From Halocalculus aciditolerans (lineage in GTDB: Archaea > Halobacteriota > Halobacteria > Halobacteriales > Halobacteriaceae), in NCBI RefSeq assembly GCF_014647475.1, contig NZ_BMPG01000001.1, positions 186,001-250,000 of the forward strand: a stretch of DNA of 64,000 bases, read 5' to 3'. Under the pieces are notes generated by a model. It did no database searches. It had not been told where the DNA came from and saw only the letters and a program-made list of their open reading frames with translations. This document shows positions 1 to 64,000 of the stretch, in pieces. Within the stretch, counting starts at the first letter, position 1. Each line of letters starts with the position of its first letter. A program made the translations under genes and the position numbers.

Positions 1-888
1 GAACCGCTCCATGTCCACGCCGACCGACTCGAACCACGCCTTCGAGCGCGCGAGGAAGTACGCCACCCACTCGCCCGCGACGAGCCCCTCCTCGACGGCC
101 TCCTTCGGGCCGAGCTCGACGTACTCCTCGCCGTCCTCGGCCTGCGCGCTCGCCGGATAGAGCGGGAGAGAGACGTCCGCGACCGCGTCGAGGTCCGGGC
201 CGCCCGCCTCGGGGTCGACGAAGAACTCTAACTCCGCCATCGTGAACTCCCGCGTCCGCAGCAGGGCGTTCCGCGGCGAGATCTCGTTGCGATAGCCCGT
301 CCCGATCTGCGCCACGCCGAACGGGAGCTGCTCGCGCGCGTACTCCTTCAGCCGCGGGAACTCCGTGAACATCCCCTGCGCCGTCTCCGGCCGCAGGTAG
401 CCCGGCTGCCCCGACCCGGGACCGATGGTCGTCTCGAACATGAGGTTGAACTCCTCGACCCGCTGGCCTTCCAGCGGCGCGCCGCAGTTCGGACACGTGA
501 TGTCGTGCGCCGCGATGAGCTCCTCGACCTCGTCAGTCGGGTAGGTCTCCGCGTCCTCGATGTCCGTCGCGTCCTCCACGAGGTGGTCCGCGCGGTGGCT
601 CTCCCCGCAGCCCGCACACTCCACGAGCATGTCGTCGAACCCGTCGAGGTGGCCGGACGCCTCGAAGACGTCCTCCGGCGTCACCGTCGGCGCGTCGATC
701 TCCATGTTCCCCTCGCGAGTCACGAAGCGCTCGCGCCACGACTCCTCCACGTTCCGCTTCAGGCTCGCGCCCGACGGCCCGTAGGTGTAGAACCCCGCGA
801 CGCCGCCGTACGACTCGTTCGCCTGGAAGTAGAACCCGCGGCGACGCGCCAGCTCGTCCAGCGCCTCCGTCTCTGACTCCCCGCTCAT
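1..888 (-). CDS. glyS: Glycyl-tRNA synthetase (partial, N-terminal 296 residues)
   Basis: Class II aminoacyl-tRNA synthetase that charges tRNA-Gly in the cytoplasm. The visible 296 residues show the archaeal/eukaryotic-type alpha2 GlyRS: an N-terminal region ending in YFQANESYGGVAGFYTYGP, a CxxC...CPNC zinc-type insertion around residues 90-140, then motif 2 elements (YLRPETAQGMF, GTGYRNEISPR, REFTMAELEFF). The C-terminal part with motif 3 and the anticodon-binding domain lies beyond the window edge. The ATG overlaps the stop of the upstream CBS-domain gene (ATGA), so the two are almost certainly cotranscribed. Confidence 0.95.
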   Translation of the reverse strand, partial: MSGESETEALDELARRRGFYFQANESYGGVAGFYTYGPSGASLKRNVEESWRERFVTREGNMEIDAPTVTPEDVFEASGHLDGFDDMLVECAGCGESHRADHLVEDATDIEDAETYPTDEVEELIAAHDITCPNCGAPLEGQRVEEFNLMFETTIGPGSGQPGYLRPETAQGMFTEFPRLKEYAREQLPFGVAQIGTGYRNEISPRNALLRTREFTMAELEFFVDPEAGGPDLDAVADVSLPLYPASAQAEDGEEYVELGPKEAVEEGLVAGEWVAYFLARSKAWFESVGVDMERF

Positions 889-1733
889 AGCGCAGAGAGC
901 AGGTCGACGTCGCGGACGATACCCACGAGCTCGTTGCCATCGACGAGCGGGAGCTGTTCCACGTCGAGTTCGAGCATCCGCTGTGCGGCCTCCCGCGCCG
1001 TCCGCCGACCCGGCACCGTCTCCGGGTTCTCCGTCATGAACGCCGACACCGGCTCCGCCGGGAGTTCGACGTTCCGCGTCGGCAGATAGCGGTTCCCCGT
1101 CCCCTTGATGCTCTCCCACTTCCACCCGTCGTCCTCGTCCGCGAGGGAGTTCCCGAGCGCCTCCTCGCCTTCGACGACGCGCGCCACGTCGATGACGTCC
1201 GCCTCGGTCACGATACCCGACATCTCCGCCTCGTCGTCGAGCACGACCGCGTACGGCACCTGCGCGAACGCGATTTCGCGCTCCGCCACCGTCAGCGGCG
1301 TCGCCTCGAACGTCGCGTTCACGTCACGCCGCGCCAACTCGCCGACGGGCGAATCCCCGTCCTCGTCGCCCTCCGCGATGGCGCGCACGACGTCCGTCAC
1401 CGTCACGATACCCGCCAGCTCGCCGCCGTGCACGACCGGCACGCGGCGCGCCCGCTCCGACACCATCAACCGCGCCACGTCCGTCAGCGACGCGTCGTCC
1501 TCCACCGTCGGCACCTCCCGCATCAGGAGCGCCAACTGGTCCTCGTCCGGGTCCGCGATGAGGTCGCCCCGCGAGATCAGCCCGCGGTACTCCTCACCCG
1601 CATCCGTCTCCTTCACCACCGGCACCGACGTGAACTCCCGCTCCTGTAGGTACGTGAGCACGTCCTCGCGGGTCCCCGGCAGGGACACCGTCACGACGTC
1701 CTCTCGCGGCGTCATCGCGTCAACAACCTTCAT
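885..1733 (-). CDS. CBS-domain protein with four CBS motifs
   Basis: 282 residues made almost entirely of four CBS motifs, i.e. two Bateman modules; each repeat carries an xGIVTxxDV-like end (LISRGDLI near 53, GIVTVTDVV near 110, GIVTEADVI near 175, GIVRDVDLL at the C-terminus). CBS pairs bind adenine nucleotides and usually sense energy state; no catalytic domain is attached, so the target is unknown. It precedes glyS with a 4-bp ATGA overlap, which suggests coupled translation. A TATA-like ATTTGTAGGC at 1758-1767 lies 25-34 nt upstream of the ATG, consistent with a leaderless message. Confidence 0.9.
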   Translation of the reverse strand: MKVVDAMTPREDVVTVSLPGTREDVLTYLQEREFTSVPVVKETDAGEEYRGLISRGDLIADPDEDQLALLMREVPTVEDDASLTDVARLMVSERARRVPVVHGGELAGIVTVTDVVRAIAEGDEDGDSPVGELARRDVNATFEATPLTVAEREIAFAQVPYAVVLDDEAEMSGIVTEADVIDVARVVEGEEALGNSLADEDDGWKWESIKGTGNRYLPTRNVELPAEPVSAFMTENPETVPGRRTAREAAQRMLELDVEQLPLVDGNELVGIVRDVDLLSAL

Positions 1734-1959
1734 ACCCGCCAGCTACAACCGCCGCGCATTTGTAGGCTACGACACCACGCGACCCACGCCGATCCGGCGA
1801 ACGCGGTTCTCGCGCCTCGCGCTGCTCGCGTGTCGCTCGCTCGTCGGCGCACCGTCTCGCTTGCCGTCTCGCGGTTCTCGCTCGCTGCCTCTCTCGCTCG
1901 CTCCTCTCGAACCGCGTTCGGCCCGAACCCCTTTCGGAAAGCCGACCGACGGGTCACGC
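1734..1959. repeat. Non-coding spacer with GAACCGCG/CTCGCTCG-rich repeat
   Basis: About 225 bp between divergent genes. The left end holds the promoter of the CBS gene. From about 1800 the sequence is a run of GCTCGC/TCTCGC words ending in CTCGAACCGCGTTCGGCC near 1909-1924. The same vocabulary (GCGTGTCGCTC, GAACCGCGTT) recurs in the spacers at 15376-15949 and 25957-26320, so I read it as a member of one intergenic repeat family rather than as coding DNA. Confidence 0.5.
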
Positions 1960-2928
1960 ATGAAGTTCGGGTTCTTCTGTCCGCACGAGCAGCACGCGCC
2001 GTCGACGCTCCTCGACCACGCGGAACTGGCGGAGAATGTGGGGTTCGATTCGGTGTGGACGAGCGACCACTTCCACCCGTGGTGGCATTCGGGCGCGCAC
2101 TGCGGGGCGGCGTGGCCGTGGCTCGGGACGGCGCTCGAACGAACAGACAAGGTGGAGTTCGCGACGGGCGTGACGCCGCCGATTGCGCGGTACCACCCCG
2201 GCCTCCTCACGCAGTGGACGGCGACGCTGAACGCGATGCACCCCGGGCGATTCCGGGTGACGTTCGCGACGGGGGAGGCGATGAACGAGGAGCCGCTGGG
2301 GTACGAATGGCCGGACTACCCGGAGCGCCGCGCGCGCCTCGTCGACGCCTGCCGCATCTACGACCGGCTCGTGACGGGGGAGTTCGCGAGCTACGACGGC
2401 CACTACTGGAGCCTCGACGACGCGCGGCTCTACACCGTCCCGGAGGAACGGCCGCCGCTCTACGTGGCGGGGAACGGCGTGCACACCGCGGAAGTCGCGG
2501 GGCGGTACGCGGACGGCTTCCTGACGCTCGCCGACGTCGAGACGTACGAGAACGAACTCGTCCCGGCGCTGGAGGCCGGGGCGGCGGACGCGGGTCGCGA
2601 CCCCGACGAGATCTCGCGTACGAAACAACTCACCGTCTCCTACGACGAGGAGTACGCGGCCGCCGTGGAGTCGGCGGAGTTCTGGTCGGGAACCGTCGCC
2701 GTCGACTTCGACGACGCCGTCAGCGACCCCCGCGAGATCGAACGGCAGGGGAGAGCGCTCGACGGCGACGACTGGACGGACGAGTGGGGCGTCGTCACGG
2801 ACGACTTCGCGGACGTCGAGCGCGTCGTCGACGAACACGAAAACGCGGGCTTCGACGAGATAGAGTTCCTCTCGTCGAGCCCGTCACAAGCGACGTTCGC
2901 GGAGAAAGCGGCGGAGCGGTTGTTCTAG
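1960..2928 (+). CDS. LLM-class F420-type oxidoreductase (TIM-barrel)
   Basis: 322 residues. It resembles the bacterial luciferase-like / F420-dependent glucose-6-phosphate dehydrogenase family (MKFGFFCPHEQHAPSTLLDH, then WTSDHFHPW near 30, ATGVTPPIARYHP near 68, FRVTFATGEAMNE near 100, PPLYVAGNG near 170). Family members use coenzyme F420, abundant in haloarchaea, to oxidise or reduce small organic substrates; the substrate cannot be read here. I chose the ATG at 1960 because the family starts MKFG; the upstream open frame lies over the CBS gene and the repeat spacer. Its stop overlaps tail-to-tail with the zinc-finger gene on the other strand. Confidence 0.85.
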   Translation: MKFGFFCPHEQHAPSTLLDHAELAENVGFDSVWTSDHFHPWWHSGAHCGAAWPWLGTALERTDKVEFATGVTPPIARYHPGLLTQWTATLNAMHPGRFRVTFATGEAMNEEPLGYEWPDYPERRARLVDACRIYDRLVTGEFASYDGHYWSLDDARLYTVPEERPPLYVAGNGVHTAEVAGRYADGFLTLADVETYENELVPALEAGAADAGRDPDEISRTKQLTVSYDEEYAAAVESAEFWSGTVAVDFDDAVSDPREIERQGRALDGDDWTDEWGVVTDDFADVERVVDEHENAGFDEIEFLSSSPSQATFAEKAAERLF

Positions 2929-3107
2929 GGCCGCGACGGCGACCAGCCGCAGACGCCGCATTCGCTGGCCGACTTCTCGTGCAGGCCGCCGCAGTCCGGA
3001 CATTGCAGCTTGTTATACGAGCGCTCCCAGGTTCGAGTCTCGGTGTCGTGGCCGCGGGATTCGAGGAACTGGTCGAGAACTGCCTCGGTGTCTTGAGCGC
3101 TCGACAT
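2925..3107 (-). CDS. Small HVO_0416-type zinc-finger protein
   Basis: 60 residues from MSSAQDTEAVLDQFLESRG. The C-terminal half has two CxxC pairs (CPDCGGLH and CGVCGWSP), a zinc ribbon. I recognise this as the haloarchaeal HVO_0416 family zinc-finger protein, of unknown molecular function. I prefer the internal ATG at 3107 over one 24 nt upstream because the family begins near this point. The stop codon overlaps that of the LLM oxidoreductase on the opposite strand. Confidence 0.75.
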   Translation of the reverse strand: MSSAQDTEAVLDQFLESRGHDTETRTWERSYNKLQCPDCGGLHEKSASECGVCGWSPSRP

Positions 3108-3157
3108 ACATGGCAAGGTATGACACACCACGACTTAATAGTATCGGCCTGACTGGC

Positions 3158-4339
3158 TCAGCCGGCGAACCGGTCGCTGACGGCGTTCCCGGCGAGCGAG
3201 AGCGAGACGACGGTGAGGGCGAGCGCGGCGACGGGGACGCCGGCGACCCACCACGCGACGACGACGGCGGGGTCGCCGCCGACGGAACGGAAGCCCGTCG
3301 AGACGACCTGTCCCCACGTCGGGAGCGACGTCTCGTTCAGCCCGAGGAAGCCGACGGCGGCCTGGACCAGCAGGAGGAGCGCGACCTGTCGAGAGACGCC
3401 CGCGGCGATACTGCTCCCGGCGGCCGGGACGAGGTGGTGGACGGCGACGTCGAACCGGGACGCGCCGGCGGCGCGCGCGGCGACGGCGTACCGCTCCTGT
3501 CGGGCGCTCCGCACGGCGCTCCGGACGGTCCGGGCGACGCCGCCCCAGGAGAGCAGGGCGAAGACGGCGACGAAGTACGCGAACCGCGCGTTCGCCAGGA
3601 GGAGGACGACGAGGTAGACGAGGAAGGCGGGAACGGTCTCCTGGAGGTCCACGTAGCGCGTGAGGAGAGCGTCGACGCGCCCGCCGGCGACGGCTGCGGT
3701 CGTCCCCACGGCGGTGGCGACGACGGCGACGACCGCGGCGACGATGACGGCGAGGACGAGCGCGGTGTGCGCGCCCCACGCGGTGAGGAGGAGCATGTCG
3801 TAGCCGAGCGGCGCGGTTCCCAGCGGGTGGGCGAGCGTGCCGTAGCAGACGCCGTCGCGGACCGGGCCGACACACGACCCCGCGACGTCCGCGGGGACGC
3901 CGAGGAACGCTGGCGGCTGGTAGCGCGCGCTCAGGTCGTAGTGCGGCGTCGGGAGGACGAGCGGGCCGAGTGCGCCCACGGCGACGAAGCCGGCGACGAC
4001 GCTTCCGGAGGCGAGTGCGACGGGGTCGCGGCGGAACGCCAGCCAGTACCGGCGGGTGCGGGCGGGGTTCCGGACGAGCGCGGGGCCGACCGCCCAGACG
4101 AGCACGGTCGCGGCGAGGAGCGCGAGCCAGTCCGTCGGCCTCGTGAACCAGTCCGCGACGAGCGGGCTGCCCGCGGGAACGACGGCGTAGTCGTACGCGA
4201 AGAGCGCGGCGAGCGCGAGAGCGGAGACGGCGAATCCGAGGGCGGCGCGGGGCAGCGTCCGGGCGTCGTCGTCCGCCCAGTCGTCGCCCGCGACGACGGC
4301 CGGCCACGAGGCGTCGGGCATCTGTCCGTTCGATGTCAT
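3158..4339 (-). CDS. ABC transporter permease, DppC/OppC type
   Basis: 393 residues from MTSNGQM (or MPDASW, 18 nt later). The C-terminal half has the binding-protein-dependent transport fold: several membrane helices, the EAA-like loop (RSARQERYAVAARAAGASR, then VAVHHLVPA) and the VGFLGLNETSLPTWGQ motif typical of DppC. An unusually long loop lies between TM1 and the core, with CVGPVRDGVCYG in it. It would form the membrane channel with a DppB partner; the likely partner is divergently transcribed at 4421. No binding protein or ATPase is adjacent, so it probably shares ATPases with another system. Confidence 0.85.
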   Translation of the reverse strand: MTSNGQMPDASWPAVVAGDDWADDDARTLPRAALGFAVSALALAALFAYDYAVVPAGSPLVADWFTRPTDWLALLAATVLVWAVGPALVRNPARTRRYWLAFRRDPVALASGSVVAGFVAVGALGPLVLPTPHYDLSARYQPPAFLGVPADVAGSCVGPVRDGVCYGTLAHPLGTAPLGYDMLLLTAWGAHTALVLAVIVAAVVAVVATAVGTTAAVAGGRVDALLTRYVDLQETVPAFLVYLVVLLLANARFAYFVAVFALLSWGGVARTVRSAVRSARQERYAVAARAAGASRFDVAVHHLVPAAGSSIAAGVSRQVALLLLVQAAVGFLGLNETSLPTWGQVVSTGFRSVGGDPAVVVAWWVAGVPVAALALTVVSLSLAGNAVSDRFAG

Positions 4340-4420
4340 CGACGTGATTCGTATAGCGGTTTCGGTCTCTCCTGGTCGATGAGGAACGTTTAGGTGGCCG
4401 CCGCCACCACTCTCGGCAAA

Positions 4421-5383
4421 ATGCGGCTCTCGCTCGGAGAGACGGTTCGGCGGGTCGCGCGCCCGGTCGCACGACGCCTCGGCATCGGCGCGGCGATGGT
4501 GCTCGTCGTGCTCACGGGCTTCTACCTCTTCGCCGCGCTCACCCCCGACCCCCAGCTCGCGTCGATGCTCTACGGGATGCAGATGCACAGCTCCGGGAGC
4601 GTCGACGTCTCCGGAACCGTCGCCCGGTACAATCAGGCGCACGGCTACGACCGCCCGCTCTACGTCCGCTATCTCGCGTGGCTCGGCCAGATCCTCACGC
4701 TCCACTGGGGGTATTCGGCGAGTCAGGGCGCGCCCGTGATGGACCTCGTACGGGCCGCGTCGGCGCGCACGCTCGCCTACCTCCTTCCCGCCGTCGCCTG
4801 CTCGACCGTCGTCGGCGTTTCCGCCGGCGTCTACGCCGCTCTCCGGAAGGGCTCGCTCGCAGAGCGCGCGGAGACCGCCGCCGCCTACGTCGCGTTCGGC
4901 CTCCCGAACTTCTACCTCGCCATCGTCCTCACTACCGCCCTTCCGGCGCTCGGCGGCGCGGCCGTCGTCGCCGCCCTTCCCGAATCCGCGCTCCCCGCGC
5001 TCGTCGTCGCCGTCACCCTCCTCGCCGGCCAGCTCCACTACGCGCGCACCGAAGCCGGCCGGTTCGCCGACGCCGAGTTCGCGAAACTCAAACGCGCGCA
5101 GGGCGCGCCGCGCCGCGTGGTCGCCCGCCACGTCCTCCGCGTCGCCGCCGCTCCGCTCTCCTCCGCTCTCCTCTCCGAATACCTCGGCGTCCTCGTCGTC
5201 GACGTCTTCGTCATCGAGCAGGTGTTCGGCATCCGGGGCCTCGGCAGCCTCGGCCTCGAAGCGGTCGAGCGTCAGGATACCCCCCTCATGCTCTCCATCC
5301 TCCTCTTCGTCGTCCTCGTCGGCGTCGCCATCAGCGTCCTCCAAGACGTCACCGACGCCATCCTCGACCCGCGCGTGGAGTGA
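4421..5383 (+). CDS. ABC transporter permease, DppB/OppB type
   Basis: 320 residues from ATG at 4421 (a GTG at 4394 would add 9). DppB features: an N-terminal membrane helix, a periplasmic-side loop with YNQAHGYDRPLYVRYLAWL, the IL...HWGYS motif, then five helices with the EAA loop (LHYARTEAGRFADAEFAKL...AQGAPRRVVARHVLR) and an FGIRGLGSLGLEAVE end. It is divergent from the DppC-type permease with an 81-bp intergenic promoter region, an unusual arrangement for a heterodimeric pore. Confidence 0.85.
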   Translation: MRLSLGETVRRVARPVARRLGIGAAMVLVVLTGFYLFAALTPDPQLASMLYGMQMHSSGSVDVSGTVARYNQAHGYDRPLYVRYLAWLGQILTLHWGYSASQGAPVMDLVRAASARTLAYLLPAVACSTVVGVSAGVYAALRKGSLAERAETAAAYVAFGLPNFYLAIVLTTALPALGGAAVVAALPESALPALVVAVTLLAGQLHYARTEAGRFADAEFAKLKRAQGAPRRVVARHVLRVAAAPLSSALLSEYLGVLVVDVFVIEQVFGIRGLGSLGLEAVERQDTPLMLSILLFVVLVGVAISVLQDVTDAILDPRVE

Positions 5384-5506
5384 GACGACTCCCGGAACGC
5401 GAACCAGAAACCCGAGAACCCCGGAACGAGAACTCGTGGCGGCGTTCACGGCTGCGCCCGTCACCCGTTCCGTCCCTTCACGCGGGGATGAGCCCGAGGC
5501 GAGGGC

Positions 5507-6991
5507 TCAGAGGTCGTAGAGCGCTTCGTACTTCGATTCGGCGTAGTCGAGGAAGTAGTCGGCGGTGAAGGCCTCGCCGGTGGCTTCCTCGACGAGTTCG
5601 GGCGTGGTGTAGCGCTGGCCGTGCTGGTGGATGCGCTCGCCGAGCCACTCGCGGATGGCGGCGAAGTCGCCGTTGCGGACGAGCGCGTCGACGTCGAGGT
5701 CCTCGCGCATCGTGTGGTCGAGCTGGGCGGCGAGGACGCTCCCGAGCGAGTAGGTGGGGAAGTAGCCGAAGTTCCCGTGGCTCCAGTGGATGTCCTGCAG
5801 GCACCCCTCGCTATCCGTTTCGGGCGTGACGTCGAGGTACTCCTCCATCTTCTCGTTCCAGGCTTCGGGGACGTCCTCCACGGCGAGGTCCCCGGAGATG
5901 AGGTCGCGTTCGAGCTCGAACCGGAGGATGATGTGCATGTGGTAGGTGAGCTCGTCGGCTTCGACGCGAATCAGGTTGTCCGGGTAGACCTGGTTCGCGG
6001 CCTCGTAGACGTCTCGCGCGCTCAGGTCGTCGTCGAAGGCGTCGGCGAGCGTGCCGGCGTGGCGGTCCCAGAAGGCCTCGCTGCGGCCGACGTGGTTCTC
6101 CCAGAAGCGGCTCTGGCTCTCGTGGACGGTGAGGTCGCGGGAGTCGCCGAGCGGCGTGCCGAACGCCTCCCGGGGGAGGCCGAGGTTGTACTGGGCGTGC
6201 CCGTACTCGTGGACGGTGCTCATGATGGAGTCGAGCGGGTCTTCGGGCTGGAAGCGCGTCGTGATGCGGGTGTCGAACTGATTCCCAGAAGTAAAGGGGT
6301 GGCTGGAGGTGTCGAGGCGGCCGCGGTCCCAGTCGTAGCCGAGGTCGTCGAGGAGGTCGCGGGAGACGGACTCCTGTTTCTCCGGGCTGTACTCGCCGTC
6401 GAAGGGCGTGGCGAGGTCGGCGTCGCTCGCCTGAATGGCGGCGACGAGCGGGACGAGGCGGTCGCGGAGCTCCTCCAAGACGGCCTCCGCCTTGGAGAGG
6501 TCGAGGTAGGGTTCGTAGTCGGCGAAGAGAACGGCGTACGGATCGGCGTCCGGGTCGATTTCGTTTGCGTACTCGCGGCGGAGTTCGACGAGCGTCTCCA
6601 GGTGGGGGGCGAAGTGGTCGAAGTCGTCGTCCTCGCGCGCTTGCTCCCACGCGGGGAGGGCGTCGCTGGACGCCTCGCTCAGCTGCTCGACGAGGTCGCG
6701 CGGCACGGCGCTCGCGCGCTCGTGCTCGCGTCGAATCTCCCGCACTGACGCCGCCTGCTCGGGCGTGAGGTCGGCGTCCTCCAGCTCCGCGAGGGCGTCG
6801 GCGACGGTGTCGCCCGTGATGATGTCGTGGTGGACGGCGGAGAGCGTGGAGAGCTGCTTCGAGCGGGCGGGCGTCCCGCCCTCCGGCATCGTCACCTGCT
6901 GGTCCCAGGAGAGCACGCCGGACGCGGAGGACACGTTGGACGCGCGCTTGTACTCGTCGAGGAGCGTCTCGTAGGCGTCGGGAGTTGCCAT
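5507..6991 (-). CDS. M32 family metallocarboxypeptidase
   Basis: 494 residues, the usual length of thermostable carboxypeptidase 1 / Taq-type M32 enzymes, which remove C-terminal residues from peptides in the cytoplasm. The zinc motif HEYGH is at residues 261-265, with the M32 landmarks HPFTSGNQFDTRITTR (231-246) and HESQSRFWENHVGRS (from 290). All key residues are present. With peptide importers on both sides, a role in digesting imported peptides is plausible. A TATA-like TTCTTAAT near 7012-7022 (top strand ATTAAGAA) is about 25-30 nt upstream of the ATG. Confidence 0.95.
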   Translation of the reverse strand: MATPDAYETLLDEYKRASNVSSASGVLSWDQQVTMPEGGTPARSKQLSTLSAVHHDIITGDTVADALAELEDADLTPEQAASVREIRREHERASAVPRDLVEQLSEASSDALPAWEQAREDDDFDHFAPHLETLVELRREYANEIDPDADPYAVLFADYEPYLDLSKAEAVLEELRDRLVPLVAAIQASDADLATPFDGEYSPEKQESVSRDLLDDLGYDWDRGRLDTSSHPFTSGNQFDTRITTRFQPEDPLDSIMSTVHEYGHAQYNLGLPREAFGTPLGDSRDLTVHESQSRFWENHVGRSEAFWDRHAGTLADAFDDDLSARDVYEAANQVYPDNLIRVEADELTYHMHIILRFELERDLISGDLAVEDVPEAWNEKMEEYLDVTPETDSEGCLQDIHWSHGNFGYFPTYSLGSVLAAQLDHTMREDLDVDALVRNGDFAAIREWLGERIHQHGQRYTTPELVEEATGEAFTADYFLDYAESKYEALYDL

Positions 6992-7071
6992 ACGGGAAGG
7001 AGGCGGCGCGGAGATTAAGAAACCAAGCGAACCGGTCAGCGAGACGAACTGGAAGCTCCGACGACCGAGAA

Positions 7072-7491
7072 CTACAGCCAGAGGTCGAGGTCGGTGGCGG
7101 GGTCGGGGCTGCGGTCGAGGTCGGCGTCGAGTTCGCGGAGGTAGACTTCGCCGGCCCAGACGGTCGCGGCGTCGAGGTGGCCGGCGAGGGCTTGGCCGCT
7201 GCGGCGGGAGAGGACGGCGTGGGTGTGGGCGAAGTGGTCGCCGTCGAGGACGGAGACGTTGCCGACGCAGGCGGCGACTTCGAGGGGTTCGTCGAAGGAC
7301 GCGGTCGTGTACTCGAAGTCGTCTTGGTCGTAGTAGGCGACGTCGGCGTCCTGCACGGCACCGAGGGCGGTGAACCAGCCGGCGTCGACGCCTTCGTCGC
7401 GGGCGAGGGATTCGATTTCCTCCCGCCAGTCCGCGCCGTGGTCGAGGCGACCGACGAACTCGCGGGTGGTCGTGGTCTCGCGGTAGCGCAT
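7072..7491 (-). CDS. PPC (DUF296) domain protein
   Basis: 139 residues from MRYRETT. It matches the plant/prokaryote-conserved PPC domain: EFVGRLDHGADWREEIESLA, GVDAGWFTALGAVQDADVAY, CVGNVSVLDGDHFAHTHAVL, GHLDAATVWAGEVYLREL. These small trimeric proteins are annotated as DNA-binding, although the function in archaea is not settled. The frame is open further upstream, but the conserved region begins at this ATG. It is followed by the carboxypeptidase gene on the same strand 80 bp downstream. Confidence 0.8.
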   Translation of the reverse strand: MRYRETTTTREFVGRLDHGADWREEIESLARDEGVDAGWFTALGAVQDADVAYYDQDDFEYTTASFDEPLEVAACVGNVSVLDGDHFAHTHAVLSRRSGQALAGHLDAATVWAGEVYLRELDADLDRSPDPATDLDLWL

Positions 7492-7540
7492 ACCCTCGTA
7501 GATGGGGGAGGAGGGGAAAAGTCCGGGGGGTCGCGGGCGG

Positions 7541-7708
7541 CTATCGCCAGTCGGCGAGCGCCGCGGTCGCCGTCGTGGGTGCGGATACCCACGCGTCGTC
7601 TCGGGCGATGTCCGCGATGACGAGGCGCTCTTCGGCTCCGGTGTCGAGGGAAGCCATGACCTCGTGGTCAGCGGGGGCGGGCGCAACCGATGGCGTGCTT
7701 GCGTCCAT
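7541..7708 (-). CDS. Small conserved haloarchaeal protein (DUF7556-like)
   Basis: 55 residues beginning MDASTPSVAPAPADHEVMA, with DEERLVIADI-like and DDAWVSAP segments. I think this is the small haloarchaeal family catalogued as DUF7556, but that name is from memory and uncertain. A TATA-like GGTTAAAGG (7735-7743) lies about 27 nt upstream of the ATG, supporting the start and a leaderless transcript. Function unknown. Confidence 0.55.
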   Translation of the reverse strand: MDASTPSVAPAPADHEVMASLDTGAEERLVIADIARDDAWVSAPTTATAALADWR

Positions 7709-7842
7709 CTCACGTGGTAGTCTTTCACACCCACGGTTAAAGGTGTCGAATCGACAGTTCTGCTCGGTGATGCCCGAGAACATACAGGAGAGTCCCGTTC
7801 TCGGGTGTGTAATTGTGAACCGTGGCAACGAATAGCGGCAAG

Positions 7843-7850
7843 TTTATCAA
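7843..7850 (+). promoter_or_regulatory. TATA-like element of the peptide ABC operon
   Basis: TTTATCAA, 25-32 nt upstream of the ATG at 7875, the spacing expected of an archaeal TATA box on a leaderless or near-leaderless mRNA. It is the only AT-rich stretch before the operon. Confidence 0.5.
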
Positions 7851-7874
7851 TAACGAGTAGCAATTCGTGGATGG

Positions 7875-9698
7875 ATGGCAGACTCTAACAACGTTTCACG
7901 GCGTCGCTTCCTGCAGGCGACGGGTGGCGCGGCAGCCGCCGCCGCCCTCGCGGGCTGCAGTGGCGGTGACGGTGGCGAGACGACGACGACGAGCGGCGGG
8001 AACAACACGAACGCGACGACGCAGCAGACCACGGTCGACCTCGAAGGGACGACGGTCAACATGATCGCGTCGACGATCACGACCTTCGACCCGGTCGCGG
8101 CGACGGACACCGAGTCCGGCCGCGTCATCCAGCAGGTCTTCGACTGCCTGATGCAGTACCCGCAGGCGAAGACGAGCGTCACGGGTGAGCTGGCGACGGA
8201 CTTCAGCGTCTCCGACGACTACACGACGTACACGTTCACGCTCGCCGACGCCACCTACCACAACGGCGACTCGCTCAAAGCGAGCGACTTCGTCTACGCG
8301 TGGGAGCGCCTCGTCGCGTCCGATAAGAGCCGTCGCGCGTACTTCGCGCTCGACTCCATCGGCATCAAACACGAGAAGGACAGCGACGGCAACTACAAGT
8401 CCGGGACGCTCGGCGTCACTGCGGTCGACGACTCGACGCTCAAAGTCGAGCTCGAAGAGCCGTTCCACGCCACGAAGGAGATGCTCGCGTACACCTCCTT
8501 CGCGCCCGTTCCCGAGGGCATTGTCGGCGACATCGACGGGTACGACGGCGAGATGGAGTACAACAAGTTCGCCTCCGAGAAGCCCATCGGGAACGGTCCC
8601 TTCGAGATGAACACGTACTCGAAGGGGACGGAGGTCGCACTCGACAAGTACGACGACTACTACGGGACGAAGGCCGCGGCGGACCACATTCACTGGCAGA
8701 TCATCGAGGACCCGAACGCGTACTACGAGTTCACGATGAACAAGAACGCGGACATCGTGAACGACTTCCCGACGTCGAAGTACGACCCGAAGAAGGTCAA
8801 CGTCGACCACACGACGGACTTCGGCGCAGACGTCGGGACGTACGGCCCCGTCCGTAACGGCGAGACGATGAACTACGTCGGGAACACGCCGCTGAACACC
8901 TATTACATCGGGTTCAACATGAAGAGCGTGCCGAAGCCGGTTCGGCAGGCCTTCGCGTACGCGATGAACCAGCAGACGATGGTCCAGGAAGTGTTCAAGA
9001 ACCGCGGGACGCCCGCGTACTTCCTCACACCGCCGACAATCTTCCCGGGCGGTCCGAGCGCCGCGAAGGACCTCGCGAAGAACGAGTACCCCTACGGGTA
9101 CAACAAGAGCAAAATCGCGAAGGCCCGGCAGGTCATGGAGGACGCCGGCTACTCGGAGAGCAAGAAGTTCAACGTGACGTTCACGCAGTACGACTCCGAC
9201 TCGTGGGAGTCGATGGCGAAGATCCTGCGCGACCAGCTCGCGTCCGCGCACATCCAGATGAACATCCAGCGCGTTCCGTTCTCAACGCTCACCCAGCGCG
9301 GCCGTCAAGGGCAGCTCGAGGCGTACTCGCTCGGGTGGGTGGCCGACTGGCCGGCCGCGGACAACTTCTTGCAGCTCCTGAACCCGCCGCAGACGGACAC
9401 GTCGCTCAAGGGTCCGATCAGCTATCTGAACTGGACGGCGGAGAACGGTGACGCGGCGGAGAAGGCGACGAAGGCCTACCAGACCGTGAGGGACAACCCC
9501 GCGCCGACGGACGAGGCGCAGCAGAAGCGCGACGCCGCCTACAAGAAGATGGAGAAGGCGAACTGGGAGGACGTCGGCTTCCTAAACATCTACAACGGCC
9601 TGCGCGAGGTCATGTGGTACGACAACGTCGAGGGTCTGAAGCCGTTCGGCGGGATGGGCTTCAGCCGCTACAAGCTGAACGAAGTCAGCACGAAGTAA
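7875..9698 (+). CDS. dppA: Peptide ABC transporter substrate-binding lipoprotein
   Basis: 607 residues of the SBP family 5 (DppA/OppA). The N-terminus has a twin-arginine signal (SRRRFLQATGG) and lipobox LAGC, followed by a Gly/Asn/Thr-rich linker; so it is exported folded and anchored as a lipoprotein outside the membrane. The SBP5 core follows: LATDFSVSDDYTTYTFTLAD, YHNGDSLKASDFVYAWERL, KPIGNGPFEMNTYSKG, RQAFAYAMNQQTMVQEVF. First gene of a five-gene importer operon; it is separated from the permease by 194 bp, so it may be made in excess. Confidence 0.93.
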   Translation: MADSNNVSRRRFLQATGGAAAAAALAGCSGGDGGETTTTSGGNNTNATTQQTTVDLEGTTVNMIASTITTFDPVAATDTESGRVIQQVFDCLMQYPQAKTSVTGELATDFSVSDDYTTYTFTLADATYHNGDSLKASDFVYAWERLVASDKSRRAYFALDSIGIKHEKDSDGNYKSGTLGVTAVDDSTLKVELEEPFHATKEMLAYTSFAPVPEGIVGDIDGYDGEMEYNKFASEKPIGNGPFEMNTYSKGTEVALDKYDDYYGTKAAADHIHWQIIEDPNAYYEFTMNKNADIVNDFPTSKYDPKKVNVDHTTDFGADVGTYGPVRNGETMNYVGNTPLNTYYIGFNMKSVPKPVRQAFAYAMNQQTMVQEVFKNRGTPAYFLTPPTIFPGGPSAAKDLAKNEYPYGYNKSKIAKARQVMEDAGYSESKKFNVTFTQYDSDSWESMAKILRDQLASAHIQMNIQRVPFSTLTQRGRQGQLEAYSLGWVADWPAADNFLQLLNPPQTDTSLKGPISYLNWTAENGDAAEKATKAYQTVRDNPAPTDEAQQKRDAAYKKMEKANWEDVGFLNIYNGLREVMWYDNVEGLKPFGGMGFSRYKLNEVSTK

Positions 9699-9892
9699 CG
9701 TCCGCTGGCTGACCGTCCGTTTTCCTTTCGCGAGTTTAGCACGCGGAGCGTTCGATAAATCTCTCGATATCAGGGAGGATAGCGGCGTTATCCGCGGATT
9801 TCTGGACGGGCGAAAGCATAAGACATAACCCCCCTCTATCCCAAAGTTCGGGCAAGTATGGCCGTGCGAATGGTCCACTTGGATGTGGTTCG
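9699..9892 (+). other. Spacer between dppA and dppB with possible attenuator
   Basis: A T-rich run (CCGTTTTCCTTT, 9716-9727) follows the dppA stop and could be an archaeal-type terminator that lets only part of transcription enter the permease genes. A short dyad GGATA...TTATCC lies at about 9776-9792, and an AT-rich GCATAAGACATAAC near 9816-9829 could be an internal promoter. No gene is visible. Confidence 0.35.
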
Positions 9893-10939
9893 ATGAGTCG
9901 GTGGCAGTACTTCGCCCGCCGACTCCTCCTCTCGATCCCGGTCGTGATCTTCGGTACGACGATCACGTTTATACTCATCAGAATGGGGCCGCTCGACCCG
10001 GCGGCCGCCATCGTGGGACCGAGCGGGGCGAGCGCCGCACAGATGCAACAGATCCGCCAGCAGCTCGGGTTGACGAAGCCGCTCTGGCAGCAGTACATTC
10101 AGTTCATGGTCGACCTCTTCACGTTCCACCTCGGGAACTCCTGGGTCTTCTCGCCGGGCGCGAAAGCCTACACGCTCATCGTGCAGTTCGCGCCGCGGAC
10201 GATCTGGCTCGGGTTCTGGTCGGTCATCATCGCGCTGTTCGTCGGGATCCCGCTCGGGTTCTACGCGGGCCTGAATCCGAACACGCTCCCGGACTACTTC
10301 GCGTCCTTCGGCGGGATCGTCTGGCGCGCGATGCCGAACTTCTGGCTCGCCATCATCCTACTGAGCGTGCTGAGTCAGTCCGATAAGCTCCTCGGGTTCA
10401 GCTGGACGCATTTCATCGTCCAGACGAGCATCGTTACCCCGCCGGACTTGTCCTTCTTCGTCCACCCCGTCCACAAGCTCGTAACCGACCCCGGTGGCTG
10501 GGCCGCCTCATTCGTGAAGGCGTTCAAGATGGTGATCCCGGGTGCGGTCGTGCTCGGCTCCGCGTCGATGGGGAACGAGATGCGGATCGGCCGCACCGCC
10601 GTGCTGGAGACGATCAACTCGAACTACGTCGAGACCGCTCGCGCGAAGGGCGTCTCCCGGCGGTCGATCGTCTGGAAGCACGTCTTCCGGAACGCCCTCA
10701 TCCCGCTCGTCCCGATCATCACCGGCGAGATCTTCCTCCTGATCGGGGGAAGCGTCTTCGTCGAGACCGTCTTCGCCATCAACGGCCTCGGCTACCTGTT
10801 CTTCCAGGCGGCCATCAACGCGGACCTCCCGCTCATCGGGTCGCTGATGTTCATCTTCATCCTCATCATCGTGTTCACGAACATCCTCCAGGACTTCCTG
10901 TACACCCTGATCGACCCGCGCGTCGGGTACGACGACTAA
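9893..10939 (+). CDS. dppB: Peptide ABC transporter permease, DppB type
   Basis: 348 residues, six predicted membrane helices. DppB landmarks: an N-terminal helix (RRLLLSIPVVIFGTTITFIL), LGLTKPLWQQYIQFMVDLF, HLGNSW, the long external loop near 170-205, the EAA loop (ETARAKGVSRRSIVWKHVFR) and VETVFAINGLGYLFFQAA. Forms the channel with DppC, 4 bp downstream. Start ATG at 9893. Confidence 0.93.
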   Translation: MSRWQYFARRLLLSIPVVIFGTTITFILIRMGPLDPAAAIVGPSGASAAQMQQIRQQLGLTKPLWQQYIQFMVDLFTFHLGNSWVFSPGAKAYTLIVQFAPRTIWLGFWSVIIALFVGIPLGFYAGLNPNTLPDYFASFGGIVWRAMPNFWLAIILLSVLSQSDKLLGFSWTHFIVQTSIVTPPDLSFFVHPVHKLVTDPGGWAASFVKAFKMVIPGAVVLGSASMGNEMRIGRTAVLETINSNYVETARAKGVSRRSIVWKHVFRNALIPLVPIITGEIFLLIGGSVFVETVFAINGLGYLFFQAAINADLPLIGSLMFIFILIIVFTNILQDFLYTLIDPRVGYDD

Positions 10940-10943
10940 ACCA

Positions 10944-12389
10944 ATGAGCGACACACAAACCAACGAGACGAAACCCCTCCGGCAGCGAATCGCCGAGAAC
11001 CCGCGTCCGGCGGCGATATGGGCGGCGATCGGCGCCGTCCTGATCGGCGTGGAGCTCGGCGCGCTCCTTCAAGCGGTCGTCGCCGTGCTCGACGCGTTCT
11101 TGAACCTCATCCCGGGCGTCACGCCCGAGATGGTCGCATCGATCGATAGCGCGTTCGCGGCTATCCCGACGCTCCTCTCCCGGGACGTGATACCGAACCA
11201 GGGCTACTGGAACGGCCAGCAGTACGTCGGCACGTTCTTCCACCTGTCGCCGGCGACGGCGTGGGCGATCCGCGTTGTTCTCGTGTACGCGTACGCCGCC
11301 GTCTTCCTCTACTGGTGCTGGGACGGCTACAAGCGCTACCGCGCGCACTACCGCGACGTCGACTGGACGCCGCGGGACGACGTCGTCGACCGGTTCAGCC
11401 GGCACAGCTGGGGGAAGTTCGGGATGGTCGTCGTCGTGTTCTTCCTCGTGATGGCAGTGTTCGCGCCGACGCTCGGCACGACGACCGCAGAAGAGAACAT
11501 TATGCGGCCGTACTCGCACTCCTTCAACTACTGGGACAACAGCACGCAGTCGGTGCAGAACATCACGCAGGGCGCGGCGAACATCCACACCGGGTCGTCC
11601 GGCGCGGGTGACGAGAACGTCGGCCCGCTCACGTACGATCGCTACGGCAGATACCATCCGTTCGGCACGGTGACGAACGGGAAGGACCTCTTCACGGAGG
11701 TTGTGTTGGGGGCGAGGGTGTCGCTTGCGATCGGTATCGTCTCCATCGTCGTCTCCGGGCTGATCGCGCTCGCGCTCGGGATGCTCACGGCGTACTATAA
11801 GGGCGTGCTGGACCTCGTGACGGTCGTCACGTCCGACTCCGTGCAGTCGATCCCGACTATCATGCTGTTGATCCTCGTGACCACGGTGTTCTCGCGCACC
11901 GCGATCGCGAAGGTCTACGACGGGGCGCTGTTGATCATCCTGATCTTCAGCCTCGTCTACTGGCCGTACCTCTGGCGCTCGCTGCGCGGCCCCGCGTTCC
12001 AGGTCTCGGAGGAGGAGTGGATCGACGCGGCGAAGTCCTACGGGCAGTCGCCGTTCCAGATCATGAAGAAGCACATGGCCCCGTACGTCATCAGCTACGT
12101 GCTCATCTACGCGTCGCTCTCGCTCGGCGGCATCATCATCGGCGTCGCCGGCCTGTCCTTCCTCGGTCTCGGCATCAGCGCGCCCACGCCGGAATGGGGG
12201 CGGATAATCGCCGACGGGCAGAACTACGTCGCGACCCAGTCCTGGCACATCTCGCTGATTCCGGGTATCTGCATCACGCTCGTCGTCACCGGTTTCAACG
12301 CGTTCGGTGACGGCATCCGCGACGCCATCGACCCGCAGTCCGACGGCGGCGCTGACGAGGCCGCGGCGGCCGGGGGTGGTGGCGCGTGA
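10944..12389 (+). CDS. dppC: Peptide ABC transporter permease, DppC type
   Basis: 481 residues, longer than bacterial DppC because of an N-terminal membrane extension (about residues 1-150, with two or three helices) before the classic DppC start (SRHSWGKFGMVVVVFFLVMAVFAP). The core has YHPFGTVTNGKDLFTEVVLGARVSL, the EAA loop (DAAKSYGQSPFQIMKKHM) and GLSFLGLGISAPTPEWG. Long N-termini like this are common in haloarchaeal DppC proteins. The stop overlaps the GTG start of the ATPase gene (GTGA). Confidence 0.93.
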   Translation: MSDTQTNETKPLRQRIAENPRPAAIWAAIGAVLIGVELGALLQAVVAVLDAFLNLIPGVTPEMVASIDSAFAAIPTLLSRDVIPNQGYWNGQQYVGTFFHLSPATAWAIRVVLVYAYAAVFLYWCWDGYKRYRAHYRDVDWTPRDDVVDRFSRHSWGKFGMVVVVFFLVMAVFAPTLGTTTAEENIMRPYSHSFNYWDNSTQSVQNITQGAANIHTGSSGAGDENVGPLTYDRYGRYHPFGTVTNGKDLFTEVVLGARVSLAIGIVSIVVSGLIALALGMLTAYYKGVLDLVTVVTSDSVQSIPTIMLLILVTTVFSRTAIAKVYDGALLIILIFSLVYWPYLWRSLRGPAFQVSEEEWIDAAKSYGQSPFQIMKKHMAPYVISYVLIYASLSLGGIIIGVAGLSFLGLGISAPTPEWGRIIADGQNYVATQSWHISLIPGICITLVVTGFNAFGDGIRDAIDPQSDGGADEAAAAGGGGA

Positions 12390-13636
12390 GCCAGACGACG
12401 CAGGTGTCGCGCGACGCGCGCGGCGACGAAGACCCACTCCTCTCCGTGCAGGACCTGCAGACGGTCTTCTACACGGACAAGGAGACGATCCGCGCCGTCG
12501 ACGGCGTGTCCTACGACATCTACCGCGGCGAAACAGTCGGAATCGTCGGGGAGTCCGGGAGCGGGAAGTCCGTCACGGCGCGCTCCATCATGGGGCTCGT
12601 CGACTCGCCCGGCCGCATCGAGCGCGGCCGCATCGAGTTCCGCGACCTCGACACCGTGCGGCGCTGCGCGAAGAAGTTCTCGCGACACACGGTCGACCTG
12701 ACCGACGTCGCTGAAGGCGAAATCGACGACGCCATCGCGGAGCGCGCGGACGACGACGACTTCATCTTCGTCGAGGAGCGCGACGGCGACGGGAACATCA
12801 CGCGCGGGTTCGTCGACACGTCGAGCGCGACCGAAGACCAGATGCGCTCGGTCCGCGGGTCGGGCATCGCGATGGTCTTCCAGGACCCGCTCACCTCCCT
12901 CAACCCCGTCTACACGGTCGGGAACCAGATCGTCGAAGCCATCGAACTCCACCAGGACTTGAGCGGGAAGGCCGCGGAGAAGGAGGCCATCCAGCTCTTA
13001 GAGGACGTCGGGATTCCGGACGCCAAACGCCGGCTGGACGAGTACCCCCACCAGTTCTCCGGCGGGATGCGACAGCGCGCCGTCATCGCGATGGCGCTCG
13101 CCTGCGACCCCGAACTCCTCATCTGCGACGAGCCGACGACGGCGCTCGACGTGACGATTCAGGCGCAGATCCTCGAACTCCTCGAGGACCTCCAGGACGA
13201 ACGCGACCTCGGCATCATGTTCATCACGCACGACATGGGCGTCATCGCCGAAATCGCGGACCGCGTGAACGTGATGTACGCGGGCGAAGTCGTCGAGCGC
13301 GCGCCGGTCGTCGAGCTGTTCGACGCGCCGAAACACCCCTACACGGAAGGACTGCTCTCCTCGATTCCGGGGCGGAACCCGGGCGCGGAGCGCCTCTCGA
13401 CCATCGAGGGCGACGTGGAGACGCCGAACTCGCCGGCGACGTCCTGCCGGTTCGCGGCGCGCTGCCCGAAGGCGTTCGCGGAGTGCGAAGCCGTCCACCC
13501 GGCGTCCGTGAGCGTCACCGAGGACAGCGCGGTAGAGCACACGGCGCGCTGCCTGCTCTACCCCGACGACGTCGGGCGGGAGGAGGCCGTCGAGCTGCAT
13601 CGCTCGCGAAGTAACGTGACGGAGGATTCGCTATGA
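12386..13636 (+). CDS. dppD: Peptide ABC transporter ATPase, DppD type
   Basis: 416 residues. Walker A GESGSGKS (55-62), Q-loop FQDP (165-168), signature FSGGMRQR, Walker B LLICDEPTTALD, H-loop THD. An acidic insertion of about 60 residues (90-150) separates Walker A from the Q-loop. The C-terminal oligopeptide/dipeptide region has four cysteines (SCRFAARCPKAFAEC plus RC), the arrangement proposed to bind a 4Fe-4S cluster in related ATPases. GTG start overlaps the dppC stop; ATGA overlap with dppF. Confidence 0.93.
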   Translation: MSQTTQVSRDARGDEDPLLSVQDLQTVFYTDKETIRAVDGVSYDIYRGETVGIVGESGSGKSVTARSIMGLVDSPGRIERGRIEFRDLDTVRRCAKKFSRHTVDLTDVAEGEIDDAIAERADDDDFIFVEERDGDGNITRGFVDTSSATEDQMRSVRGSGIAMVFQDPLTSLNPVYTVGNQIVEAIELHQDLSGKAAEKEAIQLLEDVGIPDAKRRLDEYPHQFSGGMRQRAVIAMALACDPELLICDEPTTALDVTIQAQILELLEDLQDERDLGIMFITHDMGVIAEIADRVNVMYAGEVVERAPVVELFDAPKHPYTEGLLSSIPGRNPGAERLSTIEGDVETPNSPATSCRFAARCPKAFAECEAVHPASVSVTEDSAVEHTARCLLYPDDVGREEAVELHRSRSNVTEDSL

Positions 13637-14976
13637 GCACCACCGAGACCACAGACGCGGAGTCGCTCGGAACGGACGTCCCGACCGGCGAGACGCTCGT
13701 CTCCGTGCGGAACCTGAAGACGTACTACGAGGACAACCAGCTCATCGGTGGGAACCCGGTGAAGGCCGTCGACGGCGTCTCCTTCGACGTGAAGAAGGGG
13801 GAGACGCTCGGGCTCGTCGGCGAGTCCGGCTGCGGGAAGACGACGCTCGGCCGCACCCTGATGCGACTGGAGGAGGCGACCGACGGCACGGTCGACTACA
13901 AGGGCCTGGACGTCACGACGCTCTCCGGGAGCGACCTGAAGCGCTGGCGGAAGGAAGTCCAGATGGTCTTTCAGGACCCGGACTCCAGTCTCAACGACCG
14001 GATGACGGTCGGCGAAATCATCCGCGAACCCCTCGACGTGCACGACGTCGGGACGATGGACGAGCGGAAGGAACGCGTCCGCGAGCTCCTCTCGACGGTC
14101 GGCCTCCAGCCGGAGCACTACTTCCGCTACCCCCACCAGTTCTCCGGCGGGCAGCGCCAGCGCATCGGCATCGCCCGCGCGCTCGCCCTCGACCCGGACT
14201 TCGTCGTCCTCGACGAGCCCGTGTCCGCCCTCGACGCGTCCGTGCAGGCGAAGATCATCAACCTCCTCGAGGACCTCCAGGAGGAGTTCGGGCTCTCCTA
14301 CCTCTTCATCGCGCACGACCTCTCCGTCGTCCGCCACATCTGCGACCGCGTCGCCGTGATGTACCTCGGGAACATCATGGAAATCGGCCCCGTCGACGAG
14401 CTGTTCGAGGAGCCGGCGAACCCCTACACGCACTCCCTCCTCTCCGCGATTCCGGAGCCCGACCCGTCCGCCGGCGGGAACCGAATCACGCTCCGCGGGA
14501 CGCCGCCGAGCCCGCGCGACCCGCCGGCCGGCTGTCCGTTCAGCACGCGGTGTCCGGCGAAAATCCGCCCGGAGCCGTACCGCGACATCGACGACGACGT
14601 CTGGGAGCGCATCGAGGTGTTCCGCGAAGTCGTCCGCGAACGCACCCGCATGGAAGTCGGGCTCTCCGAGCGCGCGAAACGCCTCCTCGGCCTGGAGGAA
14701 CCAGTGACGGTCTCCGACACCGCGACCGACCTCTTCGGTGACGTCGACGCACCCCCGCAGGTGATGGAGCACGTCGACGAAGCCGTCGAACTCGCGGACG
14801 CCGACGACCCCGAGGCCGCGCGCGCCTACCTCAAAGACGAGTTCGGCTCCGTCTGCGACACCGACCGCCCCGACCAGCACGAGGTCTCCACCACCGGCCG
14901 GATGAGCCTCTGTCACCGCCACGACTCCGACGAGTACGAAGAACCCGGCGAGTTCTTCGCCGGCCACTACGAGTAG
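13633..14976 (+). CDS. dppF: Peptide ABC transporter ATPase, DppF type
   Basis: 447 residues. Walker A GESGCGKT (63-70), Q-loop FQDP, signature FSGGQRQR, Walker [13 protein letters not shown]-loop AHD. The C-terminal region is expanded: about 100 residues lie between cysteines C301/C307 and C408/C427, whereas most bacterial homologues have them close together. The four cysteines could still form an iron-sulfur or metal site. Works as a heterodimer with DppD. Translationally coupled to dppD (ATGA). Confidence 0.93.
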
Positions 14977-15375
14977 ATGCCGGCCCGGCGGACCCGTAGA
15001 CTCCTCGACCTCGCGTACTACGCGGCCGCCGTCACCGCCCTGCTCACCGCCGTCTTCGCCGTTCCGAGTTTCGCCCTCTTCGACGGCTGGCTCACCGTCA
15101 AGTACGGGCTCTTCGTCGCCGGCTTCCTCCTCTTCGGCTACTCGCTCTTCCGCCTCCGACCCGTCGCGCCCTACTCGGACGGCGAGAAACTCCAAGTCGC
15201 CGCCGAGGACGAAGACGGCTTCCTCCAGCGCACCGTGAACCGCCTCCCGCCGCTCCGAGACGACCCCCTCCCGCCCGACGGCCGGTACGGCGACGGCGTG
15301 AAACTCTTCGCCGCCAGCCTCCTCGTCCTCGTCACCTCCTTCCTCATGGAAGTCGCGTTCGGCGTGGCGAAGTAA
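14977..15375 (+). CDS. Small membrane protein at the end of the dpp operon (DUF7555-like)
   Basis: 132 residues with three hydrophobic stretches (about 12-32, 38-58 and 108-128) and a hydrophilic middle rich in Pro/Asp/Arg. The ATG follows the dppF stop with no gap, so it belongs to the operon. I believe this is a haloarchaeal family catalogued as DUF7555; the name is from memory. No function is known; position suggests an accessory role in peptide uptake or simple cotranscription. Confidence 0.65.
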   Translation: MPARRTRRLLDLAYYAAAVTALLTAVFAVPSFALFDGWLTVKYGLFVAGFLLFGYSLFRLRPVAPYSDGEKLQVAAEDEDGFLQRTVNRLPPLRDDPLPPDGRYGDGVKLFAASLLVLVTSFLMEVAFGVAK

Positions 15376-15949
15376 ACGCGGTTCTCGGCCGCATCGCGGC
15401 CGAGAACCGCGAGTAGGCGAGCGGTGGCGAGAACGACGTTCTCGCTCGCAACCGGAACGCGAAGCGTTCCGGTGACGGGAGCGACCAGGGTGGGACGCGA
15501 AGTGGTTCGAAACGGCGAAGCCGTTTCGTCATGCCGAGAGACGCGGAGCGTCTCTCGTAGCACGTCCCACTTGCCGTACGGGCGACTCGTGGGTCGCCCG
15601 TACAACGCAGGGAGCGACACGCGAGCAGCGCGGTTCGGAGCGACGACCGCAGGGGGGAGTGAGAACCGCGAAACGGCGAGCGGGGAGCTATGCGACCCGC
15701 GAGCCAGCGCGACTCCGGAAGGAGCGAGCGACTGAGAACCGTTTCCTCATCGGGAGCGTTGCCGAGCGCGACATGCCGCTCGCCCCTTTCAGCCGTGATG
15801 CGGCAACGGCTGTCTGATTGTCCGAATCGCGCGGCTCGCGGCTTCGCCGCTCGCGTTTTCGCGGTTTTCAGCCGTTTCACGGCTGAAAACCGCGTGTGTT
15901 TCGGTAGCGAGGCGTCAAGTTTTACCGCGTCTGGCAGTGATACGCGGGT
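15376..15949. repeat. Gene-free 574-bp train of perfect hairpins
   Basis: No credible gene. The stretch is a succession of perfect inverted repeats with tiny loops: 15377-15411 (16-bp arms, loop ATC), 15429-15443 (7 bp), 15452-15472 (9 bp, GAA), 15508-15528 (9 bp, GAA), 15535-15557 (10 bp, GGA), 15576-15603 (11 bp, TCGTGG), 15838-15850 (5 bp, TTC) and 15860-15894 (16 bp, TTC). The first sits 2 bp after a stop codon and can act as a terminator. Modules recur at 25957-26320. The last 50 bp hold the promoter of the next gene. Confidence 0.75.
15377..15411 (+). terminator. 16-bp perfect hairpin after the dpp operon
   Basis: Arms 15377-15392 and 15396-15411 are perfectly complementary (CGCGGTTCTCGGCCGC), loop ATC. 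It begins 2 bp after the stop of the last operon gene. There is no U-tract, so the terminator role is inferred from position. Confidence 0.55.
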
Positions 15950-16483
15950 ATGGTGAAGGACGCGCCGGAGGAGAGCGGCGACGAGCACGGATTGGTGTCC
16001 GAGGCAGCGAAGAAGGACGCGTGGTCGCAGACGCTGGAGGACATGACCGCGCTCGCCGACGAGTACGAGGCGGAGGGGTGGGAGACGATTCGCGTCCACG
16101 TCGGGCAGGTCGGCTGCGAGTCGGTGGACGTGGGCGAGTCGGACCGGTTCGGGTTCGTGCACGTCGTCCCGGGGGACAAGGCGGACGCCATCGAGGCGGC
16201 CGTCGAGGACGCCGGCTTCCCGCAGTTCGACGTCTACCGGAAGGAGGTCGAAGGGACGGTGTTCTTCGTGCTCGTGCTCCTCGACCCGGCGACGGAGACT
16301 GCGGTGTTCATCGCGGCGTCGTACAAACTCGGGGACGCGGAGGGCGTCGCCGTCGCCGCCGAACGCGAAGGCGTCGTGTTCTCGCATCTTCAGCGCCTCG
16401 ACGGCACGCACGTCGCGTCCTTCGAGCACGAGGCCTACGAGAAGTTCTTCCCCGACATCGACCGCCTCCTCCCCGAGGAGTAA
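15950..16483 (+). CDS. Conserved haloarchaeal protein (DUF7529-like)
   Basis: 177 residues, acidic, soluble. Predicted alpha/beta with WETIRVHVGQVGCES, RFGFVHVVPGDKADAIEAAV, TVFFVLVLLDPATETAVFIAASY and a C-terminal KFFPDIDRLLP. I recognise it as a widespread haloarchaeal hypothetical (I believe DUF7529) with no known function. One internal cysteine only; no metal site or catalytic motif is obvious. It stands alone after the hairpin spacer. ATG at 15950. Confidence 0.65.
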   Translation: MVKDAPEESGDEHGLVSEAAKKDAWSQTLEDMTALADEYEAEGWETIRVHVGQVGCESVDVGESDRFGFVHVVPGDKADAIEAAVEDAGFPQFDVYRKEVEGTVFFVLVLLDPATETAVFIAASYKLGDAEGVAVAAEREGVVFSHLQRLDGTHVASFEHEAYEKFFPDIDRLLPEE

Positions 16484-16539
16484 GCCGACGCTCCGCCGCA
16501 CTGCGGCCGAAAACCGCGGGCGGGCGGACACGGGCTGAC

Positions 16540-16565
16540 GCGAGTTCCGCCCCGCGAGAACTCGC
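16540..16565 (+). terminator. Hairpin after the DUF7529-like gene
   Basis: Arms GCGAGTTC (16540-16547) and GAACTCGC (16558-16565) are perfectly complementary around a 10-nt loop, 57 bp downstream of the stop. Position suggests a transcript-end structure; the remaining spacer up to 16723 shows only a weak TATA-like GTGTATTTC near 16650. Confidence 0.4.
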
Positions 16566-16723
16566 GGTGGTCGAATCGGCGACGCGTGTGTGTCACGCGA
16601 GTGCGGCGGCGCGAGGTAGGGATCGGTGTCGCGGACGGTGAGGGCCGGTGTATTTCTGTGGATGTCGGGTAGTCGGTGTATGTCTCGTGCTGGGTGTCGC
16701 GTCGTCGCCGGTGGCGCGTCGTG

Positions 16724-17899
16724 ATGGGTGTCGCGGCTCTCCTCGTGGCGGGGGTGGCGAGTCTCTTCATGGCGTGGACGGTGGGGGCGAACAGTAACTC
16801 CGCGCCGATTTCGCCGGCGGTGGGCGCGGACGCGCTGTCGCCGCGGCGCGCGGCGTTGCTCGTGGGGGTGGTTGCGGCCGCGGGGGCGCTCACGCAGGGC
16901 GGCGCGGTGTCGGAGACGATGGGCCACGGGTTCGTGCACGGCGTGACGTTGACGCCGCTGGCGACGACGGCGATTCTGCTGGTGTCGGCGTCGTTCATCG
17001 CGGCGGGGAACCGGTACGGCTACCCGATTCCGGTGGCGTTCACGGTGACGGGGGCGACGCTCGGGGCGGGGGTGGCGCTCGGCGGGGCGGTGGCGACGGA
17101 CACTCTGCTGTCCGTGCTGGCGTTCTGGGGAGTCATCCCCGTCGTCGAGGTCGTCATCGCGTTCGCCGTGGCGTACGTGCTCGTGGTGACGCGCGTGCCG
17201 GACGCGGAGTCGGTGCCGGTAATCGCGTTCGTGGTCGCGGCGGTGTTCGCTCTCGCCCCGCTCACAGTCTTAAACGGGGCGTCGCTGGCGTCGGTCGCCG
17301 GGGCGGCGGCTCCCGATGCGCCCGCGGTCTGGGGGGTCTCGTCGGCGGTCGTCGCCGCGGTCGCGGGGCTGTCGCTCGCCGTCGCGGCGGTGACCGCGTG
17401 GTTCGTCCACCGCTATCGCCACGACGGCGTCCGCGGATTTCTGGTGGCGCTCGGCCTGCTCGTGGTCTTCACGAGCGGCGGGACGCAGGTCGCGCTCGCC
17501 GTCGGCCCGCTCCTCCCCGCGGTCGCGTCGCTCGACTCGCTCTCGCTCCTCGCGGTGCTCGCGCTCGGCGCGTTCGGTATCCTCGTGGGCGCGTGGACGG
17601 CCGCGCCCCGCCTCATCTCGGCCGTCGCCGACGACTACGCGACGCTCGGCCCCTATCGCTCCATCGCCGCGCTCGTCCCGGCGTTCCTCGTCGCCGAAGC
17701 CGCCATCGCGCTCGGCTACCCGCTCTCCTTCAACAAGGTCATGATTTCCGGCGTCGTCGGCGCGGGCCTCGTCGACGGCGTGAGCGGCGTCTCCGAGGGG
17801 AAGACGGCGAAGACGGCGGTCGCGTGGGTCGGCTCGATGGTCGCTGCCGCCGCGACCGCCTACGCGTTCTACGTCGCCGCCGAACTCCTTCTCGCTTAG
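16724..17899 (+). CDS. PiT-type inorganic phosphate transporter
   Basis: 391 residues with 10-11 hydrophobic helices. The N-terminal half has GANSNSAPISPAVGADALS (about 19-37) and a repeat-like second half with YPLSFNKVMISGVVGAGLV near the end, the duplicated signature of the PiT (Pho-4) family of H+ or Na+-coupled phosphate symporters. I chose the ATG at 16724, directly before the first helix; an in-frame GTG lies 3 bp upstream. Substrate is inferred from family; no PhoU-like partner is adjacent. Its stop overlaps the stop of the HD gene on the other strand. Confidence 0.85.
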   Translation: MGVAALLVAGVASLFMAWTVGANSNSAPISPAVGADALSPRRAALLVGVVAAAGALTQGGAVSETMGHGFVHGVTLTPLATTAILLVSASFIAAGNRYGYPIPVAFTVTGATLGAGVALGGAVATDTLLSVLAFWGVIPVVEVVIAFAVAYVLVVTRVPDAESVPVIAFVVAAVFALAPLTVLNGASLASVAGAAAPDAPAVWGVSSAVVAAVAGLSLAVAAVTAWFVHRYRHDGVRGFLVALGLLVVFTSGGTQVALAVGPLLPAVASLDSLSLLAVLALGAFGILVGAWTAAPRLISAVADDYATLGPYRSIAALVPAFLVAEAAIALGYPLSFNKVMISGVVGAGLVDGVSGVSEGKTAKTAVAWVGSMVAAAATAYAFYVAAELLLA

Positions 17900-18516
17900 C
17901 CGAGCCGGCACTCCCGGCCGATTTCGGCCTCGTAGGCGGTTTTCGCGGCTTCGAACAGGCGCTCGCCGACGCCGGTGCGGAGGCGCGGCGCGGTCGTCGC
18001 GAAGAACTCGTCTAAGTCCTCGTACTCGTCGAAGTGTTCGTTCGCCTCGTCCTTCGGATACCGTCCCTCTCGCTCGTAGCGCACGGCCTGCAGACACGTA
18101 TCCACGAGGTCCATGTCCTTCACGAAGCGCGCGAGCGCGGTGTCCCGCGCCTCGTAGGCCTCCCAGCGCTCGCGGATCCCCTCGCCCTCGAAGGGGTCGA
18201 GCAGGCCCGCCATCGCCTCGCGCTCCCGGGCTTCCTTCCCTTCGCGCTCCTCGCTCGCGCCGCCGTCTTCGACGTCCGCCGCGCGCGTCGGGACGTCTCC
18301 CGTTCGAGCTTCGGCGAGGTCGTGGACGACCGCCATCGCGCACGCGGCGTCGGGGTCGACGCCGGCTTCGTCGGCGTAGAGCAGGCAGAGCGTCGCCACG
18401 CCCCACGTGTGCGCGGCGACGGACTCCGGGTTCGCGACGCCGCGGAGCGCCCACCCCGTCCGCGTCTCGTCTTTCAGCGCCGCTACCTCCAGCAGGCGTT
18501 CGAGTTCGTCGGTCAC
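17896..18516 (-). CDS. HD-domain nucleotidase (YfbR/HDDC2-like)
   Basis: 206 residues from a GTG. HD metal site: H36 (ESVAAHTWG), H65-D66 (VVHDLAEARTGD), and a later Asp in KDMDLVDTCLQA. This is the YfbR/HDDC2 pattern of 5'-deoxynucleotidases that hydrolyse dNMPs. The insertion between helices is very acidic and charged (VEDGGASEEREGKE). No ATG is suitable; the GTG at 18516 fits the conserved N-terminus (DELERLLEVAALK). Confidence 0.82.
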   Translation of the reverse strand: MTDELERLLEVAALKDETRTGWALRGVANPESVAAHTWGVATLCLLYADEAGVDPDAACAMAVVHDLAEARTGDVPTRAADVEDGGASEEREGKEAREREAMAGLLDPFEGEGIRERWEAYEARDTALARFVKDMDLVDTCLQAVRYEREGRYPKDEANEHFDEYEDLDEFFATTAPRLRTGVGERLFEAAKTAYEAEIGRECRLG

Positions 18517-18613
18517 GTTCGGAGTCGACGGGCGCGCGCGAGAAAAACGACCCGTCGCTCGCGGGCTGCCGGCACCCGCTGGTTTTTCGGGGCGTGGACC
18601 TCCCTCTCTCGGT

Positions 18614-19693
18614 ATGGACGAACTCGGCGAACTGACGGCGGACCTCGTGTCGATTCCGAGCCACGAGGACGAGACGGCGGCGGGCGACGCCATCGAGGCG
18701 TGGCTCCGCGCGGAGACGGAGGCCGACGTCGAACGCGGCGACGCGGGGAACGTGCTCGCGTGGAAGAACCGGGACGCGGACGGCGAGTCGCTGGCGTTCG
18801 TCGGCCACCACGACGTCGTGCCGCCGGACGACTCCCAGGTCGCGGACGGCGAGTACGTCGTCGAGGAGCGCGACGGCCGGCTCTACGGCCGCGGCGCGGC
18901 GGACATGAAGGGCGCGGTGGCGGCGTGCATGCTCGCGTTCCGCGACTCCACCCCGGCCGGCGAGGTGGCGTTCGCGTCGTTCGCTGGCGAGGAGGTCGGC
19001 GGAACCGGCGCGCGAGCGGCCATCGACGACGGGTTCGCGCCCGACTACGCCGTCGTCGCGGAGGGCTCGACGAACTACTCGAAGGCGGGCGTGACGGACG
19101 TCGTCGTCGCGCACCGCGGCCGCCGCGGCTCCACGCTCACCGCCGAGGGGTCGGCGGCGCACGCGAGCGAGCCGGATGCCGGCGAGAACGCCGTCTACCG
19201 CGCCTGCGACGCCGTCGACGTCGTCCGCGACCTCGACTTCCCTGAAGTCGACGTGCTCGGGCACCGAGTACATGGAAGCGTCGCCGTGACGGGCATCGAG
19301 GGCGGGAGCGCGTGGAACGTCGTCCCCGAGACCTGCGAGGTGACGGTGGACGAGCGCACCGTTCCGGGGGAGCGCGCCGCCCTCGAACGCGTCGAAGACA
19401 TCGACGGCGTCTCCTGGACGGTCGACCAGGACCTCCCGCCGATGGCGTGCGACGACGGCGACTTCGCCGACCGCGTGCTCGACGCCGCGCGCGAGAGTCA
19501 GGACGGCGACCCCGAGCAGGTGACGAAGCCGCACGCGACCGACGCGGGCTGGCTCGCACAGGCGGGCACGACCTGCGTCGTCTACGGCGCGAGCGAACCC
19601 GGCGAAGCCCACACCGCCGACGAATCCGTCTCGCTCGGCGTGCTCGACCGCTGCTACCGGACGTATCGAGCGCTCGCCGACGACTGGCGGTGA
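18614..19693 (+). CDS. M20 family metallopeptidase (DapE/ArgE-like)
   Basis: 359 residues. M20 metal motifs are intact: GHHDVVP (H65, D67), GRGAADMKG (D97), the catalytic/metal glutamates in FAGEEVGG (E126, E127), and a C-terminal HTADESV histidine. The dimerisation domain sits in the middle (about 170-270). Members remove acyl groups from amino-acid derivatives; succinyl-diaminopimelate desuccinylase or N-acyl-amino-acid deacylase are both possible and cannot be separated here. It is short for DapE, so I do not assign a symbol. Divergent from the HD gene. Confidence 0.85.
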   Translation: MDELGELTADLVSIPSHEDETAAGDAIEAWLRAETEADVERGDAGNVLAWKNRDADGESLAFVGHHDVVPPDDSQVADGEYVVEERDGRLYGRGAADMKGAVAACMLAFRDSTPAGEVAFASFAGEEVGGTGARAAIDDGFAPDYAVVAEGSTNYSKAGVTDVVVAHRGRRGSTLTAEGSAAHASEPDAGENAVYRACDAVDVVRDLDFPEVDVLGHRVHGSVAVTGIEGGSAWNVVPETCEVTVDERTVPGERAALERVEDIDGVSWTVDQDLPPMACDDGDFADRVLDAARESQDGDPEQVTKPHATDAGWLAQAGTTCVVYGASEPGEAHTADESVSLGVLDRCYRTYRALADDWR

Positions 19694-20842
19694 CTACGAT
19701 TCGGGCTCCGCGCGCTCGGGCGGCGTCTCGTCGACGGCGCTCGTGAAGAAGTGGACGTCGGTGAACTCGACGCGCGCGCCGCCCGACTCGCTCTCCGCGA
19801 AAGAGACCGACCAGCCGTGCTCGGCGGCGACCGTGCCGACGATGTAGAGGCCGTAGCGGCCGCGCTCCCGGCTCTCTGCAGCGCTGGTGCCGCTGACTAT
19901 CTCGGGGGGGAATCCGGTGCCGTCGTCCTCGACGACGAACCCGGTGCCGTCGTCGAACACGCGGACGCGAACCGTCACGCCTTCGCCGCCGTGCTCCACG
20001 GCGTCCTCGCGAGCCTGCGAGGGAGGGCCGGGAGAACCGTGTTCGACCGAGTTTCGCATGAGGTTCTCGACGAGCTGGCGGACGCGACTCCGGTTCGCGC
20101 GCACCCGCCACTTCGGGTCCGGCGGGTCGAGCGTCGCGTTCGCCGTCGCGACCGTCTCCCAGGCGTCCACGACGACGTCACGGAGCGATATCGCTCCCGA
20201 CACGTCCACCGTCTCCTCGCGGGCGCGAGCGAGCATGTCGGTCACGATGTCGTCGATGCGTTCGAGCGACCGGTCGACGGTTTGGAGGCGCTCGCTCTCC
20301 CCGCTGTGGTTCTCCCGCGCCATCCGGAGGTGTGCCTGCGCGACTGTGAGCGGGTTCCGGAGGTCGTGTGAGAGGACGTCCGCGAACTCCTCCAGCTCCT
20401 CGTTCTGCTGGCGGAGCTGGCGCTCGCGTCGTTTCTGCTCGGTGATGTCGGTGACGATGCCGGTGAAGAGGCGTTCGCCGTCGTACTCGTGTTCGCGCAG
20501 GCTGACGGACACCGGCACCTCGTGGCCGTCGGCGTGGAGCGCGACGAGTTCGACGCCGTCCCAATCGAAGTGGCGCTCGCCCGTGTCGATGTACTGCTGG
20601 AGGCCGCGCTGGTGGGCGTCGCGGAGGCGTTCGGGAATGAGCGTCATCTTCGAACTCCCCACGAGCTCCGCGGGGTCGTAGCCGAGAATCCGCTCGATGG
20701 CGGGGTTCGCGAAGACGATGACGCTGTCCGTGTCGATAGTCAAGAGCCCCTCGGACGTGTTCTCGACGAGCGCGCGGAGGAACGACTCGTCCTCCCACAG
20801 CTCGACCTCTCCTGTCGCGACCCGCTCGCTCAGACTCCCCAT
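19694..20842 (-). CDS. PAS-domain sensor histidine kinase
   Basis: 382 residues, soluble. PAS domain about 20-135 (FANPAIERILGYDPAELVG, then LFTGIVTDITEQK), short coiled linker, HisKA with the phospho-acceptor H159 in LSHDLRNPL, HATPase with N-box NLMRNSVEHG (about 258), G1 VEDDGTGFPPE and G2 GRYGLYIV. No transmembrane segment or receiver domain, and no response regulator gene nearby, typical of the many orphan kinases of haloarchaea. Signal unknown; PAS may bind a small ligand or heme. Confidence 0.92.
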   Translation of the reverse strand: MGSLSERVATGEVELWEDESFLRALVENTSEGLLTIDTDSVIVFANPAIERILGYDPAELVGSSKMTLIPERLRDAHQRGLQQYIDTGERHFDWDGVELVALHADGHEVPVSVSLREHEYDGERLFTGIVTDITEQKRRERQLRQQNEELEEFADVLSHDLRNPLTVAQAHLRMARENHSGESERLQTVDRSLERIDDIVTDMLARAREETVDVSGAISLRDVVVDAWETVATANATLDPPDPKWRVRANRSRVRQLVENLMRNSVEHGSPGPPSQAREDAVEHGGEGVTVRVRVFDDGTGFVVEDDGTGFPPEIVSGTSAAESRERGRYGLYIVGTVAAEHGWSVSFAESESGGARVEFTDVHFFTSAVDETPPERAEPES

Positions 20843-20970
20843 GTCCGCCTTCGGAGCGTCTCGACGTTAACCGTTACTGCCGCAGTCTGGGCGTCCGGTT
20901 CTCGGCGGCGTCGTCGGCGCGCCGAGCACAATCCTCAAGAACGCGCGTTGAGTACTGAGGGTAGTAACGA

Positions 20971-23900
20971 ATGCGCCGCGAGGACGAGGTTTACTTCGAA
21001 CGCATCGAGTCCCGGTTAGACGAGGCGTTCGACGTCGCCGAGGCGGCGAAGGCCCGCGGCGAGGACCCGAAGCCCGAAGTCGAGATTCCCGTGGCGAAGG
21101 ACATGGCGGACCGCGTGGAGAACATCCTCGGCATCGACGGCGTCGCCGAGCGCGTCCGCGAACTCGAAGGCGAGATGAGCCGCGAGGAGGCCGCGCTCGA
21201 ACTCGTCGAGGACTTCGTCGAGGGCTCGGTCGGGGAGTACGAGACGCGAGAGGGGAAAGTCGAGGGCGCGGTCCGCACGGCGGTCGCGCTCCTCACCGAG
21301 GGCGTGGTCGCCGCGCCCATCGAGGGCATCGACCGCGTGGAACTCCTCCCGAACGACGACGGCACGGAGTTCGTGAACGTCTACTACGCCGGCCCGATCC
21401 GCTCCGCCGGCGGGACGGCACAGGCGCTCTCCGTCCTCGTCGCCGACTACGCCCGGTCGCTCCTCGGCATCGAGGAGTTCAACGCGCGGAGCGAGGAAAT
21501 CGAGCGGTACGCGGAGGAGATCTCGCTCTACGACTCCGAGACCGGCCTCCAGTACTCGCCGAAGGACAAGGAGACGAAGTTCATCGCAGAGCACATGCCC
21601 ATCATGCTGGACGGGGAGGCCACCGGCGACGAGGAGGTCTCGGGCTTCCGCGACCTCGAACGCGTCGACACCAACAGCGCCCGCGGCGGCATGTGTCTCG
21701 TGCTCGCCGAAGGGATCGCGCTCAAAGCCCCGAAGATTCAGCGCTACACTCGCCAGCTCGACGAAGTCGACTGGCCGTGGCTTCAGGACCTCATCGACGG
21801 CACGTACTACGACGACGACGGCGACGACGACGCCGCGAGCGAGGACGAGGAGGCCGCCGACGCGGAGACCGAGACCGACGAGGACGCGGACGCGGGGCCG
21901 ACCGGGCCGCCGCGCGTCGACCCGGCGACGAAGTACCTCCGCGACCTCATCGCCGGCCGCCCCGTCTTCGGCCACCCGAGCGAGGCCGGCGGCTTCAGAT
22001 TACGATACGGTCGCGCGCGCAACCACGGGTTCGCGACCGCCGGCGTCCACCCCGCCTCCATGCACATCATGGACGACTTCCTCGCGACGGGAACACAAAT
22101 CAAGACCGAACGGCCCGGGAAGGCCGCGGGCGTCGTCCCCGTCGACTCCATCGACGGCCCGACCGTCAAACTCGCGAACGGCGACGTCCGCCGCATCGAC
22201 AGCCCCGCAGAAGCCCGCGAAATCAACAACGGCGTCACGGACATCCTCGACCTCGGCGAATACCTCGTGAACTACGGGGAGTTCGTGGAGAACAACCACC
22301 CGCTCGCGCCCGCCGCCTACACCTACGAGTGGTGGGTGCAGGACTTCGAGGCCGCGGGCGCGGACGTCCAAGCCCTCCGGGACTCTCCCTACACGGACCT
22401 CCGCGACCCGACCGTCGAGGAAGCGCTCGACTGGGCGGCCGAGTACGACGCCCCCCTCCACCCGACGTACACCTACCTCTGGCACGACCTCGACGTCGAC
22501 CACGTCTGCGCGCTCGCCGACGCCATCGACCGCGGTCACGTGGACGGCGACGAACTCGTCCTCCCGAACGAGGACGCCGTCCGCGAATCCCTCGAAGCCC
22601 TCCTCGTCGAACACCACCAGGGCGAACACCTCGAACTGGCGGAGTGGGAGCCGCTCGTCCGCACGCTCGGCTTCGACGCGGAACTCACGCGGGAGTGGAC
22701 GCGCGACGACCTCCCCGCCGACGCCGAAACCTGGGAGAACGCGATGAAGGCCGTCGAACACGTCGCCCCCTTCGCCGTTCAGGAACGCGCTCCCACCCGC
22801 ATCGGCGCGCGTATGGGTCGTCCCGAGAAATCCGAATCCCGCGACCTCTCTCCCGCCGTCCACAGCCTCTTCCCCATCGGCGAAGCCGGCGGGAACCAGC
22901 GCAACATGGGCGACGCCGCCCGCCATACAGACGGGATGCAGGGCGTCGCCGGCCAGGTCGACGTGGAACTCGGCGTCCGCGAATGCCCCGACTGCAGCAG
23001 CCGGACCTACAAGCCGCGGTGTCCGGACTGCGACGCCTGGACCGACCCCTACTACGAGTGCCCCGACTGCGAAATCTCCGCCGAGCCCGACGAGTCCGGC
23101 CGCGTCGAATGCCCGCGCTGCGAGCGCGAACTCGACAACCTCCGAACGCAGTCTATCGACCTCCGCAGCGAATACCGCGACGCCCTCGACAGCGTCGGCG
23201 AACGCGAAGCCGCCTACGACATCCTCAAAGGCGTCAAGGGACTCATGTCCACGGAGAAAATCCCCGAACCCATCGAGAAAGGCGTCCTCCGCGCCAAACA
23301 CGGCGTCACCGCCTTCAAGGACGGCACGGTCCGCTACGACATGACCGACCTCCCCGTCACCTCCCTCCGCGCCGCCGAACTCGACGTCACCGTCGACCAA
23401 CTCCGCGCCCTCGGCTACGACACCGACATCAACGGCGACCCCCTCGAACACGACGACCAACTCGTCGAACTCCGCGTCCAAGACATCGTCCTCCCCGACG
23501 GTGCCGCCGACCACCTCCTCAAAACCGCCGACTTCGTCGACGACCTCCTCACCCAGTACTACGGCCTCGACGCCTTCTACGACATCGACGACCGCGACGA
23601 ACTCGTGGGCGAACTCGTCTTCGGCATGGCCCCCCACACCAGCGCCGCCACAGTTGGACGAGTCGTCGGCTTCACGAGCGCCGCCGTCGGCTACGCCCAC
23701 CCCTACTTCCACGCCGCCAAACGCCGGAACTGCTTCCACCCGGACACCAAGATCTGGTACGACGACGAGGACGGTGAGACCCACTACGGCCGCATCGGCG
23801 AGTTCGTCGAGGAGCGCCTCGACGACCCCGAGGAGGATGACTTCGGCACGCTCGTCCAGGAACTCGACGGCGACGTCTCCGTCCCCTCGATAACTGCGGA

Positions 23901-25956
23901 CGGCGAACAAGTCAGAAAGCCCGTCGAAGCCGTCTCGAAACACCCCTCCCCCGACCACATGGTCCGCATCGAAACGCGGAGTGGTCGCGAGATTACGGTC
24001 ACGCCTGATCACTCTCTACGCCGATGGACTGGTAATCGAGTCGAACGGGTCAAAGCACAGGATCTCGAACCCGGAGACCGAGCTCTCACCCCTGAACGTC
24101 TCGATATCGACGGTGAGCCCAAGTCCTTCGATCTGCTCGCCGAGTTCCTCGACACCGATACTATCCCGAACGAGGACCTGATGATCCGAGGTATCGGAGC
24201 GGATGGCCTCAAGGATATCTTCGCCGAGGCCACAGACTCCGGTACGTATCTCAAAACAACCGCTGAGACGCTCGGTCTGAGTCAGTCGACAGTCTACAAC
24301 TGGGTCTCCCGCGATAGCGTCCCGGCGGGCGTGCTGGTCGAACTTCTCGGACGGGATGCGGTCCCTGACGCTGTTCCCAGAGACGTCACTCTCGCCGCTC
24401 GGCGAGACACGGCTTCGATCGACCGTGTTTTCACCGTCGACGACGCCTTCGGCGGTCTGCTCGGCTACTATGCGGCTGAAGGATTCACTCGTCACGAGGA
24501 CGGCTCTTTCTACCAGACGACGATCTGCATTCCCGACGAATCGGCCCGAGAATACCTTACCGAGACTTTCGAGGACGCCTTGGGCGTCGCGGCGTTCGAG
24601 GAGAACAAGTGGAAACTCACCGTCTCGAGTCGACTCGTCACGACGCTCTTCTCGGAGGTTCTCTCCGTTGGTGAGCGGGCGGAGGCGAAGCGCATCCCGG
24701 ACGCTATCACGTCTGGGCCCAAGTCAGTTCTCCGCGCGTTCCTCGCAGGATACTTCTCTGGTGACGGTAGCGCCTCCAAGGACCGGGTCGAGGTGCGAGC
24801 ACACACGGTCAGTAATGAACTGAAGCAGGACCTCATTGCGGCGCTCAAGCGGTTCGGTATCGCGACGAAAGTCTACCGCGAACGACGGACTATCGAGACG
24901 GGATCGGTCGCCGCGTTCTACGACGGGAATTCACCCGAGTTCGAAACCTGGGTGGTCAAGATAACTTCCGAGAACGCAGTTCGCTTTGCCAACTCCGTCG
25001 GCTTCCACCTTGACCGGAAATCCGAGGCTCTATCGTACGCCATCTCCTCCGTCGAGACCCGACCACAGCGATTGTTCGGGGACGGCGGCGACTCCCTACT
25101 AGACGAAGTCGAAACGGTCGAAATAGTCAAGGGTGAGACAGAATTCGCGTACTCGCTGACGGTTTCGGACACTCACACGCTCGTCGCAAACGATTTGTAC
25201 TCTGGTCAATGCGATGGCGACGAAGACTGCGTCATGCTCCTGATGGACGGTCTCCTCAACTTCTCGAAATCCTTCTTGCCGAGTTCTAGGGGCGGGCGGA
25301 TGGACGCACCCTTGGTGATGTCGAGTCGGATCGACCCGTCCGAGATCGACGACGAGGCGCACAACATGGACGTCGTGCGGGAGTACCCGCGGGAGTTCTA
25401 CGAGGCGACGCGGGAGCTCGCGGACCCCGAGGACGTCGACATCCGCATCGCCGAGGAGGGACTGGGGACCGAAGACGAGTACACGGGCTTCTTCCACACG
25501 CACGACACGACGGATATCGCGCTCGGCCCGGACCTCTCCGCGTACAAGACGCTCGGGTCGATGATGGACAAGATGGACGCCCAACTCGAACTCGCGCGGA
25601 AACTCCGCGCCGTCGACGAGACCGACGTCGCCGAACGCGTCATCGAGGGCCACTTCCTCCCCGACCTCATCGGGAACCTCCGCGCCTTCTCCCGCCAGGA
25701 GACGCGGTGTCTCGACTGCGGCGAGAAATACCGACGCATGCCGCTCTCCGGCGAATGCCGCGAGTGCGGCGGCCGCGTCAACCTCACCGTCCACCGAGGC
25801 TCCGTCAACAAGTACATGGACACCGCCATCACCGTCGCCGAAGAGTACGACTGCCGCGAATACACCAAGCAACGCCTCGAAGTCCTCGAACAGTCCCTCG
25901 AGTCAATCTTCGAGAACGACAAGAACAAACAGGGGAGCATCGCCGACTTCATGTGA
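20971..25956 (+). CDS. polC: DNA polymerase D large subunit (DP2) with intein
   Basis: 1661-residue precursor; mature extein 1168 residues. DP2 is the catalytic subunit of the archaeal replicative polymerase D, which works with the small nuclease subunit DP1 (not in the window). Visible: N-terminal DP2 domain (MRREDEVYFERIESRL), NVYYAGPIRSAGGTAQALS, RNHGFATAGVHPASMH, zinc ribbon cysteines at about 670-720 (CPDC repeated), the catalytic acidic motif CDGDEDC interrupted by the intein, SRGGRMDAPLV, and a second zinc knuckle near the C-terminus (CLDCGEKY...CRECGG). An acidic low-complexity insert lies near 285-310. Confidence 0.97.
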   Translation: MRREDEVYFERIESRLDEAFDVAEAAKARGEDPKPEVEIPVAKDMADRVENILGIDGVAERVRELEGEMSREEAALELVEDFVEGSVGEYETREGKVEGAVRTAVALLTEGVVAAPIEGIDRVELLPNDDGTEFVNVYYAGPIRSAGGTAQALSVLVADYARSLLGIEEFNARSEEIERYAEEISLYDSETGLQYSPKDKETKFIAEHMPIMLDGEATGDEEVSGFRDLERVDTNSARGGMCLVLAEGIALKAPKIQRYTRQLDEVDWPWLQDLIDGTYYDDDGDDDAASEDEEAADAETETDEDADAGPTGPPRVDPATKYLRDLIAGRPVFGHPSEAGGFRLRYGRARNHGFATAGVHPASMHIMDDFLATGTQIKTERPGKAAGVVPVDSIDGPTVKLANGDVRRIDSPAEAREINNGVTDILDLGEYLVNYGEFVENNHPLAPAAYTYEWWVQDFEAAGADVQALRDSPYTDLRDPTVEEALDWAAEYDAPLHPTYTYLWHDLDVDHVCALADAIDRGHVDGDELVLPNEDAVRESLEALLVEHHQGEHLELAEWEPLVRTLGFDAELTREWTRDDLPADAETWENAMKAVEHVAPFAVQERAPTRIGARMGRPEKSESRDLSPAVHSLFPIGEAGGNQRNMGDAARHTDGMQGVAGQVDVELGVRECPDCSSRTYKPRCPDCDAWTDPYYECPDCEISAEPDESGRVECPRCERELDNLRTQSIDLRSEYRDALDSVGEREAAYDILKGVKGLMSTEKIPEPIEKGVLRAKHGVTAFKDGTVRYDMTDLPVTSLRAAELDVTVDQLRALGYDTDINGDPLEHDDQLVELRVQDIVLPDGAADHLLKTADFVDDLLTQYYGLDAFYDIDDRDELVGELVFGMAPHTSAATVGRVVGFTSAAVGYAHPYFHAAKRRNCFHPDTKIWYDDEDGETHYGRIGEFVEERLDDPEEDDFGTLVQELDGDVSVPSITADGEQVRKPVEAVSKHPSPDHMVRIETRSGREITVTPDHSLRRWTGNRVERVKAQDLEPGDRALTPERLDIDGEPKSFDLLAEFLDTDTIPNEDLMIRGIGADGLKDIFAEATDSGTYLKTTAETLGLSQSTVYNWVSRDSVPAGVLVELLGRDAVPDAVPRDVTLAARRDTASIDRVFTVDDAFGGLLGYYAAEGFTRHEDGSFYQTTICIPDESAREYLTETFEDALGVAAFEENKWKLTVSSRLVTTLFSEVLSVGERAEAKRIPDAITSGPKSVLRAFLAGYFSGDGSASKDRVEVRAHTVSNELKQDLIAALKRFGIATKVYRERRTIETGSVAAFYDGNSPEFETWVVKITSENAVRFANSVGFHLDRKSEALSYAISSVETRPQRLFGDGGDSLLDEVETVEIVKGETEFAYSLTVSDTHTLVANDLYSGQCDGDEDCVMLLMDGLLNFSKSFLPSSRGGRMDAPLVMSSRIDPSEIDDEAHNMDVVREYPREFYEATRELADPEDVDIRIAEEGLGTEDEYTGFFHTHDTTDIALGPDLSAYKTLGSMMDKMDAQLELARKLRAVDETDVAERVIEGHFLPDLIGNLRAFSRQETRCLDCGEKYRRMPLSGECRECGGRVNLTVHRGSVNKYMDTAITVAEEYDCREYTKQRLEVLEQSLESIFENDKNKQGSIADFM
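23731..25209 (+). mobile_element. 493-residue intein with LAGLIDADG endonuclease in DP2
   Basis: Begins at Cys921 (CFHPDTKIWYDDEDG, block A), with block B TVTPDHSL, two LAGLIDADG-type motifs (GLLGYYAAEG at intein residue about 240 and FLAGYFSGDGS at about 335), block F VSDTHTLVAN, and ends in Gln (NDLYSGQ) before the extein Cys1414. A terminal Gln in place of Asn is known in PolII inteins. A helix-turn-helix-like segment (LGLSQSTVYNWVS) sits at about 184. From about 23975 codon usage is clearly less GC-rich than the host. It is a self-splicing mobile element. Confidence 0.95.
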
Positions 25957-26320
25957 CGTGGCTCGGAGACGAGCGAAGCGAGGAGTGAGAACCGCGATGC
26001 ACACGAACGGCGACCAGAGTGGGACGCTTTGCGTCCCGCTTGCCGTACGGGCGACTCATGGGTCGCCCGTACGACGACGGGAGCCGTGAGCCCGCGGGTA
26101 ACGAGGAGCGTGCGAGAATCACGGTAAACACGAACGATGGCGGGAAAGTCGTTCTCGCTCGCAACCGGAGCGCGCAGCGTCCCGGTGACGGCGGAAGGAC
26201 GAGCCGTGAGCGACCTGGCTCGATGCTTCGCGCTGGCTCGCGTGTCGCTCCTTCCAGTCGCTCCCGCTCGCGGTTTCGGGGTTCTCACTCGGCCGCTTCG
26301 CGGCCTCGCTCCGAACCGCG
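25957..26320. repeat. 364-bp gene-free spacer with mosaic hairpin element
   Basis: Convergent-gene spacer with hairpins at 26021-26037 (GGGACGC, loop TTT), 26045-26072 (GTACGGGCGAC arms, loop TCATGG) and 26291-26305 (GGCCGC, loop TTC). Two blocks are shared with 15376-15949: the 11-bp-arm hairpin and a 20-nt identity (CGTTCTCGCTCGCAACCGGA, 26150-26169 and 15437-15456), but in swapped order. Ends in CCGAACCGCGTTAGGCC like the spacer at 1800-1925. No gene seen. Confidence 0.7.
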
Positions 26321-27457
26321 TTAGGCCGGCACGGTGACGCCGAACTCTCGGCGGGTTTGGAGGACGGAGACGTAGTCGGTGCGGGTGACGACGCCGACGA
26401 CGTCGCCGGAGTCTTCGACGAAGGCCGCGGGGGCGTTCTGTTCGTTGAGGGTGGCGAGGGCTTCGAAGGCGTCGGCGTCGGCGTCGATGGTGGGGAGGTC
26501 GGTGCGCATGATCTCTCGGACTGCGTAGGCGTCGCGTTCGACTTCGCGGACGCGTTTGAGGGCGTCCATGGTGGCGAGGCCGACGACGTGGCCGTTCTCG
26601 GTGACGGCGAATTCGGTGCGGCGGTCCGCGAGCATGCGGTCGGCGAAGGCCTGGACGGTTTCGTCGGCGTCGATGGTCTGGGGTTCGGCGAGGATGTCGC
26701 GGACGGTGAGGCCCTCTAAGAGGTCGTCGAGGAGGACGGTGCGGGATTCGCCGGTGGCGGCGGAGTAGACGAACCAGGCGAGGAGGAGGAAGAGGGGGGC
26801 GAAGGCGAGGATGCCGAAGATGGCGAAGAGGACGGCGAAGCCGACGCCGATGCGGGCGGCGATGCGGGTGGCGACGCCGTAGGGGCGGGTGCGGGCGAGG
26901 TAGGCGCGGAGGACGCGGCCGCCGTCCATGGGGAAGGCGGGGAGGAGGTTGAAGCCGGCGAGGAGGAGGTTCGTGACGGCGAGCCAGCCGACGACGAAGC
27001 CGGCGACGGGGAGGCCGGCGGGGACGAGGTAGAGCCCGAGGTAGCAGGCGGCGGCGACGAGGACGCTGGTGATGGGGCCGGCGAGCGCGATGCCGAACTC
27101 CTTCTGTGGGTCGCGGGGGATAGATTGGAGGTTGGCGAGGCCGCCGAGGAGCCAGAGGGTGATGGATTCGGTCTGGACGCCGTAGCGGCGGCCGGCGTAG
27201 GCGTGGCCGAGTTCGTGGATGGCGACGCCGGCGAAGAGGCCGACGGCGGACGCGATGCCGATAACCCACGGGTTGGACCCGGACTTGAGGGCGTCGAGGG
27301 CGTAGTCCTGTGGGGCGAGCGCGTTGACGACGCCGGCGTAGGCGTCGATCTGTGCGCCGCTTCCGAGGAGCCACGCGAGAATCGGGAGGAAGATGACGAG
27401 CGAGAGGTCGATCCTGATGGGGATGCCCCACACGCGACCGACGGTGAACTTCTGCAT
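26321..27457 (-). CDS. Site-2-protease-like M50 membrane metalloprotease with CBS pair
   Basis: 378 residues. Zinc motif HELGH at 81-85 in the second/third helix, and the third ligand in FNLLPAFPMDGGRVLRA (D178). About six helices to residue 240, then two CBS motifs (LLEGLTVRDIL... and DAYAVREIM...GVVTRTDYV). This is the SpoIVFB/S2P-like group with cytoplasmic CBS domains, which cleave transmembrane substrates; the CBS pair may gate activity by adenine nucleotides. Start set at the ATG at 27457 (MQKFTVGRVWGIPI); a GTG lies 6 bp upstream. Substrate unknown. Confidence 0.92.
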   Translation of the reverse strand: MQKFTVGRVWGIPIRIDLSLVIFLPILAWLLGSGAQIDAYAGVVNALAPQDYALDALKSGSNPWVIGIASAVGLFAGVAIHELGHAYAGRRYGVQTESITLWLLGGLANLQSIPRDPQKEFGIALAGPITSVLVAAACYLGLYLVPAGLPVAGFVVGWLAVTNLLLAGFNLLPAFPMDGGRVLRAYLARTRPYGVATRIAARIGVGFAVLFAIFGILAFAPLFLLLAWFVYSAATGESRTVLLDDLLEGLTVRDILAEPQTIDADETVQAFADRMLADRRTEFAVTENGHVVGLATMDALKRVREVERDAYAVREIMRTDLPTIDADADAFEALATLNEQNAPAAFVEDSGDVVGVVTRTDYVSVLQTRREFGVTVPA

Positions 27458-27511
27458 ACGCACATCATCGATGGGGCGGCAGTAATAATCACCGCCGCCG
27501 GCGACTCGCGT

Positions 27512-28192
27512 TCAGTCGCGGGCGCGGACGACGACGACGGGGCCGAGGGATTCGCGGGCGACGCGGTCTTCGAGGTCGCCGAACACCCACTCGGAGAGCG
27601 TCGGTTTCGGTTCGCCCATCACGACGAGGTCGTAGTCGACGGCGAGGTCGGCGATTGCGGCGATGGCGTCGCCCGTCGACTCGGGCTGCATGGTGAGGTC
27701 GGCGGTGTCGAGGCCGGCGGCGTCGAGCGCGTTCCGGATTTCCTCGCGGCTGACGGCTTCGTCGAGGCCGAGTGCGGAGACGGTGATGTCGCGGTCGCCG
27801 ACGAGCGCGGCGACGAAGTCGACGACGGTTCCGACGTCGGCTCGGCCGACGAAGGGGACGAGGAGGCGGTCGGCGTCGTGGGCGACGCCGGGGTGGACGA
27901 TGGCGTCGCAGTCCGCTTCGACGGTGACGCGGGCGATGGTCTGCTCGGCTTCGCCGGTGAACGCGAGGCGGGTTTCGGCGTCGCCGCCGGCGTCCGCGAA
28001 CCCCCGTCGGAGTTCGTCGAGTTTCGCCTGTGCGCGCTCCTCGAACTGGAGTTTCGCTTGTTCCGCCGGTGTCTGGTCGGGGACCTCGTAGTAGCCGAGG
28101 ACGACGACGTCCACGGTGGAGAGGAGGTCGAACAGGCCGGGCGTGACGGATTCGCCTTCGAGGATCTTGACTGGGACGAGTACTTTGGTCAT
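27512..28192 (-). CDS. Double universal stress protein (UspA-like)
   Basis: 226 residues, two Usp-like halves (MTKVLVPVKILEGES... and VGDRDITVSALGLDEA...). The C-terminal half ends DYDLVVMGEPKPTLSEWVFGDLEDRVARESLGPVVVVRARD-like with the usual G-x-G/S-type ATP-binding tail weakly kept. The start codon abuts the stop of the upstream amino-acid permease, with no gap, so they are one transcript; haloarchaea often pair such permeases with Usp domains, which suggests nucleotide-dependent regulation of the transporter. Confidence 0.85.
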   Translation of the reverse strand: MTKVLVPVKILEGESVTPGLFDLLSTVDVVVLGYYEVPDQTPAEQAKLQFEERAQAKLDELRRGFADAGGDAETRLAFTGEAEQTIARVTVEADCDAIVHPGVAHDADRLLVPFVGRADVGTVVDFVAALVGDRDITVSALGLDEAVSREEIRNALDAAGLDTADLTMQPESTGDAIAAIADLAVDYDLVVMGEPKPTLSEWVFGDLEDRVARESLGPVVVVRARD

Positions 28193-29623
28193 CTATAGGG
28201 CCCCCTTGAGGGAGACGTCGCGGGCGTAGTAGTAGTACCATCCGGCCGCGGCGAGCATGACGACGACGCCGACTATCTGGCTCGTGCGCTGCATGAACGC
28301 GATGAGGCCGAAGGAGGAGAGTGCGCCGAGTCCGGCGACGACGGGGTAGGCTGGCACGCGGAAGTCGGGGTCGTACCATTCGGGTTCGTCGCGACGCATC
28401 GCGAGGAGGGAGACGCAGATGAGGCCGTACATGACGAGGCTGAGGATGGAGGCGACTTCGGCGAGGATTTCGGTCTCGCCGGAGGCGACGAGGAGGAGCG
28501 TCGGGACGCCCGCCATCGTCAGGGCGACGTGGGGCGTGCCGTACTTGAGGTTGATCGCGCTGGCCTTCTTCGGGGCGAGCGCGTCCTTGCTGAGCGCGAA
28601 GACGGCGCGCGAGGAACTCATGATGGAGGCGTTCGCGGAGGAGACCGTGGCGAGGAGGCCGGCGACGAGGATGGCGATTGCGCCCGCGGGCCCCCAGAAG
28701 CTCCCGGCGACTTCGACCATCGCGGTCTCGCCGAAGGACGCGAGCTTCGCGCTGCCGAACGCGCTCGTCGCGACGAAGACGGTGCAGACGTAGAAGACGC
28801 CGACGATGAGGACGCTGCCGACCATCGCGAGCGGGAGGTTCCGCCCGGGGTTCTTGATCTCTCCTGCGACTGTGGCGACCTGCGCGAACCCGAGGTAGGA
28901 GGTGAAGACGAGGGCCGCCGTCGTCACGACGGGCATCGCGCCGAAGGGCATGAACGTCTCGGGCGTGCTCGACTCGCCGATGAACCCGAGCGCGCTCGCG
29001 CCGCCGTACGCGAGGAAGAGCGAGAGGATGACGAGGAGGATGGCGACGACGTAGTTCTGGAGCTTCGCGGTGTTCTCCGTGCCGGTGAAGCTCAATCCGG
29101 TGAGGAGCGCGCCGAAGACGAGGCCGAGCGCGACGGTCGGACTGAACGAGAGCGTGATGCCCACTCGCGCGAGGACTTCGGCGGCGTAGCTCCCGAACCC
29201 GACGAGGTAGAAGGAGGACGCGAAGACGAGGCTGAGCCAGAGGCTCACGCCGACGACCGTGCCGGCGAGCGCGCCGAGCGACCGGGAGACGAAGTAGTAG
29301 CCGCCGCCGGACTTCGGCATCGCCGTCGCCAGCTCCGACGCCGGGAGCGCCACCAGGAGGGCGATGACCATCCCGATGGCGTACGACCCCGCTGCGGCCG
29401 GCCCCGCCTGCCCGGCGGCGATGCCGGGGAAGACGAAGATACCCGCTCCGATCATCGTGCCGACGCCGATCGCCAGCCCGCCGACCAGTCCGATGGTTCG
29501 CTCTAACTCGGTTCCGCCCTCGGTGACGGTGACGTCACCGTCCTCGACCGTTTCGAGCTCGTCGGCGACGGGCGTCTCGCCCGCGCGGTTCTCACCCGAG
29601 GCGTTCGCGGTGCTCTCGCTCAC
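28193..29623 (-). CDS. APC-superfamily amino acid permease
   Basis: 476 residues with about 12 helices; N-terminal acidic cytosolic tail, then TM1 [23 protein letters not shown], the APC signature, and TM3 region [15 protein letters not shown]. Likely a cation-coupled or exchange transporter for amino acids or amines; substrate not readable. Starts with GTG at 29623; TATA-like TTTTTACTG (bottom strand, 29645-29653) is about 22-31 nt upstream. Directly followed by the Usp gene. Confidence 0.9.
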
Positions 29624-29691
29624 ACGGGAACCGTCGAATAGTCAGTAAAAATGAGTTGGGGCCGACCGGCGGAACGGACGCACGGACGCGC

Positions 29692-30435
29692 TCAGTCGTC
29701 GCCGCGGAGTGTATCGAGGCGCTCGCGCGTCCGGCTCGTGGAGTGGGGGAGCGCGCCGTTCTTCCGCCCGCCGAGCACGGGGTTGAGCGTCCCCCCGTCG
29801 TAGTTTACGGCGAGGCTCACGAGTCGGTGGATGACTCCAGAGACGTAGGCGAGCGCGAGGAAGACGACGACGTCGACGCCCGCCGCCCACAGCGGCAGGT
29901 CGACGACGAAGACGTTCACGAGGCCGGTGCCGAGCGCGATGACCGCGCCGGTGACGAGGAGGATGGCGAGAGAGACGCAGGCGTCGGCGCGCTCGTTGAG
30001 CTCCCGATTCTGCTCGATCCAGTCCGCATACCCTCTCACGAGCCGCTCTTTGTACTCGGGCGTCTCCGCCCGCGCCGCGTCCCGGACGCCGTCCGGCCCG
30101 ATGCCGTTAATCTGCGTCGAGAGCGTGTACGCGAACCCGGAGACGACAGCGGCGAGCCCGAGCAGGCCGATGCTCGACACCGTGTAGCCGTTCACGAGCG
30201 CGGCGAAGGAGTCGAGCGCCGCGCTCTTCTCCAGCAGGGTGACGCCCGTCGCGAGCAGCGACGCGAGCGTCACCGTGTACTTCATCAAGTTGATCGCTTT
30301 CCCCTGAATGTCGTCGAACATCTCCGCCTGCCGGTCAATCGTACGCTTCGCCTCGTCGAGCGCGACCGAGGTCGCGTCACTCGCTATCGATATCGTCTGC
30401 GGCTGTCCCGACGACGACCCCGAATCTCCACTCAT
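29692..30435 (-). CDS. Orphan membrane protein with 2+2 helix layout
   Basis: 247 residues, not recognised. A Ser/Gly-rich N-terminus and a soluble amphipathic helix (about 25-50), then a helix pair (about 52-72 and 82-108), a charged cytoplasmic loop (about 115-150: DGVRDAARAETPEYKERL), a second helix pair (about 155-180 and 185-210) and a basic tail. The layout resembles SLATT-type membrane proteins, some of which are pore-forming effectors elsewhere, but I see no partner gene. TATA-like ATTTAATTT is about 27 nt upstream of the ATG (leaderless). Confidence 0.7.
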   Translation of the reverse strand: MSGDSGSSSGQPQTISIASDATSVALDEAKRTIDRQAEMFDDIQGKAINLMKYTVTLASLLATGVTLLEKSAALDSFAALVNGYTVSSIGLLGLAAVVSGFAYTLSTQINGIGPDGVRDAARAETPEYKERLVRGYADWIEQNRELNERADACVSLAILLVTGAVIALGTGLVNVFVVDLPLWAAGVDVVVFLALAYVSGVIHRLVSLAVNYDGGTLNPVLGGRKNGALPHSTSRTRERLDTLRGDD

Positions 30436-30531
30436 AATTACACTCTGTGTCTAATAGAAATTAAATGTGGTGGGCTACGACGCGCTCTTCCCGGCCACGC
30501 TCTGCCCGCGCCGCTCGCACTCTGACTCCAT

Positions 30532-30560
30532 TTCTATATCGCGTTATTCGATTTATTGGC
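30532..30560 (+). promoter_or_regulatory. Conserved 29-bp upstream motif (copy 1)
   Basis: Starts TTCTATATCGCG and ends GATTTATTGGC. 24 of 29 positions are identical to 46398-46426, in front of an unrelated gene. Contains a TATA-like TATAT and an imperfect ATCG...CGAT dyad. Located 46-74 bp upstream of the DUF7130-like gene. Confidence 0.55.
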
Positions 30561-30605
30561 GGTTCGGCGGCCGCCTTTATGACGGGGGGAGGCGAAGGCG
30601 GGCGT

Positions 30606-30893
30606 ATGGCAGAGGACTCGCAGATCGGACTCGGACAGCCCGTCTACGACGACGACGGAAACGAACTCGGCACCGTTCGCGGGTTCAACGAAGACGGATT
30701 CACCGTCACGAGCCGCACTGACGCCGGCCAGTACAGCGTCGAGCACGAACACACCCCGCACGACCTCGGCGAGGCCGAGCTCATGTGGCGCTGCGACGAC
30801 TGCGGCGAGATGGGCGACATCGACGACCTCCCCGACACCTGCCCGAACTGCGGCGCTCCCACCGAAGCAATCTACTGGTGGACCGAGGACTGA
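30606..30893 (+). CDS. Rubredoxin-like zinc protein (DUF7130-like)
   Basis: 95 residues. The N-terminal half resembles a PRC-barrel-like strand region (GQPVYDDDGNELGTVRGF, GFTVTS), the C-terminal half is a zinc ribbon/rubredoxin-like knuckle with CDDCGEMG and CPNCGAP. Haloarchaeal family of unknown function (I think DUF7130). Likely binds Zn or Fe. I chose the ATG at 30606; the open frame continues upstream over the conserved promoter motif, so that part is not coding. Confidence 0.75.
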   Translation: MAEDSQIGLGQPVYDDDGNELGTVRGFNEDGFTVTSRTDAGQYSVEHEHTPHDLGEAELMWRCDDCGEMGDIDDLPDTCPNCGAPTEAIYWWTED

Positions 30894-30978
30894 ACCGACG
30901 CGGCACAGCGCGACCGCTTCTCACTCGCGAAAACACGAGAAAATCGAATAGTGCCGGAGACCGGCGTTGCGACCCGTC

Positions 30979-31341
30979 TCAGAACGGGGCCTGCGGGCCT
31001 TCGTCGTCCTCGGCGTCGTCGCTCTCGGACGCGCCCGGGAAGGACGGCGTCATACCGCCGTCGTCGTGCCCGCCGCCCATGCCGGTGTCCGCGTGGACCT
31101 CGTTGACCTCGGGAATCTCCTTCACCATCCGGGACTTGATCGCCTGAATCGTCATCGGCGAAATCCCACAGCCGGAACACGCGCCGCCGAGCGAAATGTT
31201 CACGATGCCTTCCTCGCGGTCGATGTTCTGAATCGCGTGGCTCCCGCCGTGCATCTGGATCTGCGGGAAGTTCCGGCGAAGGAACCCGTTGATTCGATCC
31301 TCCAGGTCGTCGCCGCTCTGACTCTCCGTGCTCATACTCAT
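30979..31341 (-). CDS. NifU-like iron-sulfur scaffold domain protein
   Basis: 120 residues. The first about 80 residues are the NifU C-terminal domain: NGFLRRNFPQIQMHGG, IVNISLGGACSGCGISPMT with the CxxC that holds a labile 4Fe-4S cluster. The rest is an acidic, Gly/Asp-rich tail (GMGGGHDDGG... EDDEGPQAPF) absent from bacterial NfuA. Probably transfers iron-sulfur clusters. Two ATGs 6 bp apart (31341, 31335) are both possible. Confidence 0.85.
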   Translation of the reverse strand: MSMSTESQSGDDLEDRINGFLRRNFPQIQMHGGSHAIQNIDREEGIVNISLGGACSGCGISPMTIQAIKSRMVKEIPEVNEVHADTGMGGGHDDGGMTPSFPGASESDDAEDDEGPQAPF

Positions 31342-31449
31342 TGATTGGGCGTCGTGACGCTTAGACCTTTGGTTGCCGGCCTCACTCGCTCGACGCGAAA
31401 ACTCCCCAGAGACGCGAAGAGAACGCTGTCCGCGGCGGAATCACTGCGG

Positions 31450-31776
31450 CTACTCGCCCTCGAAGCCGAACACGCGGCGGTGTTCCGACTTGAGTTCTTC
31501 GACGTAGATGTCGAGGAGCTCCTGTACGCGTTCTTCGTCGGCGACGACGTCGGTCAGGCGTTCGAGCGGGTTCTCGGGGAGTTCGATGGTGAACTCGCCG
31601 TCGCCCTCGTAGTGCGGCTCGCTCTCGTTCAGAATCTGCTGGTCGATGGCGTGCACGAGGTCGGAGCTGTACTCCTCGTTCATCGTGTTGAACGTGCGCT
31701 TGTACGCGGTCTGGAGCTGCGGGAAGTAATCGACGTACTTCTCTTCCTCGAACTCCTCGGGCGTGAAATCGGCCAT
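31450..31776 (-). CDS. Conserved haloarchaeal protein (DUF5783-like)
   Basis: 108 residues, very acidic, all-helical in appearance (PEEFEEEKYVDYFPQLQTAYKRTF, LVHAIDQQILNESEPHYEG, ERVQELLDIYVEELKSEHRRVF). I recognise the haloarchaeal family catalogued as DUF5783; function unknown. TATA-like TTTTACTTC (bottom strand, near 31796-31804) is about 20-28 nt upstream of the ATG, supporting the start. Confidence 0.7.
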   Translation of the reverse strand: MADFTPEEFEEEKYVDYFPQLQTAYKRTFNTMNEEYSSDLVHAIDQQILNESEPHYEGDGEFTIELPENPLERLTDVVADEERVQELLDIYVEELKSEHRRVFGFEGE

Positions 31777-31946
31777 ATTACTCGGTCGGCTCCCCGAAGT
31801 AAAAGTCGGCCGATCCGCCACTGATAAACTACATAGCGCGATACAGAAACCACTCGGTAGTCCGGGGAGCGGATGTCGGAACGACGCGCTCGACGCCTCG
31901 CCGATGCAGGCAGAATCGGAAGACCGGGTTCGCGTGTAGTCGCTCC

Positions 31947-32912
31947 TCAGCGCGAGATGCCGCCGTCGCCACCCTCCGCGACGAGCGCCTCGACCTCCTC
32001 GCGGGTCACGGCCGCCATGTCGCCGGGAATCGTGCGCTTGAGCGCGGCCGTCGCGGTCCCGTATTCGAGCGCGCGCCCGACGTCGCCGGTGGGGACGAAT
32101 TTCGCGAGGAACCCGCCGACGAACGCGTCCCCGGAGCCGACGGCGTCCACCGTCTCCGTCTCGAACGCGTCGCGCTCGACGACGTCGCCGTCGTGGACCG
32201 CGAGCGCGCCGTTCGCGCCGCGCGTGACGACGACCGTCTCCACACCGTACTCGTCGGCGAGCGCGCGCGCTTTCTCCGCGGGCGTACCGTCGACGTCGAA
32301 GACGAGTTCGGCGTCGCGCCGCGCACACACCAGCACGTCGACGTCGCCGAGGAGCGGTTCGATACCCGCTCTCGCCTCCTCTCCCGTCCAGAGCTTCGAC
32401 CGGTAGTTCACGTCGAAGACCGTGAGCGTGTCTTCTCCCCGCGCCGCTTCGAGGACGGCCTCCGTGGTCTCTCTGAGCGTCTCGCCGAGCGCGGGCGTGA
32501 TACCCGACGTGTAGAAGGCGTCCGCGGCCGCGATGCGGTCGAGCGGCAGGTCGTCGACCGTCGCCGTGCGGACGCTCGCCCCCTCGCGGTCGTAGACGAC
32601 GTTCGTTCCTCGCGGCTTCGTCCCGGCTTCGACGTAGTACGTCCCCTGTCGGCCGTCGTCGCTCCACGCGACGGCCGTATCGATGCCGTACTCGCGGAGC
32701 GCGTTCGTCACCCGCCGCCCCAGCGGACTCTCCGGAAGTTTCGACGTCCACGTGCTCGGCAGGCCGACCGCGTTCGCCGCGACCGCGACGTTCGACTCCG
32801 CGCCCGCGACGTGCACGTCGAGACGATCCGTGTGTGTCAGCCGCTCGTGACCCGGCGGGGACAGCCGGAGCATCGACTCCCCGAACGTCACGAGCCGCGA
32901 ATCCTCAGTCAT
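31947..32912 (-). CDS. kdgK: PfkB-family sugar kinase, ketodeoxygluconate-kinase-like
   Basis: 321 residues of the ribokinase fold: GESMLRLSPPGHERLTHTD, the GG-like AGAESNVAVAANAVGLPS, and the C-terminal catalytic DAVGSGDAFVGGFLA with the anion hole and base Asp. The N-terminal MLRLSPP and the overall order match haloarchaeal 2-keto-3-deoxygluconate kinases of the semi-phosphorylative Entner-Doudoroff route. Other sugars cannot be excluded without a search. TATA-like CCTTATCC (bottom strand, 32937-32944) lies 25-32 nt upstream, so probably leaderless. Confidence 0.8.
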   Translation of the reverse strand: MTEDSRLVTFGESMLRLSPPGHERLTHTDRLDVHVAGAESNVAVAANAVGLPSTWTSKLPESPLGRRVTNALREYGIDTAVAWSDDGRQGTYYVEAGTKPRGTNVVYDREGASVRTATVDDLPLDRIAAADAFYTSGITPALGETLRETTEAVLEAARGEDTLTVFDVNYRSKLWTGEEARAGIEPLLGDVDVLVCARRDAELVFDVDGTPAEKARALADEYGVETVVVTRGANGALAVHDGDVVERDAFETETVDAVGSGDAFVGGFLAKFVPTGDVGRALEYGTATAALKRTIPGDMAAVTREEVEALVAEGGDGGISR

Positions 32913-32954
32913 GGCTCGCGCTACCGAGAGCGACCGGATAAGGACTTCGCCCTG

Positions 32955-34367
32955 TCAGTCGAGCTGCTCGCCGACCAGCCGGTCGACCGCCGCGATGAAC
33001 GCCTCCCGCTCGGCTCTCGGTATGGTCGCCCCCGCCGCGACCGTATGGCCGCCGCCGTCGCCGCCGACCGACCGCGACGCCTCGCCCATCACCTCGGAGA
33101 GGTCGAGACCGCGCCGGACGAGCGCGTGCGACCCCCGCGCCGACACCTTCGACTCCTCCGCGCTCTTATTCGCGAACCCGAGGATGACCTTCTCCCTGCT
33201 CACGCCGTCCGCGGAGAGCGCCATCCCCGCGACGATGCCGACGATGGTCTCCCGGATCTCGTCACCCGAGTCGAACCACTGCACGTGTTCTTCTGCGGTC
33301 ACGCCGTGTTCCTCCACCCAGCGAACGCCGCTCGAGAGGTTCTGCCGGTGCTGCGCGAGGAGTTCCTTCGCGGCGTCGTAGGCTTCCTCGCGGTCCCCGA
33401 GGCAGACCGCGAGGCCGACGTCCGCGCGCTCGTAGCGCGCCGTCGCGTTGAGGAGCGTGGAGAACTCGCTCGCGTCCCGGACTTCGGTCCCCGGCTCCTC
33501 TTCGGCGAGCGTGTACGTCGTCGCGACGAGCGCGTCCAGCTTCTCCGACGCCACTCCGTTCCGAACCGCGCGCTTGATGAGCGCCGACAGGACCGCCTGG
33601 CGCTCCTCGTGGCTCAAGTCCGCCCACGTCCGCCAGTCGCCGTCCGTCCTCGTCTCGACGTCGAGCGCGTCGAGGAACCGCATCGCCCCCGACGAATCGT
33701 TCGTGATGCCGGGGACGTAGACTTCGCTCGCGTATTCGAGGAGCTTCGGGAGCGGGCGCGTCTGCGTCCCGTAGAGCGCGAGGTCCCGCGTCGTGTCCAG
33801 CACGCCCGCCTCGACGCCCTCTTCCGCGATAGCGACGTTCGCGCCCGTGAGCTCGCCGTCCGTCGTCTGCATGTCGCCGACCGCGCCCACGATTGCGAGC
33901 GCCGCGAGGTCCTTGTTCGCGCCCGCCTCCGACTCGAACGCCCGCGCGAGCACGTACGTCGCCCCCGCCCCTGACAGCTCGCTCCCGCCGTCCACGCCCT
34001 CCAACAGCGGGTTCAGGTGGTACGCCGTCTCCGCCTCCGCGGGCTGGTGGTGGTCGGCGATTATCGGCGTGAACTCCCCGCGCTCCTCGTGTTCCGTTAT
34101 CGCTTCTAGCTGCCCGCTCCCGAAGTCCGTGAAGAGGACCGTGTCGTACGCTGACGCCGCGATTCCCGCGATGGCGTCGTCGTCCAGTTGCTTCTCGAAC
34201 ACCGACTCGAACGGAATCTCTGCGCGTTCGAGCATCCGCGCCGCGATGCCCGCGCTCGTCAGCCCGTCCGCGTCGATGTGCGACGCCACGAGCACCGACT
34301 CCGCGTCACGCAGCGCGTCCGCGCACCGCTCCGCGCGTTCCTCCAGTTCCGGAACGGGACCACTCAT
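32955..34367 (-). CDS. DHH-family single-strand exonuclease (archaeal RecJ-like)
   Basis: 470 residues. DHH superfamily metal motifs: HIDADG (D32, D34), FTDFG (about 80), ADHH (D105-H107), a later GAVGDMQ (about 165), and the DHHA1 end GGDGGGHTVAAGATI. Haloarchaea have several RecJ-like proteins; the length fits the archaeal RecJ/GAN-type nucleases used in replication and repair, which can associate with the replicative helicase complex. Which paralogue this is cannot be told. TTTAAA at 34393-34398 is 26-31 nt upstream of the ATG, a textbook leaderless promoter. Confidence 0.88.
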   Translation of the reverse strand: MSGPVPELEERAERCADALRDAESVLVASHIDADGLTSAGIAARMLERAEIPFESVFEKQLDDDAIAGIAASAYDTVLFTDFGSGQLEAITEHEERGEFTPIIADHHQPAEAETAYHLNPLLEGVDGGSELSGAGATYVLARAFESEAGANKDLAALAIVGAVGDMQTTDGELTGANVAIAEEGVEAGVLDTTRDLALYGTQTRPLPKLLEYASEVYVPGITNDSSGAMRFLDALDVETRTDGDWRTWADLSHEERQAVLSALIKRAVRNGVASEKLDALVATTYTLAEEEPGTEVRDASEFSTLLNATARYERADVGLAVCLGDREEAYDAAKELLAQHRQNLSSGVRWVEEHGVTAEEHVQWFDSGDEIRETIVGIVAGMALSADGVSREKVILGFANKSAEESKVSARGSHALVRRGLDLSEVMGEASRSVGGDGGGHTVAAGATIPRAEREAFIAAVDRLVGEQLD

Positions 34368-34392
34368 TACCCCGACCTAGGGCGCTCTCGCG

Positions 34393-34398
34393 TTTAAA
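34393..34398 (-). promoter_or_regulatory. TATA box of the RecJ-like gene
   Basis: TTTAAA at 26-31 nt upstream of the ATG at 34367 on the same strand, ideal spacing for a leaderless archaeal transcript. Confidence 0.6.
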
Positions 34399-34414
34399 GC
34401 CACGTAGAAATCCG

Positions 34415-34492
34415 TTCGTTTCCGTCGAACCCGATTCGGCAGACAGGTTCGCCTTCGTCTCCGTCGAATCTGGCTCGCAGACGGGTTCGTCC
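34415..34492. repeat. Imperfect tandem repeat, 2 x 39 bp
   Basis: Two directly abutting units (34415-34453, 34454-34492), both starting TTCGT.TCCGTCGAA and ending with GCAGAC.GGTTCG.CC. Non-coding, between hemD and the RecJ-like gene. Confidence 0.6.
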
Positions 34493-34509
34493 CTAGTTCG
34501 ACCGGCGAC

Positions 34510-35229
34510 TCACTTCAGGGCGGCGAGCGCGGCGTCGACGAGGGCGGTGAAGCTCGCTTCGTCGGGGACGACGTCGACGTCGACGCCGTGGGATTCGGCG
34601 GTCTCCCTCGTGGGTTCGCCGATGCAGGCGACGACGCAGGTGTTGAGGCCGGCGACGGCGTCCTCGTAGATGCCGCGTTCGCTCGCCGCGTCGAGGAAGT
34701 GCTCCACTGTCAGCGAGGAGGTGAAGAGCGCGGCGTCGAGGCCGCCGGTCGCGGCGAGTTCGGTGGACTCGCCGGCCTCGGGCGGTCGACGGAGGCGGTA
34801 GAGGACGGTTTCGTGGACGTACGCGCCGGCGGCTTCGAGGCCGTCGAGGAGTATCTGACTCCCGTGGTCGGAGCGCGCGACTTCGACGCGCGCGCCGTCG
34901 ACGTCGTCGGCGAGTTCCTCGACGAGCCCGGTGGAGGAGAAGGTCTCGGGGACGACGTCGACGGCGTAGTCCTCTGCTTCGAGCGCACCGGCGGTTGAGT
35001 CGCCGATGGCGCAGACGGTCGCGCTCCCGGCTTCCCAGCCGGCGTCGGCGGCGAGGCGCGCGCCCGTCTTACTCGTGAACACGACGAAGTCCGCGTCCGT
35101 TCGCGGCGTCGCGTCCGTCTCGACGACTTCCAGCATCGGGTCCGGGACGGCTTCGACGCCGCGCTCGTCGAGGTGGTGGACCGCGGCGTCGAGCCGGCCG
35201 TCGTCCGGCCGGAACACGGCGACGCGCAT
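34510..35229 (-). CDS. hemD: Uroporphyrinogen-III synthase
   Basis: 239 residues. HemD closes hydroxymethylbilane to uroporphyrinogen III with inversion of ring D. The family is weakly conserved; here the landmarks are MRVAVFRPD at the start, FTSKTGARL (about 50), ICAIGDSTAGAL (about 72), SSTGLVEEL (about 97) and the C-terminal ACIGEPTRETAESHG. Position settles it: its start abuts the stop of the sumT gene with no gap, after hemC. Cytoplasmic. Confidence 0.92.
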   Translation of the reverse strand: MRVAVFRPDDGRLDAAVHHLDERGVEAVPDPMLEVVETDATPRTDADFVVFTSKTGARLAADAGWEAGSATVCAIGDSTAGALEAEDYAVDVVPETFSSTGLVEELADDVDGARVEVARSDHGSQILLDGLEAAGAYVHETVLYRLRRPPEAGESTELAATGGLDAALFTSSLTVEHFLDAASERGIYEDAVAGLNTCVVACIGEPTRETAESHGVDVDVVPDEASFTALVDAALAALK

Positions 35230-36075
35230 CTACTCGTCCCCCGCGTTCGCGTCCCGTGCATCCACGTTCGCGCCCTGTGCGCCGCGGCCGCGGAGGAGCG
35301 CGACGACGTCCTCGCGCACGGACGCGACCTCGCCGATGACGGTCACGGCCGGCGGCGAGACGTCGTGTTCGTCGCGGACGTCGACGATGCTGTCGAGCGT
35401 CCCGGTCACGGTTCGCATGTCCGGCCACGTCCCGCGCTCGACGAGCGCGACCGGCGTCTCGCCGGCCATCCCCGCCTCCCGCAGCGCCCGCGTGTAGTCG
35501 GGGAGCCGGCCGACGCCCATCAACACGACAATCGTGCCGCCGGTCGCCGCGAGGGCGTCCCAGTCCACGGCGGATTCGGGCTTCGTCGGGTCCTCGTGGC
35601 CCGTCACGAAGGAGACGGAGGAGGCGAAATCGCGGTGCGTGACGGGGATGCCCGCCGCGCCGGGCGCGGCAATCGCCGACGTCACGCCCGGAACCACCTC
35701 GAACGGAATCTCGTGTTCGGCGAGGTACTGCGCTTCCTCGCCGCCGCGCCCGAAGACGAACGGGTCGCCGCCCTTCAGCCGAACCACGTCCCGCCCCGCC
35801 GTCGCGTGCGCGACGAGTCGCTCGTTGATCTCCCGCTGGCTCGTTCGCTCCCCGCCAGCGCGCTTCCCCACGTCCTCGCAGACCGCGTCGTCGATGGTGT
35901 CGAGGATCTCGGGACCGGGGAGTTTGTCGTGCATCACGACTGCCGCGTCGTCGAGGAGCTCGCGCGCGCGCACCGTGAGGAGGCCCGGGTCGCCCGGCCC
36001 GCTCCCCACGAGGTACACGGTTCCCGTCTCGGTATCTCGCCGTCCGTCGCTCCGGCTCGCGTCTCCCTCACTCAT
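35230..36075 (-). CDS. cobA: Uroporphyrinogen-III C-methyltransferase (SUMT)
   Basis: 281 residues. Methylates uroporphyrinogen III at C2 and C7 using SAM to give precorrin-2, the branch to siroheme and cobalamin. SUMT signatures: VYLVGSGPGDPGLLTVRA, VKRLKGGDPFVFGRG-type (RLKGGDPFVFGRGGEE), VPGVTSAIAAPGAAGIPVTHR, and the GHEDPTKP loop. The ATG overlaps the hemC stop (ATGA). Coding between hemC and hemD makes the operon serve both heme and siroheme/cobalamin. A short Ser/Asp-rich N-terminal tail precedes the fold. Confidence 0.94.
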   Translation of the reverse strand: MSEGDASRSDGRRDTETGTVYLVGSGPGDPGLLTVRARELLDDAAVVMHDKLPGPEILDTIDDAVCEDVGKRAGGERTSQREINERLVAHATAGRDVVRLKGGDPFVFGRGGEEAQYLAEHEIPFEVVPGVTSAIAAPGAAGIPVTHRDFASSVSFVTGHEDPTKPESAVDWDALAATGGTIVVLMGVGRLPDYTRALREAGMAGETPVALVERGTWPDMRTVTGTLDSIVDVRDEHDVSPPAVTVIGEVASVREDVVALLRGRGAQGANVDARDANAGDE

Positions 36076-37187
36076 TCTCGCTTCGCCTCCTCGATGAGGT
36101 CGCTCGCGCCCGCGGCGTCGAGGTCGTCGGCGAGCGCGCGCGCCGCCGCCGCGTAGTCGTCGGCCGGCAGGTCGCGGCCCTCCGTGACGGACTCGGAGCC
36201 GTCCTCGCTGAACACCTGGACTTCCGCGCGCACCGTCTCGCCCTTCACGAACGCGTGCACGCCGAGCGGCGCGATACAGCCGCCGCCGAGCTCTTCGAGG
36301 ACGATGCGTTCGACGGTCGTCTCGACGCGCGAACGCGGGTGGTCGAGCACGTCGTGGAGCGTGTCCGCGAGGTCGCCCTCGACGGCCGTCACCGCGAGCG
36401 CGCCCTGCCCCGGCGCGGGCACGTGCTCGTTCACGTCGAGGTCCACGAGCGGCACGTCGTGCGCCAGCCCCGACCGCTCCAAGCCCGCGCGCGCCAGCAC
36501 GATAGCGTCGTACTCCACGTCGACGTCGCGCTCCATCGAGGAGCGCTCGAGCTCGTTCAGCGAATCGAACCACTCCTCGACCGTGCGCTCGTACTCGCGC
36601 TCCACGCTGCTCGGGTCCGAATCCACGCGCTTCTCCGCGCGCTGACGCTTCTCCTGATACTCGTCTTCCGCGTCGAGACGCGCCTCGTGCTTCGCCTGCA
36701 TGTGCGGCGCGAGCAGCTTCTCGAGGCGCGTATCTACGTTCCCCCGCAGCGGCTCGACCTCGAGGTCCGGCCGCCGCGCGAGCACCTGCGCCTTCCGCCG
36801 CAGACTCGACGTGCCGACGACTGCGCCCGCCGGAAGCTCGTCCAGCGTGCTCCCGTCCGGCGTCACGAGCGCGTCCCCCGCGCTCGCCCGCGGCGGCACC
36901 GCCGCGAACACCATATCCTCCGGCGTGTCCGTCGGCACGTCCTTCATCGAGTGCACCGCCGCGTCCGCCTCGCCCGCGAGCACGACTTCGTCGACGGCGC
37001 GCACGAACGCCCCCGTCTTCCCCAGGTCCTGGATGAGTTCGTCCGTCACGCGGTCGCCGACCGTCTCCACCTCGACCAGTTCGACCTCGTGTCGCCGGTC
37101 CTCCAACGCCGCCTGTATCTCCGCCGCCTGCCGACGCGCGAGAGTCGACCCCCGCGTCGCCAGCCGCACGGACTCGCGACTACGCAT
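36072..37187 (-). CDS. hemC: Porphobilinogen deaminase (hydroxymethylbilane synthase)
   Basis: 371 residues versus about 310 in most bacteria. Polymerises four porphobilinogens. Motifs: LATRGSTLARRQ (9-20), the AVHSMKDVPTDTP catalytic Asp region (77-89), GTSSLRRKAQ (125-134), LRGNVDTRLEKL, VPAPGQGALA, and the dipyrromethane-bearing Cys304 in GGGCIAPLG. The excess length is one charged insertion at about 159-224 between LEKL and YDAIVLA. First gene of hemC-cobA-hemD. Confidence 0.95.
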   Translation of the reverse strand: MRSRESVRLATRGSTLARRQAAEIQAALEDRRHEVELVEVETVGDRVTDELIQDLGKTGAFVRAVDEVVLAGEADAAVHSMKDVPTDTPEDMVFAAVPPRASAGDALVTPDGSTLDELPAGAVVGTSSLRRKAQVLARRPDLEVEPLRGNVDTRLEKLLAPHMQAKHEARLDAEDEYQEKRQRAEKRVDSDPSSVEREYERTVEEWFDSLNELERSSMERDVDVEYDAIVLARAGLERSGLAHDVPLVDLDVNEHVPAPGQGALAVTAVEGDLADTLHDVLDHPRSRVETTVERIVLEELGGGCIAPLGVHAFVKGETVRAEVQVFSEDGSESVTEGRDLPADDYAAAARALADDLDAAGASDLIEEAKRE

Positions 37188-37420
37188 TATACCTGTACTC
37201 TACCGCCCGCCGTTGAAACCCCCTTCCATCTCGACTTGGACTCGTCCGCCCGTTTCCCGTTCACTCTCGATGGTCCTCGTTCTCTCTCGTTCTCTTACCG
37301 CGACCGTGGACGGAGCATCCGTCGGTATCTCTGAAAGCCCCTCGCCGACAGCGGTTCCGTCACTCGCGGTCGCTGTAACTGGCGCAGGAACCGCGACGGA
37401 GAATACGGAAAGAGCCCGCG

Positions 37421-38695
37421 TTAGAGGACGTCGTCGTAGGCGTCGAGGGTGGCGTCGACGTCCGCCTGCGTGTGGGCGTCGGAGACGAACTGGCTCTCGA
37501 ACTGGTTCTGCGCGAGCATGATGCCGCGCTCCTGCATCTGCGGGCGGAACACGCGGTTCCAGCGGTCGACGGCGGCTTTCCCGACGTCGGCGGTGTTCTC
37601 CGGGGGTTCGCCGTCGCGCGTGAAGACGACTTTGAACAGGCTGTCCGTTCCCACCACAGAGTACGGGAGGCCTTTGTCGTCGACGATGTCGCGGAGGCCG
37701 TCCCGGAGGTCGTCGCCGAGCGCGTTCACGTGGTCGTAGACGTCCTTCTCCGCGGCGTAGGTGAGCGTCTGGAGGCCGGCGGCCATCGTGACCGGGTGGC
37801 CGGAGAACGTCCCCGCTTGGAAGACGTCGCCGACCGGCGTGAGGTGCTCCATGACTTCCGTTCTTCCGCCGAGCGCGCCGACGGGGAACCCGCCGCCGAC
37901 GATCTTCCCGAACGTCGTCAGGTCGGGCGTGACGTCGAACTTGCCCTGCGCGCAGGCGAGGCCGCCGACGCGGAAGCCCGTGATGACCTCGTCGAACACG
38001 AGGAGGCTCCCGTGCTCGCGGGTCAGCCCGCGCAGGTGGTCGTGGTAGCCGTCCTGTGGCTCCACGATGCCCTTGTTCGCCATGACGGGTTCGACGAGGA
38101 CGGCGGCGATGTCGTCGCCGTGCTCCTCGAAGACCTCGCTCGCGGCCGCCCGGTCGTTGAACGGGACGGGAATCGTGTGCTCCGCGAAGGACTGCGGAAT
38201 CCCGGCGGAGGACGGCCGTGCGTGCTCTGCGTCGCCCTCGACGAGCGTCGACTCCTGCGCGCCGTGGTAGCCGCCCTCCATCACGACGACCTTGCTCCGG
38301 CCGGTGTAGCCGCGCGCCAGCCGAACGGCCGAGACCGTCGCCTCCGTCCCCGAGTTCACGAACCGCAGCATCTCCACCGAGGGGACGTGACGCGTCACGA
38401 ACTCCGCGAGCTCCACCTCGACCTCGGTCGGCATCCCGTACATCGGCCCCTCGCTCGTCCGGCGCTGCACCGAACTCGTCACGCGCTCCGGCGCGTCGTG
38501 CCCGAGGAGGAGCGGTCCCAGCCCCATCACCCAGTCCACGTACTTGTTCCCGTCCGCGTCCACTACGTGCCCCGCGTCGCCCTTCCGCACGAACGTCGGA
38601 TACGGCTGCGGTGCCGCCCGAACGGACGAGTTCACGCCCCCGACGAGCACGTCGAGCGCGCGGTCGTAGAGCTCTCGAGAGGTATCGCGGTTCAT
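37421..38695 (-). CDS. hemL: Glutamate-1-semialdehyde 2,1-aminomutase
   Basis: 424 residues, class-III PLP aminotransferase. Converts glutamate-1-semialdehyde to 5-aminolevulinate in the C5 pathway. Start [27 protein letters not shown] is characteristic; SGTEAT near 115-120, FDEVITGFR (234-242) and the PLP lysine K264 in [14 protein letters not shown]. Upstream of hemC on the same strand with 233 bp between; that spacer shows no gene. HemA, which supplies the substrate, is not in the window. Divergent from the VOC gene. Confidence 0.96.
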
Positions 38696-38806
38696 ACCTC
38701 GACCGACGGCGGCGGAGAGAAAGAATGTAGGGGGTTCGCGTCGCCCCGCAGCCGACGCCTCCCATCGGCCTCACCGTTTACCTCCCCTCGCAGTGAAGTG
38801 ACAGAC

Positions 38807-39664
38807 ATGACCGAAGGCGACCTCCCCGCGTCGGCGCGCGTCGGGCGCGCAGCGCTCGTCGTATCGGACGTCGACGACCTCACCGAGTTCTACCGCGACG
38901 TCGTCGGCCTCGCCGTCCTCGACCGGGAGCGGGACCGCGCGACGCTCGGCGCGGGCGACACGCCCCTGCTGGAACTCCGCGCGGGCGACGTCGGCGAGCG
39001 CCCGCCGAACGCGGCCGGCCTCTTCCACGTCGCCTTCCGCCTCCCCGACCGCGACGCGCTCGCGGACGCCTTCCGGCGAATCCGCGCGAACTGGCGGCTC
39101 TCCGGGGCCTCCGACCACCGCGTCAGCGAAGCGCTCTACCTCCGCGACCCCGAGGGGAACGGCGTCGAACTCTACCGGGACCGCGAGCGGAGCGCGTGGC
39201 CGACGACGGACGACGGCCGCGTCGAGATGGACACGCGCTCGCTCGACCTCGACGCGCTCGCCGCGGACGCGCTCGCCGGCTCGGGAGACGGCGAGGTCGG
39301 CGGTCGCGCGCCGGCCGGGACCGATATCGGGCACGTCCACCTCGAAGTGACGGACCTCGCCGCCGCCCGCGCGTTCTACGTGGACGCGCTCGGCCTGCGC
39401 GTTCGACAGGACTGGGGCGACGGGGCCCTCTTCACGGCCGCCGGCGACTACCACCATCACGTCGGTTTGAACGCGTGGAACGCCCGGAGCGAACCGCTCG
39501 CGGGCCGCGGGCTCGACTGGTTCGAACTCCTCGTCCCGGACGCCGACGCCGTCGACGCGGCGACCGCTCGGCTCCGCGGCGCGGGCTTCGACGTCGAGCG
39601 CGTGGACGACGGCGTCGCCGCGACCGACGCGGACGGTATCGAAGTTCGCCTTCGGACGGAGTGA
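38807..39664 (+). CDS. VOC-superfamily protein, CatE-like (two glyoxalase domains)
   Basis: 285 residues. Two vicinal-oxygen-chelate modules: residues about 10-130 (VGRAALVVSDVDDLTEFYRD, FHVAFRLPD, LYLRDPEGNGVELYRDR) and about 165-280 (IGHVHLEVTDLAAARAFYVD, DYHHHVGLNAWN). Resembles catechol-2,3-dioxygenase-type CatE proteins, and metal ligands His and Glu are visible in both halves (VELYRDR Glu). Substrate unknown. I chose the ATG at 38807; the open frame upstream runs over hemL and is a shadow. Confidence 0.82.
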   Translation: MTEGDLPASARVGRAALVVSDVDDLTEFYRDVVGLAVLDRERDRATLGAGDTPLLELRAGDVGERPPNAAGLFHVAFRLPDRDALADAFRRIRANWRLSGASDHRVSEALYLRDPEGNGVELYRDRERSAWPTTDDGRVEMDTRSLDLDALAADALAGSGDGEVGGRAPAGTDIGHVHLEVTDLAAARAFYVDALGLRVRQDWGDGALFTAAGDYHHHVGLNAWNARSEPLAGRGLDWFELLVPDADAVDAATARLRGAGFDVERVDDGVAATDADGIEVRLRTE

Positions 39665-39956
39665 ACGCGCGACGCGTCGCTCCGCGGCGTCGCGTCTCGC
39701 GAGAATAGAACCGAGGACTGCGCGGTGAAACGCAGTTGCCGGGTCGGCGGTCGTGACCCGCCGTCGTGGCGGCCCGGCGGCCGCCCGCAGGGGGCGACGG
39801 TGATGAGCACACCCACAGTGATTGCGGCCGTCGCCCGAGGCCGTCATGCCATACGTCGCAGTGGTCTTTTACTTTCTCACCTCCGTCTCATGGCGTTCGG
39901 TTCCCTCGCCCGGCTCGCTGTATATGGGGTCATCGGGAGCGATCCAGACCATACTT
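39665..39956. other. 292-bp convergent spacer, structured GC-rich core
   Basis: No gene seen. 39741-39800 can fold strongly (GGGTC...GACCC and CCGCC...GGCGG arms nested), and the part from 39850 is less GC-rich, with GTATATGGGG near 39922. Could be a transcript-end structure of the VOC gene or of amt, which converge here; a small RNA cannot be excluded. Confidence 0.3.
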
Positions 39957-41645
39957 CTACACCGCCTCCGGCCCGGTCTTGCCGGTGCGGACCTGCGTCG
40001 CCTTGGCGACCGGCCAGACGAACACCTTCCCGTCACCCGGTTCGCCGGTGTTCGCGGCGTCGCAGATGGCGTCGACGACGTCGTCCGCGGGGACGTCGGC
40101 GACGACGCACTCGATCTTCACTTTCTCGTGGAGGTCGACGGTGTACTCCTCGCCGCGCCACTGGCCGGTCTTCGCGGGCTGACTGCCGCGCCCGGAGACG
40201 CGGGTGACGGTGAGCGAGGGCGCGCCGACTTCGGCGAGCGCGGTCTTCACGTCCGGCAGGACGCCGGGGCGGACGACCGCGGTGACCATCTCGATGTCGT
40301 TCGGTTCGAGGCCGCCGTCGGTGCGCAGGGCGTCCGCGGAGACCGCGTTCCCGCCGTCAGTGCGGACGCCGGCCGGGCCTTCGCGGCCGAACTCGGGGTA
40401 GGTCTCGACGCCGTGTTCGGCGACGTCGAGGCCTTCGCGTTCGTGGTCGGGGCTGACGCGGGCCTGTCCGAGCGCGCGGGCCGCGCCGAACACGACCGCG
40501 GTCGTCACGGCGGTCCAGCCGACGATGACGACGACGCCGACGGCCTGCACCCAGAGCTGGCCGAGCGAGAACCCGGCGGTCGAGATGAAGGGGAAGGCGA
40601 GCGCGCCGAGGATGCCCGCGCTCCCGTGGACGGGGAAGACCGCGCAGACGTCGTCGACGCCGAGGCGCTTCTCGACGAACTCGAAGACGACGGGGAGCTG
40701 TGCCCCGGCGAGGAGGCCGACGGCGACCGCGCCCGGCCAGACGACGGCGTCAGTGATGCCGGTGATGCCGACGAGGCCGGCGAGCAGGCCGTTCGCGACG
40801 TAGAGCGTGTCGACCTTCCCGGTCTTGAGCATCGAGACGGCACCCGCGCCGACCGCGCCCGCGGCCATGGCGAGCGTCGTCGTGAGCGCGACGCGGCCGA
40901 CGGTGGCGAACGCGGCGAGCGTGACGGTGCCGTCGTCGGCGACGCTGAGGACGCTCGCGGCCGTGCCGACGTTGAAGCCGTACCAGCCGAACGCGAGGAT
41001 GAGCGTGCCGAGCACGGCGAACGTGATGGAGTGCCCGGGAATGACGTTCACCTCGCCGTCGGGGCCGAAGCGGTCCATGCGCGGGCCGATGACCCACGCG
41101 GCGACGAGGCCGGCGACGCCGCCCATCCCGTGGACGACCATCCCGCCGGCGAAGTCGTGGAAGCCGAGGTCGGCGAGCAGGCCCGTGCCGCCCCACGTGA
41201 TTCCGGAGACGACGGGGTAGATGACGGCGGCGAGGACCATCGTGTACGCGACGTACGTGCGGAGTTTCGCGCGGCCCGCGACCGCCCCGGAGACGATGGT
41301 CGCGGCCGTCATGGCGAACACCGCGCCGAACAGCCAGTCTACCCAGGCGTTCGCGCTCCCCGGTGAGAGCGTCGAGGCGAACGCGCCCGCGACGTCAGCG
41401 CTCCCCCCGGAGGTGAGGACGCCGGCGATGGTGGAGACGGCCGCGCCCACGAGGAAGAACACGAGGACGCCGACGCTCCACGTCAGGAGGTTCTTCGTGA
41501 GCTGGTTCGCGACGTTCTTCGCCCGCACCTGCCCCGCCTCCAGCATGGCGAAGCCGGCGTGCATGAAGAAGATGAGGAACGTCACGACCAGGACCCAGAG
41601 GAGGTTGACGCCCTCGGCGATCGCTTCCACGCCCGTCACAGCCAT
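39957..41645 (-). CDS. amt: Ammonium transporter fused to a P-II domain
   Basis: 562 residues. Residues 1-395 are an Amt/Rh channel with 11 helices and the twin histidines H172 (MVVHGMGG) and H340 (FPVHGSAG). After a Gly/Asp-rich linker (about 396-449), residues 450-562 form a P-II (GlnK) domain: [17 protein letters not shown], the T-loop with Tyr501 in RGEEYTVD, and the C-terminal [10 protein letters not shown]...QVRTG. In most organisms GlnK is a separate protein that plugs Amt; here regulator and channel are covalent. No separate glnK follows. Confidence 0.93.
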
Positions 41646-41989
41646 TCGAAATCACCCGGACATTCGTCCACCGATGCGACAGATAGGTTCGTGTTTGTCT
41701 CGTCCATCTTCGGATGAATGACTACAGAGACTCATACTTAGTGGTTTGCTTGAAGAATCCGAAGAAATACGCGAGTGAAAATTCATCCGTCTAATACTAG
41801 GGCGGATACCCTGTGTATAAGGATGTATTCTGTCCGATTCGGCGGCAAAATCTACACTTCGAGTGGGCGAATGTCGACGAAAGTATTGCCCGAACCGCCC
41901 CGGAACGCGGGTGCGCGCCGCGCCCACGACCCACACTCCACGTGGGTCCACACTCACTCTTTCTCCTCGCCGCCCGACGGCTCGCCCGC
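41646..41989. promoter_or_regulatory. 344-bp amt/hemB spacer with repeated CGGAT half-sites
   Basis: The first 140 bp, upstream of amt, are AT-richer than the surroundings and hold inverted copies: CTTCGGATGAAT at 41709-41719 (CGGATGAAT 41711-41719), ATCCGAAG at 41757-41764, ATTCATCCG at 41781-41789, plus GGCGGATACC near 41805. This looks like a regulator-binding region for amt. The rest, 41830-41989, leads to the end of hemB and shows no gene. Confidence 0.45.
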
Positions 41990-43000
41990 TTACAGCGCTT
42001 CGGCGACGTCCTCGGCGAAGTACGTCACGATGAGGTCCGCGCCCGCGCGCTTCATCGAGAGCAGCGACTCCAGCGCGACCGCCTCTAAGTCGAGCCAGCC
42101 CTTCTCCGCCGCCGCGTGCAACATCGCGTACTCGCCCGAGACGTTGTACGCCGCGACCGGCACGTCCACCGACTCCCGGACGTCCCGGACGACGTCGAGG
42201 TACGGCAGTCCGGGTTTCACCATCACCGCGTCCGCGCCCTCCTCGACGTCTAACTCCGCTTCCACCAGCGCCTCTCGCCGGTTCGCGGGGTCCATCTGGT
42301 AGTGCCGCCGGTCGCCGAACGCCGGCGCGCCGTCCGCCGCGTCGCGGAACGGCCCGTAGAACGACGACTCGTACTTCACTGCGTAGGCGAGAATCGGGAC
42401 GTCTTGGTGCCCGGCGTCGTCGAGCGCTCCCCGAATCGCGCCGACCTGTCCGTCCGTCATCGCGGACGGAGCGACCATGTCCGCGCCCGCCGCCGCGTGC
42501 GACACCGCCGTCCGCGCGAGCAACTCCAGGGTCTCGTCGTTCCTCACCGTGAGGCTCTCCGCGTCGCTGTCCGCCGCCCCGTCCTCCCACGCCTCGTGCG
42601 CTTCGCTGGTGAGAACCCCGCAGTGGCCGTGCTCGGTGTACTCACAGAGACAGACGTCCGTCATCACGTACGCGTCCGTCGCAGCCGTTATCGCTCGAAC
42701 TGCCTCCTGCACCACGCCGTCGCTCGCCCACGCCCGCGACCCCGTCTCGTCCTTCGACTCGGGAATCCCGAACACCATGACGGACTCCACGCCCGTCGCG
42801 AGCACTTCCTCGACGCGCGCCACCGCCTCGTCGACGGGCACGCGCTCGTGCCCCGGCATCGACTCGATCGCCTGGCGCTCGTCGAGCGTCGCGTCCACGA
42901 ACACCGGCACTACGAGATCGCTCGCCGAGACGCTCGTCTCGCTCACTAGCTCCCGAATCCCGTCCCGTCGCAGTCGGCGCGGTCGGCGCGTCGGCGTCAT
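41990..43000 (-). CDS. hemB: Delta-aminolevulinic acid dehydratase (porphobilinogen synthase)
   Basis: 336 residues. Condenses two 5-aminolevulinates to porphobilinogen. Zinc-type active site: C117, C119 and C127 in [14 protein letters not shown], and the Schiff-base lysines K209 ([15 protein letters not shown]) and K262 ([11 protein letters not shown]). Start [13 protein letters not shown] is typical. TATA-like CGCTAAACC (bottom strand, near 43027-43036) is about 27-36 nt upstream. Same strand as hemL-hemC-cobA-hemD but separated from them by amt and the VOC gene. Confidence 0.97.
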
Positions 43001-43090
43001 ACTACCCGCTATCCTCGCGAGAGGTTTAGCGTTCCCGAACCCGGCGCGGCCGCCGCCTCGCTTCGCGGCCGCCTCCAGGAACGGGGCGGG

Positions 43091-44203
43091 TCAGACCGAT
43101 CCGAGGTCCTTCTTCTTCCGCATGAGGTAGAGGAAGTAGGGGCCGCCCACGAGCCCGGTGATGATGCCGACCGGAAGTTGAATCGGGCTGAGCGCGAGGC
43201 GCGCGCCGACGTCTGCGCCGACGAGGAGCGCCGGCCCGAGGAAGAGACAGCCCACCAGGAGGCGCTTGGAGTCGCTGCCGACGATGTTGCGCACCATGTG
43301 CGGGACGATGAGGCCGACGAAGCCGACGAGGCCGGCGACGGCGATGGCGGCGGCCGTCGAGAGAATCGCGATACCGGCGACCGCGAAGCGGATCTTCTCG
43401 ACGTTCATCCCGAGCGAGGAGGCGGTCTCCTCGCCGAGGAGGAGGACGTCGAGCTCTCTGGTGACGGCGAGCGCGAGCGCCATCGAGAGGACGGTGAACG
43501 GGAGCGCGATGCGCACCTGCCCCCAGTCAGTACCGAGGAGGGAGCCGGAGAGCCACGTCTGCGCGGACATGACCACGCTGAGGTCGTCGATGAAGAAGAA
43601 CAGCGCGCGCTGGACAGAGCTGAACACCGTCCCGACGACGACGCCCGCGAGGACGAGTCGAACGGGCGACGTGCCGTTCTTCCACGCGATGACGTAGACG
43701 ACGAGGAACGCGATCGTCCCGCCGATGGCGGCGAGCAACGGGAGCAGCGGCAGGTAGCTCGACATGAAGGTGAGCGTGACGAGGACGACGAGGCCGGCGC
43801 CGTCGCTGATGCCGAGCACGTACGGGCTCGCGAGCTCGTTCCGCGTGACGACTTGGAAGATCGCGCCGGAGACCGCGAGGTTCGCGCCGACGAGGACGCC
43901 GACGAGGATGCGCGGCAGGCGGATGTTCCAGACGATGAGCTGTTGGCGCGTGAACCACTCGGGGATGCCGCCGCCGAGGAGGAACGCGCGCCACGCGGTG
44001 AGGCTGAGGAGGACGTCGGCGTCGAAGACGGTGTGCCACGCCTCCGCGAGGGTGAGCGGGTAAGCGCCGAAGCTCACCTGTAACAGGGTCGCGCCGAGGA
44101 GGATTGCGAGGCTCCCGAGCGCGACGCCGACGAGTTTCGAGTTCGCGTACCACTCTCCCCACTCCGAGCGGCGCTGTGCGAGGATGTCAGAGACCTTGCT
44201 CAT
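43091..44203 (-). CDS. FecCD-type iron/cobalamin ABC permease
   Basis: 370 residues, about ten helices. FecCD landmarks: LSLTAWRAFLL, NIRLPRILVGVLVGANLAVSGAIFQVVTRNELASPYVLGISDGAG, LLGEETASSLGMNVEKIR, and GLIVPHMVRNIVG. Imports siderophores, heme or vitamin B12 with a binding protein and ATPase. It follows the binding-protein gene after 6 bp. No ATPase gene is next to it. Next downstream is hemB on the same strand, 90 bp away. Confidence 0.9.
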   Translation of the reverse strand: MSKVSDILAQRRSEWGEWYANSKLVGVALGSLAILLGATLLQVSFGAYPLTLAEAWHTVFDADVLLSLTAWRAFLLGGGIPEWFTRQQLIVWNIRLPRILVGVLVGANLAVSGAIFQVVTRNELASPYVLGISDGAGLVVLVTLTFMSSYLPLLPLLAAIGGTIAFLVVYVIAWKNGTSPVRLVLAGVVVGTVFSSVQRALFFFIDDLSVVMSAQTWLSGSLLGTDWGQVRIALPFTVLSMALALAVTRELDVLLLGEETASSLGMNVEKIRFAVAGIAILSTAAAIAVAGLVGFVGLIVPHMVRNIVGSDSKRLLVGCLFLGPALLVGADVGARLALSPIQLPVGIITGLVGGPYFLYLMRKKKDLGSV

Positions 44204-44209
44204 CGAGGG

Positions 44210-45385
44210 TTAGAAGTCCCGGTTGACGATGTCGAGGAGGCGTTGTCGGTCGAAGAGCCGTTCGTCCTCGGCGAGCTCGCCGACCGGACCGGGCCACTCG
44301 CCGAAGGTCTCGGGGTAGACCTGCTTCGCGACGGCCTCCGTCGAGAACATGTCGACTATCGGGCCCATGTACTGGCCGGCGCTCCGGATGACGTTGCCGT
44401 TCTGGACGGCGCTGAGCTGCTGTCCGTTCTCGTTGTTCTCGAAGGGCTCGACGACGGTGCTGACGAACTCCTCGTGCGTGGAGGAGGTGAGCGCGCCGAC
44501 GGCACCGATGTAGTCGGGGTCGACGTCGAGGAGTTCCTCGTAGCCGATGGGGCCGTCGGGATACTGGCCCTCGAAGGCGTCCGTCATCCCGAGGCGGTAG
44601 TAGGACTTCGTGTTGTTCGCGAGCCGGTGGAGGGGGGCGATGCGGAACTGTCCGGAGTCGGGGCTGACGCCGCGCCAGATGGCGGCGACGGTCGGTCGCT
44701 CGTCTTCCGGCGGGAGGCCGTCCTCGACGGTGCTCATGAGGTCGTCGTGCATCGATTGCCACGCCGCAAACTGCTCTTGGCGCTGGAAGATCTTCGCGAC
44801 CTTCTCGAAGGCCTCGTACATCGTGTACGGGTTCGGTTCGTCCTTGAACGCGATCTGGGGGGCAAATCGGAGCGTCGTGCCGAGGAAGGGACCGGTCTGG
44901 GACTCGATCTCCTCGAAGTCGGAGTCGTCCCAGTCGGCGAAGCTACTGATGCTCTTTCGGGAGATGAGCCAGACGTCGGCGTCGGCGGCGTAGAAGTTCT
45001 CCTTGTCGTAGCCGGATTCGGCTCCGCTGGCGAGCTTGACGACCTCGCTCTCGTCGAACCCGAGATCGAGGAGGTCGTAGAACTTCAGCGGGGCACGTTC
45101 GAGGCCGGTCGTCGCGCTCGGGTGGATGCCGAGCGCCATCCCCATGTCGATGAAGGGGCTGGTGCCGACCCCGTAGGTCTCGGGAACCTCGTCGAACGTG
45201 TAGGGGTCGTTCGGCTCGATTTCGACCGTGTACGGCGTGACGTCGTCCGACGACGCTCCGGTCGTCTCGGTCGCGTCCGTCGACGACTGCGCCGTCGTGT
45301 CGCCGCTCCCGCCGCCGGAACAGCCGGCCAAGCCGGCCGCGATTAGCGTCGCGCTACTCGCCAGTAGCTGTCGCCTTCGGGGCAT
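44210..45385 (-). CDS. Iron-type ABC transporter substrate-binding lipoprotein
   Basis: 391 residues. N-terminus RRRQLLASSATLIAAGLAGC is a twin-arginine-like lipoprotein signal with lipobox LAGC, then a Thr/Ser-rich linker. The mature part resembles the FepB/BtuF class III fold only loosely (TYGVGTSPFIDMGMALGI, ADVWLISRKS, YRLGMTDAFEGQYPDG). The partner permease and a metal-regulator-like operator make iron or siderophore uptake the best guess. The ATG sits 5 bp from a palindrome. Confidence 0.82.
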   Translation of the reverse strand: MPRRRQLLASSATLIAAGLAGCSGGGSGDTTAQSSTDATETTGASSDDVTPYTVEIEPNDPYTFDEVPETYGVGTSPFIDMGMALGIHPSATTGLERAPLKFYDLLDLGFDESEVVKLASGAESGYDKENFYAADADVWLISRKSISSFADWDDSDFEEIESQTGPFLGTTLRFAPQIAFKDEPNPYTMYEAFEKVAKIFQRQEQFAAWQSMHDDLMSTVEDGLPPEDERPTVAAIWRGVSPDSGQFRIAPLHRLANNTKSYYRLGMTDAFEGQYPDGPIGYEELLDVDPDYIGAVGALTSSTHEEFVSTVVEPFENNENGQQLSAVQNGNVIRSAGQYMGPIVDMFSTEAVAKQVYPETFGEWPGPVGELAEDERLFDRQRLLDIVNRDF

Positions 45386-45389
45386 ACAC

Positions 45390-45405
45390 TTTAGGCCGGC
45401 CTAAA
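45390..45405 (-). promoter_or_regulatory. Operator palindrome at the iron-binding-protein gene
   Basis: Perfect 16-bp palindrome TTTAGGCCGGCCTAAA, 4 bp upstream of the ATG and just downstream of a TATA-like ATCGATAAC (45409-45417, bottom strand). Placed over the likely start of transcription, it would repress when bound. TTAGG...CCTAA half-sites are those of DtxR/IdeR-type iron regulators. Confidence 0.75.
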
Positions 45406-45468
45406 CGAAGTTATCGATTTCCCGTGTCCGTTGTAACACGCTCTGATACACGTAATCCGAGCGGATGG

Positions 45469-46320
45469 TTACGGTGTGGGTTCGTCCATCCGCTCGCTCA
45501 GGGGGACAGCGTCCGCGCGTTCCCGCTCGAACCGCTCACGCGCCCAGTCGACGACGACGGGGTTCGTGGACCGGAGCACGTCGAACCCGCTGCCTCGGTC
45601 CCGGCCCAGCGAGACGTAGACGACTTCGTCGTCGAGGAGGTCGACAGTGCAGGGGTACTGTCGGTCGACGCTGTAGTAGATGCTCTGCTCCTCCTCGATG
45701 CGCCGCCACTGGTCCGTTATCGCGTCGTTCTTCAGGCTCAGCTCGGTCGTCTCCTCGTCGTAGACGACCTCCGCGTTCGGTGCCGCACCCGTTCGAAGTG
45801 CCTCCGCGTACGCGTAGAGCGGCAGTGTCGTGAAGCACCCGACGAGCGCGCGAACGTCATCCGCGTCGGTAATCGCGTTCGCGACGGCGCGAGACGCGCC
45901 GTGAGGATCCGCGCTCTCGCTGGCGATTCGGTCGGCGTCGACGAGATGGCGGAGGTCGAACCCGAACCACTCCTCGGGGAGTCGGTCGATCATCCCCGGG
46001 AGCCGCCGCCCGACGGTCACCGTATCGAGCAACTGCCCGAAGTCGCGGTAGATCGTCTCACCGAACGGTGTGAGCACGTATCGGTCCCGCGTCGCTCCGC
46101 GCGTGACCCACCCGCGGTCCTCCAAGTCACCGAGGACGCGACTGAGCGTCACGCGCGTCGCGCTCGTTTCGGCTTTCAGTTCGTCTCGCGTTTGTTCACC
46201 GGCTCCGAGGAGTTCGAGCACTCGAACGCGGTGTTCCGAGCGCGCGAGGAACGCTACTGCTTCTCGCGACGCTTCTCGTCCATTCCTTCCCGACTCCGTC
46301 CCCGTGTTCGCGAGGGCCAT
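45469..46320 (-). CDS. Winged-helix regulator with FilR1-like middle domain
   Basis: 283 residues. N-terminal winged helix (about 18-95: VAFLARSEHRVRVLELL, ETSATRVTLSRVLGDLEDRGWVTR, RYVLTPFGETIY), then a C-terminal ligand/sensor region of the type called methanogenesis regulatory protein FilR1 middle domain (about 115-280). DNA-binding repressor or activator; the ligand is unknown. Directly upstream of the iron binding-protein gene on the same strand, with a palindrome before each gene, so it may control both, or both may be controlled by a DtxR-like protein. Confidence 0.85.
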   Translation of the reverse strand: MALANTGTESGRNGREASREAVAFLARSEHRVRVLELLGAGEQTRDELKAETSATRVTLSRVLGDLEDRGWVTRGATRDRYVLTPFGETIYRDFGQLLDTVTVGRRLPGMIDRLPEEWFGFDLRHLVDADRIASESADPHGASRAVANAITDADDVRALVGCFTTLPLYAYAEALRTGAAPNAEVVYDEETTELSLKNDAITDQWRRIEEEQSIYYSVDRQYPCTVDLLDDEVVYVSLGRDRGSGFDVLRSTNPVVVDWARERFERERADAVPLSERMDEPTP

Positions 46321-46337
46321 CTATCGACCGCACATTG

Positions 46338-46353
46338 TTTAGGCGAACCTAAA
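46338..46353 (-). promoter_or_regulatory. Second TTTAGG-N4-CCTAAA operator, upstream of the regulator
   Basis: TTTAGGCGAACCTAAA, arms identical to those at 45390-45405, spacer CGAA instead of CCGG. 18-33 bp upstream of the regulator ATG. The upstream flank shows no close TATA box. Confidence 0.7.
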
Positions 46354-46397
46354 ACACTTGCCGTGGGGCGCTCACTCCGACCGCCACGACCCACTCA

Positions 46398-46426
46398 TTC
46401 TATATCGCACTATGTGATTTATCGGC
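46398..46426 (+). promoter_or_regulatory. Conserved 29-bp upstream motif (copy 2)
   Basis: Starts TTCTATATCGCA and ends GATTTATCGGC, 24/29 identical to 30532-30560. Lies 73-101 bp upstream of the hypothetical gene at 46499. Confidence 0.55.
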
Positions 46427-46498
46427 TTCGGTGGGGTGTCCTTTGAGGCCCTGGCCGGCCAGCGGACTTTTAGCCGACTCTTCCATCTGACAGCGTGA

Positions 46499-46873
46499 AT
46501 GCATCTCACGCTCGACGTGGGTGAGTCGGACTGGAGCGAGGAGCTACTCTACGACTACTACGACTTCGTCCAGTCACGTCGCGCGGACCGCCGCCCCGAC
46601 GCCGACTGGCGACCCGTCGAACGCACACCCGGCTACGTCGTCGCTCTCGACGACCTCACCTCGAACGGCGACCCGCTCGTCGACGAGCCCGTCCCCGACT
46701 CCCTCCACGGCGCGCTCGACGACTACGCCGGCACCCTCGACGCCGACGGCCTCGACGCCCTCCGCGACGCCCTCCCCGACGACAGCGACACCGCCTTCCG
46801 CGCCGAAACCGGCCCGCTCGCCGTCGCCGAATTCGCCCGCGACTACGACCTCGCCGTCGCCGTCGACGACTGA
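46499..46873 (+). CDS. Hypothetical acidic protein
   Basis: 124 residues, strongly acidic (many Asp), soluble, not recognised. N-terminus MHLTLDVGESDWSEELLYDYYDFV with two Tyr-rich turns, then a WRPVERTPGYVVALDDL strand region. GC-ending codon use matches host genes, and the conserved 29-bp motif and a TTTTAG element (46469) precede the ATG, so it is likely a real gene. No neighbour suggests a role. Confidence 0.65.
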   Translation: MHLTLDVGESDWSEELLYDYYDFVQSRRADRRPDADWRPVERTPGYVVALDDLTSNGDPLVDEPVPDSLHGALDDYAGTLDADGLDALRDALPDDSDTAFRAETGPLAVAEFARDYDLAVAVDD

Positions 46874-47161
46874 GACTCGCTCTCACGCACCCTCGGCGTC
46901 GACGCGCCCCCCGAGTGGTGACTAGCACCTTCCGGTTCGCGCTCTGGCCGTTCCCTCTCCGACGACTCCCTCGGAGTCACCTCCGCGAGCCCGCTCGCCC
47001 TCGGCCTGACTGCCTCGGCAGAACCCTCTTCGATTTCTCGCCCCGCCAGCGGGTGAGTCCGCTTCGACGCCGGCCGTCTCGTCTCGGCGGCCACATCGCT
47101 GCGTCACCGGCCGCTAGCGGTGGCCGTCGTAAGGAGAAGCGCGAAGGAGAAACCGAGTCGG
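46874..47161. other. 288-bp convergent spacer with short hairpins
   Basis: Between two convergent genes. Hairpin GACTCC-CTC-GGAGTC at 46964-46978 and GCC TC GGC at about 47011-47019; CCGCTAGCGG palindrome near 47112-47121. No gene visible in either strand beyond GC-shadow frames. Confidence 0.4.
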
Positions 47162-49285
47162 TTAGTCCGCGCTAGCCGGTGAGACGTCGCCGTCCGCGGC
47201 ACCGGTCTGCTTGGCGTCCAGCGCTTGGACGACGAGTTCGGAGACGTCGACGACTTCGATGTCGTCCTCGTAGTTCCCGGTCTTCCGGCCGTCTTCGTAC
47301 ATCGTCATGCACTGCGGGCACGCGACGACGAACTTGTCTACCTGCCGGCCGGCGTCGGTGTCCTCGAGGGCTTCGCGCATCCGTTCCTCGCTGGGCTTGG
47401 GGTCGTCGGAGAAGTCCGTCCAGACGCCGCCGCCGCCGCCGCTGCAACAGAACGCGTCGTTCCGGTTCCGCGGCATCTCGTCGAGCGTCGCGCCCGTCGC
47501 CGTGATGACCTCACGCGGTGCCTCGTACTCGCCGTTGTACCGGCCGAGGTGGCAGGGGTCGTGGTAGGTGACGGTCTCGTCCACGGTGCCGAGTTCGAGG
47601 CGGCCGTCGTTCACGAACTCCTCGACGACCTGCGTGTAGTGATAGACGTCGTCGCCCTTCTCGAAGCCGAACTGGTCGTACTCGTTCCGGAAGGTGTTGA
47701 AGGAGTGCGGGTCAGTCGTCACGATCTTCTCGTAGTCGCACTGCTCGAAGGCGGCCATGTTGTCCTCGACGAGCATCTCGTAGAGGCCTTCCTCTCCCAC
47801 TCTCCGGACGTCGTTCCCGTCGTGTTTCTCGTCCTCGTAGAGAATCCCGTAGGAGACGCCGGACTCGTGGAGGATGCGGGCGAGCGCGTGCGCGACTTTC
47901 TGGTTCCGCTCGTCGTAGGAGGGGTAGTCGCCGACGTACCAGAGGTACTCCACGCTCTCCTCGCGGGCGTCGGGGACGTCGAAGTCGAGGTCCTCGACCC
48001 AGTTCGGGCGTTTGCGCTCGGGGTCGCCGAAGGAGTTGCCCTTCTGGAAGAGGTCCATCATCGTGTCCTGGATGTTCTCGTCCATCTGCCCGGACTCGGT
48101 GAGGCGGCGGTTCATCTCCGTGAACTGCGTGACGTGCTCGATGTCGACGGGGCAGGCGTCCATGCAGGCCATACAGGACATACAGGACTCCATCGACTCG
48201 GCGTCGATGACGGACGTGCCGCCGTCGGCGACGATGGGTTTCTTCTCCGTTTCGCCCGCGTCGAGCTCCTCGCGGTACGTCTTCAGGTCGAGGATGACGT
48301 CGCGGGGGTCGAGGTTCCGCCCCGAGGCGTTCGCGGGGCAGACGGAGGAACACCGCCCGCATTTCGTGCAGGCGTCGTGGTCGAGCTGCTGTTTCCAGGA
48401 GAAGTCGTCGATGTCGCTCGCGCCGATCTCGTCGGGGCTCGCGTCCTCGGGGACGCGGGGGAGGCGCGCGCCGGCGTTCTCGTCGCGCGTGACGATGTTG
48501 GCGTAGCTCGTGAGCATGTGGAGGGGTTTCGCGTACGGAATCATCGCGACGAACCCGAGCGCGAGGAGGGCGTGACTCCACCAGACGACGGGGTAGGCCG
48601 CGGCGGCGAGGTCGGGCGTGACGCCGAGCGCGACGTAGACGTCCTTGAGGAACCAGCCGACGAAGCTCACGGTCTCGAAGGAGACGTCCCTACTGGTGGA
48701 CGTCCCGAGGATGCGCAGGCCTTCGAGGAGGTAGCCGCCGACCCCGAGCGCGAACAGCGTCCAGATGAAGGCGTCGTCCTCCAGCGAGGTGTGTTTCCCC
48801 CAGAGGCGGTCGTAGCGCTCCGCGTACCGCCGGTAGAGCGCCATCCCGACGCCGACGACGAAGAGGAGGCCGAGGGCGTCCATCACGAGGGAGTACGCGA
48901 GGTAGAAGTCACCGACGAAGAACGAGCTGCCGACGCGCCGCACGATGTCCATGTCGATGGCGAGGATGGTCGTGCCGATGAGGAGCGTGAGGAAGCCCCA
49001 GAGGATGAAGGCGTGCATCACGCCCGCGTAGGTGTCGCGGTCGAACTGGTTCTCGTTCGAGAGCACGGTCTTTGCCGCGCCGACGATGCGACCGCCGAGG
49101 TCGTCGAGGCGCTCGGTGGGGTCGTCGCTCCCCTGCGTGTAGCGGGCGAGTCGCCCGTAGACGCCGTAGAGGAAGAACGCGATTGCGACGACGGCGAGGT
49201 AGTAGAACACTGCCTCGCCGACCCCGCCGATGCGCCAGAACGTCGGCCGAGTCACGTCGGCCGCGAGCGGGACGAGGGGTTGCAT
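47162..49285 (-). CDS. Membrane iron-sulfur oxidoreductase, EtfD-like (HdrD-related)
   Basis: 707 residues. N-terminal NarI-like membrane part with about five or six helices (25-260), two 4Fe-4S motifs (CTKCGRCSSVCPANASGR at 306-323 and CMSCMACMDACPVD at 368-381), then two CCG heterodisulfide-reductase domains (HDPCHLGRYNG, CCSGGGGGVW, CPQCMTMY). This is the architecture of the ETF-menaquinone reductase (EtfD) that passes electrons from fatty-acid oxidation to quinone. ATG at 49285 chosen; TATA-like ACTTTTATG is about 25-34 nt upstream. Confidence 0.85.
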   Translation of the reverse strand: MQPLVPLAADVTRPTFWRIGGVGEAVFYYLAVVAIAFFLYGVYGRLARYTQGSDDPTERLDDLGGRIVGAAKTVLSNENQFDRDTYAGVMHAFILWGFLTLLIGTTILAIDMDIVRRVGSSFFVGDFYLAYSLVMDALGLLFVVGVGMALYRRYAERYDRLWGKHTSLEDDAFIWTLFALGVGGYLLEGLRILGTSTSRDVSFETVSFVGWFLKDVYVALGVTPDLAAAAYPVVWWSHALLALGFVAMIPYAKPLHMLTSYANIVTRDENAGARLPRVPEDASPDEIGASDIDDFSWKQQLDHDACTKCGRCSSVCPANASGRNLDPRDVILDLKTYREELDAGETEKKPIVADGGTSVIDAESMESCMSCMACMDACPVDIEHVTQFTEMNRRLTESGQMDENIQDTMMDLFQKGNSFGDPERKRPNWVEDLDFDVPDAREESVEYLWYVGDYPSYDERNQKVAHALARILHESGVSYGILYEDEKHDGNDVRRVGEEGLYEMLVEDNMAAFEQCDYEKIVTTDPHSFNTFRNEYDQFGFEKGDDVYHYTQVVEEFVNDGRLELGTVDETVTYHDPCHLGRYNGEYEAPREVITATGATLDEMPRNRNDAFCCSGGGGGVWTDFSDDPKPSEERMREALEDTDAGRQVDKFVVACPQCMTMYEDGRKTGNYEDDIEVVDVSELVVQALDAKQTGAADGDVSPASAD

Positions 49286-49344
49286 ACCTACGTGACGTGG
49301 CGACGACCGCATAAAAGTTTACGAGCGAGACGCGCCCGCGACCT

Positions 49345-49364
49345 TCGGTTACCACGATAACCGA
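49345..49364. promoter_or_regulatory. Palindrome upstream of the EtfD-like gene
   Basis: TCGGTTA-N6-TAACCGA, 7-bp perfect arms, about 60-79 bp upstream of the EtfD-like ATG and outside its TATA box, the position expected for an activator or distal regulator site. Confidence 0.45.
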
Positions 49365-49406
49365 TGATCCGTTGACGAGTTACGACTGTCAACCACCGGC
49401 TGAGTA

Positions 49407-50126
49407 CTAGCGAACGACCGTTGCTATCGGGCTGGCGAGGAGGGCGACGGCGAGCGCGACGACGGCGTAATCCCGCGGCCGCGCGCGGCGTTCGGGGTGA
49501 GTGGGGTTCCACGCGAAACACCGGGCCTGCAAGGCGAGGGCGAACCGCTCGGAGCGCGCGTCGACCCGTCGCAGGCCCGTCGACGCGATGCGCGCCATGC
49601 GCTCGTGGAGCGCGCTCTCGCTTCCGAGGCGGGCGTCGTCGGCTTCCTTCGCGCGCTTCAGGTCGGCGACGAGCACGGGGAGAAAACGCAGGACGAACCC
49701 GACGCCCGCCGAGAGGACGCGCCCGGGTTTCCCCGGTACCGCCGCGAGGACGGCCTGCGTCTCCGAGACGGGCGTCGTTCGGACGTAGGCCGCGCCCGCG
49801 ACGAGCACGACGGCCACCCGGAAGGCGTGTTCGAGCGCCGCCAGCCCCGCGTTCACATCGACCCACGGCGCGCCGAGCGTGAGCGCGCGCGTCGCGACGC
49901 CGAACAGGAGGAAGGCCGCGGGCAGGGCGTACGCTCGCGCCGTCGCCGCGGGCGGGAGGCGCGCCGCCACGCCGACGACGAGCACGAGCACGGCGAGCGC
50001 GAGTATTCCCGTTCTCCCCGGCCACGCGTAGGCGGCGACGGCGACGCCGGCCTGCGCGAGGAGCTTCGCCCGCGCGTCCAGCGAGTGCGCGAACGACGCT
50101 CCGACACGGTAGGTGAGGGTCGTCAC
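49407..50126 (-). CDS. bioN: ECF transporter transmembrane protein EcfT (BioN-like)
   Basis: 239 residues, about five helices. Energy-coupling-factor T component: RVGASFAHSLDARAKLLAQ at the start (typical DPRxKL-like), cytoplasmic coupling helices with R-x-G-type motifs (LRRVDARSERFALALQARCFAW). It couples the ATPase to the substrate-binding S component BioY. 4-bp ATGA-type overlap with the ATPase gene. Confidence 0.88.
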   Translation of the reverse strand: MTTLTYRVGASFAHSLDARAKLLAQAGVAVAAYAWPGRTGILALAVLVLVVGVAARLPPAATARAYALPAAFLLFGVATRALTLGAPWVDVNAGLAALEHAFRVAVVLVAGAAYVRTTPVSETQAVLAAVPGKPGRVLSAGVGFVLRFLPVLVADLKRAKEADDARLGSESALHERMARIASTGLRRVDARSERFALALQARCFAWNPTHPERRARPRDYAVVALAVALLASPIATVVR

Positions 50127-50821
50127 GGCTCTCTGACGCCGAGTTCTCGGAGGTCGCCTCGCACCTCGTCGGGCGCGCCGTCGAGCGCCACGGTCCCGTC
50201 GCGGAGGACGACGACGCGGTCGGCGAGCCCGTCGAGGTCGCGGAGGTCGTGCGTCACCACGACGACCGCCGTGCCCGCCGCGTTGAGCGCGCGGAGGTGG
50301 GAGAGCACGCTCTCGCGCGCCGCGAGGTCGAGGCCGGTGAACGGTTCGTCGAGCACGAGGTACTCGGGGTTCATCGCGAGCGCGCCCGCGATGGCCGCGC
50401 GCCGCTGCTCGCCCCCCGAGAGTTCGTCCAGCCGGCTGTCCGCCTCCGCGTCGAGGTTCACGGCGTCGAGCGCGTCCGCGACGCGCGCTTCGACCTCGTC
50501 GTTCGGCAGGCCGAGGTTCCGCGGGCCGAACGCCGCGTCCTCGCCGACTGTCGACGCGACGAACATGTCGCGGGCGTGCTGGAAGACCATCCCGACGCGC
50601 GTTCGCGCCCGGACGAGGTCGTCACTCACGGGCTCGCCGTCGACGAGCACCTCGCCGTCGTCGGGCGTGAGGAGGCCGTTGAGGTGGCGGACGAGCGTCG
50701 TCTTCCCGGAGCCGTTCGCGCCCGCGAGCACCACGAACGCGCCCGCCGGTATCGAGAGCGTGACGCCGTCGAGCGCGCGCGTGCCGCCGCGGTCGTGGAC
50801 GACGTCGCGGAGTTCGAGCAT
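50123..50821 (-). CDS. bioM: ECF transporter ATPase (BioM-like)
   Basis: 232 residues. Walker A GANGSGKT, Q-loop VFQHARDMFVAST, signature LSGGEQRRAAIAGA, Walker B LVLDEPFTGLD, H-loop THD. Short CbiO/EcfA form without extra C-terminal domain; with a single ATPase gene it probably works as a homodimer. Lies between bioY and bioN. Confidence 0.9.
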   Translation of the reverse strand: MLELRDVVHDRGGTRALDGVTLSIPAGAFVVLAGANGSGKTTLVRHLNGLLTPDDGEVLVDGEPVSDDLVRARTRVGMVFQHARDMFVASTVGEDAAFGPRNLGLPNDEVEARVADALDAVNLDAEADSRLDELSGGEQRRAAIAGALAMNPEYLVLDEPFTGLDLAARESVLSHLRALNAAGTAVVVVTHDLRDLDGLADRVVVLRDGTVALDGAPDEVRGDLRELGVREP

Positions 50822-51403
50822 CTACTCGGCGCTCGCCGCGTCGCTCCGGACGACGGCGACAGCGGCCGCCATCTTCACGAGTTCGACGGGGAGGAACGCC
50901 GCCGCGCCCGACACGACCGCCGCGACGGGGCCCAGCGGCGTCGCGAGATAGAGGCCCGTGATGCCGAACGCGTAGATGACGACGACGCCGCCGACCATCG
51001 CGCCGACGAGTCGCGCCGTCGACGCCCGCCCCGGCGACCCGAGGGTCCGCCCGTGGACGAGAAAACCGATGACCGCCGCGGCGAACGGATAGCTCCAGAG
51101 ATACCCACCGGTGGGCCCGAGGAGTTGGCCGAGGCCCGCGGCCCCGCCGGAGAAGACGGGGACGCCCGCCGCGCCCGCGACGAGGTAGAGCGTCATCGAC
51201 GCGAACCCGTACGCGGGCCCGAGGTAGATGCCCGCGAGGAAGACCGCGAGCACCTGGAGCGTCACCGGCACCCCCGCGGAGAGGGGATTCGGGAAGGATA
51301 CGTACGCCGCCGCGCCCGTCAGCGCCGCGAAGAGCGCCGCGCGAACGATGTTCCGGACGGCCGCCTCGCCGACGAGGTCGACCTGACTCGTCTCTGTCGA
51401 CAT
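50822..51403 (-). CDS. bioY: Biotin transporter BioY
   Basis: 193 residues, six helices. BioY landmarks: LTGAAAYVSFPNPLSAGVPVTLQVLAVFLAGIYLGPAYGF (about 35-75), LGPTGGYLWSYPFAA, and a C-terminal FLPVELVKMAAAV. The Pro-Val-Thr-Leu-Gln and Pro-Thr-Gly-Gly-Tyr motifs are diagnostic. Biotin binding protein of the bioYMN ECF system. First gene of the operon; stop abuts bioM. Confidence 0.95.
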   Translation of the reverse strand: MSTETSQVDLVGEAAVRNIVRAALFAALTGAAAYVSFPNPLSAGVPVTLQVLAVFLAGIYLGPAYGFASMTLYLVAGAAGVPVFSGGAAGLGQLLGPTGGYLWSYPFAAAVIGFLVHGRTLGSPGRASTARLVGAMVGGVVVIYAFGITGLYLATPLGPVAAVVSGAAAFLPVELVKMAAAVAVVRSDAASAE

Positions 51404-51517
51404 ACCCCACCAACCTCCGTCAACCCCGTTAGTCGATTCGGTTTACGATGGGGGTCGTCCCGACGAACCGCTGTCCCAACAAACCTATAGGTCAGTACGC
51501 GCGAGGCTACCGACAAT
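51404..51517. promoter_or_regulatory. Divergent bioY / CMI4 promoter region
   Basis: 114 bp. ACCTATAGGT, a perfect 10-bp palindrome with a TATA-like core, at 51483-51492 is 26-35 nt upstream of the CMI4 ATG. On the other strand no clean TATA box is seen for bioY and I found no recognisable biotin-repressor operator. Confidence 0.4.
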
Positions 51518-52132
51518 ATGAACGAGAAGACGGAGGAACTCCGTGACATCTTCACGAAGGTCACGGACGAAACGACGGTCACCGAACAGCAGGCCGACAC
51601 CCACGGGACCCTCGCCTCGGACGTCGACGTCGACGACCGCCTCGCCGACGTCGTCACCGACATGCGCGACGACCTCGATTTCACTAGTTCGCTCGACACC
51701 GACCAGTACGTCGCCGTCGTCCGCGGGTTCTACGCCGACGAGACCGACGCCGATATCGCCGCCGACCTCGACACCGACCCCGAAACGGTCACTGACGCCC
51801 GCTTCGACCTCCACCTCGTCCGCGACGACGACGCGGACCCCGACGTCGAAGCCGCCGTCCGCGAACGCCTCGCCGCCGACCCCACCACCGACCCAGACGC
51901 CGACCTCGACGCTGACCTGGCGGACGATATCGACGTCGACGCGGACGCCGTCGCCAGCGCACGCCGCGTCGTCCGCACCCGCCGAGAAATCGACCGCGTC
52001 AACGACCGCTACCGCAGCGAGTTCCGCAACCTCCTCGCCGACCACGAACTCGCCACCCGCCTCACGGAGGACATCCACGAAGACGGCCTCCAAGACGCCA
52101 CCGAGGGCCAGGAGACGAACACGCAGATGTGA
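51518..52132 (+). CDS. Conditioned medium-induced protein 4 (CMI4) family
   Basis: 204 residues, extremely acidic. The start MNEKTEELRDIFTKVTDETTVTE matches the haloarchaeal proteins annotated as conditioned-medium-induced protein 4, linked by name to growth-phase or cell-density response. Two segments look like degenerate helix-turn-helix repeats (TDADIAADLDTDPETVTDAR about 86-105 and DADLADDIDVDADAVASARR about 130-150). DNA binding is inferred only. Confidence 0.8.
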   Translation: MNEKTEELRDIFTKVTDETTVTEQQADTHGTLASDVDVDDRLADVVTDMRDDLDFTSSLDTDQYVAVVRGFYADETDADIAADLDTDPETVTDARFDLHLVRDDDADPDVEAAVRERLAADPTTDPDADLDADLADDIDVDADAVASARRVVRTRREIDRVNDRYRSEFRNLLADHELATRLTEDIHEDGLQDATEGQETNTQM

Positions 52133-52231
52133 CGCGCGCGCCCGCCGCGGGTGCGCCTCCGCTTCTCGTCCGTTTGCCCGACACTCCCACGGTCGCCCAG
52201 CGTTTTTGACGCCCGTCCGCGACGTTCGCGT

Positions 52232-53104
52232 ATGAGCGACGGCGACGAGAACACGTGGTCGTGGGAGACCTTCGAGGCCCGCGACTTCTACGACGACCTC
52301 GGTCGCGGGGAGTGGGAGCGCCTCGACCGCGACTGGTACCATCGACTGGAGTGGGACGCGACGGTCGCGTACCTTGAGCAGTTCCTCCCCGCGTCCGGGC
52401 GCGTGCTCGACGCGGGCGGCGCGGCCGGCCGCTACGCGGTCTGGCTCGCCGAGCGCGGCTACGACGTAACGCTCGTCGACGTCAGCGAGACGCAACTCGA
52501 CATCGCGCGAGCGGAGCTCGACGCGCGCGGCCTCCGCGACCGCGTGACCGTCCACGTCGGCGACGTCCGCGACCTCGCGTACGAGTCGGACACGTTCGAC
52601 GCGACGCTCTGCCTCGGCGGCCCGCTCTCCCACGTCACCGACGCCGACGAGCGCGCGACCGCCGCGCGAGAACTCGCGCGCGTCACGGACCCCGGCGCGC
52701 CCGTCTTCGCGTCCGTGATGGGGCGGCTCGCGCTCGTGCAGGCGAAACTCCAGCAGGGCGACGAGCTCGCCCTCCTCCCCGACCTCGCGCGGGACGGGAC
52801 GTACGACGCCGCCCTCCTCCGCGAGCACGGCGTCGACTCTCCCTCGCTCTTCGCGGCGCACTTCTTCCGCGTCGACGAACTCGAAGCGCTCCTCGAAACC
52901 GCCGGCCTCGACGTCGAGACCGTCGCGGGACTCGAAGGCGTCGCGTCCCTCCGCCGCACCGCCGACGGCGACGTCGGCGACCTCGACGCCGAGAAGCGGG
53001 ACGCCGCGCGCGAGACCGTCGACGCGCTCCGCGAGGACCGTTCGGTCGCCGACTTCTCCACGCACATCCTCGCTGTCGCCACGGTCGCGCGAGCGTTCAA
53101 GTAG
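52232..53104 (+). CDS. Class I SAM-dependent methyltransferase
   Basis: 290 residues. Rossmann motif I VLDAGGAAGRYAVWLAERG, motif II LVDVSETQLDIARAEL, motif post II VHVGDVRDL, motif IV FDATLCLGGPLSH. Substrate not identifiable; family is often annotated as UbiE/Coq5-like. TATA-like GCGTTTTTG (52200-52208) 24-32 nt upstream supports the ATG at 52232. Followed by a Cas4-like gene after 22 bp, so likely cotranscribed. Confidence 0.88.
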   Translation: MSDGDENTWSWETFEARDFYDDLGRGEWERLDRDWYHRLEWDATVAYLEQFLPASGRVLDAGGAAGRYAVWLAERGYDVTLVDVSETQLDIARAELDARGLRDRVTVHVGDVRDLAYESDTFDATLCLGGPLSHVTDADERATAARELARVTDPGAPVFASVMGRLALVQAKLQQGDELALLPDLARDGTYDAALLREHGVDSPSLFAAHFFRVDELEALLETAGLDVETVAGLEGVASLRRTADGDVGDLDAEKRDAARETVDALREDRSVADFSTHILAVATVARAFK

Positions 53105-53126
53105 GAGGACGCGGCGAACTCGCGGC

Positions 53127-53777
53127 GTGTCCGACCTCGTCGCCTTCAGCGACCTCGCGCTCGCCGCGTACTGCCCGCGGAAGCTCTACTACCGCCGCCG
53201 CGAGGACTCGCGGTCCGAACCGCCGGTCGCGGCGCAGGCGCGCTCGCTCGCCGCGAACTACGACGCGCTCCGGAGCGCCGACCCCGGCCCGTACGCGGCC
53301 GCGCTCGCCGTCGCACCAGCGGTCGCTCGCGAGCGCCTCGACGCGGCCGCCGACCGCCTCGACGACTTCGACGCGCTCGCCGACCCCGACGAATCCCACG
53401 TCCTCGTCCGCGGGAAGGACTGCCTCGGTCGAGTCGGGAAGATTACGCCGAACGCCGTCTCGGTCGTCTCACACGGCGAACCACCGGACGACGGCGTCTG
53501 GGAGACGCAGTCCGTCCGCGCCGTCGCCGCCGCGAACGCCGTCTCCTGGCGCGAACAGCGACGCATCGACACGGCGTACGTGGAGTATCCGCGCTACGGC
53601 GCTATTCGACGCCTCTCGGTCACGGGCCGGCGGTCTGCGGCGTATCGGCGCGCGCTCAGAACGGTCGAGAAAATCGACGGCCCGCCCGCGCGCCTCCACG
53701 ACGACGCGAAGTGCGCGTCCTGTGAGTACCGCGCCACCTGCGGAGTGCAAACGAGAACGCTCCGCTCGCTCCTCTGA
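53127..53777 (+). CDS. Cas4/Dna2-like protein, solo, degenerate active site
   Basis: 216 residues from a GTG. N-terminal FSDLALAAYCPRKLYYRR and C-terminal CASCEYRATC give four cysteines C16, C196, C199, C205, the Cas4/AddB 4Fe-4S layout. In active enzymes an Asp follows the conserved Gly-x-x-Gly strand and an E-x-K comes next; here the equivalent strands read LGRVGKITPNA and AYVEYPRYG, so the nuclease residues seem lost. No cas gene or CRISPR array is nearby. May bind DNA or be structural. Confidence 0.75.
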   Translation: MSDLVAFSDLALAAYCPRKLYYRRREDSRSEPPVAAQARSLAANYDALRSADPGPYAAALAVAPAVARERLDAAADRLDDFDALADPDESHVLVRGKDCLGRVGKITPNAVSVVSHGEPPDDGVWETQSVRAVAAANAVSWREQRRIDTAYVEYPRYGAIRRLSVTGRRSAAYRRALRTVEKIDGPPARLHDDAKCASCEYRATCGVQTRTLRSLL

Positions 53778-53783
53778 CCCCGA

Positions 53784-54380
53784 CTACTCGTCGCCGCGCG
53801 CGGACGCGAGCCAGTCGACGATGGCGTCGGCGTTCGCCCCCTCGCGGTGAATCACTCCCTCCGCGACGTCGACGACCGTGCTCTCCACGCCGTCGGTCTC
53901 GCCGCCGTCGAGAACGATAGCGACGTCCTCGCGGAAGTCGGGGTCGAGGTCGTCGGGGTGGCGGACGCTCGGCCGGCCGCTCCGGTTCGCGCTCGTCGCC
54001 GTCACGGGCGTGTCCGCGGCTTCGAGGAGGTCGAGGGCGAGGTCGTGGTCGGGAACGCGGATACCCACGCGGTCGCGCCCGCCGACGAGGCTGTCGGGGA
54101 CGATATCGCGTTTCTCACAGACGACCGTGACGGGACCCGGAAGGAACTCGCGCATGAAGGCCTCCTCGCGCTCGCCGACGCGGACGTAGTCGAGCGCGGC
54201 GTCCACGTCGGGCACGCCGAGACTCATCGGTTTCGCCCTGTCGCGGCCTTTCGCCGCGTACGCACGCTCGATCGCGTCGGGGTCGAGGGCGTCCGCGCCG
54301 AGGCCGTACACCGTCTCCGTCGGGTAGACGACGAGCTCGCCGCGCTCGATGGCGGCGGCCGCGTCCTCGATCGTCGCCAT
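53784..54380 (-). CDS. sua5: Threonylcarbamoyl-AMP synthase (Sua5/YrdC)
   Basis: 198 residues. Makes threonylcarbamoyl-adenylate from threonine, bicarbonate and ATP for the t6A37 modification of tRNA. YrdC motifs: VVYPTETVYGLGADAL (17-32), AAKGRDRAKPMSLGV, PGPVTVVCEKRD, VGIRVPDHD, PVTATSANRSG. Only the YrdC domain is present, without the Sua5 C-terminal domain. Start abuts the redoxin stop, so it is the last gene of a three-gene operon. Confidence 0.93.
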   Translation of the reverse strand: MATIEDAAAAIERGELVVYPTETVYGLGADALDPDAIERAYAAKGRDRAKPMSLGVPDVDAALDYVRVGEREEAFMREFLPGPVTVVCEKRDIVPDSLVGGRDRVGIRVPDHDLALDLLEAADTPVTATSANRSGRPSVRHPDDLDPDFREDVAIVLDGGETDGVESTVVDVAEGVIHREGANADAIVDWLASARGDE

Positions 54381-54884
54381 CTATCGGATCGCGGCTTCGA
54401 CGGCGTCGTAGTCCGGGAACGACGGCCACTCCTCGGCCACCCACGCGTACTCGACGTCGCGGCCTTCGTCGAGCAGGAAGACCGCCGGGCGGGGCTCGGA
54501 GACGCCCGCCATCCCGTCGAGGTCGTGGTCGATGCCGTACGCTTCGGCGACCTCGTTCGACGGGTCGCTGAACGCGCGGAACTCGACGCCCTCGCGCTCT
54601 TCGAGGAGCGTCTTGTGCTCGTAGGGGCTGGAGACGGAGACGCCGACGATGTCGACGTCCGCGTCGAACCCGCGTTCCGCGAAGTTCTGGTAGATGTAGG
54701 TGGTGGGGAACGCGCCGTCCATCGGGTGGAAGACGAGGAGGACGCGGCCCTCGCTCGTGAGCTCGTCGAGCGAGCGGTTCTCCCAGTACTCGTCGTTCAC
54801 GAGCGGGCGCGTGAAGTCCGGAGCCGTCTCCCCTTCCTCGACGTGGTCGATGTCGGGGAGGTCGACGACATCGAAATCGGGCAT
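54381..54884 (-). CDS. Cysteine-free peroxiredoxin-like protein
   Basis: 167 residues. AhpC/TSA fold by sequence: GETAPDFTRPLVND, VLLVFHPMDGAFPTTYIYQNF, VDIVGVSVSSPYEHKTLLEE, FRAFSDPSNEVAEAYG, RPAVFLLDEG. In true peroxiredoxins the PxxxTxxC motif holds the peroxidatic Cys; here the segment is MDGAFPTTY and the whole protein has no cysteine. So it cannot use the standard chemistry. It overlaps the glutaredoxin-like gene by one base (TGATG). Confidence 0.85.
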   Translation of the reverse strand: MPDFDVVDLPDIDHVEEGETAPDFTRPLVNDEYWENRSLDELTSEGRVLLVFHPMDGAFPTTYIYQNFAERGFDADVDIVGVSVSSPYEHKTLLEEREGVEFRAFSDPSNEVAEAYGIDHDLDGMAGVSEPRPAVFLLDEGRDVEYAWVAEEWPSFPDYDAVEAAIR

Positions 54885-55174
54885 CAGGCGTCACCTCCGT
54901 AGGTGGCGTCGAGGTAGTCGACGATGTTCGCGGACTCCGCCATCGCGACGCCCGTCTCGTCGTCGATAATCGCGGGGACGGTGCGCGCGCCGACGACCTT
55001 CTTCACGGCGTTGCGCTCCGAGTGGAGCGGCTCGATGAACCGCGAGTGGTAGTCGAGGTCGAGTTCGTCGAGTTTCCGCACGACGCGCTCACAGTACGGG
55101 CAGGCCTGCAGTCGGTAGAGCGTGATGTGGGCGTCACTGCTCTCCGGCCGCGGCGGGGCGTTCCTCGCGCTCAT
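54884..55174 (-). CDS. Glutaredoxin / GST N-terminal domain protein
   Basis: 96 residues. Thioredoxin fold with CPYC active site (C25-C28) in ITLYRLQACPYCERV, cis-Pro in RTVPAII, and the ESANIVDYLDATY end of GST N-terminal domains. Haloarchaea use gamma-glutamylcysteine rather than glutathione, so the partner thiol is probably that. First gene of the operon; TATA-like GTTTAGGCG lies 27-35 nt upstream. Confidence 0.9.
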   Translation of the reverse strand: MSARNAPPRPESSDAHITLYRLQACPYCERVVRKLDELDLDYHSRFIEPLHSERNAVKKVVGARTVPAIIDDETGVAMAESANIVDYLDATYGGDA

Positions 55175-55212
55175 ACTCGCGTGGTTGGGTCGAATCCCGC
55201 CTAAACTCTTCG

Positions 55213-55231
55213 CCCCCGGCGAAACCGGGGG
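55213..55231. other. Perfect hairpin between divergent genes
   Basis: CCCCCGG-CGAAA-CCGGGGG, 7-bp arms, between the promoters of the glutaredoxin-like and CNNM-type genes. Could be a regulator site or transcription insulator. Confidence 0.35.
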
Positions 55232-55273
55232 AGAAACCCTTATTCCGGGGGCGGGCGAACTTCGCGTATCGTA

Positions 55274-56641
55274 ATGGGCCATACCGCCGCCGTTCTCGTC
55301 GAGACTGTGCTCGGCGTCACCCTCTCCACCGACGTCATCGCCGCCATGGGGGTCGCCGTCATGATCGTCCTCATGGGGCTGTCGGCGTTCTTCTCCTCCT
55401 CCGAGATCGCGTTGTTCTCGCTCGCGCGCCACCGCGTCGAATCGCTCGCCGAGGAGGGCGTTCCGGGCGCGGCGACAGTGATGGAGCTGAAGTCCGACCC
55501 GCACCGCCTCCTGATCACGATTCTCGTCGGGAACAACCTCGTGAACATCGCGATGTCGAGTATCGCGACCGCGCTCGTCGGGATGTACCTCACGAACGCC
55601 GGCGTCGCCGTCCTCGTCTCGACGTTCGGCGTCACCGCGCTCGTCCTCCTCTTCGGGGAGAGCGCGCCGAAATCCTACGCCGTCGAGAACACCGAATCCT
55701 GGTCGCTCCGCATCGCCCGGCCCCTCCAGGCGAGCGAGAAAATCCTCTACCCCCTCATCGTCCTCTTCGACCACCTCACCCGCGTCGTGAACCGCCTCAC
55801 CGGCGGCGGCGCGGCCATCGAATCCTCCTACGTCTCCCGCGACGAGATCCAGGAGATGATTCGCACCGGCGAACGCGAAGGCGTCATCGAAGAAGACGAA
55901 CGCGAGATGCTCCAACGCATCTTCCGTTTTAATAATACCATCGCGAAGGAGGTGATGACGCCGCGCCTCGACGTCGACGCCGTCGACACCGACACCACGG
56001 TGCCGGAGGCCATCGAGGCCTGCGTCGAATCCGGCCACGAACTCCTGCCTGTTTATGAGGGCAACCTCGACAACATCGTCGGCACGGTCAGCCTCCGCGA
56101 CCTCGTCCGCGAACGCCGCTACGGCGAAGGCGACCCCCTCGACCTCTCCGCGCTCGTCCAACCCACCCTCCACGTCCCCGAGTCGAAGAACGTCAACGAG
56201 CTCTTAGAGGAGATGCAGGACGAACGCGTCCAGATGGTCGTCGTCATCGACGAGTTCGGCACGACCGAAGGCATCCTCACCACCGAGGACCTCATCGAGG
56301 AGATCGTCGGCGAAATCCTCGAAGGCGAAGAGGAACGCCCCGTCACCTTCGTCGACGACAACTCCGTCCTCGTGAACGGCGAGGTGAACATCGACGAGGT
56401 GAACGAGGCGCTCGAAATCGACCTCCCGGAGGGCGAGGAGTTCGAGACCATCGCGGGCTTCATCTTCAACCGCGCGGGCCGCCTCGTCGACGCCGGCGAG
56501 ACCTTCGACTACGAGAACGTCGAACTCCGCGTCGAACAGGTCGAGAACACCCGCATCCGGAAAGCCCGCGTCACGAAACACCCCGTCGAGAACGACGAGA
56601 ACGCAGCGGCCGACGCCGACGAGCGAGAGTCGAACGAGTAG
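55274..56641 (+). CDS. CNNM/CorC family membrane transporter (hemolysin-type)
   Basis: 455 residues. DUF21 membrane domain (about 1-180) with FFSSSEIALFSLARHRVESL, then CBS pair (about 215-330: MTPRLDVDAVDTD, LPVYEGNLDNIVGTVSLRDL, VQMVVVIDEFGTTEGILTTEDL) and a C-terminal CorC_HlyC domain (about 345-430). Members export Mg2+ or related divalent ions, or control it, with CBS binding Mg-ATP. Start ATG at 55274; TATA-like CCTTATTCC is about 28-36 nt upstream. Confidence 0.92.
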   Translation: MGHTAAVLVETVLGVTLSTDVIAAMGVAVMIVLMGLSAFFSSSEIALFSLARHRVESLAEEGVPGAATVMELKSDPHRLLITILVGNNLVNIAMSSIATALVGMYLTNAGVAVLVSTFGVTALVLLFGESAPKSYAVENTESWSLRIARPLQASEKILYPLIVLFDHLTRVVNRLTGGGAAIESSYVSRDEIQEMIRTGEREGVIEEDEREMLQRIFRFNNTIAKEVMTPRLDVDAVDTDTTVPEAIEACVESGHELLPVYEGNLDNIVGTVSLRDLVRERRYGEGDPLDLSALVQPTLHVPESKNVNELLEEMQDERVQMVVVIDEFGTTEGILTTEDLIEEIVGEILEGEEERPVTFVDDNSVLVNGEVNIDEVNEALEIDLPEGEEFETIAGFIFNRAGRLVDAGETFDYENVELRVEQVENTRIRKARVTKHPVENDENAAADADERESNE

Positions 56642-57199
56642 TCAGCACTCGGGTCTCGACCCGAACAGCTCGAAGTACGTGACGCCGAGCGCGGTTCGCC
56701 CGTCCGTGATCGCGTTCTCTTCGACTGCGTCCAGCAGGGCGTCGTAGGCCATCGTCGTCGGGCGGATGGATTCGTTGAAGTCGAGGACTTGGTCGGCGTC
56801 GGGCGTGCAGCCGGCGGCGACGAAGTAGTGGTGTTCGGCGTCGCTGATGCCGTTCGCGGGCTCGAACGACCCGAGGGGTTCGAGGGCGTCCGCGGTGTAG
56901 CCGGTCTCCTCTTCGAGTTCGCGGCGCGCGGCCGCGCGGTACGTCTCGTCCTCGGGCTCGATGCCGCCCGCGGGCAGTCCGCGATTCACGTGCTTCACGG
57001 CCTGCCGCCACTCCTCCACGAGGACGACGTCGCCGTCGGGAGTAAAGGGGAGGACGACGACGGCGGGGTCGTCGGCGAGGTAATCGAAGTCCGTCTCCGT
57101 CCCGTCCGGGAGGGTGACGTCCTCGTTCACGACGTCGAAGCCGGGGCACTCGTAGGCGACGCGGGCGTCGGTCGTCTCCCACGCGAGGTCTTCGGTCAT
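56642..57199 (-). CDS. Nudix hydrolase (ADP-ribose-pyrophosphatase-like)
   Basis: 185 residues. Nudix box from G79 to about 101 with RELEEETG (93-100), preceded by VVLVEEWRQAVKHVNRGLPAGG as in ADP-ribose pyrophosphatases, and followed by ELFGSRPEC at the C-terminus. Hydrolyses a nucleoside diphosphate linked to another moiety; the exact substrate is inferred. TATA-like GTTTTTAGG (bottom strand) about 28-36 nt upstream. Its stop follows the CNNM stop directly on the opposite strand. Confidence 0.9.
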   Translation of the reverse strand: MTEDLAWETTDARVAYECPGFDVVNEDVTLPDGTETDFDYLADDPAVVVLPFTPDGDVVLVEEWRQAVKHVNRGLPAGGIEPEDETYRAAARRELEEETGYTADALEPLGSFEPANGISDAEHHYFVAAGCTPDADQVLDFNESIRPTTMAYDALLDAVEENAITDGRTALGVTYFELFGSRPEC

Positions 57200-57352
57200 G
57201 GTGGAAGCCTTGCGACGCCCCGCCTAAAAACGCCCGCTCACGAGGCTGCTCGTTGTCTTCACCCACGCCGCTCGGCACCCGCGCACGCGACGTCGTCGAC
57301 AGTCGGCTCGGCGTTCGGACGTCGACGACCCACACAACAGCTAACTACTATC

Positions 57353-57362
57353 AGTATATACT
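57353..57362. promoter_or_regulatory. AGTATATACT palindrome before the winged-helix gene
   Basis: Perfect 10-bp palindrome with a TATATA core, 9-18 nt upstream of the GTG start, inside a longer CTAAC...GTTAG frame (57341-57371). Either the TATA box or an auto-operator. Confidence 0.4.
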
Positions 57363-57370
57363 ATTCGTTA

Positions 57371-57709
57371 GTGACTGGGGGCGAGGACGACGACGCGTCG
57401 CGCACGCACCTGCGGCTCGTCGAGCCGACGGACTTCGAGATACTCGCGTTTCTCGACGAACACGGCCGCAACAACGCCGTCAACGTCGCCGCCGCCATCG
57501 ACCGCGACCGCTCCTACATCAACACCCGCCTCAGCGAACTCAAACGCCAGGACCTCCTCGACCACGTCGGCCCCGCCCCCAACAGCGGCCTCTACGAACT
57601 CAACGACCGCGGCGAGGCCGCCGTCGAACACCGCGACCGACACGGCGACCCCGACGTCGATTTTCTCTGCCTTGTCGACGCCGCTACCGACGACAATTCA
57701 GACGATTGA
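57371..57709 (+). CDS. Small winged-helix regulator (PhiH1-repressor-like)
   Basis: 112 residues from a GTG. Winged helix: PTDFEILAFLDEHGRNNAVNVAAAIDRDRSYINTRLSEL as the HTH, RQDLLDHVGPAPNSGLYELNDRGEAAV as wing. Resembles the halovirus phiH1 repressor-like family of haloarchaea. Acidic tail. No ATG fits; GTG at 57371 is the best start but leaves only 9 bp to the TATATA palindrome. Stands directly before the surface glycoprotein gene, so it might regulate it. Confidence 0.7.
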   Translation: MTGGEDDDASRTHLRLVEPTDFEILAFLDEHGRNNAVNVAAAIDRDRSYINTRLSELKRQDLLDHVGPAPNSGLYELNDRGEAAVEHRDRHGDPDVDFLCLVDAATDDNSDD

Positions 57710-57773
57710 CTCCTTCAAGAGGCCGCTAACGGCTTCTGAGACGGGTATGAGGCGTTCGTTCAGACGATTGACT
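57697..57773 (+). repeat. 15-bp direct repeat, 62 bp apart
   Basis: TTCAGACGATTGACT at 57697-57711 (including the winged-helix stop) and 57759-57773. The unit between contains an AGGCCG/CGGCTT dyad that could be a terminator. Origin unclear. Confidence 0.5.
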
Positions 57774-57801
57774 AATGATTAGCTTTATCACGCCATGGCT
57801 G

Positions 57802-57816
57802 TATACCGTCGGTATA
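57802..57816. promoter_or_regulatory. 15-bp palindrome in the surface glycoprotein promoter
   Basis: TATACCG-T-CGGTATA, perfect, 95-109 bp upstream of the ATG and about 20 bp after a TATA-like GCTTTATCA (57782-57790). It would lie near the transcription start, leaving a leader of about 95 nt. Confidence 0.55.
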
Positions 57817-57910
57817 TGCTCTCGGTCAGTAGGGTTGGTTTTACCCGAACCGCTGCTCCCACGAGCGGCACGTGGCCGAGCGCATATCAAACAACACTCA
57901 ACTCCCAACA

Positions 57911-60900
57911 ATGACAGGAAACGATACAGCAGATAAGCTGCGCGCGGTCTTCCTCACCGTGCTCATGGTCGGCTCCGTCCTCGGAGCCACCGTGGCATTC
58001 TCCGGGGGAGCCGTGGCAGCAGCTGGTAACCTTCAGGTGGCTGGCAATAGCCAGTACGTGTCTCCTGGAGGAACAGTAACGGCTACCGTGGATGTGGGCG
58101 CCGGTAATCAGGCCACATTCAAGATAGAAGATAGCACAAATGATGTCAGCGGATCAGCTTCCTTTACTGATACCGACTCTGACGGGCAAATAACCGCCCA
58201 ACTGGACCTTATCAATCTATTCGGGAACTCTGGCCCCGCTACTGGCGCTGCGACAGTGTATGTCTCAGAGGGGTCGACCGTATCTACGAGTTCACCCGTG
58301 ACAAGCAGTTTCACGGTTGATAGCTCTGCACCTACAGTCACGGCAGACTATACATCCAGTTCAACGGTAGGTGCTGGTGACAGTATCAACGTTGATTACT
58401 TAGTCAAGGACTTGCCGGATAACAGCTCAAGCGCGATCAGCTCTGTATCCGTCGAGATTCAGGACTCGAACGATAACGTCGTAAACTCCAAATCACCTGC
58501 TGTGGGTATCGGGGCACAGTCCACCTCGATCGATGTCCCGAGTGATGCCTCGAGCGGCAACTACGACGTCGTCGTCACCGCTCAGGACAAGGCGGGACAT
58601 CAAAGCAGTGGTTCGACGGATACCTTCACCGTCGACGCAACTGCGCCCGAAATATCGGGCTTCACAGTCGCGAAGACCGACACCGACGAGCTCGAAGTGA
58701 GTTTCGACTCGAGTGAGGCCCTTTCGACGGAATCCGGCACCGTCACTGGCCCCGCCGGGTTTAGTCAGGATGTCTCATCCTTCGTCAAACACGGTGACTC
58801 CGCTCCGTACGAGTATACGAAGAACATCACTACCGATGGTTACGAGGGTAAGTATACGGCGACGCTAACGAAGGCGGTCGACGAATACGACAATGACGGT
58901 GCGTCCGAGCAGACGGACTCGGTCACTGTCGGCGACATCGAGAGCGCCGATATCACGTCCGAACCCGCCAAGACGGGCGCGACCGGTGTCACGCACACCA
59001 CCGACATCGTCCTCAAGAACCAGAAGGACATTCAGGACTACGAGTTCGTCTACTCCGGTGACGTCGACGTGAGCGACGTCGATAAGGCCGACGTCGTCGC
59101 GCTGAAGGTCGACGCCAACAACGACGACGACTTCTCGGACGATAGCGACATGAACCTGCTCGACTCCAACTCGGCGTCGAGCGGGCTGGATAAGACTGAC
59201 GGCTCCGGGGAGGGGACGATTCTCACGCTCGGCACGTCTAGCTCGGTCACGATTCCCGCCGGTGCGCGCATCCACGTCGAGTACAAGGACGTCGACAACC
59301 CGACTTCCAAGAACACGAACGTCCAGATCAGCCTCGACCCGGACACGCCGGACGTGCAGTTCGACCGGCCGCTCACGCTCGGCGGAGAAGCCGAGAACCC
59401 GACTGTCGACAACGCGAAGGTCGGCGGAACGTCCGTCGACTCTGGCTCCGCGGTGCTCGGTACGAGCGCGAACGGAACGAACACCGCTGTCTCGGTGACG
59501 TTCAGTGAAGAGATGTCCGACGCCGGGACGGTCTCGCTCACCGTCGACGGCCAGAGCGTCCCCGTGAACAACGGGACGTTCGGCGAGAGTGGGACAACGT
59601 ACACGGGCGACGCGGACATTGACGCGTCCGGTGAAGTCAACGCGACCCTCTCGGTGTCCGGTTCGACGGACTCCGACGACGGTCTCGGTCTCACCGACAC
59701 GTACTCGAAGGACTTCACGATCGACGTCTCGCCGGTGCAGGCGCAGAACGCCTCGCTCACGGCGACGAACACGATCGACGTCGCGTTCAACGACACTGTC
59801 AAGCCGGCTGAAGTCGACGAGAGCGACTTCGACGTCAACACCGGCACGACGCCGAGTAAGGTGGCTGTCGACGAGAACGTCGTCACGCTGACCCTCTCTG
59901 AGGGTGACAGCCTCGCGGCTGACGCGACGCCGTCCGTCTCCGTTTCGGCGGAGAGTCTCACGGACGATGCCGGGAACGACAACGTCGGCGCGGACCTCAC
60001 TGCGACGGACGAGGTTGCACCGACGCTGGACAGTCCGGCTCTGAGTAACCCTGACGGCGACATCCTGAACGTCACGTTCGACTCGAACGAGGCGCTCAGC
60101 AGCTTCGACGTCGCCGTCATCAACAAGCCCGGTGACGTCGTCACGCGCGTCGGGAGTTCCGACTTCACGAACGTCGCTGACGAGGGCTCCTACACGTACG
60201 CGACGAACGTCTCCGTCCCTGACGGACAGTACGCGAAGCTGCAGGTCAACGCGACCGACGCGAACGACAACGACGTATCGGAAGTCGAACTCGACCCGGA
60301 CGACCAGTACGTCGATACGAGCGGTCCGACGTTCGAACTCAACAACGTCGAGGCGAACACGCTCGTTAGCTCCGTCCCTGACCCGATTACCGTCGACGTC
60401 AGTGACGAGAACGGCATCAACGCGAACAGCGTCTACGTCACGGTCGAGGACGACAGCGGGACGGTCGTTCCGCGCGTCCGCGCACAGGCCACGGATGCGG
60501 ACGCTGTGAGCTACGATAGCAAAGCGGAGCAGATCGACATCTCGACGACCGGACTCGACCTGAGCGGTCAGGTCGACGTCACGGTCGAGGCCGCGGACGC
60601 GTCCGGCTACGGTAACACGTCGACGCTCTCGTTCAGTGTCGACAGCCAGGCCGCGTCCGGCCTCGACGTCACGTCGCCGGCGCAGGACACGCTCCTGACG
60701 TCCGACGACAAACTCGAAATCTCGTACGCGTACAACGACGCTAACCCCGATAGCGTCGACGTCGTTCTGACGCCGCTCGGTGAGGCTGGCACGAAGAAGA
60801 CGTACGACATCAACGACTCGAAGTATACGGACGACGGAACGCAGAAGACGTTCTACGTCGACCTCACTTTCGTCGATAGCGGTTCCTATGCCGTCGACGT

Positions 60901-63900
60901 ACAGGTTACTGACTCCACCGGGGACAACATCGCGCATGGAAGCGCGCCCGGTGTAGTTACTGTCGACAACGACGCGCCGGACGTCACTGACGTCTCCGTC
61001 TCCGACGAGGGTCTCAACCCCGGCGGTGACGTGAACGTCACTTACAAGCTCGACGACGCGTCCGACGTGTCGAACGTCGAGTTCCTCGTCTACAACGAGA
61101 GCAACGGTAGCGTCGCCGCGACCTACACGAACAGCACGCTCAAGGAGACCGCCGACGTCGCAGACGCCGGCAGTCTCGTCACCGCGGACTCCAACGAGCC
61201 TGGTGCGAGCACGAACCACGACGTCTCCTACACCGTTCAGGGTAGCGGGGGCGAAGTGAAGCAGATCGCGCTCAACTACCAGCAGACCGACATCCAGTCC
61301 GTCGGGAAGGACGACATCACCAACGTTGACATCGGTACTCACGATGGTGTCTCGGTCAGTGAGGTCAGTGGCGACGGGACGACGCGTCTCGTCATCACGC
61401 TCGAGAACAAGGTCTCCGTCTCCGACGGTGACCACATCTCGATCACGTCCTCGAACAACGCGTTCGTGAACCCGTCCAACTCGGGGACCTACAGCGTTCA
61501 GGTCTCGCTCCTTGACTCGAACGAGAACAAGGTCGAGAGCCAGACCGGCACGCTCCCGATCGGCACTGACGCTGGTGCCACGCGGAGCCCGACCGAATAC
61601 GTTCAGACGCTCGACGTGAGCAGTCTGGACGACGAAGAGAAGTACAACGTCGTCGTCGTCGCGACGGACGCCGCTGGTCAGACCAGCGGCGAGGTGAACT
61701 CCGAGACGTTCGGTATCAACCGCAACGCACCGGCGATCAGTTCGGTCGAAGCCGAAGTCGGCTCCGACACGGTCACGGTCCACTTCTCCGAGGCCGTGTG
61801 GGCTTACGACGGCTACATGACGAGGGACCACTTCGCGTACGAGGACGTCAGCGGTGACGGCGCGTCCAAGATCGTGAGCGTCGAGAACGAGGACGCGTCT
61901 GGTCCGACCCAGTCTGTCACGCTCCGTCTCGACGAGCCGGTCGCAGCGAGCGACCTGGACGCCGACCTCGTGAGCTCTCTCGACGGTGCCTTCGTGGACA
62001 CTGGCCCTGGCCTCGCCGATATCGATCGCAGTACGGGCGTCGAGAGCGTCGCGCTCCAGGACACGGAGAATCCGGAGGCGCTCATCACGTCCGCCGGCCC
62101 GATTACGGCCGCGAACGCGAGCGCGTACAACGTCGGTGTCGACGTGGGTGAGCCCGCGACCGTCACCGTCAAACTCTCCGACGGTTCGGACACTGTCGAG
62201 GAGCAGGCAGAGATCACTGACAGTGGCACGGTCACGCTCGACGCCAGCGACCTCGCTGAAGGTAGCGTCGACGTCACGGTCACTGTCTCTGACGCGGCAG
62301 ACAACCAGAAGGAAGAGACCGATACGGTCACGAAGGATACGAACGGTCCGATGGTGACGAGCGTCACCGGTAACGCTGGATCGTCGTACCTGACTGTCAA
62401 GTTCAACGAGACTATCGCGCAGCCGTCCGCCGACGACTTCTCCGTCGTCCACGAAGAGACGGCGCTCGAAGTCTCGGACGTCTACGACTCGTCCGAGAGC
62501 GCGACGACCTACACGGTCGAACTCAGCGAACCGCTCCCCGACGCAGCGTTCGACGCCACGCCCGCGAACCTCACCGCGACCGGGGTCACGGACGTGTACG
62601 AGAACGATGCGCAGGGAGATAAGGTCGCCATCGAAGACGGTGCTGCCCCGTCGCTCTGGGGCGTTAACGCGATCAACGGCTCGAACACGGTGACGCTCAC
62701 GTTCAGCGAGAACGTGACCGCGAACGACGGCGACGCGCCGTCCGCCGCGAACCTCACCTACACGGACGAGAACGACGGTGGCGCGACGGGCATCGAGAGC
62801 GTCGCCTACGGTGACTCTCACGACACGCTCGTCGTCACGCTCGACGACACCGTCTCCGCGACCGACCTCGGTAACGACACCATCGGTGTCGGCGCAGACC
62901 AGCTCGTCGACGCCGCCGACAAGCCTGTCGCGGAACAGAGCCTGATCGTCGAAGACGGAACGCCGCCGGAAGTCTCCCTCGAGACGTCCGTCGACGACGA
63001 GAGCTCCACGGTGACGGTCAACGTCACCTCTTCAGAGGAACTCTCGACCCTCTCCGTGGACGTCTGGTACGACCACCAGCTCGCCCACGAAGACAGCGTC
63101 GTCTCGAAGACGCTGACGATCGAGAACTTCACTGAAGTCTCCGAGAACAAATACCAGGCGACGTACGACGCGCCTCGCGACGGAGACGTCCACGTGTCCG
63201 TCGACAGCGCGGCCGACGTCGCCGGGAACGACGCGAGCGAGTGGTACGCGCTCCCGTCGACCGCCGTGAGTGTCGACCACAGCGCACCCTCGGTCGTTGA
63301 TTCGGACATCGTGGACGCCGGCGACGGCGACACGGCTGTCCGCGTGCTGTTCGACGAGCCGACCGTGCCCGCTCTGCCTTCGGACGCCACTAAGGACGAA
63401 CGGGTTGCTTTCGCCTCGTCGAGCGTCACTGTCGAAGGTGTCTCTGACGAAGACGTCTCCATCATCCACTGGAGGCCGTCTGGTGTCCTCGTCCACGTGG
63501 ACCAGAACCTCGACACCAGTGACGCGCCGAACGTCACTGTTGACTCGACCGCGTTCGTCGAGATGTACAGTGATGAAGAGCAGAACGGTCTCGAGAACAC
63601 GACGGCCGGTATCAGCACCGCCGAACTCGATCTTCAGGACGGGAAGAACTTCGTGTCCGTTCCCGCGGCCACGGGCTCCCTCAACCTGAGCTCCGTCGAC
63701 ACGTCGAACGTCGACGCGATCTGGACGTACGAGGACGGTGAGTGGCTGACCTACACGCCGGGTAAAGCCGCCGAGCTACAGGGCTTCACGTCGCTCGAAG
63801 GCGGTCAGGGGTACATCTTCGTGATGAACTCCTCCGACACCATCGACGTGAACGTCCACAACACGGTGTCCGACACGCGGATGCCGAACCAGCAGCAGCT

Positions 63901-64000
63901 CCACGAGGGCTGGAACCTGGTCGGGTCGTACCAGGAGGGCCCACAGTCCGCCGGTAACGCCTTCGGATCGGCCGAGAGCGTCTACCGCGTACTCGGTCAG
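57911..64000 (+). CDS. Giant cell-surface glycoprotein (partial, 2030 codons visible)
   Basis: The N-terminus (MTGNDTADKLRAVFLTVLM, then about 18 more hydrophobic residues) is the haloarchaeal surface glycoprotein signal peptide. The mature part is a chain of immunoglobulin-like beta-sandwich repeats ending in motifs such as VDATAPEIS, VDNDAPDVT, KDTNGPMVTS, and is Asp/Ser/Thr-rich with about 30 N-x-S/T sites. Near the end come GKNFVSVPA and EGWNLVGSY, repeat types found in the haloarchaeal surface family. The C-terminus, where a PGF-CTERM anchor is expected, is outside the window. The frame is open to the last base. S-layer or large adhesin-like. Confidence 0.85.
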   Translation, partial: MTGNDTADKLRAVFLTVLMVGSVLGATVAFSGGAVAAAGNLQVAGNSQYVSPGGTVTATVDVGAGNQATFKIEDSTNDVSGSASFTDTDSDGQITAQLDLINLFGNSGPATGAATVYVSEGSTVSTSSPVTSSFTVDSSAPTVTADYTSSSTVGAGDSINVDYLVKDLPDNSSSAISSVSVEIQDSNDNVVNSKSPAVGIGAQSTSIDVPSDASSGNYDVVVTAQDKAGHQSSGSTDTFTVDATAPEISGFTVAKTDTDELEVSFDSSEALSTESGTVTGPAGFSQDVSSFVKHGDSAPYEYTKNITTDGYEGKYTATLTKAVDEYDNDGASEQTDSVTVGDIESADITSEPAKTGATGVTHTTDIVLKNQKDIQDYEFVYSGDVDVSDVDKADVVALKVDANNDDDFSDDSDMNLLDSNSASSGLDKTDGSGEGTILTLGTSSSVTIPAGARIHVEYKDVDNPTSKNTNVQISLDPDTPDVQFDRPLTLGGEAENPTVDNAKVGGTSVDSGSAVLGTSANGTNTAVSVTFSEEMSDAGTVSLTVDGQSVPVNNGTFGESGTTYTGDADIDASGEVNATLSVSGSTDSDDGLGLTDTYSKDFTIDVSPVQAQNASLTATNTIDVAFNDTVKPAEVDESDFDVNTGTTPSKVAVDENVVTLTLSEGDSLAADATPSVSVSAESLTDDAGNDNVGADLTATDEVAPTLDSPALSNPDGDILNVTFDSNEALSSFDVAVINKPGDVVTRVGSSDFTNVADEGSYTYATNVSVPDGQYAKLQVNATDANDNDVSEVELDPDDQYVDTSGPTFELNNVEANTLVSSVPDPITVDVSDENGINANSVYVTVEDDSGTVVPRVRAQATDADAVSYDSKAEQIDISTTGLDLSGQVDVTVEAADASGYGNTSTLSFSVDSQAASGLDVTSPAQDTLLTSDDKLEISYAYNDANPDSVDVVLTPLGEAGTKKTYDINDSKYTDDGTQKTFYVDLTFVDSGSYAVDVQVTDSTGDNIAHGSAPGVVTVDNDAPDVTDVSVSDEGLNPGGDVNVTYKLDDASDVSNVEFLVYNESNGSVAATYTNSTLKETADVADAGSLVTADSNEPGASTNHDVSYTVQGSGGEVKQIALNYQQTDIQSVGKDDITNVDIGTHDGVSVSEVSGDGTTRLVITLENKVSVSDGDHISITSSNNAFVNPSNSGTYSVQVSLLDSNENKVESQTGTLPIGTDAGATRSPTEYVQTLDVSSLDDEEKYNVVVVATDAAGQTSGEVNSETFGINRNAPAISSVEAEVGSDTVTVHFSEAVWAYDGYMTRDHFAYEDVSGDGASKIVSVENEDASGPTQSVTLRLDEPVAASDLDADLVSSLDGAFVDTGPGLADIDRSTGVESVALQDTENPEALITSAGPITAANASAYNVGVDVGEPATVTVKLSDGSDTVEEQAEITDSGTVTLDASDLAEGSVDVTVTVSDAADNQKEETDTVTKDTNGPMVTSVTGNAGSSYLTVKFNETIAQPSADDFSVVHEETALEVSDVYDSSESATTYTVELSEPLPDAAFDATPANLTATGVTDVYENDAQGDKVAIEDGAAPSLWGVNAINGSNTVTLTFSENVTANDGDAPSAANLTYTDENDGGATGIESVAYGDSHDTLVVTLDDTVSATDLGNDTIGVGADQLVDAADKPVAEQSLIVEDGTPPEVSLETSVDDESSTVTVNVTSSEELSTLSVDVWYDHQLAHEDSVVSKTLTIENFTEVSENKYQATYDAPRDGDVHVSVDSAADVAGNDASEWYALPSTAVSVDHSAPSVVDSDIVDAGDGDTAVRVLFDEPTVPALPSDATKDERVAFASSSVTVEGVSDEDVSIIHWRPSGVLVHVDQNLDTSDAPNVTVDSTAFVEMYSDEEQNGLENTTAGISTAELDLQDGKNFVSVPAATGSLNLSSVDTSNVDAIWTYEDGEWLTYTPGKAAELQGFTSLEGGQGYIFVMNSSDTIDVNVHNTVSDTRMPNQQQLHEGWNLVGSYQEGPQSAGNAFGSAESVYRVLGQ

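Follow-up and report, generated by a model that had tools for sequence, protein, structure and literature searches.

In the literature on haloarchaeal REP-like repeats, the relevant description is that of Haloquadratum (PMC3119063). The SMR-A elements of Haloquadratum walsbyi (HqIRS42, HqIRS43 and HqIRS55) are transposase-free, bear inverted terminal repeats and insert without target duplication. They are about 110 bp long, reach high copy numbers, share more than 95% identity within a type and prefer the near-terminal palindromes of IS605-type elements and of PATEs, and their mobiliser has been called 'enigmatic' (PMC3119063). PATEs themselves are short non-coding elements with near-terminal palindromes and without inverted terminal repeats, the terminal-only forms measuring 52 bp (PMC3119063). 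Bacterial REP/BIME elements consist of palindromes tagged by GTAG or CGTC at one end, and the GTAG class goes along with a Y1 (RAYT) transposase (PMC3733652).

The window analyzed here comprises 64,000 nucleotides (G000:C1:186001-250000) of a home genome of 3.38 Mb in 27 contigs. It features a 574-bp spacer that is free of genes, as the initial annotation had it, with DUF7555 (14977-15375, plus strand) bordering it upstream and DUF7529 (15950-16483, plus strand) downstream. Along the plus strand, seven perfect hairpins follow each other, their arms being 8-16 bp long: 15377-15411 (16-bp arms, loop ATC), 15427-15445 (loop GAC between 8-bp arms, alternatively 9-bp arms around one loop base), 15451-15473 (10-bp arms, loop GAA), 15508-15528 (9-bp arms, loop GAA), 15535-15557 (10-bp arms, loop GGA), 15576-15603 (11-bp arms) and 15860-15894 (16-bp arms, loop TTC). 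The train is thus real, and so are the common 16-bp arm length and the common base stem CGCGGTT/AACCGCG of its first and last members. Two details of the initial annotation need correction. The five loops it named, ATC, GAA, GAA, GGA and TTC, are all present, but its term "three-base" does not apply to the six-base loop TCGTGG of the sixth hairpin (15587-15592), and the eighth of its inverted repeats is an 8-bp pair (15629-15636 with 15663-15670, spanning 15629-15670, plus strand) around a loop of 26 nt. A TTTTA stretch about 25 nt upstream of the DUF7529 ATG, within window positions 15915-15949, would suit the promoter of a leaderless transcript, so that transcription of DUF7529 may not depend on the repeats.

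Could such a train arise by chance in GC-rich DNA? The window as a whole contains 36 perfect hairpins (arms of at least 8 bp, loops of 0-8 nt), which is in the range of 26-42 found in third-order Markov copies and would be in line with chance. From the rest of the window, however, only about 0.26 hairpins are predicted for 574 bp (Poisson P ~1e-8), two of the seven have 16-bp arms, and the modules described below are found again elsewhere in the genome and in other members of the order. This recurrence refutes coincidence, the probability of which we consider practically nil, in agreement with the initial annotation.

The train is no single element but a mosaic of several dispersed repeat families. 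When the spacer was used as a BLAST query, 115 matches were obtained in the home genome, and apart from the self-match each covers one part of it; these parts recur at other loci in varying order and orientation. Our work on the home genome covered the matched loci plus five 20-kb samples. We distinguish five modules, all given here on the plus strand. M4 (15377-15411) is the first hairpin, CGCGGTTCTCGGCCGC-ATC-GCGGCCGAGAACCGCG, with the same base stem CGCGGTT/AACCGCG as M5. It begins one base past the TAA stop of DUF7555 (15373-15375); M4-like hairpins also directly follow stop codons at loci L013 and L027, and a near-identical one is present at L030. M1 (15425-15478) is a 54-bp double hairpin, GCGAGAAC-GAC-GTTCTCGC and ACCGGAACGC-GAA-GCGTTCCGGT joined by the linker TCGCA, of which nine copies from the home genome were aligned. 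Its host is an M5-type tail, GCGAGCGG|GAGCGACC; the insertion context reads GCGARCGG|CGACC or |GAGCGACC and is uninterrupted at L070 and L027. M2 (15486-15607 including M3, outer boundaries approximate) is likewise a pair of hairpins with a five-base linker, namely GTGGGACGC-GAA-GCGTCCCAC, linker TTGCC, GTACGGGCGAC-TCGTGG-GTCGCCCGTAC and AACG, the first hairpin being split by M3. Full-length relatives of M2 are found in G127, G018 and other genomes, and the copies in the home genome hardly vary, too little for an analysis of covariation.

M5 (15629-15729) consists of a long-looped hairpin, CGCGGTTCGGAGCGA..GAGTGAGAACCGCG, and a tail, GCGAGCGGGGAGC..GCGACCCGCGAGC. Dozens of partial matches to query positions 234-357 exist in the home genome, where the exact M5 pattern occurs 17 times; it is present in 19 of 146 genomes. 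M4 and M5 combine the constant CGCGGTT/AACCGCG base stem with inner arms that vary, and in most cases a tail of the GCGAGCGGGAGCGA type comes next. A further dispersed piece, GCGGCTCGCGGCTTCGCCGCTCGCG (15821-15869), runs into the last hairpin and is matched elsewhere in the genome at query positions 446-499. The last hairpin (15860-15894), CGCGGTTTTCAGCCGT-TTC-ACGGCTGAAAACCGCG, has an M4-like base stem and matches M4 in opposite orientation (91%). A second mosaic resides in a convergent spacer of the same window (25957-26320); it has CGCGGTT-type edges, ends at a TAA stop and contains an M2 with uninterrupted first hairpin (26020-26073) as well as a decayed M1 (26130-26198). Genome G090 contains a doubled M5 (CGCGGTTCGGAGCGAGCGCGGTTCGGAACGAACGAAGTGAGTGAGAACCGCG) in many copies that are nearly identical, a pattern that suggests a recent burst.

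M3 (15503-15562, plus strand) is a 60-bp double hairpin, TGGTTCGAAACGGC-GAA-GCCGTTTCG, linker TCATGC and CGAGAGACGC-GGA-GCGTCTCTCGTAGCA, situated between G15502 and C15563, and is matched by covariance model R1 at 15502-15563 with 73 bits. Haloarchaeal plasmids provided the first examples of such repeats, including one (L083) that lies at the 3' end of a tnpB gene. In that copy, from Salinirubellus (L083:1495-1554), the annotated TnpB frame enters M3 and stops at a TGA of the TGATGA linker. The general form of M3 is 54-66 bp long and reads TSGTT-CGA..TCG-TSATSA-CGA..TCG-AACSA, with inverted terminal repeats TSGTTCGA/TCGAACSA that contain one conserved mismatch. The copy in the window ends in TCGTAGCA instead of TCGAACSA and may therefore be old.

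The model R1, built from 12 sequences, detects M3 in 127 of 146 Halobacteriales genomes. It occurs there in many unrelated contexts and in both orientations, with about 40 sites in the low-GC genome G035 and about 14 in the home genome; copy numbers per genome are often to be read as at least the number among the candidates scored. M3 was not found outside the Halobacteriales, to which all 19 positives among 120 sampled genomes of the phylum belong, nor did phage records yield a match. In 104 distinct rows, 98.8% of the arm cells pair, and 404 two-sided changes stand against 143 in shuffled alignments and no more than 37 when partners are slid. These rows were fitted to the model and include both strands of some copies, so that their independence is overstated, and a smaller alignment made without the model gives the same picture. 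The initial annotation had called for a search for further copies and for compensatory changes in the arms, in the absence of which the train would be a local accident. With 115 matches in the home genome, M3 in most genomes of the order and covarying M3 arms, that judgment does not apply. Our literature survey, which covered mainly openly accessible journals, yielded no order-wide double-hairpin repeat of the M3 kind.

The insertion sites can be read to the base. In the window, the first hairpin of M2 reads GTGGGACGCGAAG ... CGTCCCAC, with M3 placed exactly between G15502 and C15563, while this hairpin is uninterrupted in nine other M2 copies of the home genome. Copies of M3 at TnpB-type ends lie between GCCTCGGGG and CTTGACCCCGAGGC. 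Provided that M3 inserts without target duplication, the empty site is predicted as GCCTCGGGGCTTGACCCCGAGGC (GCCTCGGGG^CTTGACCCCGAGGC), and this target was fixed ahead of the search, with at most one mismatch allowed. It is the palindrome at the ends of TnpB/IS605-type transposons. Of 146 genomes, 75 contain it, and none contains the reversed control sequence. The empty site equals the exactly joined flanks, that is, M3 inserts without target duplication. The same flanks, AGAACGGGAGTCCACGCGAAA-GCCTCGGGG|CTTGACCC, are empty in L164, L168 and L172 and filled in L115, and in the home genome L024 (TTTATTG|CGAGCG) represents the empty version of L151 and L152. Altogether, 91 of 99 readings show G|C at the junction, many sites being read on both strands, so that the number of sites is about half; these readings stem from a strict regular expression, a looser one having given ragged boundaries. 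Folding energies below the 10th percentile of control sites apply to 23% of M3 junctions versus 10% expected. Our expectation of palindromic M3 targets throughout held only in part, since a minority of junctions lie in palindromes. We also considered the double hairpin as an obligatory part of TnpB ends, which is ruled out as the uninterrupted end is common. A dispersed repeat located right after stop codons, TTTTTATTG-CGAGC[hairpin]GCTCG-ATAAAAACCTGGACTAAAAGCC (L024:1340-1400, L151, L152 and L146), has been entered by M3 at G^C; the T-run on one side of its hairpin and the A-run on the other give it the look of a two-way terminator.

M3 is not only inserted into other repeats but is itself interrupted. 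Its linker is split by a double hairpin at G000:C2:492471-492586 (L156/L163), and a longer train splits another copy at G000:C1:745974-746148 (L069). The split copies at L069 and L156 form trains of four to seven hairpins.

Template switching at palindromes is an established mutational mechanism, and perfect arms could in principle be the by-product of quasipalindrome correction by template switching, the train having grown by local duplication. Arms that are almost always perfect are what template switching gives. On the other hand, the modules are common to distant loci and species, and the insertions are unit-sized, have the same ends and leave base-exact empty sites, which contradicts such an origin of the units and renders this reading highly improbable. 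Template switching may still keep the arms perfect alongside mobility.

The gene order ABC transporter-DUF7555-DUF7529 is conserved in relatives; one scan of genome contigs for DUF7529 relatives found none. In 24 relatives the spacer between DUF7555 and DUF7529 spans 15-264 bp, mostly 37-73 bp, when the furthest-upstream start codons are taken; a 25th relative was left out because of an implausible hit position. None of the 24 spacers contains the CGCGGTT core or these repeats, and a single 8-bp hairpin was found in all of them together. The short, repeat-free state of the orthologous spacers indicates that about 500 bp of repeats accumulated in the home lineage, and an accumulation in one lineage argues against a conserved RNA gene at this locus. 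The plus-strand RNA fold of the spacer is far more stable than that of shuffled sequences (z = -10.2) and the M3 arms covary, as would be expected for a structured non-coding RNA. However, the orthologous spacers hold none of the structure, Rfam returned no match to the spacer above any family's gathering score, and the scatter of M3 over unrelated contexts in either orientation is that of a repeat. The structured RNA proposed in the initial annotation is thus contradicted for this locus, and as an explanation we regard it as extremely improbable. ARAGORN detected no tRNA in the spacer.

A further possibility is that the repeats are selected transcript-end structures, which reside after stop codons and end or stabilize transcripts or insulate neighboring genes. 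Repeat-bearing spacers of the home genome are convergent in 19, tandem in 15 and divergent in four cases compared to a background of 23, 78 and 23, counts that rest on a simple codon-usage gene finder. Of 45 M5 edges, 19 directly abut a stop triplet, versus 45 of 3929 other CGCGG sites; 15 of these 19 stops are TAA and 12 close a coding-like open reading frame, with TAA|CGCGGTTCGGAGCG at L002, L003, L008, L009, L016, L020, L029, L063 and others. The high stability of the spacer's RNA fold would also suit such a function. But the orthologous junctions in 24 relatives lack the repeats, and selective removal of insertions from other positions predicts an equal bias. M5 may either enter at stop codons or bring its own stop, with only in-frame insertions near gene ends surviving. 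Judging from position and structure, a role of the repeats in transcript ends is possible, and some M5 copies could serve it alongside mobility; as the explanation of the train we consider transcript-end selection unlikely.

Very probably, then, small mobile palindromes without genes have accumulated into a nested pile-up specific to this lineage, and M3 is one of them, inserting at G|C without target duplication. Small palindromic units would land beside and inside each other in one gene spacer. M3 would enter between a G and a C, a recurrent target being the end palindrome of TnpB/IS605-type elements and its target in this window the hairpin of another small repeat, M2. As the units are hairpins and enter hairpins and linkers, repeated rounds of insertion would be enough to build the train. 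We infer a transposition-like process, presumably driven in trans by an enzyme that acts on hairpin or single-stranded DNA.

No transposase could be linked to M3. A spread of bacterial-type REP/BIME repeats by a RAYT (Y1) transposase would fit short, intergenic, clustered palindromes of high copy number, and the initial annotation had compared the train with BIMEs. This likeness holds as far as the dispersed intergenic mosaic of palindromes, the copies elsewhere and the covarying M3 arms are concerned; it fails in that no constant end bears GTAG or CGTC as a tag and a Y1/RAYT gene is lacking, the home genome yielding no PF01797 match. Among the 146 genomes, 127 contain M3 and 77 contain Y1, so that at least 50 M3-bearing genomes are devoid of Y1. 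A resident Y1 transposase is therefore not required for the presence of M3, though it may have been active in the past, and RAYT-driven spread appears very unlikely. Going beyond the nested pile-up, we tentatively suggest that M3 is an undescribed, order-wide double-hairpin mobile DNA of less than 70 bp that inserts at G^C into extruded or single-stranded hairpins by way of a non-Y1 enzyme and acts against TnpB/IS605-type elements through their end palindromes, a reading that we consider less likely than not.

With nested insertion, a puzzling hairpin train becomes a readable record, and an exact, testable insertion rule is at hand for a repeat that is present in most sampled haloarchaeal genomes. 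A puzzle of 2011 from a single genus, in which the mobiliser of small mobile repeats was called 'enigmatic', is widened to apparently a whole order, and small mobile repeats are tied to the ends of TnpB elements. In TnpB elements the right-end hairpin forms part of guide RNAs. Our observations also advise caution: orthologous spacers should be compared before hairpin-rich haloarchaeal spacers are called RNA genes or terminators.

How do these repeats relate to described families? M3 shares with REP, BIME and REPIN elements a palindromic structure, dispersal over intergenic sites and clustering into mosaics (PMC3733652, PMC2817692, PMC3116915), and like a REPIN it may be viewed as a pair of inverted hairpin halves. 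It differs from REP/BIME by its ends, GTSGTT/AACSAC, which are neither GTAG nor CGTC, by its presence in a home genome without Y1 and by its entry into other repeats at G^C. M1 and M2 resemble terminal-only PATEs in having two near-terminal hairpins within about 55 bp, with no transposon with the same ends identified; M3 is set apart from PATEs by its inverted ends, and the IS605-type end palindrome GCCTCGGGGCTTGACCCCGAGGC is a recurrent target of M3. With SMR-A, M3 has in common that it is transposase-free and short, has inverted terminal repeats, causes no target duplication and reaches high copy number. It also targets IS605-type palindromes at the GCCTCGGGG|CTTGACCCCGAGGC sites, though this is not true of all M3 sites. 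It deviates from SMR-A in its length of 54-66 bp versus about 110 bp, in its double hairpin with arms that diverge by paired changes versus more than 95% identity, in its order-wide distribution and in that only part of its targets are palindromic. On the basis of described features rather than sequences, M3 thus appears to work like an SMR-A, and we do not claim membership. As a whole, the train has less in common with bacterial BIMEs than with the Haloquadratum repeats SMR-A and PATE.
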